IMG/VR virus record: IMGVR_UViG_3300017917_002471
Span: 1-35,503 of that record
DNA from: a virus
DNA: 35,503 nucleotides
Reading direction: 5' to 3' (one strand)
Shown here: piece after piece, positions 1-35,503 of the stretch
How the letters are laid out: every line of letters begins with the position of its first letter
Numbering within the stretch: the first letter of the stretch is position 1
The notes under the pieces: generated by a model
What the model saw: the letters and a program-made list of their open reading frames with translations, nothing else
The model's database searches: none
Told to the model about the DNA's origin: nothing
Translations under genes and position numbers: made by a program

Positions 1-105
1 GAGGTTGAAGAAACCTTTTCTGGGCCGATTTATGACGAGTGGTTAAAATACAGAGATACAGGTGGATTGAGCGATTTTGAATATTACAGACTTTACAAAA
101 AATAA
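1..105 (+). CDS. C-terminal fragment of a protein cut by the window edge
   Basis: Frame 1 is open from the first base and stops at TAA 103-105, giving 34 residues that end in a Tyr/Lys-rich stretch (EYYRLYKK). The start lies outside the window. The fragment contains YDEWLKYRDTGG followed by DFEYY. This loosely recalls the small SG-x-LSFKDW motif seen in two membrane proteins of this window, but the match is weak. It is followed after 5 bases by a holin-like gene on the same strand, so it is probably the last part of a co-transcribed structural or lysis gene. No function can be assigned. Confidence 0.55.
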   Translation, partial: EVEETFSGPIYDEWLKYRDTGGLSDFEYYRLYKK

Positions 106-110
106 AAACT

Positions 111-338
111 ATGGGATTTTTTACTAACCTTAAATCAAACGCCACATCAATGATTGCTATCTTGGTATTGGCCTTATCGTATATCGTGCTGTTTAGCATC
201 ATTTTTTACGATTTTCCGAGCGACCAAAAAGATATTTATTTCACCATCGCTGGTGGTACTACATCAATCATTACTATGGTTTGTGGCTACTATTTTGGAG
301 CGAGCAAAGGTGGAGATGAACACAAATCTGAAAATTAA
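111..338 (+). CDS. Small two-helix membrane protein, holin-like
   Basis: A 75-residue protein with two hydrophobic segments, about residues 12-34 and 44-63, and a short charged tail (KGGDEHKSEN). The second helix ends in GYYFGASKG, a pattern common in short phage membrane proteins annotated as holins. The size, the two helices and the charged C-terminus fit a holin or a small virion membrane protein. The sequence alone cannot separate these. It sits directly upstream of beta-rich structural proteins and the repeat spike. No endolysin is adjacent; the muramidase-like gene is at 33564-34298. Confidence 0.6.
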   Translation: MGFFTNLKSNATSMIAILVLALSYIVLFSIIFYDFPSDQKDIYFTIAGGTTSIITMVCGYYFGASKGGDEHKSEN

Positions 339-344
339 ACAACT

Positions 345-614
345 ATGCCAACATATTTAGACCAAGCGTATAACGCTCAGAGCGTTACCCCAAATGATAC
401 AACTGACTTATCTTTAGGCGGAGGTACATTTGATAATCCTCAATCAACTGGGGCGTTGCCTTACGTGGGAACAGGCGGAGATATGAAAGTAACTATGGTA
501 GGAGGGCAGACGGTGACGTTTGTCAATATCCCAGATGGTACTTTTATGCCCATTCAAGTAACTCGTATTTGGGCAACTGGTACAAATGCTACGGACATTT
601 TAGCATTATTTTAA
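345..614 (+). CDS. Small beta-rich phage structural protein
   Basis: An 89-residue protein without membrane segments, rich in Gly, Thr and Val. It contains the run GGDMKVTMVGGQTVTF followed by VNIPDGTFMPIQV and a C-terminal ATGTNATDILALF. This organisation resembles short beta-sandwich proteins found beside head or fibre genes in many phages. I recognise the type, not a named family. It lies 6 bases after the holin-like gene and shortly before the spike, so a role in the spike base or capsid surface is a reasonable inference. Confidence 0.55.
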   Translation: MPTYLDQAYNAQSVTPNDTTDLSLGGGTFDNPQSTGALPYVGTGGDMKVTMVGGQTVTFVNIPDGTFMPIQVTRIWATGTNATDILALF

Positions 615-615
615 T

Positions 616-741
616 ATGCCACAGATAATTAGAATTGGGATATTTATTGGTGGCAGTGGTTTTGCCCGTGCCCCATTTTCTCAAACATACTGGCAGAACA
701 TAACAACATTGTGGCAAAACATTAATCAAACTTGGAATTAA
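616..741 (+). CDS. 41-residue peptide upstream of the spike
   Basis: ATG at 616 directly follows the preceding stop (612-614), and TAA is at 739-741, one base before the spike ATG at 743. The product starts MPQIIRIGIFIGGSG and is rich in Trp, Asn and Gln in its second half (TYWQNITTLWQNINQTWN). The frame fills the gap exactly. This tight packing is the main evidence that it is a gene. The aromatic, amide-rich half could be a docking or coiled segment. Function unknown. Confidence 0.5.
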   Translation: MPQIIRIGIFIGGSGFARAPFSQTYWQNITTLWQNINQTWN

Positions 742-742
742 A

Positions 743-2971
743 ATGGGAACTTCTTTATTTAATACAACCCCTGCAAATACATACCCTGCTCTTATAAAGG
801 TAGGAGACAATACGTCTATTGACGGCACATTAAAGCAACTATCTGATGGTGCAGGCAATAATTTACCCGTCTGGGTGTCTACTGGTGCTCTGACCAATTA
901 TGGAAACGGAGGTATAACAACAAATACTGTTTTTGGACAAAGTGCGTTGACTGCAAATACCACGGGTTCGGGCAACACTGCAATTGGTAATTCTGCATTA
1001 CGCTTAAATTCTACGGGTACGGGTAACACCGCCTTGGGTTACTTGGCCATGGAGAATAACACCAATTCCAATAACACGGCCTTGGGTTACAGAGCGTTGA
1101 GAGCGAATACAAGCGGAACACAAAACGTTGCTGTAGGGGTGGATGCGTTGACAGCAAACAATACAGGTAGTTTTAATACGTCTTTGGGATATGTTTCTTT
1201 AGCAAGTAATACTACAGGAAACTCTAACGTAGCCATTGGACACGCTTCATTAAATTCTGTTGTTGGGGCATTTTCAAACGTGGCTGTAGGGGTAAATGCT
1301 TTGTTGTTAAATACTGCATCTAATAATACTGCCGTAGGTACTGATGCTGCACGTTCCAACACAAGCGGTACAGGTATTACTGCTATAGGTTATCAAACTC
1401 TACAATCAAGTACTGGCAATAACAATACCGCTGTCGGAACTCAAGCGTTAGTAGTAAATTCAACTGGCAATAACAATACCGCACATGGATATAGAGCAAT
1501 GTATAATAATACATTGGGCTTTAGCAATACGGCTATGGGTTTACAAACGTTGTCAAGTAATACATCAGGCGGTAATAACGTGGCTATTGGGGCGGCTGCT
1601 TTGTTAAGCAATACTACAACAAGTAACAATACTGCTATAGGAACAAGTTCACTACAAGCCAATACGGCAGATAATAATACTGCCGTAGGTTTTGAAGCCG
1701 CTTTGAGCAATACTACAGGAACAGGTATTACCGCTATCGGTTATAGGGCGTTGAGGGCGAGTACGGGTAACAATAACACTGCTGTAGGTCAAAGTTCTTT
1801 GGCTGCAAATACTACAGGTACAGCAAATACTGCACTAGGGAAAGATACTTTATTAAGTAATACAACAGCAGATGCAAATACAGCAATAGGTAGTGCTGCT
1901 TTATTGTCAAATGTTACAGGCAGTAATAATACGGCAGTGGGGCGTTTGGCATTACAAGCCAACACCGCTTCAAACAATACCGCCGTAGGTTACGAAGCGG
2001 CTTCTACAAACACAAGCGGAACGGAAATAACTGCGATTGGATATCAAGCCTTGCGTGTAAGTACAGGAGCAGCGAATACGGGTTTGGGTGCTTCATCATT
2101 ATTAAACAATACTACAGGTATAGCAAATACTGCCATAGGTAGACAGGCTTTATACTCTAATCAAATAGGGTCATCTAACGTAGCGGTAGGTAGAGATGCT
2201 TTGTATAATAATACAGCATCAAATAATACTGCTGTAGGTAATGAAGCAGCACGTTCCAATACGGGTGGTACAGGAGTCGTTGCTATTGGATATCAAGCAT
2301 TGACAACTGCTAACGCCAATAACAATACAGCAGTAGGATTCCAATCAATGTTGGCCAATACCTCTGGTAGTGCAAATACTGCTTTGGGGCAAGGTTCTTT
2401 AGTAGCAAATACTACAGGAGCAAATAACTTGGCATTAGGTGCAAATACACTTGCGGCAAATACTGCTGGTTCTGCAAACGTAGCCATAGGTAATGGTGCT
2501 TTATTCTTAAATACGGCAAGTAATAACGTTGCTATGGGATATGAGGCAGGTCGTGCAAACACGGTGGGTACATTAGTAACCGCAATCGGGTATCAAGCGT
2601 TAACTTTAAGTACGGGTAGTGGTAATACTGCTGTCGGGTATCAAGCAGGATTAACCTTAACTACGGGTGCTAATAACGTATTTGTAGGTAGTTCTATGTC
2701 GGTTTCAAGTACTACTGATGCGAGCGTAGCGGTAGGTGCTGTAGTTACCAATACAGGTATCAGCAATAGTATTTTAGGGTTTGGAACATCAAGTGCAGGA
2801 TTTAATGGTTCTGTAATATTGGGTCGTGGGGCTACAGCAACAGCCCCAAACCAATTTGTAGTGGGTAGTTCAGCGGTTAACGCAGGTTCAGTATCTGCCG
2901 AGGTTAACACTTCTGCAAACGTTTGGAACGTGGTGATTAACGGAGTAGCAAGGAAGATATTATTGGCATAA
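743..2971 (+). CDS. Repeat spike protein with YadA-head-like repeats
   Basis: A 742-residue protein. Residues about 1-70 form a unique N-terminal part with a KQLSDGAGNNLPVWVSTGAL segment. Residues about 75-650 are many imperfect copies of an NTAVGxxALxxNTTGxxN unit, matching the left-handed beta-roll repeats of YadA-type trimeric adhesin heads (Hep/Hag). The last 70 residues (NQFVVGS, then NVWNVVINGVARKILL) are shared with the spike at 17384-19894. In this family the repeats build a trimeric stalk or head that binds surfaces, so a receptor-binding spike is the likely role. No signal peptide or autotransporter anchor is present, as expected for a virion protein rather than a bacterial adhesin. 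Confidence 0.8.
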   Translation: MGTSLFNTTPANTYPALIKVGDNTSIDGTLKQLSDGAGNNLPVWVSTGALTNYGNGGITTNTVFGQSALTANTTGSGNTAIGNSALRLNSTGTGNTALGYLAMENNTNSNNTALGYRALRANTSGTQNVAVGVDALTANNTGSFNTSLGYVSLASNTTGNSNVAIGHASLNSVVGAFSNVAVGVNALLLNTASNNTAVGTDAARSNTSGTGITAIGYQTLQSSTGNNNTAVGTQALVVNSTGNNNTAHGYRAMYNNTLGFSNTAMGLQTLSSNTSGGNNVAIGAAALLSNTTTSNNTAIGTSSLQANTADNNTAVGFEAALSNTTGTGITAIGYRALRASTGNNNTAVGQSSLAANTTGTANTALGKDTLLSNTTADANTAIGSAALLSNVTGSNNTAVGRLALQANTASNNTAVGYEAASTNTSGTEITAIGYQALRVSTGAANTGLGASSLLNNTTGIANTAIGRQALYSNQIGSSNVAVGRDALYNNTASNNTAVGNEAARSNTGGTGVVAIGYQALTTANANNNTAVGFQSMLANTSGSANTALGQGSLVANTTGANNLALGANTLAANTAGSANVAIGNGALFLNTASNNVAMGYEAGRANTVGTLVTAIGYQALTLSTGSGNTAVGYQAGLTLTTGANNVFVGSSMSVSSTTDASVAVGAVVTNTGISNSILGFGTSSAGFNGSVILGRGATATAPNQFVVGSSAVNAGSVSAEVNTSANVWNVVINGVARKILLA

Positions 2972-2995
2972 ATTTGAAATTAATCAATTAAGGAA

Positions 2996-3331
2996 ATGCA
3001 AAACATTCAAACAGAAGTAAGTACAAGCACACCGCCTGCACCAGCACCAGCACCAGCGGCAGCACCAGCACCAGCACCAGCGGCTGAAGCACCTGCAACA
3101 CCGCCAGCAGAAGCATTTGAGGACGGTGGCTCTATAGGAAGCGATAAAATCCAGTGGGTAGCCATTGGCATATTCGCTTTGACTATGATTGCCCTTGGTT
3201 ACAAGGCATTGTACTATAATAAAGCCATCAGAAATCTTGGTGCAACAAATAACAACACGACCAAAAAATTGAACGAATTAGAAAAGAACATACGTGCTGT
3301 GCGAGGCGACAAATATGAGACAGTCAGTTGA
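2996..3331 (+). CDS. Pro/Ala-repeat single-pass membrane protein
   Basis: A 111-residue protein. Residues 12-38 are a PAPAPA-type low-complexity stretch, an extended rigid linker. Residues about 53-70 form one membrane helix, and residues 75-108 are polar and helical (KKLNELEKNIRAV). The short acidic AEAFEDGGSIGSD before the helix resembles the acidic Phe-containing segments of other virion proteins here. It follows the first spike gene by 24 bases and its end overlaps the phosphatase gene. A spike-vertex or membrane anchor is possible but unproven. Confidence 0.65.
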   Translation: MQNIQTEVSTSTPPAPAPAPAAAPAPAPAAEAPATPPAEAFEDGGSIGSDKIQWVAIGIFALTMIALGYKALYYNKAIRNLGATNNNTTKKLNELEKNIRAVRGDKYETVS

Positions 3332-3962
3332 TGAAGTAGTATTTGGCAACCCATCCTTTGAGCAGATAACTTTGGTGCAGAGTGCCACCGAGTTTGATTT
3401 CCTGTTGCCAGATATTTTTAATACGCCCTGCCCAATCAATACCAGCACTATGGTTCAAGACGAACTGCAAGTGCTGGTACAGTACCAGAAGGAGTTTCAG
3501 CACCTTACTGAGAGCAAGACAAAGCGGTTTGCATACTACGACCATAACCTTGCAAATACCGTAATCAACTTTCTCAGAAATTACGAGTTGGATGCTACCG
3601 AACTCGTGAACGAGATAATCAACTGGACTAAGCCATTTTTGCTTAAAATCAAATACAAGTATCAACGCCCAAGGCCGTATCAGTTGGCGTGCTATTACAA
3701 AACGTCATTGTTTCCCCGTAGGTCAGCGAGTGCAGATACCCCAGCGTATCCCTCTGGCCACACGTTTCAAATGCATCTTATCCAAGAGACCATCGGTTCT
3801 ATGTATCCGCAGGTTTATGCTGATTTGACCAAACTGACCAAGGAAGTAAATGAGCAGCGTTTGTATTACGGTTTGCATTTCCCAAGCGATGTGGATTTTG
3901 CCAAGCAGTGTGCCGACAAAGTGTTAAAGAGCAAAATATGGACGACCAAATACAATATTTGA
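3315..3962 (+). CDS. PAP2-superfamily phosphatase-like protein
   Basis: A 215-residue protein with the three signature blocks of PAP2 / class A acid phosphatases in order: K111-x6-R118-P119, P146-S-G-H149 and R182-x5-H188-x3-D192. In this superfamily the two His act as nucleophile and general acid on phosphomonoesters such as lipid phosphates, undecaprenyl pyrophosphate or nucleotides. No convincing membrane helices are seen, so it is closer to soluble members. ATG 3315 is preferred over the in-frame GTG at 3294. It overlaps the preceding gene by 17 bases and the RusA-like gene by 25, so it is part of this operon. The substrate is unknown; lipid or cell-wall carrier phosphate would suit a membrane virus. 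Confidence 0.75.
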   Translation: MRQSVDEVVFGNPSFEQITLVQSATEFDFLLPDIFNTPCPINTSTMVQDELQVLVQYQKEFQHLTESKTKRFAYYDHNLANTVINFLRNYELDATELVNEIINWTKPFLLKIKYKYQRPRPYQLACYYKTSLFPRRSASADTPAYPSGHTFQMHLIQETIGSMYPQVYADLTKLTKEVNEQRLYYGLHFPSDVDFAKQCADKVLKSKIWTTKYNI

Positions 3963-4372
3963 AGTGGGATGTCACCCCTGTGCCCAAGCCCAGAATGACA
4001 CAGCGAGACAAGTGGCTAAATCCTATAAGGAAGCCAGTTGTTAATTATTTTAATTACAAAAAAACATTAGAGGCTTTTAGTTGGAGAGATAAATATGTTG
4101 TAACCAATCGTCTTTCTCTTATATTTGTAATGCCAATGCCTGCATCTTGGTCTAAGAAAAAGCGGCTCAGTATGATAGGGCAACCTCATACAGTGAAGCC
4201 AGACTTGGACAACTTGATAAAAGCATTCAAAGATTCCCTGTGCGAGAATGATTCCCACATCCATACTTACGACCAAATGAGCAAAGTGTGGGGAACATCA
4301 GGGGCGGTAATTATAGTGAACAACAATGATAAAAAAGACACAAACGCAGAGATTGTTAAACAGGTTGTTTAA
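3938..4372 (+). CDS. rusA: RusA-like Holliday junction resolvase
   Basis: A 144-residue protein with RusA-family features: PKPRMTQRDKW near the N-terminus, the KPDLDNLIKAFKDSL block with Asp89, Asp91 and Asn92, and a third acidic residue at Asp105, followed by a beta strand ending in GAVIIV. In the family these three Asp bind the metal that cuts four-way junctions symmetrically. The length is close to E. coli RusA (120 residues). ATG 3938 is preferred to the GTG at 3908. In a phage the enzyme would clear recombination or replication branches before packaging, and it lies in the same operon as the packaging ATPase. Confidence 0.85.
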   Translation: MDDQIQYLKWDVTPVPKPRMTQRDKWLNPIRKPVVNYFNYKKTLEAFSWRDKYVVTNRLSLIFVMPMPASWSKKKRLSMIGQPHTVKPDLDNLIKAFKDSLCENDSHIHTYDQMSKVWGTSGAVIIVNNNDKKDTNAEIVKQVV

Positions 4373-4772
4373 TGCCATTGCATCAACCGTAGAGGATATT
4401 GGATATTCCAATACAATTTCATTGCTCAATAGCGGTAGAACAATTCACAAGGTTGATACCGACAAACTCAATATTTGTGCAACGGCTATCTGCGCGGTTT
4501 TTGATATGTCTATGGCCGAACTACTCAGTGGCACGCACAAAAAGTATCCTCGCAAATACGCTTTCGGAATCTGGGTTTACCTTTGTAACGTAGAACTGGG
4601 GTACAGTCTAAAAGACATTTCCCTGTTTGTCGGAAAAGATAAAAGCGGCCTGTCCAGAGCCAAGAAGCACATTAACACATTGAATACTGACAACAAGTTT
4701 GAGCAGTTGATACAAAGCAAGTTTGATGCTTGCAAAGAAAAATTACAGCAAATCTTAAACACCCCTGCATAA
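4326..4772 (+). CDS. DnaA domain IV-like DNA-binding protein
   Basis: A 148-residue protein. Residues about 64-120 resemble the DnaA C-terminal DNA-binding domain: YPRKYAFGIWVYLCNVELG, then SLKDISLFVGKDKSGLSRAKKHI, equivalent to the helix-turn-helix and DHST-type signature helix of DnaA. The AAA+ ATPase part of DnaA is absent. It probably binds DNA, perhaps a viral or host DnaA-box-like origin, to start or block replication. It overlaps the RusA-like gene by 47 bases and ends two bases before the next gene. Assignment rests on pattern, so confidence is moderate. Confidence 0.65.
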   Translation: MIKKTQTQRLLNRLFNAIASTVEDIGYSNTISLLNSGRTIHKVDTDKLNICATAICAVFDMSMAELLSGTHKKYPRKYAFGIWVYLCNVELGYSLKDISLFVGKDKSGLSRAKKHINTLNTDNKFEQLIQSKFDACKEKLQQILNTPA

Positions 4773-4773
4773 A

Positions 4774-5823
4774 ATGGAAAACAACCAATCAGCCCAAGAG
4801 ACAGGTTTTACAACATCGTTTAGCCCATTGGAAGAAAATGTCGTTCAACGAGATTATACAAGACCGAATGTTAAAATTGAAGATGTAACCCCTATTGAAG
4901 AACCCACTTTCTCAATGCCGTCATTTGAGGAACTCGATTCTAATTTCAGACAACAGTTAGGAGAAGACGACCCAAGCGAGAGTGCTGACCCACGTCAAGT
5001 GTGGGGAGCAGACGAACCTGCTGGAAGTGCTAACCCATACACTGAGAACCTTGACAAAAAGGAACAGAAGATGGCGAGTCAAGCGATGGTGGATGCTATC
5101 TTAGATGGTTACGCTGGATTAAAGAACTATTCTAACCGATTCGTAAAGATTCCAACAGCCCGTTTGGAGAAGATGATTCGTAATGGGGAGGTAGACCCCA
5201 ACATTATGATTCCGTTGGGAAACAATCAGAGTGTTCCGTTGATGCGTTATGTTGAAATGTACAATGCAGAAACTGAAGGTACGATTTCTATGAGCGAAGA
5301 GTTCAAAGAAAAGGTATCCCCTGTTTTGTTGCGTGTATTGATGAAGCGTAATATCGGTATGACCGATGAGCAGTTGTTGGCCTACTACTTTGGTACAGAC
5401 TTAGTGGTGACAGGTATGCAGGTGTACGGTTTGATGAACCAGAACAAGGCATTGTTGAACCAGTTGAAGGATATGACGGAAGCCAGAGGGTATTCTCCAG
5501 AGCCAGCAAAAGCATCTAAGCCATCAGCGTATGCAGACCCAGAGCCAGAACCCGAACCAAACCCAGAGCCACCACCAGTTGCCCCAAGCGGTACGGTAGA
5601 ATACTTTGAGCCAGAGGAAGCCCCAGAGGTGCAAAAGAAAGCCCCTGTGGAATCATTTACTCAATTTGAGGTGTTGGATGATTTGCAGCCCGAACCCGTA
5701 AAGACAAGAGCAAAGAAAAGCCGTGTAGTTGAATCTAAACCGATGCCAGAGTTCGGGGATGCTGAATTATTGGCACATATGGAAAATGTTGCCAAAAGTT
5801 CAAATAGAAGAAGGAAAAAATAA
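4774..5823 (+). CDS. Acidic, proline-rich protein upstream of the ATPase (probable virion or assembly protein)
   Basis: A 349-residue protein. The N-terminal ~95 residues are acidic and disordered. Residues about 100-240 are a compact helical core (VDAILDGYAGLKNYSNRF to LLNQLKDMTEARGY), and the tail contains a Pro-Glu repeat (PEPEPEPNPEPPP) and a basic end (SSNRRRKK). There are no membrane helices. I recognise no family. It is separated from the packaging ATPase only by the homing endonuclease, so before that insertion the two were probably neighbours. A scaffold, packaging-complex or vertex protein is plausible. Confidence 0.6.
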   Translation: MENNQSAQETGFTTSFSPLEENVVQRDYTRPNVKIEDVTPIEEPTFSMPSFEELDSNFRQQLGEDDPSESADPRQVWGADEPAGSANPYTENLDKKEQKMASQAMVDAILDGYAGLKNYSNRFVKIPTARLEKMIRNGEVDPNIMIPLGNNQSVPLMRYVEMYNAETEGTISMSEEFKEKVSPVLLRVLMKRNIGMTDEQLLAYYFGTDLVVTGMQVYGLMNQNKALLNQLKDMTEARGYSPEPAKASKPSAYADPEPEPEPNPEPPPVAPSGTVEYFEPEEAPEVQKKAPVESFTQFEVLDDLQPEPVKTRAKKSRVVESKPMPEFGDAELLAHMENVAKSSNRRRKK

Positions 5824-5848
5824 TATACACCATTTTGAAAAAACGGAG

Positions 5849-5856
5849 TATATTTG
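5849..5856 (+). promoter_or_regulatory. Possible -7 box of the homing endonuclease gene
   Basis: TATATTTG matches the Bacteroidota -7 consensus TAnnTTTG and ends four bases before ATG 5860. No properly spaced -33 TTTG is present; the nearest TTTG is about 12 bases upstream. It is at best a weak or unusual promoter with a nearly leaderless transcript. Confidence 0.25.
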
Positions 5857-5859
5857 AAT

Positions 5860-6609
5860 ATGGAATTTACATACACAATCTACAAACTTTATTTCAAAGG
5901 AGACGACAGGGTTTACATTGGCAAAACCAATCGTTCCTTATCAACAAGAAGAAACAGTCACATTCAGCACATTAAAGCACAAAGTCACAGCAATCATCTA
6001 TTGCGTGAGGCTATGGAAAAATATGGGCAGGATGCGATGGTGTTAGAAGAGATTGAAAAATGTACTTTAGAAGAATCTAAGGAAAGGGAAACTTACTGGA
6101 TTAATAAATTCCAAGCAACTGACAAGACCAAAGGATATAATATCAGTGCTATGTCAAATGGCTCGGTTTCATTTAACTTAACTGAAATGCAAAGACAAAA
6201 GATTTCAACTGCAAGAAAAGGTAGGACGATGAGTGAAGAGCATCGTGAAAGAATACGTCAAGCCAATTTGGGTAAGAAGATGTCCGAAGAGGATAAGCAG
6301 AAGAGACGTGATTGGTACAAGAATGTTGGTGGGTTCACATACGAACAACGTGAGAAAATGAGCATTGCGGCTTCTTACAAACGAAGCGATGAAACGAAGT
6401 CAAAAATGTCCAGTTCAAGAGAAGAGAAAATTGCCCGTGCAAAAGGTATGACCTTAGAAGAATGGCGAGCATATAAAGAGAGTGCGGTTAAATACTGGAT
6501 TGACAATAGAGAATCATCAGCGGTAGTGGCCAAGATGTTTAATGTTGACAAGTCAATGCTGTACGGTTGGAAAGCCCAATATTTAGAAAAATTAAATAAT
6601 CAAGAATGA
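5860..6609 (+). CDS. GIY-YIG homing endonuclease
   Basis: A 249-residue protein. Residues 4-100 form a GIY-YIG nuclease domain: YTIYKL, VYIGKT, then the helix with conserved Arg, the catalytic-Glu region ERETYWINKF and the Asn of GYNIS. Residues about 105-165 carry NUMOD-type DNA-binding repeats (ISTARKGRTMSEEHRERI). The C-terminus has a helix-turn-helix (SSAVVAKMFNVDKSMLYGWKAQY). ATG 5860 is chosen over TTG 5854. Such free-standing enzymes cut alleles lacking them and are copied in by repair. It sits between two genes that would otherwise adjoin, and its TGA overlaps the ATPase ATG. Confidence 0.9.
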   Translation: MEFTYTIYKLYFKGDDRVYIGKTNRSLSTRRNSHIQHIKAQSHSNHLLREAMEKYGQDAMVLEEIEKCTLEESKERETYWINKFQATDKTKGYNISAMSNGSVSFNLTEMQRQKISTARKGRTMSEEHRERIRQANLGKKMSEEDKQKRRDWYKNVGGFTYEQREKMSIAASYKRSDETKSKMSSSREEKIARAKGMTLEEWRAYKESAVKYWIDNRESSAVVAKMFNVDKSMLYGWKAQYLEKLNNQE

Positions 6610-7415
6610 GAGAACCACAATTAGGTGTTGCCGTGGGCAAGAAAGGCGTTGGAAAAAGCTTCACAACAAACATACTTTTACAGCAATATGTCAATGGAAA
6701 TCCTGCTAAGGGGGTGCAAGGTCGTAGGGCTTTGATACTTGATGTGAACGATGAATTTACCCACGTGAAAGCGATAGGGCTGAAAGACATTGTTCGTTTC
6801 TCGGTGCATCCGCAAGTAGAATTAAGAAGAATCAGACCGTTTTTGCCAGATGGCCGTAGAATGACTTTGGATAAAATTGCTGAGACGTTGTTCGTTATCT
6901 TGGAACAGTTCAAAGGTGGCTTACTACTGATTGAAGACATCAACAGGTATGTATCTGACCACTTGCCAAAAGATATTGAAGGGGCTATCTGTACGAACCG
7001 TCACATTGACTTGGATATCATTATGCACTTTCAGTCAATCGGGCGTATCACCACAAAGATTTGGCAGAACTGCAACTGGATGCGTTTCCATAAAAACTTG
7101 GATAGCGTAGACAGGCACGCCAATAAGTTTGAGGACAAACACGAGTTCCTGAGATTGGTAGAGGGGATGGTAAACAACGAATACCAAAGTGGCAACAAGC
7201 GTTTTTATCAGTACATCAACTTGGATGAAATGAAAATGATGGGTTTTGTTGACCAGAAGAAGTTAGATGTCGTGATTGATGACTACATAATGATGAACCA
7301 GCGTAAGTTGATTAGGCCGTATTTGAATATGAAAGATGAGCGTAATAAGTCAAAATACACGATGGAAGATGCAAAAAGGTTGGTGAAGACCAGATTGATA
7401 CAAACTTACACTTAA
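6606..7415 (+). CDS. FtsK/HerA-type genome-packaging ATPase
   Basis: A 269-residue P-loop ATPase. Walker A is G11-KKGVGKS18. A second strand is ALILDVNDEF (43-51), and Walker B is GGLLLIEDINRYV (104-116) with Asp/Glu at its end. A sensor-like region, TNRHIDLDIIMHFQSIGR, follows. Length and motif order match the A32/FtsK-HerA packaging ATPases of tailless membrane-containing viruses; Zot-like export ATPases are the main alternative. Its role would be to push genomic DNA into preformed capsids. The ATG overlaps the preceding stop (ATGA), and a terminator follows at 7483-7509, so it closes this operon. Confidence 0.8.
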   Translation: MREPQLGVAVGKKGVGKSFTTNILLQQYVNGNPAKGVQGRRALILDVNDEFTHVKAIGLKDIVRFSVHPQVELRRIRPFLPDGRRMTLDKIAETLFVILEQFKGGLLLIEDINRYVSDHLPKDIEGAICTNRHIDLDIIMHFQSIGRITTKIWQNCNWMRFHKNLDSVDRHANKFEDKHEFLRLVEGMVNNEYQSGNKRFYQYINLDEMKMMGFVDQKKLDVVIDDYIMMNQRKLIRPYLNMKDERNKSKYTMEDAKRLVKTRLIQTYT

Positions 7416-7482
7416 GCGGCCTAAAAACGTCAACGATACGCAACAGGGCTGTATCCTATTAAGTACAAGTGATGGCAAAGTA

Positions 7483-7509
7483 AACGCAACTCAAAAGGTT
7501 GCGTTTTTT
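7483..7509 (+). terminator. Rho-independent terminator after the ATPase operon
   Basis: AACGCAAC (7483-7490) pairs perfectly with GTTGCGTT (7498-7505) around a 7-base loop, followed by T to 7509. It separates the ATPase operon from the capsid promoter. Confidence 0.85.
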
Positions 7510-7545
7510 GCTATTTGCCCTATTTTTTAATCATATTCCGCAAAA

Positions 7546-7553
7546 TAAATTTG
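7546..7553 (+). promoter_or_regulatory. -7 box of the capsid promoter
   Basis: TAAATTTG fits TAnnTTTG and lies just after the terminator at 7483-7509 and 43 bases before ATG 7596. The best exact TTTG upstream (around 7514) is 28 bases away, too far for the standard 17-23. A T-rich stretch at about 7520-7528 may serve as -33. It probably drives the small membrane protein and the capsid gene. Confidence 0.5.
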
Positions 7554-7595
7554 ATGTGTCTTGTAGAATCTGCATTGTACAAGCGAATAGAAATT

Positions 7596-7727
7596 ATGAA
7601 TTGGAACGAAATTAAAGTCATTCTCGGCCAAGTTGCTCTAGTAGCAACAGGAGTTTTGGTCGCTAACCAAGTTCAGAAAATGCTGGACAAGGCAAAAGTA
7701 ACCGCACCTGCACAAACAAACCCTTAA
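7596..7727 (+). CDS. 43-residue single-helix membrane protein preceding the capsid gene
   Basis: ATG 7596 starts a 43-residue product with one membrane helix at about 7-25 (VILGQVALVATGVLVANQV), then a short basic segment and a Pro/Ala tail. A longer in-frame extension to 7515 would run through the promoter and is rejected. It is co-transcribed with the capsid gene 28 bases downstream and shares its promoter, so it is likely made in large amounts. An abundant small membrane protein of the virion is the simplest reading. Confidence 0.65.
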   Translation: MNWNEIKVILGQVALVATGVLVANQVQKMLDKAKVTAPAQTNP

Positions 7728-7755
7728 AAACTTAAAAACTTAAAACACAAAAACT

Positions 7756-8454
7756 ATGAATATCAAGAAATATCTTTCCGATGCACAAAACCGTGCACAC
7801 GAATCTTTCGCCAACGCTGACGGATTCTTTGATGATGATTTGTCTTTCACCGCTGGTGAGGATTTTTTCGGTGCTGATGGCTCTGCCTCTATGGGTGCTC
7901 CTTCTGCTCCAACATCACAGCCTTACATTTTGACCATCACCAACACTGGTGCTGCTGTATCAAACTTTGAGGTGTTGGGTTCTTACGAGTATATCAACAA
8001 CGCTGGTTTCTCTGGTGGTTCTTTGACCATTGGTTCTGTTACCATCGCTTCTGCTATCCCTAACGTAACTTACCAACAGATGTTGTATCAGTTCATGGTT
8101 AGCCCTTACAGCACTGGTTTGACTTACATCCAGTCTGCTACAACTAACCAAGTGTTAGAAACTATCAGCGTTAACACTAAAGATGCGAATGGTAACATCG
8201 CTCAAAAAGTGTTCGTTCCAACTATTGACCCATATCAGTACCAGTCAACCATCATCGCAATGAAATACGGATACCGTATTGATGGTTACACCAAACTGAT
8301 TATCGCTTCAATTTTGGCTAACGCTACTGTGAAATTGTACTTCTACCCTGCTGATAACATCAACTTGGCTCGTGGTTTGGCAGGTCGTCCTGTAAGCCGT
8401 GAGTACGGTAGCCCAGGCATCGTAAAAGCACAAACCGTTAAAGTAATCGGTTAA
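7756..8454 (+). CDS. Candidate major capsid protein, jelly-roll-like
   Basis: A 232-residue protein. Residues 1-52 are an acidic, Phe-rich tail (FFDDDLSFTAGEDFFGADG). Residues 55-200 alternate short beta strands (PYILTITNTGAAVSNFEVLG, SLTIGSVTIAS, TVKLYFYP) with the block KVFVPTIDPYQYQ, a layout typical of viral jelly-roll capsid proteins. About 180 folded residues suit one jelly roll; a compact double roll cannot be excluded. It has its own promoter and is followed by a strong terminator, as expected for the most abundant protein. Residues 105-162 match residues 25-82 of the protein at 22535-23407. There is no signal peptide or membrane helix. Identification as capsid is inference from composition and context. 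Confidence 0.7.
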   Translation: MNIKKYLSDAQNRAHESFANADGFFDDDLSFTAGEDFFGADGSASMGAPSAPTSQPYILTITNTGAAVSNFEVLGSYEYINNAGFSGGSLTIGSVTIASAIPNVTYQQMLYQFMVSPYSTGLTYIQSATTNQVLETISVNTKDANGNIAQKVFVPTIDPYQYQSTIIAMKYGYRIDGYTKLIIASILANATVKLYFYPADNINLARGLAGRPVSREYGSPGIVKAQTVKVIG

Positions 8455-8479
8455 TCCGTTTGATTTAATATGAGAAGAA

Positions 8480-8510
8480 GGGCGGGCGATTTCGCCTGCC
8501 CTTTTTTTTT
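8480..8510 (+). terminator. Strong terminator after the capsid gene
   Basis: GGGCGGGCGA (8480-8489) pairs with TCGCCTGCCC (8492-8501) with one G-U pair, followed by nine T. The next gene starts 23 bases later without a visible promoter, so the downstream membrane-protein genes probably rely on read-through. This would set a high ratio of capsid to minor proteins. Confidence 0.9.
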
Positions 8511-8532
8511 CACTTAGTTAGCAGAAAAAAAT

Positions 8533-8907
8533 ATGAACCTATACCAAAGAGTAGCGATTGCAAACCCAAGAGAAGCCAAATCGGTGATTAATAAGTTTGG
8601 GTATGAAATTCGCACCAATAACCTGCCACAAGCACTGAGAATGCTTGTTTCGGCTGAGGGCGAACCTGCGTTACGTGCTATTGTGGACATACATCCAGAT
8701 AAAGATTTGATTCTGGAGTGTTACGCTGAAGATAAAACTGCTATCCAGAAGGATGCCAGCACCAATTTGAGTAACCCCCATTACGATATGTATTTGAATG
8801 CCGCAGGTCAACAAATCACAGAAGCCCAAAAAGCAACCCAACTCACCAACACTTTCTTAATAGCCAGCACACTGATTATTTTGACTGCTTTAATCTTGAA
8901 AAATTAA
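8533..8907 (+). CDS. C-terminally anchored membrane protein
   Basis: A 124-residue protein. Residues 1-90 are soluble and helical (RVAIANPREAKSVINKFGYE), including an EGEPALRAIVDIHPDKDLI segment. One membrane helix is at about 103-122, ending in LKN, so the bulk would lie on one side of the membrane. It is the first gene after the capsid terminator and is one base away from the next gene. I recognise no family, though a similar N-terminal part preceding a C-terminal anchor would suit a protein linking capsid and internal membrane. Confidence 0.65.
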   Translation: MNLYQRVAIANPREAKSVINKFGYEIRTNNLPQALRMLVSAEGEPALRAIVDIHPDKDLILECYAEDKTAIQKDASTNLSNPHYDMYLNAAGQQITEAQKATQLTNTFLIASTLIILTALILKN

Positions 8908-8908
8908 A

Positions 8909-9565
8909 ATGAAACATAAAATTACCCAAAGAGGTGTTTTTGCCGTAAGTGCAAAGACCATTGATGAAAGAAAACCAGAAGTGGTTGCTTTGATGCAACG
9001 ATACGGGATGAACGTAAACGTGAATGATAGCAAGGACAAGATTGATATGGCCTTTTTGTCATTGTTGCCACGTAGCCGTGGTTTCCGTAAAGATTTTGCT
9101 GCCTTGGCTACCCCTGTGGCTGAAAGTATGCACAAGGAATATAAGAATGCTTGTGGTGATTGCTATGCTAACGCATCCAGTGACCCTATGAAGGACATTA
9201 TGAACATTCCATCAAAAGGTATTGGTACAAGTTCAACTGCAACTGCTCCCGTTGCCCCTGCAAAGTCTAAAAAGGCTTTCAGTGATACTGGTTTCGGTTC
9301 TTGGTTGTCTGGTGTTTTTGATAAGGACACCACGCAGAACATCATCAATACTGGCTTGGGCATCTATGCTTACCAAAAAACTGGTGGCACACAAGGTGCA
9401 AATCCTTTGAATCAAGGTCGTGCTGATGTGCAAGGACAAACTCCTACACCCCCAGCAGGCGAACAAGGTAGTTCAACTGGTTTGGGTACAGGTGGTATTG
9501 TTGTAATTGCTTTAGGAGCACTTGCATTGGTTGGTTTTGGTATCTATTACGCAACTAAGAAATAA
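8909..9565 (+). CDS. Membrane protein with linker and C-terminal anchor
   Basis: A 218-residue protein. Residues 1-90 are a mixed alpha/beta soluble part (ERKPEVVALMQRYGMNVNVN) followed by ACGDCYANASSDP with two Cys. Residues about 95-190 are Gly/Ser/Thr/Pro-rich and flexible, and one membrane helix is at about 194-213 with a basic end. Its stop overlaps the next start. The long flexible linker before the anchor suggests the N-terminal domain works away from the membrane. Family unknown. Confidence 0.65.
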   Translation: MKHKITQRGVFAVSAKTIDERKPEVVALMQRYGMNVNVNDSKDKIDMAFLSLLPRSRGFRKDFAALATPVAESMHKEYKNACGDCYANASSDPMKDIMNIPSKGIGTSSTATAPVAPAKSKKAFSDTGFGSWLSGVFDKDTTQNIINTGLGIYAYQKTGGTQGANPLNQGRADVQGQTPTPPAGEQGSSTGLGTGGIVVIALGALALVGFGIYYATKK

Positions 9566-9792
9566 TGAGCGTTTTTGCTGATGCTTTAGAAAATGTGAAA
9601 TCCTTGAATGGGCAAGACCCAAAGAATACTTTTATCCAAAAAATCTCAAAAACAGCAACAGGTTCTATCACAGGGCTTGTTGGCGGTTTGATGATTGGTT
9701 GGTATTACAAAAAGAATCTTTACGTCTCTGGCCTTATAGGAACATTAATAGGCGGTGCAATTAATTACCATTTAGTAGAAGTAAACAAATGA
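9565..9792 (+). CDS. Small two-segment membrane protein
   Basis: A 75-residue protein. A polar N-terminus is followed by two glycine-rich hydrophobic stretches at about 31-48 (ATGSITGLVGGLMIGWYY) and 52-68 (VSGLIGTLIGGAIN). Glycine zipper patterns of this kind allow tight helix packing and appear in small pore-forming or virion membrane proteins. It overlaps both neighbours by 1-4 bases, showing translational coupling. Function unknown. Confidence 0.6.
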   Translation: MSVFADALENVKSLNGQDPKNTFIQKISKTATGSITGLVGGLMIGWYYKKNLYVSGLIGTLIGGAINYHLVEVNK

Positions 9793-10103
9793 CAACATAC
9801 CGATTTATAGCCGATTTTATCCCAGAAGGTCAAGAGAGTAATACTCCGCTTTTCAAAAAGGGCGATGTTATCAAACACGATAACACTACTCCGATTATTT
9901 TCAACCCCTTGGATGTAAGAAAAGATGGTATCTACCAAACCATTACAACTGCAACAAATAGTACAGTGGTCTTTATCCCATTTACCTATTTGGAATCAAT
10001 GGTTGACAATACAAACATTAAAAGGTCAAGCGTTCCCTACATCGTGTTGGGAATTTTGACAATAGGATTTATCAGTTACAAGATTATAAAAAAATACTCT
10101 TAA
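9789..10103 (+). CDS. C-terminally anchored beta-rich membrane protein
   Basis: A 104-residue protein. Residues 1-75 look beta-rich (TTYRFIADFIPEG, KKGDVIKHDNTT, TVVFIPFTYL), one membrane helix follows at about 83-98, and the end is basic (KIIKKYS). The KGDVIKHD pattern resembles small SH3-like or KOW-like barrels, which is only a suggestion. The ATGA overlap with the preceding gene indicates coupling. Function unknown. Confidence 0.6.
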   Translation: MTTYRFIADFIPEGQESNTPLFKKGDVIKHDNTTPIIFNPLDVRKDGIYQTITTATNSTVVFIPFTYLESMVDNTNIKRSSVPYIVLGILTIGFISYKIIKKYS

Positions 10104-10104
10104 T

Positions 10105-10779
10105 ATGAACAAGAACACTAAATTGATTCTTATGGCTGGTGGTGCAGTAGCACTTACTTACGCTATGATTGAATATTACAAAAAGAATGTAAAAGGGGAT
10201 AGCACTGGCACTCCAGTAGTTCCAGATAATGACCCTTTGCGTGCTTCAAGTTTCACCGCAGGCGATGATTTCTTTTCAAATTATGTGAGTGACGATTTCT
10301 TTGGTTTTACTGCTAATGAGCCATTTATGAATGCAAGTGGTGGATTCTTCAGTAGATTCAAAAGAAAAAGCAACTCAACAGGTCGTGCAACCCAAACCCG
10401 TTGCGAAACCAATTTGGAAAGATTGGCACGTTTGCACCCCAACAATGACCAGTACAATGCCGAGTTAGGCAAAGCGTACCAAACACAAGGTGCTAACTTT
10501 GGCACTTGGGCACAATCAACTGCAAAACCCTGTTTCGTAGTAGGTATGGAGCAAGGTGGTTTGCAGAGTGGCACATCTAATTTTTCTGGATTAGGTGATA
10601 TCTTGGGTATCAAATCATCACCAAAAAAGAAATTTGCACCAAAATCTAAGCCTTTCTTTAGCAAAAGTAAAGGGGCAAAAGAAACTGGATTAGCAGATTT
10701 GCAATTCACTGCAAGCGATAATTTTTTCAATGCAGGAGGTATCCCAGTAGCAACTGACGAGCCAAACTTTAAGGGTTAA
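10105..10779 (+). CDS. Membrane protein carrying three acidic FTAxDxFF motifs
   Basis: A 224-residue protein with an N-terminal membrane helix at about 6-22, then SFTAGDDFFSN (49-59), DDFFGFTANEPF (63-74) and, near the C-terminus, QFTASDNFF. The middle has a basic patch (SRFKRKSNS), a Cys-containing helix (CETNLERLARLHPNNDQYN) and a Lys/Ser/Pro-rich region. The motif FTAGxDFF also occurs in the N-terminal tail of the candidate capsid protein. The shared motif suggests a common docking or processing site between capsid and membrane proteins. No known family was recognised. Confidence 0.65.
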   Translation: MNKNTKLILMAGGAVALTYAMIEYYKKNVKGDSTGTPVVPDNDPLRASSFTAGDDFFSNYVSDDFFGFTANEPFMNASGGFFSRFKRKSNSTGRATQTRCETNLERLARLHPNNDQYNAELGKAYQTQGANFGTWAQSTAKPCFVVGMEQGGLQSGTSNFSGLGDILGIKSSPKKKFAPKSKPFFSKSKGAKETGLADLQFTASDNFFNAGGIPVATDEPNFKG

Positions 10780-10784
10780 TAACT

Positions 10785-11096
10785 ATGGATAGCAAAACAC
10801 AAAAAGCCGTAATCATCGGTATAGTGGTGGCCGTTGTTGCTCCTTTGATTGTTGACGAAATACGCAAATATCGCAATAAGCAAAACAGCAATATCCCAAC
10901 CAACACTGACCACGGTTTTACGAATTGGGTAGGTGATGATGATTTCTTTGAGATTGAAGGAGACCAAACTGTTAAGGGTAATCCCTATATGCATTTAGCC
11001 CCTTTGACAAGCAAGGATTCAATGTTGAATTTCCCCAAGTACAAAAAGTACAAGCCTTTTGTTGTTAGCCCATCTAAAAAAATTAAATTTGTATGA
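10785..11096 (+). CDS. N-terminally anchored membrane protein with DDDFFEIEGD motif
   Basis: A 103-residue protein. A membrane helix at about 8-24 is followed by a short basic stretch, then GFTNWVGDDDFFEIEGD, which resembles the acidic Phe motif of the capsid tail and the preceding gene. The C-terminus is Lys/Tyr/Pro-rich (KYKKYKPF). It starts 6 bases after the preceding stop, and its TGA overlaps the ATG of the 26-residue peptide. Function unknown; a small virion membrane protein is likely. Confidence 0.62.
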   Translation: MDSKTQKAVIIGIVVAVVAPLIVDEIRKYRNKQNSNIPTNTDHGFTNWVGDDDFFEIEGDQTVKGNPYMHLAPLTSKDSMLNFPKYKKYKPFVVSPSKKIKFV

Positions 11097-11173
11097 AAGC
11101 CAAATACTTATACTATGCAGTAGGTGCTCTCGGAGCATACTTAGTGTACAAATGTTTATCTGAGAAAAAATAA
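11093..11173 (+). CDS. 26-residue single-helix membrane peptide
   Basis: ATG 11093 overlaps the preceding TGA (ATGA), and TAA is at 11171-11173, five bases before the next ATG. The product MKAKYLYYAVGALGAYLVYK plus a CLSEKK tail is a single membrane helix with basic ends. It fills the gap between two genes exactly and has the same helix style as its neighbours. Small membrane peptides of this size are typical of membrane-containing phage virions. It is easy to miss because of its length. Confidence 0.6.
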   Translation: MKAKYLYYAVGALGAYLVYKCLSEKK

Positions 11174-11177
11174 CGCT

Positions 11178-11540
11178 ATGAATAACGCACAAAAAGTAAT
11201 CATCGGGTCTGCCATCGTCTTAGGCGTTGGCATCTTTGTGTTTTCTGACTTTGGTCGTAAGAAAAGCGTATTGCAAGCCCCAGATACAAGCAAAGGAGAC
11301 GTTCCATTCAACCCATCTACGAATTTCGCAGGTATGGCTGGTGTGACTATTCCTCGTGGATACGTTACAGACCCCGAAATGATGTTAGAGGTAAACCCCG
11401 AAACATTCCCAAATTTTGCTGGTAGCAACGAAATGCTCTTAGCGAAGAAAAACTACCCTTTTGGGGAGAATTTCGCTCGTAAAAGGCCAAAACCCGTTTC
11501 TTACAGGCCATTTTATGCCAAAAACCGTAGAAAAAACTAA
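11178..11540 (+). CDS. N-terminally anchored basic membrane protein
   Basis: A 120-residue protein. A membrane helix at about 5-22 is followed by a soluble part with two NFAG segments (STNFAGMAG and FPNFAGSNE) and a very basic C-terminus (RKRPKPVSYRPF, then KNRRKN). The basic tail could contact viral DNA, placing the protein on the inside of the membrane; this is inference. It sits within the gapless membrane-protein array. No family recognised. Confidence 0.62.
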   Translation: MNNAQKVIIGSAIVLGVGIFVFSDFGRKKSVLQAPDTSKGDVPFNPSTNFAGMAGVTIPRGYVTDPEMMLEVNPETFPNFAGSNEMLLAKKNYPFGENFARKRPKPVSYRPFYAKNRRKN

Positions 11541-11549
11541 TTAAGGATT

Positions 11550-12104
11550 ATGAAATTGAAAACTGAACAGATAGTCGGAATAGCAGGGTTATTAGGTGTT
11601 ACCTATTACGTGTTTTTCTGCAAGAATAAGCCTACAGGTGAATCTGCTACTGAAGAACCGTCAAGTGGCGGTGGTGGTGGATTTGGTGGCGGTGGATTTG
11701 CCCCTGCTAGTCTGGTAGTGGTAAACACACCTGCTGCTGCAACTACTTCTAAGGCATCAAAAATGCCTACCGTTAGTGCTGCCGTGTCAACTGGTTTGAA
11801 AAGTAATGTGCCCGTGGCCGCAAGTACATCATCTACAAGTGTAGGTGCGCAATCAGGCGTTGGTGTAAGTAACACTGGAGGAATTACTGGAATTGGCAGT
11901 GGCGGTGCAAGACCATCAGGTTTAGGAAACGGAACACCGATTGGCACTGGTGGAATCGTTCCTATCAATCAAGGTGGTAGTCCTACCCCTACTAGCACAG
12001 GTACAGTTTCTGCTGCTGATATGAAAACAGGATTGAGTGGTGGTGCAGTGTTCAAGCCTTTCTCTGGAAGGGGTTTATTGACACTGGATAACCTATTAAT
12101 GTAA
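11550..12104 (+). CDS. Membrane-anchored Gly/Ser/Thr-rich low-complexity protein
   Basis: A 184-residue protein. A membrane helix at about 8-23 is followed by a poly-Gly run (SSGGGGGFGGGGFAP) and a long Gly/Ser/Thr/Ala/Pro-rich region, ending in a short hydrophobic segment, GRGLLTLDNLLM. The composition indicates an extended, disordered body, perhaps a tether between membrane and a partner bound by the last 15 residues. The gene is flanked by short gaps only. Function unknown. Confidence 0.6.
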   Translation: MKLKTEQIVGIAGLLGVTYYVFFCKNKPTGESATEEPSSGGGGGFGGGGFAPASLVVVNTPAAATTSKASKMPTVSAAVSTGLKSNVPVAASTSSTSVGAQSGVGVSNTGGITGIGSGGARPSGLGNGTPIGTGGIVPINQGGSPTPTSTGTVSAADMKTGLSGGAVFKPFSGRGLLTLDNLLM

Positions 12105-12119
12105 AGAACAACAAGACCA

Positions 12120-12377
12120 ATGAAAAGTGCGAATCAATTATACAAAGAAAGTGGTACAACACTCAGTTTCAAGGATTGGATTGAAAGAGAAAAATCCAAA
12201 GGCGTACACATCCCAAATGTGGAAGCCAATACTGAAATGTTGAGCCTGTTGGGCGATGAAAACAAAACCGATGAACCGAAAAACAACAATCTGATGCGTA
12301 ACGTCCTATTTGTAGTAGGAGTAGTTACATTGGCGTATGTTGGCTATCGCTTTATCAAAAGCAAAAACGCAGAATGA
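12120..12377 (+). CDS. Small membrane protein with SGxxLSFKDW motif
   Basis: An 85-residue protein. Near the N-terminus SGTTLSFKDW (11-20) is followed by a basic/acidic helix. One membrane helix is at about 60-77, ending in a basic tail. The same SG-x2-LSFKDW motif is at the C-terminus of the membrane protein at 21901-22212, but on the other side of the helix in sequence order. This suggests a short recognition module bound by a shared partner. The next gene overlaps by four bases. Confidence 0.62.
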   Translation: MKSANQLYKESGTTLSFKDWIEREKSKGVHIPNVEANTEMLSLLGDENKTDEPKNNNLMRNVLFVVGVVTLAYVGYRFIKSKNAE

Positions 12378-12595
12378 ACAAGGAGCAATTGAAAAAATTA
12401 GGTATCGCATTGGTGGCGGTTATCGTTATTCGCAAAATCTATTTTGCCAGTACAGCAACACCGTTACAAGACGGTATAGAACCCACCAATATCAAGCCTG
12501 ATACTATTCAGAGAGCCTTGAATAAATTAACCCAAGGGGATGTTATGGTAAATGATACCCCAGAAGAAACCAAACAAGCAAACGCAAACGGATGA
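12374..12595 (+). CDS. Small N-terminally anchored membrane protein
   Basis: A 73-residue protein with one membrane helix at about 9-25 (LGIALVAVIVIRKIYF) and a polar, Asn/Thr-rich tail (NIKPDTIQRALNKLTQGD). ATGA-type overlaps with both neighbours show tight coupling, and the downstream partner is the protease-like protein. Function unknown. Confidence 0.58.
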   Translation: MNKEQLKKLGIALVAVIVIRKIYFASTATPLQDGIEPTNIKPDTIQRALNKLTQGDVMVNDTPEETKQANANG

Positions 12596-13374
12596 AATAT
12601 CAAATAACATTGAATTATGCCGAAGTGAATTTGAAGGTTACAGTGAAAACTGATAGCCCTCAAAAATTGCGTTTGAAGGTTTACGATGCTGCTAATCCTA
12701 AACGTGTATTCACCAATCGTTACAAAACCGTAACAGGAGAGGAAAATTTGTTTGTCAGAATGCCCCTAAGCCCCGAAGTTGCGGTAGTTGAGGTGGTTAC
12801 TGATAAAGCCCTTGTTAAAAAGGGAGAGAAGGACACTTTTCAGTTTATCGGTGTTGAGAAAATGCCATTGGAGAAGCGTATTGACATTAGCGACATCAGC
12901 AATTCAAAGATTCGTAGTTTCGTTGAATTTGCACAAAGATTTTGCTTTAATCTGGATGAGTTAGAACCCAACACCATCTACACAAGTAATGACAGGAACT
13001 ATTACATCAAATTGTTCTCTGAGATTAAGAATAAGAACGGTGTTGAGGTAAATACCCCTGCGAGGATTTCTAAGCGAACAGGAGTTATCCAAGTAAGCAA
13101 AAAACAGTTTGAGCAGTTTACCATCCCTATGCGGTTGGCCATCTTGTTGCACGAGTTTGCCCATTTCTATTTGAATGAGCAGATGGACGATGAGGTAGAA
13201 GCCGATTTGAATGGTTTATTGCTTTATTTGGGTCTTGGCTACCCACGCATTGAAGCGTATCAAGCGTTCCTTGAGACTTTCAAAGGCGTACCGAGCCAGC
13301 AGAACAAAGAGCGTTATGATGTAATCAACAAGTTCATCAACGACTTTGAGAAAATGAATATGGTTATACAATAA
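12592..13374 (+). CDS. Zinc metallopeptidase-like protein (HEXXH)
   Basis: A 260-residue protein. Residues 1-90 are beta-rich, and residues about 95-255 are a helical protease-like domain with H187-EFAH191 preceded by a hydrophobic helix (MRLAILL). After it comes MDDEVEADLNGL (198-209), where Glu201/Glu203 could be the third zinc ligand, as in gluzincin-type enzymes (M48 or ImmA/IrrE style). It has no membrane helix, unlike its neighbours. Possible roles are processing of virion proteins or local opening of the cell envelope. Fold assignment is by motif only. Confidence 0.65.
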   Translation: MKYQITLNYAEVNLKVTVKTDSPQKLRLKVYDAANPKRVFTNRYKTVTGEENLFVRMPLSPEVAVVEVVTDKALVKKGEKDTFQFIGVEKMPLEKRIDISDISNSKIRSFVEFAQRFCFNLDELEPNTIYTSNDRNYYIKLFSEIKNKNGVEVNTPARISKRTGVIQVSKKQFEQFTIPMRLAILLHEFAHFYLNEQMDDEVEADLNGLLLYLGLGYPRIEAYQAFLETFKGVPSQQNKERYDVINKFINDFEKMNMVIQ

Positions 13375-13384
13375 AACACAGAAT

Positions 13385-13714
13385 ATGAACAGAGTAGTAA
13401 AAGGTTTGCTTATTGGCGTAGGGGCTTTCACAGCGTTGGAAGTCATTTTGCGTTTGAAGACTGGCAAGGGAATAATCACACCGTCTAAAAAGAAGATGGG
13501 AGAATTTGTATTGACCAGCGAAATCGCAAGATTTAAGCCGATGACAAAGGCCGAATATGAAAAAGACGGTGCGAAGTTTTGGATGGGCTTAGGTGATAAC
13601 TACACCAAGAACTATTACAAAGCGGTATGGTTATCATCAAAAGGTAAGGCAACCCCTACCTTTACTGCTGATGGCAATACCTATAACACCAAAGGTGGCA
13701 AGATAAAGAACTAA
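13385..13714 (+). CDS. N-terminally anchored membrane protein
   Basis: A 109-residue protein with a membrane helix at about 7-22 followed by a basic segment (RLKTGKGIITPSKKK). The soluble part has a WMGLGDNYTKNYYKAVW stretch and a beta-hairpin-like end (TPTFTADGNTYNTKGGKI). It starts 10 bases after the protease-like gene. No known family recognised; it is one more protein of the virion-membrane set. Confidence 0.6.
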   Translation: MNRVVKGLLIGVGAFTALEVILRLKTGKGIITPSKKKMGEFVLTSEIARFKPMTKAEYEKDGAKFWMGLGDNYTKNYYKAVWLSSKGKATPTFTADGNTYNTKGGKIKN

Positions 13715-13718
13715 TACT

Positions 13719-14183
13719 ATGGCAGTAACAACTTGGAATACCGTTCCTAATTACGATGAGTGGGGTGCAGATACCTACTGGAATGCTGATGACTGGGTAA
13801 CTTGGCACAAGTTGCTCCTTAAGCATTTTGGTAAAGACCGTGCCAACATCATTTGGAATTATGCGTATGCTCAAGGTAGTGCGTTTGCCAAGCATTTAGA
13901 CTTTAGAACGACCAATAGCAATTTCAGAAGTTATGTGAAATCGCAAGACCTTGACCCGTATGCTGGCGTTAATTTGCCTTTTATACCACAGGTACTTGAC
14001 ATAACTGGAAGTGCTTTTGATTTGGTCGGTGGAATCACAAATACGGTTTCTCAAGTTGCGGATGGTTTTAGCAATCCCAAATTCATCAAGTTGCTGATGT
14101 ACACAACATTGTTTGCTGGCGTTGGATACCTTGGGTTTAGGGGTTATGTGTTTTACAAGTATAAAATGGCAACAATCAAGTGA
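13719..14183 (+). CDS. Trp/Tyr-rich protein with C-terminal membrane anchor
   Basis: A 154-residue protein. Residues 1-90 form an aromatic helical domain (YWNADDWVTWHKLLLKHFG; IIWNYAYAQGSAFAKHLDF) of the kind seen in small phage proteins with conserved WHK and LDFR patterns. A hydrophobic, possibly interfacial stretch is at about 88-112, and a membrane helix is at about 126-147. It ends basic. I recognise the style but no named family. It overlaps the next gene's start. Confidence 0.6.
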   Translation: MAVTTWNTVPNYDEWGADTYWNADDWVTWHKLLLKHFGKDRANIIWNYAYAQGSAFAKHLDFRTTNSNFRSYVKSQDLDPYAGVNLPFIPQVLDITGSAFDLVGGITNTVSQVADGFSNPKFIKLLMYTTLFAGVGYLGFRGYVFYKYKMATIK

Positions 14184-14380
14184 TGATGAATTTTCAAACT
14201 ATCAGAAATAACAAATATGCCACGGTAGCCCTTTGGGTGTCCGTTGGTGTCGTTACTGCCATTATAGGTAATGCCATTTACAAAAACATTCGTAAAAAGG
14301 GAAGTATCACCGATGGTAAAGAAACGCTAAATACTGAGATGAAGAATCTTATAGCGGCAATTGATAAGCAACCGAAATGA
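14183..14380 (+). CDS. Small N-terminally anchored membrane protein
   Basis: About 65 residues. ATG codons at 14183 and 14186 both overlap or follow the preceding TGA; a GTG at 14180 is less likely. One membrane helix lies at about 14-31 (ATVALWVSVGVVTAIIGNAI), followed by a basic stretch and a polar helix ending in AAIDKQPK. Its TGA overlaps the next ATG (ATGA at 14377). Function unknown. Confidence 0.58.
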   Translation: MMNFQTIRNNKYATVALWVSVGVVTAIIGNAIYKNIRKKGSITDGKETLNTEMKNLIAAIDKQPK

Positions 14381-14853
14381 TAACGAAGCAGGAAAAAAGT
14401 TGGTTGATAGGTATTGGTGTTGTTGGTATTCTGACAGCACTTTATTTTATTACTAAGCCCAAGGATGACAAACAGGGCGATGAGGGTAATCAAGAAAAGC
14501 CAGACCCCAAGTTGGACGAATTGGTTAAAGCAGGCAAGATTGTTGGTGCTACGTTGGTGTCTAAAATCAAGAATGTGAAATTAAGGCATCAAGCATACGT
14601 GAACGATGGTGCGGTCAATAATCGCTACGGTGAAGCCCCAGAGCCAAATATGGCCGTTGGACAGGTTCTATCTGTGGTGGATGATTTGACTAAGAATGTC
14701 AACCCAGCAACAAGCCAACCATACAAGTGGTTCAGAATTAAAATTGATAAAGCCTTGTACGATGAGATACAGACAAATCAACGCAGTTGGTGGACACGTG
14801 AGAAAATCGTTCCTGCTCAATTGTTCGTAAGGGAGGACACAGTAAAAATATAA
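14377..14853 (+). CDS. Membrane-anchored protein with SH3-like C-terminal domain
   Basis: A 158-residue protein. A membrane helix at about 10-26 precedes a charged linker (KPKDDKQGDEGNQEKPDP). Residues about 55-150 contain strands (VKLRHQAYVNDG, AVGQVLSVVDDL, YKWFRIKI) in the order of bacterial SH3-type cell-wall-binding domains. That assignment is tentative. The next gene is peptidoglycan-binding-like, which makes an envelope-contact role more plausible. Confidence 0.55.
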   Translation: MITKQEKSWLIGIGVVGILTALYFITKPKDDKQGDEGNQEKPDPKLDELVKAGKIVGATLVSKIKNVKLRHQAYVNDGAVNNRYGEAPEPNMAVGQVLSVVDDLTKNVNPATSQPYKWFRIKIDKALYDEIQTNQRSWWTREKIVPAQLFVREDTVKI

Positions 14854-14855
14854 CT

Positions 14856-15266
14856 ATGAAATTGAATAATAAACAGATATTGGTTTTGGCAAGCGGAATG
14901 GCTTTGTTTGGTACTGGCATTTTCTTGCTGGTAAAGAATAGGTCGCCAAAAGGCGGCAATACCCCTGTGGTTGACCCGTCTAAGTTGTTATCTCCAGATA
15001 TGGATTTAACACCATACAGAAGCAAAATCAACTTTGTATCAGAGGGCTTGTTGGACAAGACTTTGAATGCAAAAGTGACAACATTGCAGGGCAAATTGAA
15101 CGCTTACTTTGCAAGCCACCCAGAGTTGGAGTTCCCACATTACCCTTTGAAAGAAGATGGCTTATTGGGCGATAAAACCTTGTTAGGTATCGTTTACTCA
15201 TTTGGTGATAAGATGCTTCCTATTACCGACAAATCTCAGATTGATTGGTTCAACAAAAACATTTAA
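14856..15266 (+). CDS. Membrane-anchored peptidoglycan-binding-like protein
   Basis: A 136-residue protein. A membrane helix lies at about 8-26 and a basic Pro/Gly linker follows. Residues about 65-125 resemble the PG_binding_1 fold: VTTLQGKLNAYF, then LKEDGLLGDKTLLGIVYSF, matching the VxxLQxxLN...DGxxGxxT signature. In the family this three-helix domain binds peptidoglycan. In a membrane-containing virion it would help the particle or its membrane tube reach the cell wall during entry. Confidence 0.65.
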   Translation: MKLNNKQILVLASGMALFGTGIFLLVKNRSPKGGNTPVVDPSKLLSPDMDLTPYRSKINFVSEGLLDKTLNAKVTTLQGKLNAYFASHPELEFPHYPLKEDGLLGDKTLLGIVYSFGDKMLPITDKSQIDWFNKNI

Positions 15267-15276
15267 TAAAACAACA

Positions 15277-15801
15277 ATGGATATAGATTCTTTTTACCAA
15301 GATGGTGATATGTCATTCGGAATGGATGGCCGTATAAATTTTGCAGATGAGTTTGCATACGCACGTGGCTCTGAAGGGCCAAGTCGTGCTGACCAAGTGG
15401 CTCAGTGGTATCCAATCTCTGATGATTGTGTGGCTATAGAGAATAGTCTTGCAAGCATTGAAGCCGAAATCGCCAATAACGCATCTAAAATCGCCAACAC
15501 CAAGACTAAAAAGGGAGAAAAGCGTGTTTTGAATGATTACAATAACATTTTGACCTCGCACAAGAAGAAGTTGGAGGATAAGTTCAGAACTATGAACTGC
15601 AAAGTGTTGAAGCAACAAGCAGAAGACCAATCGTTCCTTTCTCAGTTGTCAAAATCTGTTGGAGCAAGTGCTCAAGCCGCAACTGGTGGAGCAGCAGGTT
15701 CTGGTAGCGGAAGTAAAACTATGAACTATGTACTGTATGCATTGGGAGGCCTTGCCCTTGTTGGTGTTGCAGTGGTAGTTGTTAAAAAATTGAAAGGATA
15801 A
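15277..15801 (+). CDS. Coiled-coil membrane protein with acidic N-terminal tail
   Basis: A 174-residue protein. The tail MDIDSFYQDGDMSFGMDG and the following INFADEFAYARG echo the acidic Phe-rich tails of the capsid candidate and the 10105 gene. Residues about 50-115 form a charged coiled coil (SLASIEAEIANNASKIANT) with two Cys. A Gly/Ser-rich linker precedes a membrane helix at about 150-169 and a basic end. ATG 15277 is chosen; an extension to 15202 would overlap the preceding gene deeply. Function unknown. Confidence 0.62.
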   Translation: MDIDSFYQDGDMSFGMDGRINFADEFAYARGSEGPSRADQVAQWYPISDDCVAIENSLASIEAEIANNASKIANTKTKKGEKRVLNDYNNILTSHKKKLEDKFRTMNCKVLKQQAEDQSFLSQLSKSVGASAQAATGGAAGSGSGSKTMNYVLYALGGLALVGVAVVVVKKLKG

Positions 15802-15805
15802 TTAG

Positions 15806-16417
15806 ATGCAATACATCAATTCTAACCTCGGTATTCCTGTTTTGCCAAAGTTCGCTGATATGATGAGCCTTAATTCTTATGCTAACGCCAGTGGTGATAG
15901 CGTAAGTTCTTTGGAAAGTAAGATTGCCTCTTTGGAAAAAGAAATCAATTCTCTGCAAGTAAAGAAGCAGAAAGAAGAAGTGAAGTTAGCCAGCGAGCAA
16001 GACAAAAAGCAAAAAGGATACGGCAAATTGGCTACTGCAAGATTCAAGCAGGGTGAGAGAGAGATTCGTCAAGCGAATGTTGCTATCAACCAAGCACAGG
16101 CAGAAATCAAAAGCCTTGATAACAAAATCAAGTTGTTGTCTATTGATTTGGGTGATTTACAGAACCGTTTGAAGTCGGTAGGTGCATCTTTGCCTGCTAC
16201 TCCATCTACGCCTAAGCCTGCAACACCGTCAGCCCCTGTAATTGATGGGGGTGTGCCAAGTGCAGGGCTTGCTCCTTTGCCCGATGCTGGTACTACACCA
16301 CAAGATTCAGCAACTGGAACAACCAAGAAACCTAATTGGGCATTAATTGCTGGTGTTGGGTTTGTGAGTTATCTTGCGTTGACAATCTTTGTAAACAAAG
16401 TGATTAAGCCACAATAA
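15806..16417 (+). CDS. Long coiled-coil protein with C-terminal membrane anchor
   Basis: A 203-residue protein. Residues about 30-122 are a continuous coiled coil (SLESKIASLEKEINSLQVKK onwards). A Pro/Ala/Ser linker (PATPSTPKPATPSAP) follows, then a membrane helix at about 178-197. The N-terminus has NSYANASGD, resembling the acidic tails of other proteins here. It lies 4 bases after another coiled-coil membrane protein, so the two may pair. A tether or vertex-stabilising role is plausible. Confidence 0.62.
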   Translation: MQYINSNLGIPVLPKFADMMSLNSYANASGDSVSSLESKIASLEKEINSLQVKKQKEEVKLASEQDKKQKGYGKLATARFKQGEREIRQANVAINQAQAEIKSLDNKIKLLSIDLGDLQNRLKSVGASLPATPSTPKPATPSAPVIDGGVPSAGLAPLPDAGTTPQDSATGTTKKPNWALIAGVGFVSYLALTIFVNKVIKPQ

Positions 16418-16418
16418 G

Positions 16419-16925
16419 ATGAAAGCAAAAAATATATTACTGTTCACAGGTGCTACGTTGGCAGGTGCTACGTTGCTTCGCTATTTATACAAGAACGTGG
16501 TTCTGGCTAAGAACTGGGATTACTCAGTTGATTCTTTTCAGTGGGTGGGCATATCTGCTACCTCTTTGAAGTTCAACACGTATTTCTCTATCATCAACAA
16601 GAGTGCATTTAAGGCAGTTGTTAAGGATATTGATATCACGGTGGTATCTAACGGCAAGAAACTCGCTAACATCGTTCAAGCAGGGCCTTATACCGTATTG
16701 GCAGATGGCAAGACAAGCATATTTGTTACGATTGACGTGATGCCCGATAAAATTTACGAGAACTGGAGAACCTTGCTCGCTCAGTTGATTGCTACCAAGG
16801 ACATTGAATTGAACTTTGTAGGTCAGATGAAGTTGCAAACGCCATTCGGATTTGTTAAAGTTCCTATCCAATTCTCAAACACTGGTAAAAACCTATATAA
16901 TCTGTATAAGGAGTATTACCCCTAA
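16419..16925 (+). CDS. Membrane-anchored LEA14/WHy-like protein
   Basis: A 168-residue protein. A membrane helix at about 5-22 precedes one beta-rich domain, residues 35-160: KFNTYFSIINKSAFKAVVKD, IDITVVSNGKKLANI, then GKTSIFVTIDVMP. This layout matches the water-stress/LEA_2 fold, an immunoglobulin-like sandwich known in bacterial and phage membrane proteins. A similar fold occurs in small membrane proteins of other Bacteroidota phages, to my recollection. It is the last gene of the gapless array. Its role is unknown. Confidence 0.6.
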   Translation: MKAKNILLFTGATLAGATLLRYLYKNVVLAKNWDYSVDSFQWVGISATSLKFNTYFSIINKSAFKAVVKDIDITVVSNGKKLANIVQAGPYTVLADGKTSIFVTIDVMPDKIYENWRTLLAQLIATKDIELNFVGQMKLQTPFGFVKVPIQFSNTGKNLYNLYKEYYP

Positions 16926-16930
16926 ATCAT

Positions 16931-16938
16931 TATTTTTG
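16931..16938 (+). promoter_or_regulatory. Possible -7 box before 16960
   Basis: TATTTTTG fits TAnnTTTG and lies 21 bases before ATG 16960, in the first real gap after the membrane-protein array. No clear -33 TTTG is seen upstream. Confidence 0.35.
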
Positions 16939-16959
16939 TATTGAACAATATACAAAACA

Positions 16960-17364
16960 ATGATAGCAGAATTATTTTTAGGACAAATCAAATCAGACTT
17001 TCACAAGGGGTTAAGCAAATTGGCAAAGGCTCAAGATGTAAGCGTTGATGATGTACAAGTAAAGATTCAGATTTCTAATGAAGAACAAGGACTTTCTTAC
17101 TCTGTTTACCGCAAGTGGAAACTCGCAAAAGAGAAAAGCACGTTTAAGGAAATTATGGGAATCGGACTGGACGTATTTGGAAAAGAAGCCACATTATCAC
17201 CTGTCATTTACGAATTGCTACTTAAGAAAATTACGCAGTATGAAGCCGACCCATACACCTTTTCCGCATTTCTATTTGAGCGTAACAAGCAAATCTGTGT
17301 TGCCTTTCAGAATGGTGACAAATTTGAGAAACCCTGCTTGTTAAGCGACCTTTTTGAGACTTAA
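16960..17364 (+). CDS. Uncharacterised 134-residue soluble protein
   Basis: No membrane helix. The N-terminal half is helical (IKSDFHKGLSKLAKAQDVSV), and the middle has YSVYRKWKLAKEKSTFKEIMG. The C-terminal half is beta-like and ends DGDKFEKPCLLSD-like (the actual run is NGDKFEKPCLLSDLF). It may be transcribed from its own weak promoter and precedes the second spike by 19 bases. It could be a spike chaperone or attachment factor, but nothing in the sequence shows this. Confidence 0.6.
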   Translation: MIAELFLGQIKSDFHKGLSKLAKAQDVSVDDVQVKIQISNEEQGLSYSVYRKWKLAKEKSTFKEIMGIGLDVFGKEATLSPVIYELLLKKITQYEADPYTFSAFLFERNKQICVAFQNGDKFEKPCLLSDLFET

Positions 17365-17383
17365 ATAATTAAAAAATATAAAA

Positions 17384-19894
17384 ATGACTGTTACTAAATC
17401 TAACCAGAATAATCTTACATCACCAGACGGCAATAGTCTTGCAGTATTTGTTGATATCAACGACAACACATTAAAAATTAAAGACATTAATGGTAACGTT
17501 GAGAATATGGCAAACTACTTGCCCGATATGCCATTGCCTACGGGGGTTTTGGAATTAGAGGGTGGCGTTGCGATGAGCAGTACCTTGACAAAGGTTGCTG
17601 ACCAAAATGGCAATACCAGTCCTTTAGAGTTGTCTACAACAAGTATTACTTCCAGAGGTGGTGGAAGTGTAGTTAATAACACTGCATTCGGTGTGGATGC
17701 TTTAATTAGCAACAACGCAGGGGTGTTGGGGAATACGGCCTTTGGTGCGTTAGCGTTGCGAGCAAATACAACGGGGCAATTCAATACTGGTTTTGGTAAT
17801 GGTGCGTTGTACTCAAACGTTGATGGAACTGATAACACAGGTATTGGTAACGCTGCACTGTTCTACAATTCATCTGGCGATTACAACACAGGTATTGGTG
17901 CTTCTGCTTTGCTTACAAATACAACAGGAAACAACAATACAAGCGTAGGTTATAGGGCTTTGTATGCTAACTCTTCGGGTTCGGGCAACACCTCTGTCGG
18001 AACTCAAGCGATGGAATTAAATTCTACGGGTACTGGCAATTCCGCATTTGGATATTTGGCTTTGCAGAACAACACCAACTCAAACAACACCGCTTTGGGT
18101 TACAGAGCGTTACGAGCCAACACAAGCGGAACTTACAACGTGGGTGTTGGTGTGGATGCTTTGTTAAGTAATACTACAGGTATAAACAATACTGTGGTAG
18201 GTGGATTAAGTGGTAATTTTAACGTTTCGGGTAATCAAAACGTTTCTTTGGGCTATGCTTCTTTATATCTAAATTCAACAGGTTCAAACAATGTAGCGTT
18301 AGGTGCTTTTGCATTGAACAATAACAATGCAAATAATAACGTAGCAGTTGGTTCTTTGGCTTTACAAGTAAACACAGCAGGCAATAATACAGCAGTTGGT
18401 TTTGAAGCCGCAACCACCAACACAAGCGGAACGGGTATCACCGCTATAGGTTATCAAGCGTTACGATTAAGTACGGGCAATAATAATACCGCTTTAGGAA
18501 GCGTTGTTTTGACCGCAAATACTACGGGAACAGGAAACGTTGCAGTTGGGAACTCCGCATTAACAGGAAATCAAACAGGAAACACAAACACGGCTATAGG
18601 TTCTTTTTCTTTGCAGTTAAATGTAAGTGGTTCTAATAACGTTGCTGTCGGTAGAAACACATTGACTAACAACACCGCATCTAACAATACCGCTATAGGA
18701 TTTGAGGCGTCAAACGCTAACACAAGCGGAACAGAAAATACTGCTGTAGGATATCTTGCAGGTCGTTCAAATACTACATCAAATAACAATACGGCTATTG
18801 GTTCTTACGCAGGTTATTCTACGACCACAGGTGCAAACAACACATCTTTAGGTAGGAACACGCTTTTTGCGAATCAAACAGGCTCTTCAAACACCGCTTT
18901 AGGTGTAAATGCTTTGTCTGCCAACACCGCCTCCAACAACGTAGCCGTAGGTTTTGAAGCAGCAACTACCAACACAAGCGGAACGGGTATTACTGCTATA
19001 GGTTATCAAGCGTTGAGGGTTAGTACGGGTAGTAATAATACTGCGTTAGGAAACCAAGCGTTAGTAGCAAACACCACAGCATCAAATAACGTAGCAGTAG
19101 GATTTTCTGCATTATTGCAATGTACTACAGGTGCTACTAATACCGCAGTAGGTACAAACGCTTTGTTAGGAAATACAACAGGAAGCAATAACGTAGCAGT
19201 GGGTACTTCTGCTATGATATTAAATTCAGCATCTAACAACACCGCTGTAGGTGTAGACGCTGCACGTACCAACACCTCAGGCACAGGCATAACTGCAATA
19301 GGGTATCAGGCGTTGACTGCGAGTACGGGTAATAATAATACTGCTGTAGGATTTCAAGCAGGTGTACTGATTAACATAGGAGTAAATAATACGGCTTTAG
19401 GTGCAAACGCTTTAGGTAATAATACAAGTGCAGGTTCTAATACTGCTATAGGTCGTTCTGCATTGCTTTCTAATTCTACTGGATTTGGTAATACTGCGGT
19501 AGGTGCAGAAGCCGCACAATCAAGTTCTACGGCAACAGGTATAGTCGCTGTAGGTTTTCAAGCGTTAAGTGCAAATACAGGTGTTAATAATACTGCTGTT
19601 GGTTATCAAGCAGGTAACGCAGTTAACACAGGGGTTAATAACACTTTTGTTGGATACATAGCAGGTAATGGAAGTAACGCAAACAATGTAACGGCGATTG
19701 GCAGAAACTCTACATCCACATTTGATGGATGTCTTGTTTTGGGTATGAACGCTGCCGCTACAGGAGTTAACCAATTTGTAGTAGGTAGTGCTTCTGTTAA
19801 CGCAGGTGCTATTACTACAGAAGCGGTAGTATCTGACAGAACTTGGTCAGTAATCATCAATGGCACTGCTTATAAAATTTTATTAAAGGCATAA
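17384..19894 (+). CDS. Second repeat spike protein with YadA-head-like repeats
   Basis: An 836-residue protein. Residues 1-50 (NNLTSPDGNSLAVFVDIND, then LKIKDINGNVENM) are shared with the truncated spike at 35001, and residues about 65-105 with the N-terminal part of the spike at 743. Residues about 105-770 are several dozen NTAxGxxALxxNTTGxxN-type repeats, as in trimeric YadA heads. The final 70 residues (NQFVVGS, then TWSVIINGTAYKILL) match the 743 spike. An N-terminal virion anchor, a repetitive shaft and a conserved C-terminal tip or trimerisation region is the likely architecture. Confidence 0.8.
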   Translation: MTVTKSNQNNLTSPDGNSLAVFVDINDNTLKIKDINGNVENMANYLPDMPLPTGVLELEGGVAMSSTLTKVADQNGNTSPLELSTTSITSRGGGSVVNNTAFGVDALISNNAGVLGNTAFGALALRANTTGQFNTGFGNGALYSNVDGTDNTGIGNAALFYNSSGDYNTGIGASALLTNTTGNNNTSVGYRALYANSSGSGNTSVGTQAMELNSTGTGNSAFGYLALQNNTNSNNTALGYRALRANTSGTYNVGVGVDALLSNTTGINNTVVGGLSGNFNVSGNQNVSLGYASLYLNSTGSNNVALGAFALNNNNANNNVAVGSLALQVNTAGNNTAVGFEAATTNTSGTGITAIGYQALRLSTGNNNTALGSVVLTANTTGTGNVAVGNSALTGNQTGNTNTAIGSFSLQLNVSGSNNVAVGRNTLTNNTASNNTAIGFEASNANTSGTENTAVGYLAGRSNTTSNNNTAIGSYAGYSTTTGANNTSLGRNTLFANQTGSSNTALGVNALSANTASNNVAVGFEAATTNTSGTGITAIGYQALRVSTGSNNTALGNQALVANTTASNNVAVGFSALLQCTTGATNTAVGTNALLGNTTGSNNVAVGTSAMILNSASNNTAVGVDAARTNTSGTGITAIGYQALTASTGNNNTAVGFQAGVLINIGVNNTALGANALGNNTSAGSNTAIGRSALLSNSTGFGNTAVGAEAAQSSSTATGIVAVGFQALSANTGVNNTAVGYQAGNAVNTGVNNTFVGYIAGNGSNANNVTAIGRNSTSTFDGCLVLGMNAAATGVNQFVVGSASVNAGAITTEAVVSDRTWSVIINGTAYKILLKA

Positions 19895-19913
19895 TTTAAC
19901 TAAATTCGCATAT

Positions 19914-20252
19914 ATGACAACTTTTAATTGGAAAGTAACACAACTCCTCACCGAAACTATCGCAGGGGAGCAAAACTATGTAGTTATCGCTAACTACGAA
20001 GTAACGGGCGTTGATGGACAATATACCTCATCAATTCAAGATTCTGCAAGATTCTCCACCGACAAGGTAACTCCATTCATTCCTTACGAGGATTTGACTA
20101 ACGACATTGTGGTAGGATGGATTCAAGAAACGTTGGGTGTTGATGGCGTAGCCAACTACGAAGCCTCTATTCAAGGGCAAATTGATTCTCAAATCAATCC
20201 TCCCGTAACTCCAGAAGTTACGCCACTACCTTGGTCAGCCACCTCAAATTAA
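19914..20252 (+). CDS. Small phage protein adjacent to spike (DUF7936-like)
   Basis: A 112-residue protein. TTFNWKVTQL at the start, FIPYEDLTNDIVVGWIQETLG in the middle and INPPVTPEVTPLPW at the end follow the layout of a small phage family (MTTFNW...PF.PY.DLT...VLGWV...NPP...PLPW) that I associate with DUF7936, often next to tail-fibre genes. No membrane helix is present. It starts 19 bases after the second spike. In the family the role is not established; its position argues for spike assembly or a surface component. Confidence 0.6.
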   Translation: MTTFNWKVTQLLTETIAGEQNYVVIANYEVTGVDGQYTSSIQDSARFSTDKVTPFIPYEDLTNDIVVGWIQETLGVDGVANYEASIQGQIDSQINPPVTPEVTPLPWSATSN

Positions 20253-20284
20253 ACTGAATAAAAAACAATTTTAATGAAAAAAAT

Positions 20285-20515
20285 ATGAACAACACAATGA
20301 ACTCACCACTTGCTAAGCAAGTAATTAAAGAAGCACTGAACGTTGCCATCTCAAGAGGATGCTTTGGTTTAGTTGAGACCACTAACATCGTTAAGGCCTT
20401 GGATTTTATGGATAGCCAGCCCGATGTTGAATTTGGCTTAATTGAGCAAGTTGGTCAAGAGCAGCCTGCCGTTACCGAGGAAGTTCCCACAGAACGTCCT
20501 GCTTCTAAAAAGTAA
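20285..20515 (+). CDS. Uncharacterised 76-residue protein
   Basis: The N-terminal 55 residues are helical (AKQVIKEALNVAISRGCFGL; IVKALDFMDSQPDVEF), and the last 20 are Glu/Pro-rich and disordered. It has no membrane helix. It lies between the DUF7936-like gene and the SGNH hydrolase with gaps of 32 and 15 bases. Function unknown. Confidence 0.55.
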   Translation: MNNTMNSPLAKQVIKEALNVAISRGCFGLVETTNIVKALDFMDSQPDVEFGLIEQVGQEQPAVTEEVPTERPASKK

Positions 20516-20530
20516 ACGAATTTGACAACT

Positions 20531-21196
20531 ATGATTTGGATATTGGGTTTATGGACAACTTTGCTGGGTGCAAAAAAGGCATCTCCAGAACCTAAGCCTG
20601 TATCTAAAAAACAGGTTGCTAAACTACCATCAAAGGGTAAATCCGCAGTGTTTGTAGGTGATAGCCACACCGTTGCCAGCCCCTCGTGGGCTGAAGCGAT
20701 TAAGGCTAAGTTCGGGTTGGGTAGTATCGCAAAGGTAGCCAGCAATGGAAAAACTACATCTTGGATGCTAACCAACCTGCAAACCTACCTCAGTAAGAAC
20801 AAAGCCCCCGATTACATTTTTATCTGGGGTGGTACTAATGATGCTTACGGAAATACCAAGATTGATGACATTACAAAAAACATTCAATCAATGGTGACTT
20901 TGGGCAAGAGTAAAGGCTCAAAGGTTATTGTTGTACAGGGGTATGCCCCTTACAATGTTTCGTACAATTACGATTTGACCAAGATGTACAAAGGTGCAAC
21001 ACAGACATCGTTGTTATCTGGTCGTAATCGTTTGATTGAATTGCAAAAGAACAATCAGTCAAAGATTAAGAATGCAGACGTTATCGTTGCTCCTTACGCT
21101 AATTTCAAGCGTACAGATAGCACAGACGGTATTCATTTGAAAATGCCCAATTACAAGATATTGGGAGAGTATATCGGTAGTCAAGTATTCTCATAA
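20531..21196 (+). CDS. SGNH/GDSL-family hydrolase with N-terminal hydrophobic segment
   Basis: A 221-residue protein. A short hydrophobic N-terminus (IWILGLWTTLLG) is followed by a Lys/Pro linker and the SGNH blocks: G43-D44-S45-H46 with nucleophile Ser45, Gly73 in block II, G101-TND104 with Asn103 in block III, and D199-GIH202 carrying the catalytic Asp and His. Family members are esterases acting on acetylated sugars, peptidoglycan or lipids. Here a virion-bound deacetylase or esterase acting on host surface polysaccharide is likely. ATG 20531 is preferred to TTG 20522. It overlaps the next gene by one base. Confidence 0.8.
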   Translation: MIWILGLWTTLLGAKKASPEPKPVSKKQVAKLPSKGKSAVFVGDSHTVASPSWAEAIKAKFGLGSIAKVASNGKTTSWMLTNLQTYLSKNKAPDYIFIWGGTNDAYGNTKIDDITKNIQSMVTLGKSKGSKVIVVQGYAPYNVSYNYDLTKMYKGATQTSLLSGRNRLIELQKNNQSKIKNADVIVAPYANFKRTDSTDGIHLKMPNYKILGEYIGSQVFS

Positions 21197-21537
21197 TGGC
21201 AATTCCATTAATCATAGGGGTAGCAGTAGCGGCTTATAGTGTTGCTAAAGGGGCTTCTGATAAGAAGAAGGCCAGAGATAAGTATTACTACCAAGCACAG
21301 AGCGATTTGTTAAAGCAACGCAGCAATGCGGTGAATCAAACCGAGCAACAACGCCAAGAGGCGTTAAAATCTATTGCAAAGCAGTATGCTGTAAACGCAA
21401 TAAACGAAAACCTGTCCGTGCAACAGCAAGCACAAGAGATGGCAGACCAAAAAGTAAAAAGAGACCAGACCATTGCAATTGCAGGCATTTCAGTGGCGGT
21501 TATTTTTATCATTGTAGAACTAATAAGAACGAAATAA
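21196..21537 (+). CDS. Membrane protein with coiled coil between two helices
   Basis: A 113-residue protein. A short hydrophobic N-terminus (about 3-18) and a C-terminal membrane helix (about 90-109) flank a Gln/Lys/Glu-rich helical region (SDLLKQRSNAVNQTEQQRQE). It starts on the last base of the SGNH gene stop and is followed after one base by another gene. This protein and the next share Gln-rich helical cores and C-terminal helices. Function unknown. Confidence 0.6.
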   Translation: MAIPLIIGVAVAAYSVAKGASDKKKARDKYYYQAQSDLLKQRSNAVNQTEQQRQEALKSIAKQYAVNAINENLSVQQQAQEMADQKVKRDQTIAIAGISVAVIFIIVELIRTK

Positions 21538-21538
21538 T

Positions 21539-21898
21539 ATGATGTACTTTAATCAGACAGGGGGAGCAGAATCAGTTGCCACAGGAGCAAGCAAAGCGAA
21601 CCCATACATAGAAGCAGGTAAAATCATCGGTGAATTGACCGTTGGTGCAGTTGATGCTTCAAAGCGTAGGGCTATGGATTACAGTCTTTCTCAACAGCGT
21701 TTGGCTAATGAGTTAGGATTGGCAAAAACAGCCCAAGAGCAACAATTCAATTTGGGTAAGTTGAATATTCTTGCACAGGCTCAAGCAGGAGCATCTGGAA
21801 GCGGCAGCAAGGCCGATAATAGCAAATTGTATCTCGCTATTGGCGTGGGCGGTTTCGTTGTGCTGGGAACATTGATGTACGTCATCTTTAATAAATAA
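21539..21898 (+). CDS. C-terminally anchored membrane protein
   Basis: A 119-residue protein. An N-terminal Gly/Ala part (GGAESVATGASKANPY), a helical region (YSLSQQRLANELGLAKTAQE), a Gly/Ser linker and a membrane helix at about 96-116 are visible. The AGxxIGELTVGAVDA segment resembles amphipathic parts of phage internal membrane proteins. It is in the run of small membrane genes before the capsid paralogue. Function unknown. Confidence 0.6.
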   Translation: MMYFNQTGGAESVATGASKANPYIEAGKIIGELTVGAVDASKRRAMDYSLSQQRLANELGLAKTAQEQQFNLGKLNILAQAQAGASGSGSKADNSKLYLAIGVGGFVVLGTLMYVIFNK

Positions 21899-21900
21899 TT

Positions 21901-22212
21901 ATGCAGAGCAGAACTATTAACACGATTTTGGTTTCCTCAGCGGTTGTTTTAACACTTGCTGGGGTTTATACATTGTTCCGTAAAGGTGGAAGTCTTTTCG
22001 GTTTCGCAAAACGCATCGGTGGAGCAGTGGGGTTAAATGAAGAACCCACATCATCAACAAACCCTAAAGCACTATCTGACGAGTTTGTACAATCTGGTCT
22101 AGATAACGCCAATGCCTTGTTACAGAAGAAGCGTGCGATTTATGAAGCAAAATGGAAGAAGTCTGGCAGTAAGTTGTCATTCAAAGATTGGTATATTGAA
22201 AACGCAGTATGA
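21901..22212 (+). CDS. N-terminally anchored membrane protein ending in SFKDW
   Basis: A 103-residue protein. A membrane helix lies at about 8-26, then a basic Gly-rich segment, then a C-terminal helix with WKKSGSKLSFKDWYIENAV. SFKDW at 93-97 matches residues 16-20 of the 12120 gene, again preceded by a Lys-rich SG-x2-L. The motif lies at the free end, as expected for a docking peptide. Its end overlaps the next gene (ATGATG). Confidence 0.62.
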   Translation: MQSRTINTILVSSAVVLTLAGVYTLFRKGGSLFGFAKRIGGAVGLNEEPTSSTNPKALSDEFVQSGLDNANALLQKKRAIYEAKWKKSGSKLSFKDWYIENAV

Positions 22213-22535
22213 TGATTAACATTTCTACCCAAGCAAAAGAGGCTCTGATAGTGTTCGGTATCGCAGTTGCGGTACTTTATGTTACTACCCCAAAAGGAAA
22301 AGGCAGTTTGATACCTAAGCCCGATACAGCCCCTGCATCTGAGTTGGCTACCAAAGAGAATGCAATGATTGCATTGGATGCTTACATCAGTGCAACCAAA
22401 GCAGGTGAAACAAGTTCTAACTTGAACGCCCTAAATAATGAATTGGCATCACAGTACGGTTTGCGTGTTTACAAGCAGGGCGAAATCTTTGTTGCCCGTA
22501 ATTCATCTGGAACAGATATCTTGAAAGGAAAGTAA
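22209..22535 (+). CDS. N-terminally anchored membrane protein
   Basis: A 108-residue protein. A membrane helix at about 11-27 is followed by a Lys/Pro-rich linker and a small alpha/beta domain (NAMIALDAYISATKAGETSS, then YGLRVYKQGEIFVARNSSGT). It overlaps both neighbours, including the capsid paralogue by one base. Coupling to that gene suggests the two products are needed together. Confidence 0.58.
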   Translation: MMINISTQAKEALIVFGIAVAVLYVTTPKGKGSLIPKPDTAPASELATKENAMIALDAYISATKAGETSSNLNALNNELASQYGLRVYKQGEIFVARNSSGTDILKGK

Positions 22536-23407
22536 TGGGAACTATTGCTGCTGGATACGACAATTTTGGCTCACCGTGGTTAGAGGTAATCGCTGGTGGG
22601 CAAATCTCATATAATGTGATTCAGCAGAGTATCTCACAGGGATACCAGTATGGTGTGAATGGTCTTTATATGAAAGCCAACACTATCTCCCAGTTACTTG
22701 AAATCATCACCCTTGAAAAGAACAACCGCAGGGGTATTTTTGAATTAAAGGAGTTTGTTCCTATCGTTGACCCTTATCAGTTTGTTGCGGCTATTGAAAG
22801 CGATGTAGTTGATGCAAAACAGCACGAACAGTTGACCTTTGATGGCCGTCAAGTATTTGTAATGCCTATTCAAGCAGGAGAAACCGTTTTCTGTGTTTTC
22901 TCGCTGGAGGAACAGAGCACAAACAACTTGTTACGTGGGGCTACCAACTTTGAGACGTTGGAGTATTTTGATTACTTGGCTGATTTCCCTGATAGGGAGG
23001 ATGTAGCACCAACCCAAAGGGACATTCTCGTTCAGTTACAGGTTAAAAACAATAGCACGGCATTGGGAGTGCCTTTCCGTGGTAATGTATCACTGCTGGG
23101 TGGAGCACCAGATACTTATGCTCAGAGCGTGAATGCGAATGGTCTGTGGCAATGGAACTTTGTTTCATTAGAGCCATATGACATTTCCGCAGTACAGTTA
23201 TTTTACAAAAAAGTCACCGAAGTAAGTTATACATCAGTGACTGTTTATGGCAATTTTACTACTGCTCAGCAGATTGCTACTGCATTGAATGTTCAAACGG
23301 CATTGGGATTGTTTTGGGTGAGCACTGGTGGCTTAGGTCAACCTATTCTCCAAACCACCAATGATACCTTAGATTTCCAGAACTTAGTTTATACAGGAAC
23401 TCTGTAA
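22535..23407 (+). CDS. Capsid-protein paralogue with extra C-terminal domain
   Basis: A 290-residue protein. Residues 25-82 align with residues 105-162 of the candidate major capsid protein. Shared features are a Tyr-rich strand, the (N/G)QxLExI strand and the hallmark FVPIVDPYQF against FVPTIDPYQY. The N-terminal strands and acidic tail of the capsid protein are missing. Residues about 160-290 form a second beta-rich domain (DILVQLQVKNNSTALGVPFR, WQWNFVSLEPYDISAVQLFY). It could be a penton or minor capsid protein, or the larger partner in a two-protein capsid lattice. It is the last plus-strand gene before the convergent minus-strand block. Confidence 0.65.
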   Translation: MGTIAAGYDNFGSPWLEVIAGGQISYNVIQQSISQGYQYGVNGLYMKANTISQLLEIITLEKNNRRGIFELKEFVPIVDPYQFVAAIESDVVDAKQHEQLTFDGRQVFVMPIQAGETVFCVFSLEEQSTNNLLRGATNFETLEYFDYLADFPDREDVAPTQRDILVQLQVKNNSTALGVPFRGNVSLLGGAPDTYAQSVNANGLWQWNFVSLEPYDISAVQLFYKKVTEVSYTSVTVYGNFTTAQQIATALNVQTALGLFWVSTGGLGQPILQTTNDTLDFQNLVYTGTL

Positions 23408-23413
23408 ACTATT

Positions 23414-23930
23414 GATGCCATTAGGACAACAATGGGCGTGCTTCAATGATGAGGTCACTAAAGTTTGCTAAGAAATAGTTTGCTCTCTCTAATGATGGGA
23501 AAGAAAGAAATGTAGGACTTTGATATATTACCATTATTTTGAATCCAAATTCATTTTCAATTATGCAATATTTATTGTTTTTTGAGTCCCAATCGGGAAT
23601 CCATCCTTGACGATATACCTCCCTTAGTTGCGATAATTGAGCAAGTGCGATTGCCGCTTTGGCTTGTTCTTCTGTCTTAAATACATTTCTATTATCAGAG
23701 GCAATAACAGCATCTGTAACTTTAACTAAATCGCAGTCTCGACCTACATAACAGCCAGATAACGCTTTTAAGTCTTCCCAAGTCTTAGGAAGGGCTTTTT
23801 TAATTTCTTTGAACACAATCTTTTCAAATGTGCTTTTTTCTTGGTCAATTTCATAACCTTTTGGGATTTCAATGTTTAGTGTTTTCATATGGTGGTCGGG
23901 AATTGATAATTTATGAATATAGAATGTAAT
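23414..23930. repeat. Tandem duplication, copy 1
   Basis: From GATGCC at 23414 to GAATGTAAT at 23930 this segment is repeated, with divergence, at 23941-24463. Each copy contains a gene end, the whole gene and its upstream region. Confidence 0.75.
23421..23888 (-). CDS. Duplicated accessory protein, copy 1
   Basis: A 155-residue protein starting MKTLNIEIPKGYEIDQEKST. Next comes a helix VFKEIKKALPKTWEDLKAL, a variable middle, and a conserved AIALAQLSQLREVYRQGW, then a C-terminal region FLANFSDLIIEARPLL. Proteins of this layout are common in Bacteroidota phages and prophages, without known function. It is about half identical to the copy at 23948-24421, with divergence concentrated in the middle. 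It is convergent with the capsid paralogue. A weak promoter (TTTG, then TATATTCA) lies upstream. Confidence 0.75.
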   Translation of the reverse strand: MKTLNIEIPKGYEIDQEKSTFEKIVFKEIKKALPKTWEDLKALSGCYVGRDCDLVKVTDAVIASDNRNVFKTEEQAKAAIALAQLSQLREVYRQGWIPDWDSKNNKYCIIENEFGFKIMVIYQSPTFLSFPSLERANYFLANFSDLIIEARPLLS

Positions 23931-23940
23931 CGGGCCAAAA

Positions 23941-24463
23941 GATGCCTTTAGGACATCAATGGGCGTGCTTTTATGATTAAGTCACGAAAGTTTGCCAAGA
24001 ACTGTGTTGCAATTTCTTCGGTCTGAAAAGACAAAAAACAATTAGTATTAAAAAATGCCGTAATCGCTGGTTCGCCCTCACCAAAAAAAATGCCATGTTT
24101 TTTCTCAGTTGGGTGATTCCAATCAGGTTCCCAACCTTGACGATACACCTTTCTTAGTTGCGATAATTGAGCAAGTGCAACTGCTGCTTCCACTTGCTCT
24201 TTAGTAACAAAAATGCTTCTGTTCTGAGGGGCTGTGACATAGCCTTCCACTTTATTAATCGACAAAGTGGCTGAACTTCCGTAATAGCCATCTATTGTAC
24301 GCAACTCGTACCAAGATTTAGGCATTTCTTTCTTAATCTCTTTGAATACAATCTTTTCAAAGGTGCTGGTCTCTCGGTCAATTTCATAACCTTCTGGGAT
24401 TTTAATGTTCAATGTTTTCATATGGTTGTGGGGGTTTGATAATTTATGAATATAGAATGTAAT
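23941..24463. repeat. Tandem duplication, copy 2
   Basis: Second copy of the unit at 23414-23930. Its outer flanks (GGACATCAATGGGCGTGCTT and the TTTATGAATATAGAATGTAAT region) remain the most similar parts. Confidence 0.75.
23948..24421 (-). CDS. Duplicated accessory protein, copy 2
   Basis: A 157-residue protein (MKTLNIKIPEGYEIDRETST) paralogous to the gene at 23421-23888, with the same AVALAQLSQLRKVYRQGW block and FLANFRDLIIKARPLM end. The start at 24421 is set by homology with copy 1 and by the conserved upstream region. The frame is also open upstream, through a terminator hairpin, into the gene that begins at 24658. Function unknown; duplication followed by divergence suggests a host-interaction role. 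Confidence 0.72.
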   Translation of the reverse strand: MKTLNIKIPEGYEIDRETSTFEKIVFKEIKKEMPKSWYELRTIDGYYGSSATLSINKVEGYVTAPQNRSIFVTKEQVEAAVALAQLSQLRKVYRQGWEPDWNHPTEKKHGIFFGEGEPAITAFFNTNCFLSFQTEEIATQFLANFRDLIIKARPLMS

Positions 24464-24658
24464 TAAAGGAAAAAAGAAGGCCATGCGGCCTTCCTTCTTC
24501 CTCTTTTTCACAATGCGAACAGTCGTTGTGGCTGAAATCTTATTGTCATTCTCAGACGGTTGTTCCGTTTCAACGGGAATTACATCATCTGCGATTTGCA
24601 AATTTACATCATCCATCGGAATATTGCTTAATTTAGAATACAGATTGAATTTTATCAT
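24428..24658 (-). CDS. Small acidic/basic protein, in frame with the next gene
   Basis: ATG 24658 follows the preceding stop by one base (TGAaATG), which supports a real coupled start. The first ~50 residues are acidic (MDDVNLQIADDVIPVETEQP) and end in a basic run (VKKRKKEGR). There is no stop before the terminator hairpin at 24470-24493, so the frame continues in phase into MKTLN of the downstream gene. It could be read as a 236-residue fusion. The end given here is only the boundary with that homologous domain, not a stop codon. Confidence 0.4.
24470..24493 (-). terminator. Terminator within an open reading frame
   Basis: On the minus strand GAAGGCC, GCAT, GGCCTTC form a perfect 7-bp hairpin followed by six T. 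It should end the 26671-24658 unit, and copy 2 of the duplicated gene begins after it. Confidence 0.7.
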
Positions 24659-24659
24659 T

Positions 24660-24857
24660 TCACTTAGGCTCTTGAGTCAAGGTTTCAATTGCTTTTAATA
24701 CCTGCTTCCACTCTTTTACATTACGAAGGTCTTGTGGGGTGTATCCCATCTTGTCAAACGACACTTCAGTATTAAAAATCAGGGCTTTCATTTTTGCAAT
24801 CGCCATTTCTTTACCCCAAGTATCAATGATTAATTGGGCTTGTTCTTCAATCGTCAT
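24660..24857 (-). CDS. Uncharacterised 65-residue protein
   Basis: ATG 24857 gives MTIEEQAQLIIDTWGKEMAI, followed by GYTPQDLRNVKEWKQVLKAI. It is all-helical and without membrane segments. A TTG start at 24905, immediately after the preceding stop, would add 16 residues and cannot be excluded. It is coupled to the next gene by TGAaATG. Function unknown. Confidence 0.55.
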   Translation of the reverse strand: MTIEEQAQLIIDTWGKEMAIAKMKALIFNTEVSFDKMGYTPQDLRNVKEWKQVLKAIETLTQEPK

Positions 24858-24905
24858 ATGAATAGTTAACTTCTTGTATGAGTGCTCTATATTTTGCTCT
24901 GGCAA

Positions 24906-25421
24906 TTATTTTGCCTGATTATCTTCAATCCAACCTTCAGCACCCCAAACATAAGACTTGCCCTGATACTGCTTGCGATTAACCCCTACCAACGGGCTTT
25001 CAACTTTCATGTCTTTCAAATCTTGTAAATTATAGCCCTTGTCTGATAACTTGGGTAAAATTTGCTGCAATGCATAGTGTGCACTCTGTTTGCTTACGGC
25101 TTCTATAATTACTGGCTTTTCTTGCCCGTCAAAATAGTATTTGTAAAATTTGATTGTCATTTCGTTTAATAAATCCTCTACGATTTTCAGATGGAAATTC
25201 AAAGCGAATCCCAACATGGTTTTCTCTAATGGTTGATATTTACTCTTAAACAAGCGTACCATTTTGGCCAGCGCAGGCTTATGTTTTGGCAGGTTGCGTT
25301 CATTTTTGAATGCGTTGCATATGTACTCACTGTCAGACAATAAAACACGATACGTTTCTTCTAATGAATCCATAAATTTGTCTTGTCCAAATCTTTGTCT
25401 CGCAACTTTGGTTTTGGTCAT
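24906..25421 (-). CDS. Uncharacterised basic helical protein
   Basis: A 171-residue protein from ATG 25421. The frame is open further upstream, but that part overlaps the real gene at 25462-25812. It is basic and largely helical (MDSLEETYRVLLSDSEYICN; FALNFHLKIVEDLLNEMTIK), with a small C-terminal part, GVNRKQYQGKSYVWGAEGW. It lies in the unit that begins at 26671. No family recognised. Confidence 0.55.
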   Translation of the reverse strand: MTKTKVARQRFGQDKFMDSLEETYRVLLSDSEYICNAFKNERNLPKHKPALAKMVRLFKSKYQPLEKTMLGFALNFHLKIVEDLLNEMTIKFYKYYFDGQEKPVIIEAVSKQSAHYALQQILPKLSDKGYNLQDLKDMKVESPLVGVNRKQYQGKSYVWGAEGWIEDNQAK

Positions 25422-25461
25422 GTTGTTCACGGGGGTAGTAATGGTCGTTACTACCCCTTTT

Positions 25462-25812
25462 TTAATGTTCAAAGCCGCTTTCTTCCAAAAATTCAAGTAT
25501 TGACTGTATGACGGTGTTCTCAGAATCTTCAAGCCAAGATTTGAAAGTAATTGTGCATTCAGAATCATTCCAAGTTTCTTGCTCTTCGTTGAACTGTAAT
25601 AAACCTCGTTGTAGCAGACCATTGTCTCGTACCCATTGTTCAAAGTCGTATGCTTCGAAAATTTTGGGTAGGTTTGTGATTTTCCCTGTAAAGTTTGGGG
25701 GTAATTCACGGACAAAGGTGTGGTCATCGCTTTTGATGTATGTGACGTGATATTGTTTTTGGTCAATGGATAATTCATAGTGGTAGGTGTTGGGATTGGA
25801 GGTTACGCCCAT
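25462..25812 (-). CDS. Uncharacterised 116-residue acidic protein
   Basis: Beta-rich N-terminus (YHYELSIDQKQYHVTYIKSD) and acidic helical C-terminus (WLEDSENTVIQSILEFLEES), typical of small phage accessory proteins. It is two bases from its upstream neighbour, which supports an operon. No family recognised. Confidence 0.6.
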   Translation of the reverse strand: MGVTSNPNTYHYELSIDQKQYHVTYIKSDDHTFVRELPPNFTGKITNLPKIFEAYDFEQWVRDNGLLQRGLLQFNEEQETWNDSECTITFKSWLEDSENTVIQSILEFLEESGFEH

Positions 25813-25814
25813 AG

Positions 25815-26249
25815 TTAGTAAACAGTAACGTCAAAACCGCCCTCGGTGATTGCATTGGCATATGCGATGGCTTCTTCTTTGGTTATCCATTCAATGATGG
25901 CTTCCGCTTGGGCGATAGTCATCGTGTTGTTGATGGTAGTTCCAGTTTCTTCGTCAGTAGCCACCAGAATCACGTTATTTACGATGATTGTGGCCTGCTC
26001 GGTTTCTTTGTTAAACCAGCATCCACCAACGATGTTGTCTTTGCGTAAAAGAATGTCATCATCACAGATAGCATCAATCACTACATCATCAATAATCATT
26101 GACGTGCCATAAGCAATGGTGTCACAGCCGTTACCTATGATTTTGTAGTATTCCTCCAAAACGCTATTGTTCTCAGGGATGAAAATCTCGGTTACAGTTC
26201 TTGTTTCGGGGGCGATAAGAATCGCTCTGAGTGTAGGTTGGGTAGTCAT
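25815..26249 (-). CDS. DUF3846-like phage protein
   Basis: A 144-residue protein from ATG 26249. RAILIAPETRTVTEIFIPEN, then YKIIGNGCDTI with a later DDVVIDAICDDDILL and VNNVILVATDEETG, follows the DUF3846 layout (ILIDPE..TVTE...YK.IGC.TV...VDDEG...G..LV.G.D..G). The C-terminal third is an extra Ala/Glu-rich helix pair. DUF3846 proteins are frequent in phages, with unproven function. Middle gene of the unit starting at 26671. Confidence 0.6.
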   Translation of the reverse strand: MTTQPTLRAILIAPETRTVTEIFIPENNSVLEEYYKIIGNGCDTIAYGTSMIIDDVVIDAICDDDILLRKDNIVGGCWFNKETEQATIIVNNVILVATDEETGTTINNTMTIAQAEAIIEWITKEEAIAYANAITEGGFDVTVY

Positions 26250-26260
26250 AGTATATATGT

Positions 26261-26671
26261 TTATTTTTTGTAGGCAAATGGAATGTAATTGGGGCAATTG
26301 TCATCGCACCATTTTGTTAATGCATTGAATGTACGCACGGCTAAGTCACGGCTCTGTGCTTGGCTCTCTGCATTGAAAAACCAATACAGTTGGTTTGCTG
26401 CTGGGTCATATGCCCCAAATGAATAGCGGTACGTTTTCTTTTGGCGTGGGGAACGCTTGTAAAGCGACAATACAGTGAAATTACTGTCTGCTTCAGCGAA
26501 AGTGGTCAAAGCAAAGTAAATACCATTGATACAGATTTCTTTGCTGTTAGAATAGAAAGGTCTATTCTTTTCCAAGATTGGGTCTGCTCCCTCACTCATA
26601 TATGAAGCAAGAGTGGGTTGGTCAACCAAATCATGCGGATTGATAGTGATTAAGTCTAATTTGATACTCAT
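26261..26671 (-). CDS. Uncharacterised 136-residue protein, first of its unit
   Basis: Alpha/beta protein with SNSKEICINGIYFALTTFAE, KKTYRYSFGAYDPAANQLYW and a C-terminal helix ending in NCPNYIPFAY. It begins 8 bases downstream of a near-perfect promoter (26679-26709) and so leads the unit that runs to 24658. Function unknown. Confidence 0.62.
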   Translation of the reverse strand: MSIKLDLITINPHDLVDQPTLASYMSEGADPILEKNRPFYSNSKEICINGIYFALTTFAEADSNFTVLSLYKRSPRQKKTYRYSFGAYDPAANQLYWFFNAESQAQSRDLAVRTFNALTKWCDDNCPNYIPFAYKK

Positions 26672-26678
26672 AACAGTA

Positions 26679-26709
26679 CAAAGATACTTAAAAGATTTGT
26701 TTTGGCAAA
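26679..26709 (-). promoter_or_regulatory. Promoter TTTG-N19-TATCTTTG
   Basis: On the minus strand TTTG (26709-26706) and TATCTTTG (26686-26679) are separated by 19 bases, an exact Bacteroidota consensus. The -33 box sits in ATTTGCCAAAA, an extended element shared with other promoters of this strand. Confidence 0.8.
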
Positions 26710-26716
26710 TAAAAAA

Positions 26717-27472
26717 CTACTCAATTTCTGGTGGCTCTTCAAATACCAACTGCTTGTATGTAAAGCCTTGATTGTCAAGATAGTCGTACACCATTTGTCG
26801 GTTCTCTGGGCTATCACGGTAATAGATACAGTCCGTTCTGTACGCTTCAAAGTCATCTCCCAGCATCTTGGCCATCACTTGCATATGTTCGTAACACTTG
26901 TAACGGATGGCACGATAAAAGTCTTTGATGATTTTATTCCCTGTAAGCAATTTGGGTTCTTTGAGCATTTTGCCCCCTTTGTACTGCTTGTAAGCCATTG
27001 TACGCCCTAAGATAGCCAAAGAGGCAAGGCGTGTGACTTTATGGTAGTCTTGTCCTGCTTTCTCGTATGTACGGGTACTAATAATGCCTAGTTGATGTGC
27101 GATTGTCCAATAGGCGGAGTTTACGTCTGTTCCTGTAATTTCTCCGATGCTATCATCATATTCAAGGTTGGTGTGATTGGTGGGATGTTTCTCAGGCAAA
27201 GTAAAAGTTGCCTTACCTGCTTCCACCGCCTGAGCGAACTTTGTCGCATCATTGTTCACGCTTCTGAAAATCCATAATTGGCTGGGAGGAAATGCGAGAG
27301 ATTTCTTCGTGTAAATGATTTCACGGCCATCATAGATAAGTGTGGTCATAAAGGGAGTTTCTCTAACCAAAAAGTCTCTGCCATTACGCATCAACTTGTC
27401 TAAAAGCGGTACGTGGCTACGGTACAGTTTTGCTTCTCTGTCCACAACCATCAAGTCGTCTCTTTTGCTCAT
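26717..27472 (-). CDS. Palm-only family-B DNA polymerase-like protein
   Basis: A 251-residue protein. TGTDVNSAYW (114-122) matches motif A (DxxSxYP) of family-B polymerases. KVTRLASLAILGR (145-157) could correspond to the fingers motif B. FYRAIRYKCYEHMQVMAKML precedes EAYRTDCIYYRDS (209-221), which matches the helix and motif C (YxDTDS). Asp116 and Asp214 would be the metal ligands. An exonuclease domain, TPR1/TPR2 insertions and a full thumb are absent, and motif C has RTD in place of DTD. It may be a minimal polymerase, a priming or TLS-type enzyme, or a degenerate remnant. The assignment is by motif order only. Confidence 0.5.
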   Translation of the reverse strand: MSKRDDLMVVDREAKLYRSHVPLLDKLMRNGRDFLVRETPFMTTLIYDGREIIYTKKSLAFPPSQLWIFRSVNNDATKFAQAVEAGKATFTLPEKHPTNHTNLEYDDSIGEITGTDVNSAYWTIAHQLGIISTRTYEKAGQDYHKVTRLASLAILGRTMAYKQYKGGKMLKEPKLLTGNKIIKDFYRAIRYKCYEHMQVMAKMLGDDFEAYRTDCIYYRDSPENRQMVYDYLDNQGFTYKQLVFEEPPEIE

Positions 27473-27705
27473 TTGTATTTTTGATTTTTGTCTGTCAAAG
27501 TTTTTAGATGGAAGTACCCAGTACGCATCAAGATGTCCTTACTGAAAAACAATGTGTTCATCAGTTCGCTAAAATCAAATTTGTTTTCAGGCATTGGGTC
27601 TACTATTCGCTTAACTGCATCATACACTCTGCGTGATTGCATCGGTATCTTGTTCATAAAGTAATAGACTTGGTTCTTGCTTAATTTTGGGTACTGGTGG
27701 CTCAT
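27469..27705 (-). CDS. Uncharacterised 78-residue basic protein
   Basis: It contains NQVYYFMNKIPMQSRRVYDA, a predicted helical, basic protein without membrane segments. It overlaps its upstream neighbour (ATGA) and the polymerase-like gene by four bases, so the three are translated together. A partner or accessory factor of the polymerase-like protein is possible. Confidence 0.58.
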   Translation of the reverse strand: MSHQYPKLSKNQVYYFMNKIPMQSRRVYDAVKRIVDPMPENKFDFSELMNTLFFSKDILMRTGYFHLKTLTDKNQKYK

Positions 27706-27944
27706 GGTTCAACTTGTTCTAACTCGTCAATGTTTTGAAAGTAAATATAAAAAAAATCATCGCTCACCAAATGACGAATCGCATCTATGTCAGATTGATT
27801 GCCATAGAACTTGCCCATCTTTTTGGTGAACACTGCATTGCCATCGGCATAGCCGTAAACACCATTTTCTTTGATTGTGCCAATCATCATCCTAAAGAAC
27901 TTTTCATTGGCCTCCTTTTGGTCTGGGATTAATACAGTTTTCAT
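27702..27944 (-). CDS. Uncharacterised 80-residue protein, first of its unit
   Basis: ATG 27944 gives MKTVLIPDQKEANEKFFRMM, followed by GVYGYADGNAVFTKKMGKFY. An upstream extension to 27977 would cross the promoter and is rejected. It leads the unit containing the polymerase-like protein. Function unknown. Confidence 0.58.
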   Translation of the reverse strand: MKTVLIPDQKEANEKFFRMMIGTIKENGVYGYADGNAVFTKKMGKFYGNQSDIDAIRHLVSDDFFYIYFQNIDELEQVEP

Positions 27945-27964
27945 AATTATATCATTGGTAATCA

Positions 27965-27995
27965 CAAATGTAATCACATTATTTGTTTTTGCAAA
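27965..27995 (-). promoter_or_regulatory. Promoter TTTG-N19-TACATTTG
   Basis: Minus-strand TTTG (27995-27992) and TACATTTG (27972-27965) are spaced by 19 bases. The -33 region reads ATTTGCAAAAACAAAT, very close to the element at 26694-26709. Confidence 0.8.
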
Positions 27996-28013
27996 TAAAA
28001 AGTTTTCAAAGAA

Positions 28014-29069
28014 TTAGATGATACCACCTGCACGCAATTTCTTGAATGCTTCTTCGTAGTTCTTCATGATTTGGGCTTTCTGCCTGTTGTATTTTGCTTT
28101 GCTGATAAGTTTATCATCAAACTCTGCACGGAGTAATTCCAACTCACGCAAACGAATCTCATTAAGGCGAATAACCTGCTGTGCTTTTGTTTCACGCTTG
28201 CTGGGTTTTGCTGGCGGTTCGGGCACGCTCACTTTTGGTTCTTTGACACGCTTTTTGGTGGTTGGGCGTTTTGCACTTTTACGGGCTTTGCGTTTTTCTG
28301 CTTCCTCTTTGGCCTTTTGTCTTTCACGCTCGTCTTTCAAACGCTGTCTTTGTTCTTCACGCAAACGCTCTACATCTTCAGGGGTTTGAATACGCTGTGG
28401 GGGCAAAGTGGTAATTGTTGATGGCTCAACAACGGGCTGGTTGTTTTCAATCAAAATGATTTGAAAAACATAACTATCTGGGTCTGTTAAGTCTGTTGCC
28501 CCTGCACGAATACCAACATAACCTTCCCAAGTCAAATATGGCTCAGAACTTACTGATGGGCTTGTTCTACGGATTTCTTCAACGATGTCCTGTAATCCAG
28601 TACTCACATACTCGTAATCACTCAGATTAAATTCACCTGTATTACCGTACTCGCCTGCTAAAATCATCATTCGCAAATCCTTGTCGGTAGTTCTCAAGGC
28701 ACGCACCTGTCGGATACTTGGAGACAAATCGCCCGTTAAGAATCCGTCTATGTCAAACCAGTTGATACCAGAAACTTCTTCTTCCCCGATTGTTCGAGGG
28801 TCAACATATTGTTTCTGTGGGGGAACAGGTGCAGGAGCAGGAGCAAGACTTTCACGTGTTGCTTCACGGATGTCTTTTACTTTGACTTTGTAAGCAGGTT
28901 GTCCTTTGAATTTTGGATAAACATTCTTACTTGCGTATTCCCTTGCTTCTTCATAAGTCAGTTCGGTCTTCTTAGATTTGAACTCTTTACGAACTGCTCT
29001 AACTACTTTGGCGTATAATTTAACACGCTGATTTCGTTTCTTTTGCCAGTCAAGTATTTTTTTGGTCAT
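28014..29069 (-). CDS. Large basic protein with coiled coil and central globular domain
   Basis: A 351-residue protein. The N-terminal 80 residues are basic and helical (LDWQKKRNQRVKLYAKVVRA). Residues about 95-215 are a globular domain (EVSGINWFDIDGFLTG, YLTWEGYVGIRAGATDL). Residues 235-340 are a long charged coiled coil with Lys/Arg/Pro linker (LREEQRQRLKDERERQKAKE). The whole is strongly basic, suggesting nucleic-acid binding. It stands alone between two promoters upstream of the polymerase-like unit. A terminal protein or replication-associated role is conceivable, but nothing specific shows it. Confidence 0.62.
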   Translation of the reverse strand: MTKKILDWQKKRNQRVKLYAKVVRAVRKEFKSKKTELTYEEAREYASKNVYPKFKGQPAYKVKVKDIREATRESLAPAPAPVPPQKQYVDPRTIGEEEVSGINWFDIDGFLTGDLSPSIRQVRALRTTDKDLRMMILAGEYGNTGEFNLSDYEYVSTGLQDIVEEIRRTSPSVSSEPYLTWEGYVGIRAGATDLTDPDSYVFQIILIENNQPVVEPSTITTLPPQRIQTPEDVERLREEQRQRLKDERERQKAKEEAEKRKARKSAKRPTTKKRVKEPKVSVPEPPAKPSKRETKAQQVIRLNEIRLRELELLRAEFDDKLISKAKYNRQKAQIMKNYEEAFKKLRAGGII

Positions 29070-29105
29070 TTTGATAATGTGTGGGTGGTTTAATCAGTGG
29101 GGAAA

Positions 29106-29113
29106 CAAAATTA
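29106..29113 (-). promoter_or_regulatory. -7 box TAATTTTG before the 29069 gene
   Basis: Minus-strand TAATTTTG fits TAnnTTTG and lies 37 bases before ATG 29069, after the terminator at 29154-29181. The -33 position is only T-rich, so this promoter may be weaker or regulated. Confidence 0.5.
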
Positions 29114-29153
29114 GACAATTTTTTGAATTAAAAAAGTCATGCTCTCAGGCTAA

Positions 29154-29181
29154 CAAAAATCCCCCAAAGGAGGGGGATTTT
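29154..29181 (-). terminator. Terminator after the 30488-29242 unit
   Basis: AAAATCCCCC (29156-29165) pairs perfectly with GGGGGATTTT (29172-29181). On the minus strand the stem is followed by T residues. It can act in both directions but serves the unit ending at 29242. Confidence 0.8.
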
Positions 29182-29241
29182 GTACGGGAGTAGTCAGCCC
29201 GTTGGTTAGACACGCAATATCTGGATTAACGACTACAATGT

Positions 29242-29481
29242 CTATTGACCGCTTGGCTTGGCCTTCTCCGTAATGCTGATGATTTGCTCAAACTCAGCAC
29301 GTACTTGTAAAAAATAGTCAATTTGAAAATTCAAAAAACCTATTGTCGTCATTTTGGCTTGCTCAAACTTAAGTTTGCGTTCTTCGATGTTATCGGTCTC
29401 GTTTGCGATAATTACGCATTCGGTAAAATAGGCTTCCGCTTGTTCTAGCGGTGTCTGCTGGGCGTTAATTTCAGTTTTCAT
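29242..29481 (-). CDS. Uncharacterised 79-residue helical protein
   Basis: Acidic amphipathic helices (LEQAEAYFTECVIIANETDN; FLNFQIDYFLQVRAEFEQII) without membrane segments, perhaps a helical hairpin. It overlaps the upstream gene by 11 bases and is the last of its unit before the terminator. Function unknown. Confidence 0.58.
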   Translation of the reverse strand: MKTEINAQQTPLEQAEAYFTECVIIANETDNIEERKLKFEQAKMTTIGFLNFQIDYFLQVRAEFEQIISITEKAKPSGQ

Positions 29482-29887
29482 TATTATTTTTATTAGAGGT
29501 GGTCTTTTGGCTTAACTGCATGAACTTCTTCAAGTGATTAAACAATTCATCTTTTTCATTTTCTCTCACGATGGTGATGTGAACGACATTTTCTGTGTGA
29601 ATTTCTAGCACTTGGTCGTTTGGCTTGCCAACAAGGGTATCAGGTTCAGCCAAATCTTTCAAGTCATTAGGCACTGGCTTCAATATCCCCAGCACTAATC
29701 GTTCTTTATCATAGAAGGAAGCATAGTGTGTAGTAATGAATAGCGATGGATGAGTTGTCTGTAAGTACACAACCATCTTCCCCATCAAAAAATCGGTTTC
29801 AGGAATACAGGTCGCAAGAATCACGTGAATGTTGTGTTCGTTTATCAACTTTCTCCAGTCTTCTCCGAGCATAATGAATTTGCCCAT
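29471..29887 (-). CDS. Uncharacterised 138-residue alpha/beta protein
   Basis: IHVILATCIPETDFLMGKMV, SLFITTHYASFYDKERLVLG and VLEIHTENVVHITIVRE indicate alternating strands and helices in a compact domain, with a polar C-terminal tail. Second gene of the unit driven from 30509-30539. No family recognised. Confidence 0.58.
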   Translation of the reverse strand: MGKFIMLGEDWRKLINEHNIHVILATCIPETDFLMGKMVVYLQTTHPSLFITTHYASFYDKERLVLGILKPVPNDLKDLAEPDTLVGKPNDQVLEIHTENVVHITIVRENEKDELFNHLKKFMQLSQKTTSNKNNNEN

Positions 29888-29909
29888 AATGGTTGTTTAT
29901 TAGAAAGGT

Positions 29910-30488
29910 TTAATAAGTGTTTTGGTCAATTTTCTCTTGTTCGGCATCCCCTTTGGCCATCATCGCATCATTCTCATAAACAAGGGTTACACGTTTTGAT
30001 TTAGTGATACGCACGGCAATCGTTTGGTTGGGGTAGGTTGCATTGGCTTTCCAAGCAGACAGGTAGAAACAATTCTCAGTAGCAACTGCGGTCATCTCAT
30101 AACCGTCACCTTCTTCATACGGGCTTTTGAAAAACGCATAATTGTCATCGGCCTTGCCGTATTTCTTTGTAATGACTTCAACAATCTCTGCAAACTCACT
30201 TTTCAAACTATACCAACTCTCCTGCTTTTCATAAAACACAACAAGTTTCTTTACCAGTTTTGACGTGGGTGTAGTAACAACCACTACTTCAACATCTTTC
30301 AAATTAATTGTGCCATTAAAGACATACAGGTCTCCTTGGGTTTGCTGTGCATCCATTACAAATCCTTTCGCTCTCAATTGTGCATTAAAGGAGGCAACAG
30401 GGCCAGATACTGAAATTCCCATAAATACTTGGGCGTGAGACACGATGCTAATAAGCATCAAAACGAGGGCTGTGGTGAGTTTTCTCAT
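29910..30488 (-). CDS. Exported protein with signal peptide
   Basis: A 192-residue protein from ATG 30488. MRKLTTALVLMLISIVSHAQ is a clear signal peptide with cleavage likely after SHAQ. The mature part is beta-rich (VFMGISVSGPVASFNAQLRA, YVFNGTINLKDVEVVVVTT, YEMTAVATENCFYLSAWKA), of a type common in Bacteroidota periplasmic proteins. An extension to 30542 would cross the promoter. In a virus it would act in the host periplasm, perhaps in exclusion or envelope change. It leads its unit. Confidence 0.68.
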   Translation of the reverse strand: MRKLTTALVLMLISIVSHAQVFMGISVSGPVASFNAQLRAKGFVMDAQQTQGDLYVFNGTINLKDVEVVVVTTPTSKLVKKLVVFYEKQESWYSLKSEFAEIVEVITKKYGKADDNYAFFKSPYEEGDGYEMTAVATENCFYLSAWKANATYPNQTIAVRITKSKRVTLVYENDAMMAKGDAEQEKIDQNTY

Positions 30489-30508
30489 AATAGTATAAGT
30501 TAGTATTG

Positions 30509-30539
30509 CAAACATACACAAAGAAATCTTATTTGCAAA
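30509..30539 (-). promoter_or_regulatory. Promoter TTTG-N19-TATGTTTG
   Basis: Minus-strand TTTG (30539-30536) and TATGTTTG (30516-30509) are spaced by 19 bases. The -33 region reads GTTTGCAAAT, again the extended element of this strand. Confidence 0.8.
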
Positions 30540-30578
30540 CATTTTATCTTAGAAAATAAAAAATAATCAGAAAGGCAT

Positions 30579-30608
30579 AAAAAAAGGCAGTCCAACACCT
30601 GCCTTTTT
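30579..30608 (-). terminator. Terminator after the tRNA cluster
   Basis: AAAAAGGCAG (30581-30590) pairs with CTGCCTTTTT (30599-30608). On the minus strand the stem is followed by seven T, so it closes the tRNA-containing transcript. Confidence 0.85.
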
Positions 30609-30670
30609 ACCTATATATACATGAAAAATTTATCTCCCTACCGAAGACGGGTTGATGTTGGTCAACCTTT

Positions 30671-30817
30671 GCGTTAGGACGGGAATCGAACCCGTATGTA
30701 GATTTTGTATGTGCTTTTATCTTTGAAATCATCTACTAATTCCTGTTAATAGCGTTACACGAACCTAACAGAGCCATACACATACTCTCACAGCGTTTAC
30801 CATTCCGCCACCTAACT
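30671..30817 (-). tRNA. Overlong tRNA-like element, Leu-type ends
   Basis: The minus strand begins GTTAGGTGGCGGAATGGTAA with a GCG/CGC D stem and ends with a perfect T arm (ACGGG TTCGATT CCCGT) and CCTAAC, which pairs with GTTAGG. The ends resemble a class II tRNA of the Leu type. About 97 bases separate the D stem from the T stem, against roughly 33 in a normal tRNA-Leu, and no standard anticodon arm is evident. The first acceptor pair (A-G) is mismatched. CCA is not encoded. It may be an interrupted tRNA, a decayed copy or a tRNA-like structure. Confidence 0.45.
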
Positions 30818-30933
30818 AATTAAATGTTGTAAGAGCCATACTGGTGATTGTACCTCTAAAAGACTCTAGTTTCCGTTTCTTAGTCACCTTTCCTATATAG
30901 AAACAAAAGCCTTGTTTTTCAACCAACACTTTG
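30818..30933 (-). other. Spacer between tRNA-like genes
   Basis: No open frame of note and no T-arm signature. It contains a short GAGCCATAC segment also found inside the overlong tRNA-like element, and a weak AAACAA/TTGTTT hairpin. Confidence 0.4.
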
Positions 30934-31042
30934 CAGTTAGGACGGGAATCGAACCCGTAACTTGAATATAGAGGATGTAGTTTTCGTACTGGTTCTACAA
31001 CATGATACTCCATTTAAGCGTTTACCATTTCGCCACCTAACT
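30934..31042 (-). tRNA. Second overlong tRNA-like element, Leu-type ends
   Basis: Paralogue of the element at 30671-30817. The acceptor AGTTAGG/CCTAACT pairs fully, the D stem is GCG/CGC, and the T arm is ACGGG TTCGATT CCCGT. About 59 bases lie between D stem and T arm. A TGTAG/CTACA hairpin enclosed by GAGTAT/ATATTC is possible there, but no regular anticodon loop. Total length is about 109 bases. As with the first copy, a functional anticodon cannot be assigned from the sequence. Confidence 0.45.
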
Positions 31043-31134
31043 ATGTTAAAGAAACAGAGGTCATCCAGTATACAGTGTGCGCCTCACCTGATGCATCAAG
31101 GGACTGTGCGTTTGCGTTTTACTTGTTTCTTTGG

Positions 31135-31208
31135 TAGCCAAGACGAGATTCGAACTCGCAATCCCCCCAACTTACTGTCGGGGCCTTTACCAATTAAGAT
31201 ACTTGACT
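31135..31208 (-). tRNA. tRNA-Tyr-like (anticodon GTA)
   Basis: Acceptor AGTCAAG/CTTGGCT, D stem TCTT/AAGG with loop AATTGGTA, anticodon stem CCCGA/TTGGG with loop CAGTAAG, and T arm GCGAG TTCGAAT CTCGT fold into a regular cloverleaf with A73. The anticodon reads GTA (Tyr). Position 33 is A instead of the nearly universal T, which is odd and makes function less sure. CCA is not encoded. Confidence 0.65.
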
Positions 31209-31315
31209 ATGTTTGAGGGTGAGAAATCCTCAGTGCTGTAGAGAACTTATACTCTAGTTTTTAGTACCCTTCATCTCGTAACGGTTTGCTTACCGTATCA
31301 GGAACAACACTTTGG

Positions 31316-31388
31316 GTGCGGAGGCAGGAATCGAACCTACTACCTTGTGGTTATGAGCCACAAATGCAACCACTACACTTCTCCGCAC
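31316..31388 (-). tRNA. tRNA-Met (anticodon CAT)
   Basis: A perfect acceptor stem GTGCGGA/TCCGCAC, D stem AGTG/CATT, anticodon stem TGTGG/CCACA with loop CTCATAA (T33 and anticodon CAT) and T arm GTAGG TTCGATT CCTGC. About 73 bases, CCA not encoded. The first base pair is G-C, so it could be an elongator Met or an Ile tRNA with modified C34. It directly follows the RyR-domain gene in the same direction. Confidence 0.9.
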
Positions 31389-31398
31389 TCTATTTTTA

Positions 31399-31791
31399 TT
31401 ATTTCAAGGCATCCACGATGGCCGAGAATAATTTGTCCTTTTTTTGTTGAAACAAAGGTAATTCCTCAAATGGCACTAAGCAAGGGTGAGTTTTCTTTTC
31501 AGCATCTTTTACCTCTCCATACACCCAGCCATCGGCAATCTTCTCTTTACTCCAGTTATCGTGCATAGCACTTGCAGGAGCATCTGGATTTTCTATACGA
31601 AACTTAACTCCACTAATTGCTGATTCAATTTGCCATTGTTCTGCTGTAAGCCAATCTTTTTGAGAATAATCCCCATCTGATTCACACCATGCTTTATTTG
31701 CTTGGTGACATACTTTAGCAATCCATCCGATTTTGTTTTGTTTAGTTAGAGCATCCCACTCTTCTTGAGTTCCGTTAAATTGTGCTGTCAT
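31399..31791 (-). CDS. RyR-domain protein
   Basis: A 130-residue protein. An N-terminal helical part contains KIGWIAKVCHQANKAWCESD. Residues about 50-130 match the RyR domain: FRIENPDAPASAMHDNWSKE, then DGWVYGEVKDAEKKTHPCLV with PFEELPLFQQKKDKLF and IVDALK at the end. The domain is frequent in phages and in ryanodine receptors, where it folds as a compact helical unit. It overlaps the Acb2-like gene stop by one base (TAATG), and this pairing suggests a linked function in handling nucleotide signals. Confidence 0.8.
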   Translation of the reverse strand: MTAQFNGTQEEWDALTKQNKIGWIAKVCHQANKAWCESDGDYSQKDWLTAEQWQIESAISGVKFRIENPDAPASAMHDNWSKEKIADGWVYGEVKDAEKKTHPCLVPFEELPLFQQKKDKLFSAIVDALK

Positions 31792-32060
31792 TACTTCAAA
31801 CCTTTGGCGATTCCTTTTACCGCATACATTTGGGCCGTTTCAAGATGCTCCATTGCAATTTCAAAGCATCTGATTTGCTCTTCTTCTTGACTTAATGTTG
31901 AATGAGTAGATAAATCTATTTCATTGTTACAATAGTCAATAGCATCGGCCATCATACGTTTGAATGTTCCAATCTTATCATCGCTTGATGGATTGAAGTT
32001 GATGTGACATCTCTTTTCTCCGAGTGTCAACTCTCTTTGTGGTGCGTTTTTATCTTGCAT
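31791..32060 (-). CDS. Acb2-like protein (DUF7681 type), candidate anti-CBASS factor
   Basis: An 89-residue protein. LGEKRCHINFNPSSDDKIGT is followed by FKRMMADAIDYCNNEI, then an acidic loop and IRCFEIAMEHLETAQMYAVK, the two-helix layout I associate with DUF7681 and the Acb2 family (helix with A.IDY.., later helix with A...LE.A.M.AVKA). Acb2 proteins assemble as small oligomers that sponge cyclic oligonucleotides made by CBASS immunity. It is encoded directly before the RyR-domain protein. Nucleotide binding is inferred from family resemblance only. Confidence 0.6.
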   Translation of the reverse strand: MQDKNAPQRELTLGEKRCHINFNPSSDDKIGTFKRMMADAIDYCNNEIDLSTHSTLSQEEEQIRCFEIAMEHLETAQMYAVKGIAKGLK

Positions 32061-32068
32061 GATTTGAA

Positions 32069-32887
32069 TTATTTAGCCTCTTTGATGAAGAAAGGTGCGC
32101 TACCATAAATTGCGGTATGACCATCCCACCTTTGAATGAATTGTTGTTGCAATAGTTGAGGCGTAATACCACTTGAAATAATCTTGTTCTCTTCAGCCCT
32201 CAACAATGCCAATTGGTTACGTTTACGCTGTTCAACGATTTGCTGGTCTAATACAGATACGTTTGTATTCACCTCGTTACGTTTATCAATCTTGGCTTTG
32301 ACCTTTGCAGAGAAATCTAAGTTGCTAGAGAATGCGAGTAATTGCAAACCACGGCTTTCAAACGCTACTTTGATTTTTGCTTCAACTCTTTTCTCAAATT
32401 TCAATGAGCCACCGCTAGCCATCAGTGTGTCGGTTACATAACTACGTGATTCTTCTTTTATGATGTCGTAAATCAAAGGTTCTAACACGTTGTCTTCCAG
32501 TGAACGCATAAAGTCGCTACCAGACCCCAAACGGCTGTTTTGAAACACTAAATCAACTACACGGTTCTCAATGGCTTGGTAAGAATATAGGGGAGACGAA
32601 TTAAACTCCGTGTTATCAGCAGCCTTCAAAGAAAGTTTGCGTTTAACATTGCTACCTTCTTCGTTTCTTTCAGTGAACTCTGCACGTTGTTCCCAAGCAG
32701 GCACTTGAAACAACTCCATACCAGCACCCAAGGTGTTTACCCGACCTTGTTGACGAGAATAATCGGGTTTCCCGTTTTTACCGTAGTTTTCCATAAGTAC
32801 CCCATAGTAGTTTGGAGCAACTCTTTCGCAGGAGGCCAGCATTGCTATCAGCAACACAAAACCAATTTTCAGTGATATTTTTTTCAT
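32069..32887 (-). CDS. SPFH/prohibitin-like lipoprotein
   Basis: A 272-residue protein. A signal peptide ends in the lipobox MLASC with lipidated Cys20. Residues about 25-130 form an SPFH-like beta domain, and residues 130-245 a long charged helix region (SLKFEKRVEAKIKVAFESRG, then VSVLDQQIVEQRKRNQLALL), as in band-7/prohibitin proteins that build ring assemblies on membranes. Similar lipoproteins occur in Bacteroidota phages. Function is likely at the host envelope: exclusion of other phages or membrane protection. It is followed by the Acb2-like gene after 8 bases. Confidence 0.75.
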   Translation of the reverse strand: MKKISLKIGFVLLIAMLASCERVAPNYYGVLMENYGKNGKPDYSRQQGRVNTLGAGMELFQVPAWEQRAEFTERNEEGSNVKRKLSLKAADNTEFNSSPLYSYQAIENRVVDLVFQNSRLGSGSDFMRSLEDNVLEPLIYDIIKEESRSYVTDTLMASGGSLKFEKRVEAKIKVAFESRGLQLLAFSSNLDFSAKVKAKIDKRNEVNTNVSVLDQQIVEQRKRNQLALLRAEENKIISSGITPQLLQQQFIQRWDGHTAIYGSAPFFIKEAK

Positions 32888-32892
32888 AATGG

Positions 32893-33042
32893 TTAATTGA
32901 ATTTTTTTACGATAAGGTCAATCAGATAGATGGCCAATACCATAGTTGCAATAATCCCAACATAAGGATTAACGTGATTAAACGTCCAAGGCAAAACCAC
33001 AAAGGCGGCCAAGACTAAGATAGGGATGATGTATTTTTTCAT
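32893..33042 (-). CDS. 49-residue two-helix membrane protein
   Basis: ATG 33042 and TAA 32895-32893 give MKKYIIPILVLAAFVVLPWT, a short loop, then YVGIIATMVLAIYLIDLIVK with a basic end. Two membrane segments fill almost all of it. It lies between the HTH regulator and the lipoprotein, in the same direction, and closes six bases before the lipoprotein start. A small inhibitor or exclusion-type membrane protein is possible. Confidence 0.6.
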   Translation of the reverse strand: MKKYIIPILVLAAFVVLPWTFNHVNPYVGIIATMVLAIYLIDLIVKKFN

Positions 33043-33114
33043 ACTGTAGATTTGAGTGTGTTGTATTTATACCTACGATGCTCACGAATGGTAGTAGCCC
33101 AGTTCTCACCCCCC

Positions 33115-33351
33115 TCATAATAAACTTTTGAGCCACCACGGTCTACGGTGATTTAAGTTCAGTTGATGACGTTCTGGGAAAATGGTGAACTGCACAAGTC
33201 GTTTGTCTACTTGAAACATCTTGGCAATCTTTCTAATTGACAATCCCTGTCCGTACCAGTACATAACCATCTCTTTTTTGCAAGGGATGAGTTTGCATCT
33301 CCTATCTAAGAAAGGGTCATTCAATTTCAACTTATCTGTTTTGAATGGCAT
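33115..33351 (-). CDS. Short HTH DNA-binding regulator
   Basis: A 78-residue protein from ATG 33351. KKEMVMYWYGQGLSIRKIAK, followed by MFQVDKRLVQFTIFPERHQL, is a helix-turn-helix of the resolvase/IS630-like kind (SIRKIAKMFQVDKRLVQF), followed by a basic end. An upstream extension to 33474 is hydrophobic and crosses the promoter, so it is rejected. It is the first gene of the minus-strand block and faces the divergent plus-strand genes across a repeat-containing control region. A regulator of early or late transcription is likely. Confidence 0.7.
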   Translation of the reverse strand: MPFKTDKLKLNDPFLDRRCKLIPCKKEMVMYWYGQGLSIRKIAKMFQVDKRLVQFTIFPERHQLNLNHRRPWWLKSLL

Positions 33352-33378
33352 AAAATGTTGTTCGTTTGTCTCGCAGTA

Positions 33379-33409
33379 CAAAGATAATAAAGAAAACAAT
33401 AAATGCAAA
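33379..33409 (-). promoter_or_regulatory. Promoter TTTG-N19-TATCTTTG before the HTH gene
   Basis: Minus-strand TTTG (33409-33406) and TATCTTTG (33386-33379) are spaced by 19 bases and end 28 bases before ATG 33351. The -33 context is TATTTGCATT. Confidence 0.8.
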
Positions 33410-33470
33410 TAGTTTATTACGAAAAATAAAAGAATTAACATAAATAACACCAAACCTGCATAGAAACTCC

Positions 33471-33530
33471 CCATTTTCTATACACGTTACGGACAAATGC
33501 ATAGCAAATCCATCTTTTCTATACATAACC
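33471..33530. promoter_or_regulatory. Imperfect direct repeat in divergent control region
   Basis: CCATTTTCTATACACGTTAC (33471-33490) and CCATCTTTTCTATACATAACC (33510-33530, shown here as CATCTTTTCTATACATAACC plus one C) are imperfect copies 39-40 bases apart. They lie between the HTH gene promoter and the plus-strand TATATTTG box. Position and spacing suit an operator bound by the adjacent HTH protein; this is inference. Confidence 0.45.
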
Positions 33531-33539
33531 CAAAAGCGT

Positions 33540-33547
33540 TATATTTG
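33540..33547 (+). promoter_or_regulatory. -7 box TATATTTG before the muramidase-like gene
   Basis: Exact fit to TAnnTTTG, 16 bases before ATG 33564. No exact -33 TTTG at the right distance, although the repeat unit at 33510-33530 occupies that position, suggesting activation or repression at this site. Confidence 0.5.
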
Positions 33548-33563
33548 AATAATCTAATCAATT

Positions 33564-34298
33564 ATGGTTAAGCCAATTATCAACTTTGTAAAGAACAATT
33601 ACGCCTACATACTGGCTGTGGGCACATCTTACTTTATCTACAAACTTTTTTACAAGGGCGAGATTCAGAAGGTGATACCAATCAAGCCAACGAACCGATA
33701 CACATCATCGCAGAAATACCCATTGTTGTTTGACGTAGTGCTCAAAGGCGAAGCCAAGGGCTACAACGATTTGAATTACTATACTGCTGGCAACAAACTG
33801 AACTCTTACATAGAAGGGAAGTACGGAAAGCCATACAAGGGGCTTACTAAGCCGTTGAGTGAGTACACCATCGGGGAGGTCATTAAGTTCCAAAACACGC
33901 CACGGTCATCAGCAAATGGCCAGTTATGGGCAACAGGGCTTTATCAAGTCATCCCAAGCACATTAAAAAGCATCTATTCCAAAGCAGGTTTGAAATTGAC
34001 GGATAAGTATTCGCCAATGAACCAAGACAAGATAGGGGTGGCATTGTTGATGGAGAGAAGCAACCTGAAGAAATACTTGACGGCAACAGTTTCAGACACT
34101 CAGGACAATTTGAACAAGGCCGCATTGGATGTCGCGATGATTTGGAGCAGTAGCGGAGTGCCATTTCAAACTGTGGGCAGGTATCAAGTTGTGAATAAGA
34201 ATCAGTCATACTACCATAGAGCAGGTGGCGGAGGTGATAAGGCCAGCGTGAGAACTGAAAAGGTACAGGAGGCATTAAAACTCAGTAGAAAGAAATAA
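33564..34298 (+). CDS. Membrane-anchored muramidase / lytic enzyme
   Basis: A 244-residue protein. A membrane helix lies at about 13-30, then a linker. A lysozyme-like domain covers residues about 52-240: LLFDVVLKGEAKGYNDLNYY with Glu63 as likely catalytic acid, then ATGLYQVIPSTLKSIYSKAG and DKIGVALLMERSNLKKYLTA. The LYQVIPSTL signature is typical of phage virion-associated muramidases. An N-terminal anchor instead of a signal peptide suits a virion-membrane enzyme that opens peptidoglycan at entry; lysis at exit is also possible. It is transcribed from the divergent control region. Confidence 0.78.
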   Translation: MVKPIINFVKNNYAYILAVGTSYFIYKLFYKGEIQKVIPIKPTNRYTSSQKYPLLFDVVLKGEAKGYNDLNYYTAGNKLNSYIEGKYGKPYKGLTKPLSEYTIGEVIKFQNTPRSSANGQLWATGLYQVIPSTLKSIYSKAGLKLTDKYSPMNQDKIGVALLMERSNLKKYLTATVSDTQDNLNKAALDVAMIWSSSGVPFQTVGRYQVVNKNQSYYHRAGGGGDKASVRTEKVQEALKLSRKK

Positions 34299-34299
34299 A

Positions 34300-34307
34300 T
34301 ATCTTTG
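34300..34307 (+). promoter_or_regulatory. Possible -7 box before 34312
   Basis: TATCTTTG fits TAnnTTTG but lies four bases before ATG 34312 and has no -33 TTTG, so it would give an almost leaderless transcript. Weak evidence. Confidence 0.25.
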
Positions 34308-34311
34308 AATT

Positions 34312-34815
34312 ATGAAAACAACCAAATCAACAGCCAAAACAATGAGGCCATCGCCATCAGCGAGTGCCACTTTGTACCCAGTCGGCAAAACGATGAAGGG
34401 CAATGATGGCAACTTATGGAAAATAGCGAAGACCAAGGATGGTGTAAAGCGTTGGAATAAAGTAACCACGGCATCTAAATCTGTTTCTAAGCCTGCAACT
34501 AAGACCAAATCAGCCCCAGCAACTAAAAGCAAACGTGAAATGACAGTTGGGGATGCAATGAAACTGTGTTTTAAGGATACTTGTAACTACATCGCTACTG
34601 GTAAGCACCTTTCTTCTGGATGGAAAAAGAATTACGAGTTCGTAAATGAGTTTATTTTCGGTGTGTACATTCCACATCAATCCCATATGAGAGGGTTCGG
34701 TTATCGTTTAGCCAGCACATTAAAACACAACGGTAATTCTCCCTTTGTGAATAGAACACTCAGAGAGTATGGTTTGAAAATGGATATTGGCGAAAAAGAA
34801 ATCGTCAAAAAGTAA
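34312..34815 (+). CDS. Basic protein with GNDGNLW motif
   Basis: A 167-residue protein. Residues about 20-52 contain LYPVGKTMKGNDGNLWKIAK and GVKRWNK, a motif that also recurs in proteins of large eukaryotic DNA viruses, to my recollection. A Lys/Ser/Thr/Pro linker follows (SKSVSKPATKTKSAPATKSK), then a globular part with two Cys, His and many aromatic residues (CFKDTCNYIATGKHLSSGWK; FIFGVYIPHQSHMRGFGYRL). It is strongly basic and without membrane helices. DNA or spike association is possible. It ends shortly before the promoter-hairpin-terminator cassette. Confidence 0.55.
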   Translation: MKTTKSTAKTMRPSPSASATLYPVGKTMKGNDGNLWKIAKTKDGVKRWNKVTTASKSVSKPATKTKSAPATKSKREMTVGDAMKLCFKDTCNYIATGKHLSSGWKKNYEFVNEFIFGVYIPHQSHMRGFGYRLASTLKHNGNSPFVNRTLREYGLKMDIGEKEIVKK

Positions 34816-34839
34816 GAACACGGCATTTGACAAGAAAAA

Positions 34840-34872
34840 TTTGTGGGTGTCAGAGTTTTATCCATAAATTTG
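34840..34872 (+). promoter_or_regulatory. Promoter TTTG-N21-TAAATTTG
   Basis: TTTG (34840-34843) and TAAATTTG (34865-34872) are separated by 21 bases, an exact match to the Bacteroidota consensus. The predicted start is near 34879, and a terminator follows by 34955. Confidence 0.75.
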
Positions 34873-34878
34873 TCAAGG

Positions 34879-34955
34879 GATTAAATAAATATTGGATGGT
34901 CATCCAAGATTTGTCAGTGGTAAAAAGGGGGCTTTAATCGGCCCTCTTTTTTTGT
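34879..34955 (+). ncRNA. Candidate small RNA or leader between promoter and terminator
   Basis: A consensus promoter at 34840-34872, a perfect inverted repeat TTGGATG-GT-CATCCAA (34892-34907) and a terminator at 34922-34955 define a transcript of about 75 bases with no significant open frame. It could be a free small RNA, or an attenuated leader of the spike gene starting at 35001. No known RNA family was recognised. Confidence 0.4.
34922..34955 (+). terminator. Terminator before the third spike gene
   Basis: AAAAGGGGGC (34923-34932) pairs with GCCCTCTTTT (34941-34950) with one G-U pair, followed by more T. It separates the small transcript from the spike gene. Confidence 0.8.
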
Positions 34956-35000
34956 TTACTGCAAAACCAACAAAATCAAGTAATTTCGTAGTAATCAGTT

Positions 35001-35503
35001 ATGGGATTAACTAAAACGCCACCAAATAACATTCTAAGCCCAGATGGTAATTCTTTTGCCGTCTTTTTGGATATAAATAGCCCACAGGTTCTCAAATTAA
35101 AGGACATCAACGGCAACATTGATTTACTAAGCAACTACTTGACACCTTCTGGAACTTTTATCGTTTCTATGGAGAACGTAGGAGCAGGTGCAGGGGTTTA
35201 CATTCCCAGTACAACCAATCCTGCTCAGTTAAAAACTTTGGTTCAAGGCAGCAATGTAGTAATAACCGAATCAGAACAGGAAATTGAAATCAGTGTTCCC
35301 ACAACTGTGGTGGGGCAAGTAGGATTGTATAGTCAAACAGCACAGTCTACTCCTATCACCAATACAACTGTTCCCACATCGCTTATTAATGGTGGGGTAG
35401 GTAGTTTATCAGTTCCTGCAAATGGTTTCCAAGTGGGCGATTCTTTTGTAGCCAAATTCACTGGCGAAATTTCTTCATTAAACAACGCAACAATAGACAT
35501 ACA
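35001..35503 (+). CDS. Third spike protein, N-terminal part (cut by window edge)
   Basis: ATG 35001 opens a frame that runs off the right edge after 167 codons. Residues 1-50 (NNILSPDGNSFAVFLDINS, LKLKDINGNIDLLSNYL) match the start of the spike at 17384, so the two share a virion-attachment module. After that the sequence differs: residues 55-167 (VGAGAGVYIPSTTNP, then TVVGQVGLYSQTAQSTPITN) are beta-rich without NTAxG repeats so far. A TAATTTCG just upstream could be a poor -7 box. The distal part cannot be judged from this window. Confidence 0.75.
   Translation, partial: MGLTKTPPNNILSPDGNSFAVFLDINSPQVLKLKDINGNIDLLSNYLTPSGTFIVSMENVGAGAGVYIPSTTNPAQLKTLVQGSNVVITESEQEIEISVPTTVVGQVGLYSQTAQSTPITNTTVPTSLINGGVGSLSVPANGFQVGDSFVAKFTGEISSLNNATIDI

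Follow-up and report, generated by a model that had tools for sequence, protein, structure and literature searches.

Viruses of the Halopanivirales (Helvetiavirae) carry two neighbouring genes for single-jelly-roll major capsid proteins (MCPs), which assemble into hetero-capsomers, and they encode a packaging ATPase of the FtsK/HerA type. To our knowledge, sequence comparison usually fails to link penton proteins to the MCP, because the two have diverged too far. In HCIV-1 the penton, VP9, is a single beta-barrel located above VP13, a proposed single-transmembrane protein, and serves as an adaptor on which differing spikes dock (PMC6414509). The spikes of HCIV-1 and HHIV-2 (Sphaerolipoviridae) consist of VP2/VP3/VP6 or VP16/VP17, and their beta domains vary between related viruses (PMC6414509). 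A size of about 30 kb is given for the sphaerolipovirus genome in the ICTV profile (PMC12643093). In PR772, the N-terminal domain of the spike protein P5 resembles P31, the penton protein, and the two occur together in the penton base (PMC6750898).

The gene analysed here encodes a protein of 290 amino acids and lies in a 35,503-base virus record, referred to as the window. The window is a linear fragment, and so are the contigs of its relatives. The gene, its parts and its partners are:

6606-7415, plus strand: P-loop ATPase (HerA/FtsK-like), proposed packaging ATPase from DUF87/HerA and PHROG matches; adjoins the MCP gene
7756-8454, plus strand: candidate MCP of 232 amino acids, paralogue of the N-terminal domain listed below; assigned from homology and context
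22209-22535, plus strand: protein of 108 amino acids with one predicted N-terminal transmembrane segment; one-base overlap with the fusion gene; proposed membrane anchor under the vertex
22535-22987, plus strand: N-terminal domain, residues 1-151; jelly-roll-like MCP paralogue, proposed penton base
22988-23020, plus strand: linker, residues 152-162, the fusion junction; in relatives the first gene stops here
23021-23404, plus strand: C-terminal domain, residues 163-290; beta-rich and distal, suggested to be the foot of a vertex spike

The analysis as a whole indicates that the 290-amino-acid protein probably works like a penton-spike protein at the capsid vertex. As read from genes alone, it would share with HCIV-1 and HHIV-2 a small single-barrel penton apart from the lattice MCPs, a small single-transmembrane protein proposed beneath it and a beta-domain spike on top. 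In contrast to these viruses, to which no sequence match was found, the putative penton is here fused to the putative spike foot and one MCP family is present instead of two MCP types; the N-terminal helix with which the HCIV-1 penton reaches the membrane is also missing from the 290-amino-acid protein. The likeness to P5 of PRD1 and PR772 (Tectiviridae) lies in a spike-bearing chain that starts with a penton-type jelly roll, penton and spike being one chain. However, PRD1 and PR772 combine P5 with the spikeless P31 in one heteropentamer and have a double-jelly-roll MCP, whereas only one penton-type gene was found here and the MCP is of the single-jelly-roll type. P23-77 (VP16/VP17) and SH1 (VP4/VP7) also have two jelly-roll proteins of unequal size per genome, but the larger protein is here a fusion with a normally separate domain, lies 14 kb from the MCP gene and evolves much faster.

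The ATG-started open reading frame at 22535-23407 (plus strand) is, by sequence comparison, homologous to the candidate MCP, and the similarity is beyond chance. The Smith-Waterman score was 89, compared to a mean of 36.7 (sd 6.1, maximum 70) in 2000 shuffles, and BLASTP gave E-values of 6e-8 in the pairwise space and 1e-6 in a search within the window's own record. A profile of the N-terminal domain, built from relatives, matched MCP residues 94-198 with an E-value of 5.5e-16, and profile-profile comparison of the N-domain family with the MCP by hhalign gave a probability of 97.7 and an E-value of 1.6e-12 over 97 columns. These results bear out the original prediction of a capsid-like protein sharing a core with the MCP candidate. 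The alignment of residues 25-82 with 105-162 given there was real in homology and too short in range, which is about residues 15-119 against about 94-198 of the MCP. The distance between the two genes and the lack of an acidic N-terminal tail in the 290-amino-acid protein were as described before. No third family member was found among the open reading frames of the window, the next best match having an E-value of 0.006 with all filters off in a small set. The acidic-aromatic motif of the MCP tail (FTAGDDFF-like) was also observed in the late proteins at 10105-10779 and 10785-11096; [DE][DEN]FF occurs five times compared to 0.24 expected in shuffles.

The AlphaFold2 model of the 290-amino-acid protein was obtained from alignment A8 with trimmed rows, both domains being correctly placed, and had a pLDDT of 78.8 and a pTM of 0.70, with values below 50 in parts of residues 130-160. 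The N-domain was modelled with strands at residues 7-10, 16-20, 38-48, 58-64, 67-74, 86-90, 106-112 and 117-127 and helices at 26-34 and 51-54. Residues 163-289 were modelled as a beta-rich domain that includes a single long helix. It had been predicted that a different beta-rich domain is added at the C-terminus, and the model indeed shows residues 163-290 as a beta-rich domain of their own. The possibility that this domain is itself a diverged member of the jelly-roll family was considered and rejected, as no relation to the N-domain was detectable. The model of the MCP was moderate (pLDDT 64 overall, up to 94 in the core), with jelly-roll-type strands in a core of residues 57-198 and disordered tails. 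The order of elements matches the N-domain from MCP strand 89-92 through strand 191-198, and outside this pattern the MCP model adds two strands, a helix at the N-terminus and its disordered tails. Agreement of the two folds was found at the level of profiles (the hhalign match above) and of the order of secondary-structure elements. The N-domain is small and distinct from the lattice MCP, with a strand pattern over about 120 residues, and its putative assignment as a jelly roll comes from MCP homology and strand order. Foldseek searches with the MCP model returned jelly-roll folds (nucleoplasmin core, TNF-like EDA-A1, picorna-like capsid proteins) with E-values that were not significant. With the 290-amino-acid model neither a penton nor any match of useful TM-score was returned. 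The top matches of this model, S+P-domain RNA virus capsids, had a TM-score of only about 0.12 and were discarded as evidence.

The MCP remains a candidate, identified by homology and context together with the moderate model. The adjoining ATPase matched DUF87/HerA with an E-value of 2.6e-4, slightly below the curated cut-off of Pfam, and a PHROG terminase large subunit with an E-value of 2.4e-7. A packaging-type ATPase was present as a single copy in 24 of 24 relatives searched, and each genome has one N-domain-type gene alongside MCP and ATPase. The portal protein family PF04860, the one portal family searched, was found in none of 18 records, some of which may be fragments, while the control genomes were matched. 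A family B DNA polymerase was searched for and none was found. One Halopanivirales trait, the FtsK/HerA-type packaging ATPase, is therefore seen in the window; the other, two neighbouring MCP genes, is absent, and the window has one MCP gene and a distant, diverged paralogue. No significant sequence relative was found in the PDB, where the MCP family profile matched no chain at E ≤ 1, and no solved helvetiavirus MCP was among the top 50 Foldseek matches of the MCP model. Because of the unmatched trait and the lack of a sequence relative, membership of the Halopanivirales is not claimed. The GenBank/INPHARED phage collection contained no relatives of the MCP, the ATPase, the N-domain or the C-domain, PHROGs had no family for the N-domain, and no report on a single-jelly-roll group from Bacteroidota or freshwater was found in the part of the literature covered. 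The virus group is apparently undescribed. The MCP was seen on two contigs of metagenome-assembled genomes binned as Chlamydiales and Bacteroidetes; since both contigs are short and may be mis-binned virus DNA, no host is claimed.

Direct scans of IMG/VR with the 290-amino-acid protein gave no relative, and two-sequence alignment recovered only one (G002). Relatives were reached through the MCP because the gene of interest is too diverged for such scans, and the MCP gave 44 IMG/VR loci at 58-91% identity. A counterpart of the 290-amino-acid protein was found in every long relative contig that extends to the end of the late block, and small transmembrane genes of this block always lie next to it. 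This argues against the protein being a decoy, secreted or bound to cells, that came from a capsid gene and is foreign to the virion, a reading considered highly improbable.

Of 17 relatives examined, 16 were found to encode the two halves of the protein as separate genes. The N-domain counterpart is there a gene of its own, encoding about 146-154 amino acids, and the C-domain gene follows directly or past one or a few inserted genes. In all 16 of these relatives the C-domain is homologous to the N-terminal 113-124 or so residues of the downstream distal gene, and the distal domain is thus downstream or fused in 18 of 18 genomes. Both halves share one open reading frame only in the window and in G002, which are 58% identical and of equal length in this protein. 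In L078-L081 the stop of the first gene overlaps the start of the second (TAATG or TGATG). The window reads through this stop/start junction via an 11-residue linker (PDREDVAPTQR, between DYLADF and DILVQ), so that DYLNDF-stop of the relatives corresponds to DYLADF-PDRED. Between the window and G002, synonymous change is saturated or near-saturated in both domains (pS 0.93 compared to pN 0.25, and 0.76 compared to 0.33), and the linker is less constrained than either domain, as far as 11 codons can show. The low non-synonymous and saturated synonymous change in both domains indicates that the fusion was kept by selection and is no sequencing error.

The original prediction favoured a second, larger lattice MCP of the P23-77/SH1 type and left a penton role open. 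In such a capsid the protein would assemble with the 232-amino-acid protein and the C-domain would form a tower (compare VP17/VP16 of P23-77 and VP4/VP7 of SH1), and this would fit the clear MCP paralogy, the two-domain architecture, in which the second domain would sit on top, and the presence of just one other family member in the window. The second domain, a separate gene in nearly all relatives and sometimes at least one gene away, is for that reason no built-in tower of a lattice protein. A lattice partner would also be expected to show roughly the conservation of the MCP. In a comparison of 18 genomes (153 pairs), the MCP had a median identity of 0.69, compared to 0.29 in the N-domain and 0.28 in the C-domain, and the N-domain was less conserved than the MCP core in 153 of 153 pairs. 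A lattice partner must fit the MCP everywhere, whereas a penton would have only rim contact and would follow a changing spike, and the fast divergence would thus favour a penton. Unlike the consecutive MCP genes mentioned in PMC6414509, this gene lies away from the MCP gene, and its neighbours are a predicted-transmembrane gene and, in relatives, spike-type genes. The lattice part of the prediction is therefore unlikely, and the penton role fits better.

A homologue of the 108-amino-acid gene lies directly upstream in 18 of 18 genomes, at a spacing of -1 to +12 nucleotides. The upstream proteins have about 103-134 amino acids and one predicted transmembrane segment each, with a hydropathy peak near the N-terminus in all. 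The distal gene encodes 113-137 amino acids in some genomes and 397-608 in others. Three long distal genes were scanned, and they contained a beta-propeller of the Vgb_lyase/SBBP/NHL type in L088 and PKD and DUF285 repeats in L083 and L093. Variable domains of receptor-binding type are thus linked to the penton-type protein, and such swapping of end domains would be in keeping with the habit of host-binding proteins. In L082, the N-domain gene and the distal gene are separated by a gene for a 1061-amino-acid protein that weakly matches a YadA head. A gene of about 157 codons is found between the penton-type and spike genes in at least five relatives (L088:9137-9613, with counterparts in L087 and L089-L093). 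The one insert scanned, that of L088, had a PPPDE/C97 peptidase-type match just above the cut-off and a weak LRAT match, and could possibly encode an enzyme at the vertex that acts on wall or lipid during entry.

An alternative explanation could be that the protein carries an adhesin and serves as a decoration or minor capsid protein at some other place on the shell, for example around the peripentonal capsomers or at a vertex specialised for packaging. It would show the same capsid-like homology, and adhesin-type extensions alone are no proof of a five-fold position. However, an icosahedral shell built from one jelly-roll MCP requires an occupant of the five-fold positions and no other family member was found in the window, and the synteny of transmembrane protein, jelly roll and spike is that of known vertex complexes. 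A decoration protein is considered quite unlikely. The penton reading is preferred because of the MCP paralogy, this synteny, the fast divergence, the single gene copy and the absence of PF04860.

The penton reading would place the 290-amino-acid protein at the vertices of a tailless, icosahedral and probably membrane-containing bacterial virus. The N-domain, a diverged MCP duplicate, would form a pentameric penton base closing the capsid at the five-fold vertices, and the beta-rich C-terminal domain would form the foot of the vertex spike. The upstream protein with its predicted transmembrane segment may tie the vertex to an internal membrane. About 17 plus-strand open reading frames of the late block in the window have a predicted transmembrane segment, which is consistent with an internal membrane and suggestive only. 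In the relatives, penton and spike would be the products of two genes close to each other, of which the spike gene may add a host-binding propeller or repeat head; in the window both would lie in one polypeptide, giving covalent attachment of the spike. Most likely, what is new here is a vertex protein that is a recognisable paralogue of the MCP, spike-fused in two genomes and separate in others. The birth of a vertex from a lattice protein could then be traced across many genomes, and the fused and separate states would provide a natural experiment on the attachment of spikes to vertices.

Further duplications were observed in the MCP family. In G026 (IMGVR_UViG_3300002835_000070, 102 kb), an open reading frame of 397 amino acids contains two complete MCP-like domains in tandem:

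L097:7226-8419 (contig about 17225-18418), plus strand: tandem-MCP open reading frame with two MCP-like halves

The halves are 37% and 35% identical to the window MCP and 36% to each other. This tandem fusion was seen in one contig only, where an ordinary MCP gene, a gene of the penton type and two more MCP-like open reading frames (6638-7126 and 14642-15109) are also present. Two adjacent MCP genes are present in G041 alone (L044:9995-10696 and 10720-11421). The contigs of the MCP relatives are much longer than the sphaerolipovirus genome. An undescribed lineage of large tailless bacterial viruses (contigs up to 102 kb) is tentatively proposed, with somewhat less than even confidence, in which one single-jelly-roll MCP family gave rise to its own penton by duplication, here fused to the spike, and joined two MCPs head-to-tail in at least one member. 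The origin of double-jelly-roll MCPs by such fusion is debated (PMC8812541), and if the proposal is true, the lineage would offer a natural, sequence-recognisable case of the step from single to double jelly roll. More diverged extra MCP copies were noted in G020 (28591-29061) and G039 (8456-8938).

Giant repeat proteins of the NNTAVGxxAL type are encoded at 743-2971, 17384-19894 and 35001-35503 (cut) of the window. They are YadA-like by eye, the first of them having no Pfam match, and share a C-terminal QFVVGSxxVNAG..ING..KILL segment; they are candidates for trimeric fibres. A protein of about 89 amino acids (..YVGTGGDMKVTMVGGQTVTFVNIPDGTFMPIQVTRIWATGTNATDILALF) is found beside fibre genes in two genomes, at 345-614 of the window and in L082, where it comes right after the first small neighbour of the penton-type gene. 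Genes for tRNA-Tyr and tRNA-Met are located on the minus strand at 31132-31208 and 31313-31387, in the non-structural part of the window.

Follow-up and report, generated by a model that had tools for sequence, protein, structure and literature searches.

The window analysed here is the whole stretch of 35.5 kb held in the IMG/VR virus record IMGVR_UViG_3300017917_002471, which carries no end repeats. Its gene neighbourhood includes a packaging-ATPase-like gene, a RusA-type resolvase, small membrane proteins and an endolysin, and no tail genes were noticed. A short gene of the minus strand, called “the enzyme” below, had been described in an initial annotation as a palm-only protein resembling family-B DNA polymerases (PolBs). 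It stands among the following genes:

26717 to 27472, minus strand: minimal PolB-like protein of 251 aa (ATG-start ORF with an AlphaFold2 model, matches to PolB palms and a family of 15 members)
28014 to 29069, minus strand: basic coiled-coil protein of 351 aa, pI 9.7, a candidate terminal protein, conserved upstream of the enzyme
27702 to 27977, minus strand: ORF of 91 aa between this partner and the enzyme, with a weak homologue in relative G004 (E 3e-5)
27469 to 27705, minus strand: ORF of 78 aa between partner and enzyme, known by its position in the ORF listing
26261 to 26671, minus strand: protein of 136 aa downstream of the enzyme, with homologues (29–34% identity) downstream of it in relatives G002 and G004

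The enzyme ORF is real and conserved. Its relatives were reached through the packaging ATPase of the window, which led to related contigs, one of which (G002) holds a homologue of 48% identity. Profile-guided scans of IMG/VR gave near homologues of 46–51% identity in L005, L009, L013, L015, L024 and L025, plus duplicates. Distant homologues from IMG/VR are carried by L022, L023, L030, L079, L082, L086, L092 and L094; those recovered by the profile-guided scans are about 30% identical over the core, and a DNA pattern linking motif A to a WVD-type motif C yielded five further, very distant members (HMM E ≤1e-34). The resulting alignment has 15 members, with identities to the window protein going down to 14–22%. 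This family is viral and was previously unannotated. Neither Pfam nor PHROG gave the window protein or its homologues a match above chance, a sequence search of the PDB gave no meaningful match, and we found no published description of such a protein in the open-access literature searched, which is a partial collection. No homologue was retrieved by tblastn from 50,697 phage genomes, nor by a pair of pattern-limited scans, which do not prove absence, covering 84,980 prokaryote genomes. The recovered part of relative G003 (41.7 kb, capsid genes present) shows no match to the enzyme and no such cassette, which counts against the replication role proposed below. A Pfam match to ArgoN over residues 41–75 (E 0.012, below the cut-off) was rejected, being absent from the scanned homologues.

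Eleven positions are invariant in the 15-sequence alignment, namely D116, A120, Y121, I131, K145, L149, M197, G205, F208, Y211 and D214, and most of them fall in three motifs that keep the PolB order A-B-C:

27110 to 27127, minus strand: motif A, D116-V-N-S-A-Y121, with the catalytic Asp and a putative steric-gate Tyr (D116, A120 and Y121 invariant, n = 15)
27005 to 27040, minus strand: motif-B-like helix, K145..R148-L-A-S-L-A-I-L-G156 (K145 and L149 invariant; helix 142–156 in the model)
26822 to 26842, minus strand: motif C, Y211-R-T-D214-C-I-Y, which reads YWVDGI(F/Y) in distant members (Y211 and D214 invariant; strand-turn-strand 208–219 in the model)

The initial annotation had placed motifs A and C at DVNSAYW (residues 116–122) and YRTDCIYY (residues 211–218); these positions are correct, and both aspartates, Asp116 and Asp214, are unchanged in all 15 aligned sequences. 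Motif A of the window is in register with DVNSLYP of phi29 polymerase, and it takes the textbook PolB form DITSAYP in L086 and L094, the only members with Pro where most have Trp. Compared with the PolB consensus KxxxNSxYG, motif B keeps its basic residues, K145 and position 148 (R or K in 15 of 15 sequences), but not N, S and Y. In motif C, the first Asp of the usual DTD is replaced by Arg in near members and by Trp in distant ones. The RTD triad reported earlier thus holds for the window's own group, whereas the distant half of the family has WVD instead, so that the first motif-C Asp is missing in the whole family.

An AlphaFold2 model built from 12 sequences (pLDDT 83.7, pTM 0.71) runs through a strand (112–118) with motif A at its end, a helix (120–127), two helices replacing the fingers (133–138 and 142–156) and a hairpin, and continues with a long helix (180–207), a strand-turn-strand (208–219) with D214 at the turn, a helix (222–235) and a strand (238–242). 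Structural comparison with VIA-align, one of the checks that the initial annotation had proposed, matches it best to PolB palms: Pol alpha, KOD, Tgo, E. coli Pol II, Pyrobaculum PolB and herpesvirus UL8 rank at the top with Z of 8–9.2 (8.9 for UL8), a Z of about 9 being only slightly above that reached by models without relatives. The rmsd for the polymerases is mostly 3.5–4.2 Å over 136–144 residues, and the next matches are phi29 polymerase (2ex3_A, Z 7.7) and RB69. Foldseek against the PDB gave no significant E-values for the model; its rows are led by reverse transcriptases (TERT, retron; TM about 0.25, rmsd about 15), which were rejected, as realignment lists PolBs.

In the viral library BFVD, Foldseek found short or divergent PolB-like proteins among the best matches. 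These are A0A3Q8HYZ4, an unannotated viral protein of 315 aa (E 1.6e-7), and A0A6G9HE07, a “divergent family B DNA polymerase” of 290 aa from Dikerogammarus haemobaphes virus 1 (E 3e-4); both have a short PolB-like predicted fold, belong to other viruses and are related to the enzyme by structure only. In a profile comparison by hhalign with 11 protein-primed PolBs, motif A falls on motif A (score 28.6; maximum of 21.2 among 60 column shuffles), and motif C is matched to motif C once the alignment is relaxed, the profile similarity past motif A being weak (probability 3.8%). An unrelated enzyme, alike through a common alpha/beta arrangement, would agree with the lack of any significant sequence or Foldseek PDB match, but we regard it as very improbable, since PolB is indicated alike by the motifs and their order, by the positions of helices and strands and by the fold ranking. 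We consider a PolB palm highly likely for this protein, and fold and conserved active site together are well supported. Neither of the two findings that the initial annotation had named as refuting it, a fold unrelated to the palm or homologues that do not conserve the two Asp, was observed.

Whether a palm of this kind is still catalytic is a separate matter. The protein could be a PolB derivative that has lost its activity and serves a structural purpose, for example, holding its partner at the genome end, in the manner of UL8 (a helicase-primase subunit of herpesviruses) or of poxvirus F12, published as an inactivated polymerase (PMC4304020). UL8 chains are indeed among the best structural matches, and the first Asp of motif C is missing along with the N and Y of motif B. 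All three proteins share a PolB-derived fold; however, UL8 and F12 are large and held inactive, whereas the catalytic residues of the viral enzyme are invariant. The Asp pair, Tyr121 and Lys145 count among just 11 invariant positions in a family whose identities fall to the values given above, a pattern that fits selection for catalysis. Moreover, primer-independent PolBs (piPolBs) are without the same first motif-C Asp, yet polymerise efficiently (Kazlauskas et al., PMC7544198), and archaeal PolB2, where it is also missing, was once thought inactive and is in fact active (PMC8764526). The enzyme resembles both groups in keeping a single Asp in motif C, and the loss of the other is, therefore, no proof of inactivity here. 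Because of this precedent and of the invariant Asp/Tyr/Lys set, inactivity, which the initial annotation had listed as an option, is disfavoured, and we judge it unlikely.

The enzyme is also small for a polymerase. Its layout consists of a palm, a very short fingers hairpin and an N-terminal alpha/beta domain of about 105 residues (1–105), which is conserved among the near group. The term “palm-only” is, thus, right about the palm but leaves out the helices at the position of the fingers (133–138 and 142–156) and this extra domain. Motifs A and B are 32 residues apart, against 134 in phi29 polymerase (D246 to K380), so the TPR1 insertion is absent; motifs B and C are 66 residues apart, and the motif spacing leaves no room for both TPR1 and TPR2. 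As there are only about 105 residues before the motif-A strand and about 37 after the motif-C Asp, the latter forming one helix, one strand and a short tail, neither an exonuclease domain nor a full thumb can be accommodated. Model and spacing, thus, agree with the earlier statement that exonuclease, TPR insertions and full thumb are missing, and, as it lacks exonuclease and thumb, the enzyme was not filed as a replicative PolB. piPolB and PolB2 are far larger, with a thumb and, in part, exonuclease-like domains.

Among the closest known systems are the protein-primed PolBs of phi29, PRD1 and autolykiviruses (PF03175). The enzyme shares with them the palm fold, the D..S.Y signature of motif A and the motif-C Asp; its genomic setting shares a basic gene where these viruses have their terminal-protein gene and, in relatives, linear genomes with terminal inverted repeats. 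It differs in size (250 aa versus about 535–575), in the missing domains and insertions and the shortened A-to-B distance, in its RTD or WVD motif C and in a motif B without NSxYG. The Pfam profile fails to recognise it: across 11 records, PF03175 stayed without a match even at E up to 1.

The same 11 records, the window and 10 relatives, hold no Pol A (PF00476), no PolB with either of two profiles (PF03175 and PF00136), no Pol III alpha (PF07733) and no DnaB. The earlier remark that the window has no other polymerase is, thus, confirmed and extends to the relatives, some of which are about 85 kb long and bounded by the repeats. A search of the window and 8 relatives for the DnaG zinc ribbon and PrimPol was also negative.

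Terminal inverted repeats were seen in relatives only, as the window contig lacks both ends; inverted repeats within the window are chance-like. G004 and G006 (84.7 and 84.4 kb) come from different metagenomes and represent the same genome. The shorter contig, G006, has a perfect 127-bp inverted repeat at both ends, and the longer one extends the left end by 362 bp. In G015, a cousin virus from a group about 78% identical over the end region, the right end is homologous, in inverted orientation, to positions 184–341 and 393–478 of the G004 left end. This extension and the G015 right end show that the repeat is no artefact and exceeds 127 bp; its true length is probably about 300–500 bp, and a stretch of exactly 127 bp would be the remnant expected from a de Bruijn assembler that stops at the border of a longer repeat. 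G010 has an inverted end repeat of 123 bp, which contains a tRNA-Leu gene at both ends (L056 8–82 and L057 3730–3804).

Nine contigs of this viral group end within a 0.63-kb stretch beyond the enzyme's 6-kb upstream flank, and in L022, L023 and L079, the pair formed by enzyme and partner starts 157–332 bp from the contig end; the terminal-protein gene of PRD1 starts at 233. At the start of some contigs stand tandem arrays of short C-rich units, (CTAC)n or (CCAT)n (L022 1–40, L094 15–32, L086 1–7), which are possibly true genome termini allowing the sliding back of protein-primed initiation.

A further reading makes the enzyme a full replicase: a minimal protein-primed polymerase, helped by small accessory proteins, would copy the linear genome from end to end. 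In its favour, no other polymerase was found in near-full-length linear relatives, and the context resembles phi29 and PRD1. We nevertheless hold it to be distinctly unlikely, as the protein has no thumb, no TPR2-like clamp and no exonuclease, and we know of no precedent for an enzyme of 250 aa copying 85 kb processively.

The constant neighbour of the enzyme is a basic gene, found directly upstream in every locus with upstream DNA. Homologues of the 351-aa protein (30–34% identity) occupy the same place in five near relatives (G002, G004, L024, L015 and L009), and a basic protein of 222–283 aa is encoded upstream in L022, L023, L079, L030, L082, L086 and L094, several of these genes overlapping or abutting that of the enzyme. 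Homology between the upstream proteins of the three groups was not supported by hhalign, though a likeness is seen by eye. The upstream protein has no recognisable fold and, in particular, no terminal-protein fold, its comparison with the PDB giving only coiled-coil noise. Its basic pI is weakened as an argument, since 20 of 45 like-sized proteins in these genomes are equally basic. The order of basic partner followed by polymerase is also that of phi29, PRD1, Av-1, Curtobacterium phage Transit and an autolykivirus, in which the upstream gene is annotated as the terminal protein. By analogy with these viruses, the upstream basic gene and the inverted terminal repeats suggest protein-primed initiation. 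Among the options named in the initial annotation (minimal replicase, priming enzyme or inactive derivative), these two features of gene order and genome ends would favour priming.

Priming does not have to involve a protein. The enzyme could instead be a nucleic-acid primase or, in the manner of piPolBs, a primer-independent initiator, that is, a truncated polymerase laying short primers with an SSB-like or other small partner. Truncated-polymerase primases have a precedent in the A-family Pol-SSB pairs of mobile elements, which were proposed to lay short primers (PMC10061031); the analogy lies in a truncated catalytic domain, a mobile element and a small partner, the differences being another polymerase family and a partner that is an OB-fold SSB. 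No DnaG or PrimPol was found in the relatives, and the loss of the first motif-C Asp is shared with piPolBs. An SSB gene (PF00436) lies close downstream of the cassette in G010/L024, and a small protein that by eye resembles an OB-fold SSB is encoded upstream of the pair in L082, L086 and L094. However, PF00436 was found in only this 1 of the 11 records, the constant neighbour is a basic coiled-coil protein and not an SSB, and terminal inverted repeats fit protein priming better. Priming without a protein, thus, appears rather unlikely to us. Five contigs of about 4.4–5.3 kb, L030, L082, L086, L092 and L094, encode the most distant enzymes, and each has a gene for a Dcm-type DNA methyltransferase close to the cassette. 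This gene lies on the opposite strand in L086 and L094, whose first bases are homologous.

The enzyme, a miniature viral relative of DNA polymerases, probably makes primers. Our leading reading, which we put forward tentatively, is that of an active minimal PolB nucleotidyltransferase priming linear viral genomes on a protein, with a host polymerase in charge of elongation. Asp116 and Asp214 would bind two metals, Tyr121 would act as the sugar gate and Lys145 and Arg148 would contact the triphosphate. The first nucleotide, or nucleotides, would be joined to the hydroxyl of a protein primer, for which the product of the adjacent upstream basic gene is the likeliest candidate, before a host polymerase takes over. 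We infer the priming role and the identity of the partner, as well as each step of this scheme: catalytic activity, protein priming, the partner as terminal protein and the hand-over to the host polymerase. Host elongation is invoked because the enzyme has no exonuclease, TPR insertions or thumb and because no other polymerase gene was found; with no thumb or clamp, it would add few nucleotides. A narrower form of protein priming, possible but held with less assurance, is a split in which the 250-residue palm-and-fingers PolB only nucleotidylates a terminal protein encoded beside it, leaving the remainder of a linear viral genome of up to 85 kb to the host replisome.

If true, the enzyme would rank with the smallest known PolB-type nucleotidyltransferases, keeping an intact catalytic core at about half the size of phi29 polymerase, and would indicate how much of the PolB fold is dispensable. 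This mode of priming linear genomes may be previously unseen, and it would annotate a replication cassette in otherwise unclassified viral contigs, the enzyme having no homologue in the phage collection searched. It is also a candidate answer to how the replication of linear genomes with terminal repeats starts in viruses that have no recognisable polymerase. Sphaerolipoviruses, with linear genomes, terminal proteins and no canonical polymerase, pose the same question (PMC12643093). Sphaerolipovirus SH1 was considered as a holder of the same enzyme and rejected, the family HMM giving a best E of 0.3 against its 15 longer proteins.

Several other genes of the window and its relatives deserve mention. 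The host of these unclassified viruses is probably a member of the Bacteroidota, judging from the look of some genes. Two proteins of the plus strand, at 7756–8454 and 22535–23407, have a common VP(T/I)VDPYQ segment and, by eye, jelly-roll-like strand patterns; the first has counterparts of 70–72% identity in the relatives that were compared. In combination with the ATPase at 6606–7415, they look like those of a tailless membrane virus with two capsid proteins. Two long plus-strand proteins (743–2971 and 17384–19894) contain tandem NNTAxGxxAL-type repeats like the heads of trimeric surface adhesins and are probably host-binding fibres. Virus-borne tRNA-Tyr and tRNA-Met genes lie at 31132–31387. 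A pooled Pfam scan of the window and G004 (L044–L048, 84.7 kb) gave RecT, an Acb2/Tad1-hairpin protein (anti-defence sponge family), a RelA/SpoT-like domain, FkbM methyltransferases and glycosyltransferases, most of which presumably lie in G004. Finally, intein- or homing-endonuclease-like insertions were seen by eye in glycosyltransferase-like and AAA ATPase genes of G003 (L007 22–1341 and 6615–9116).
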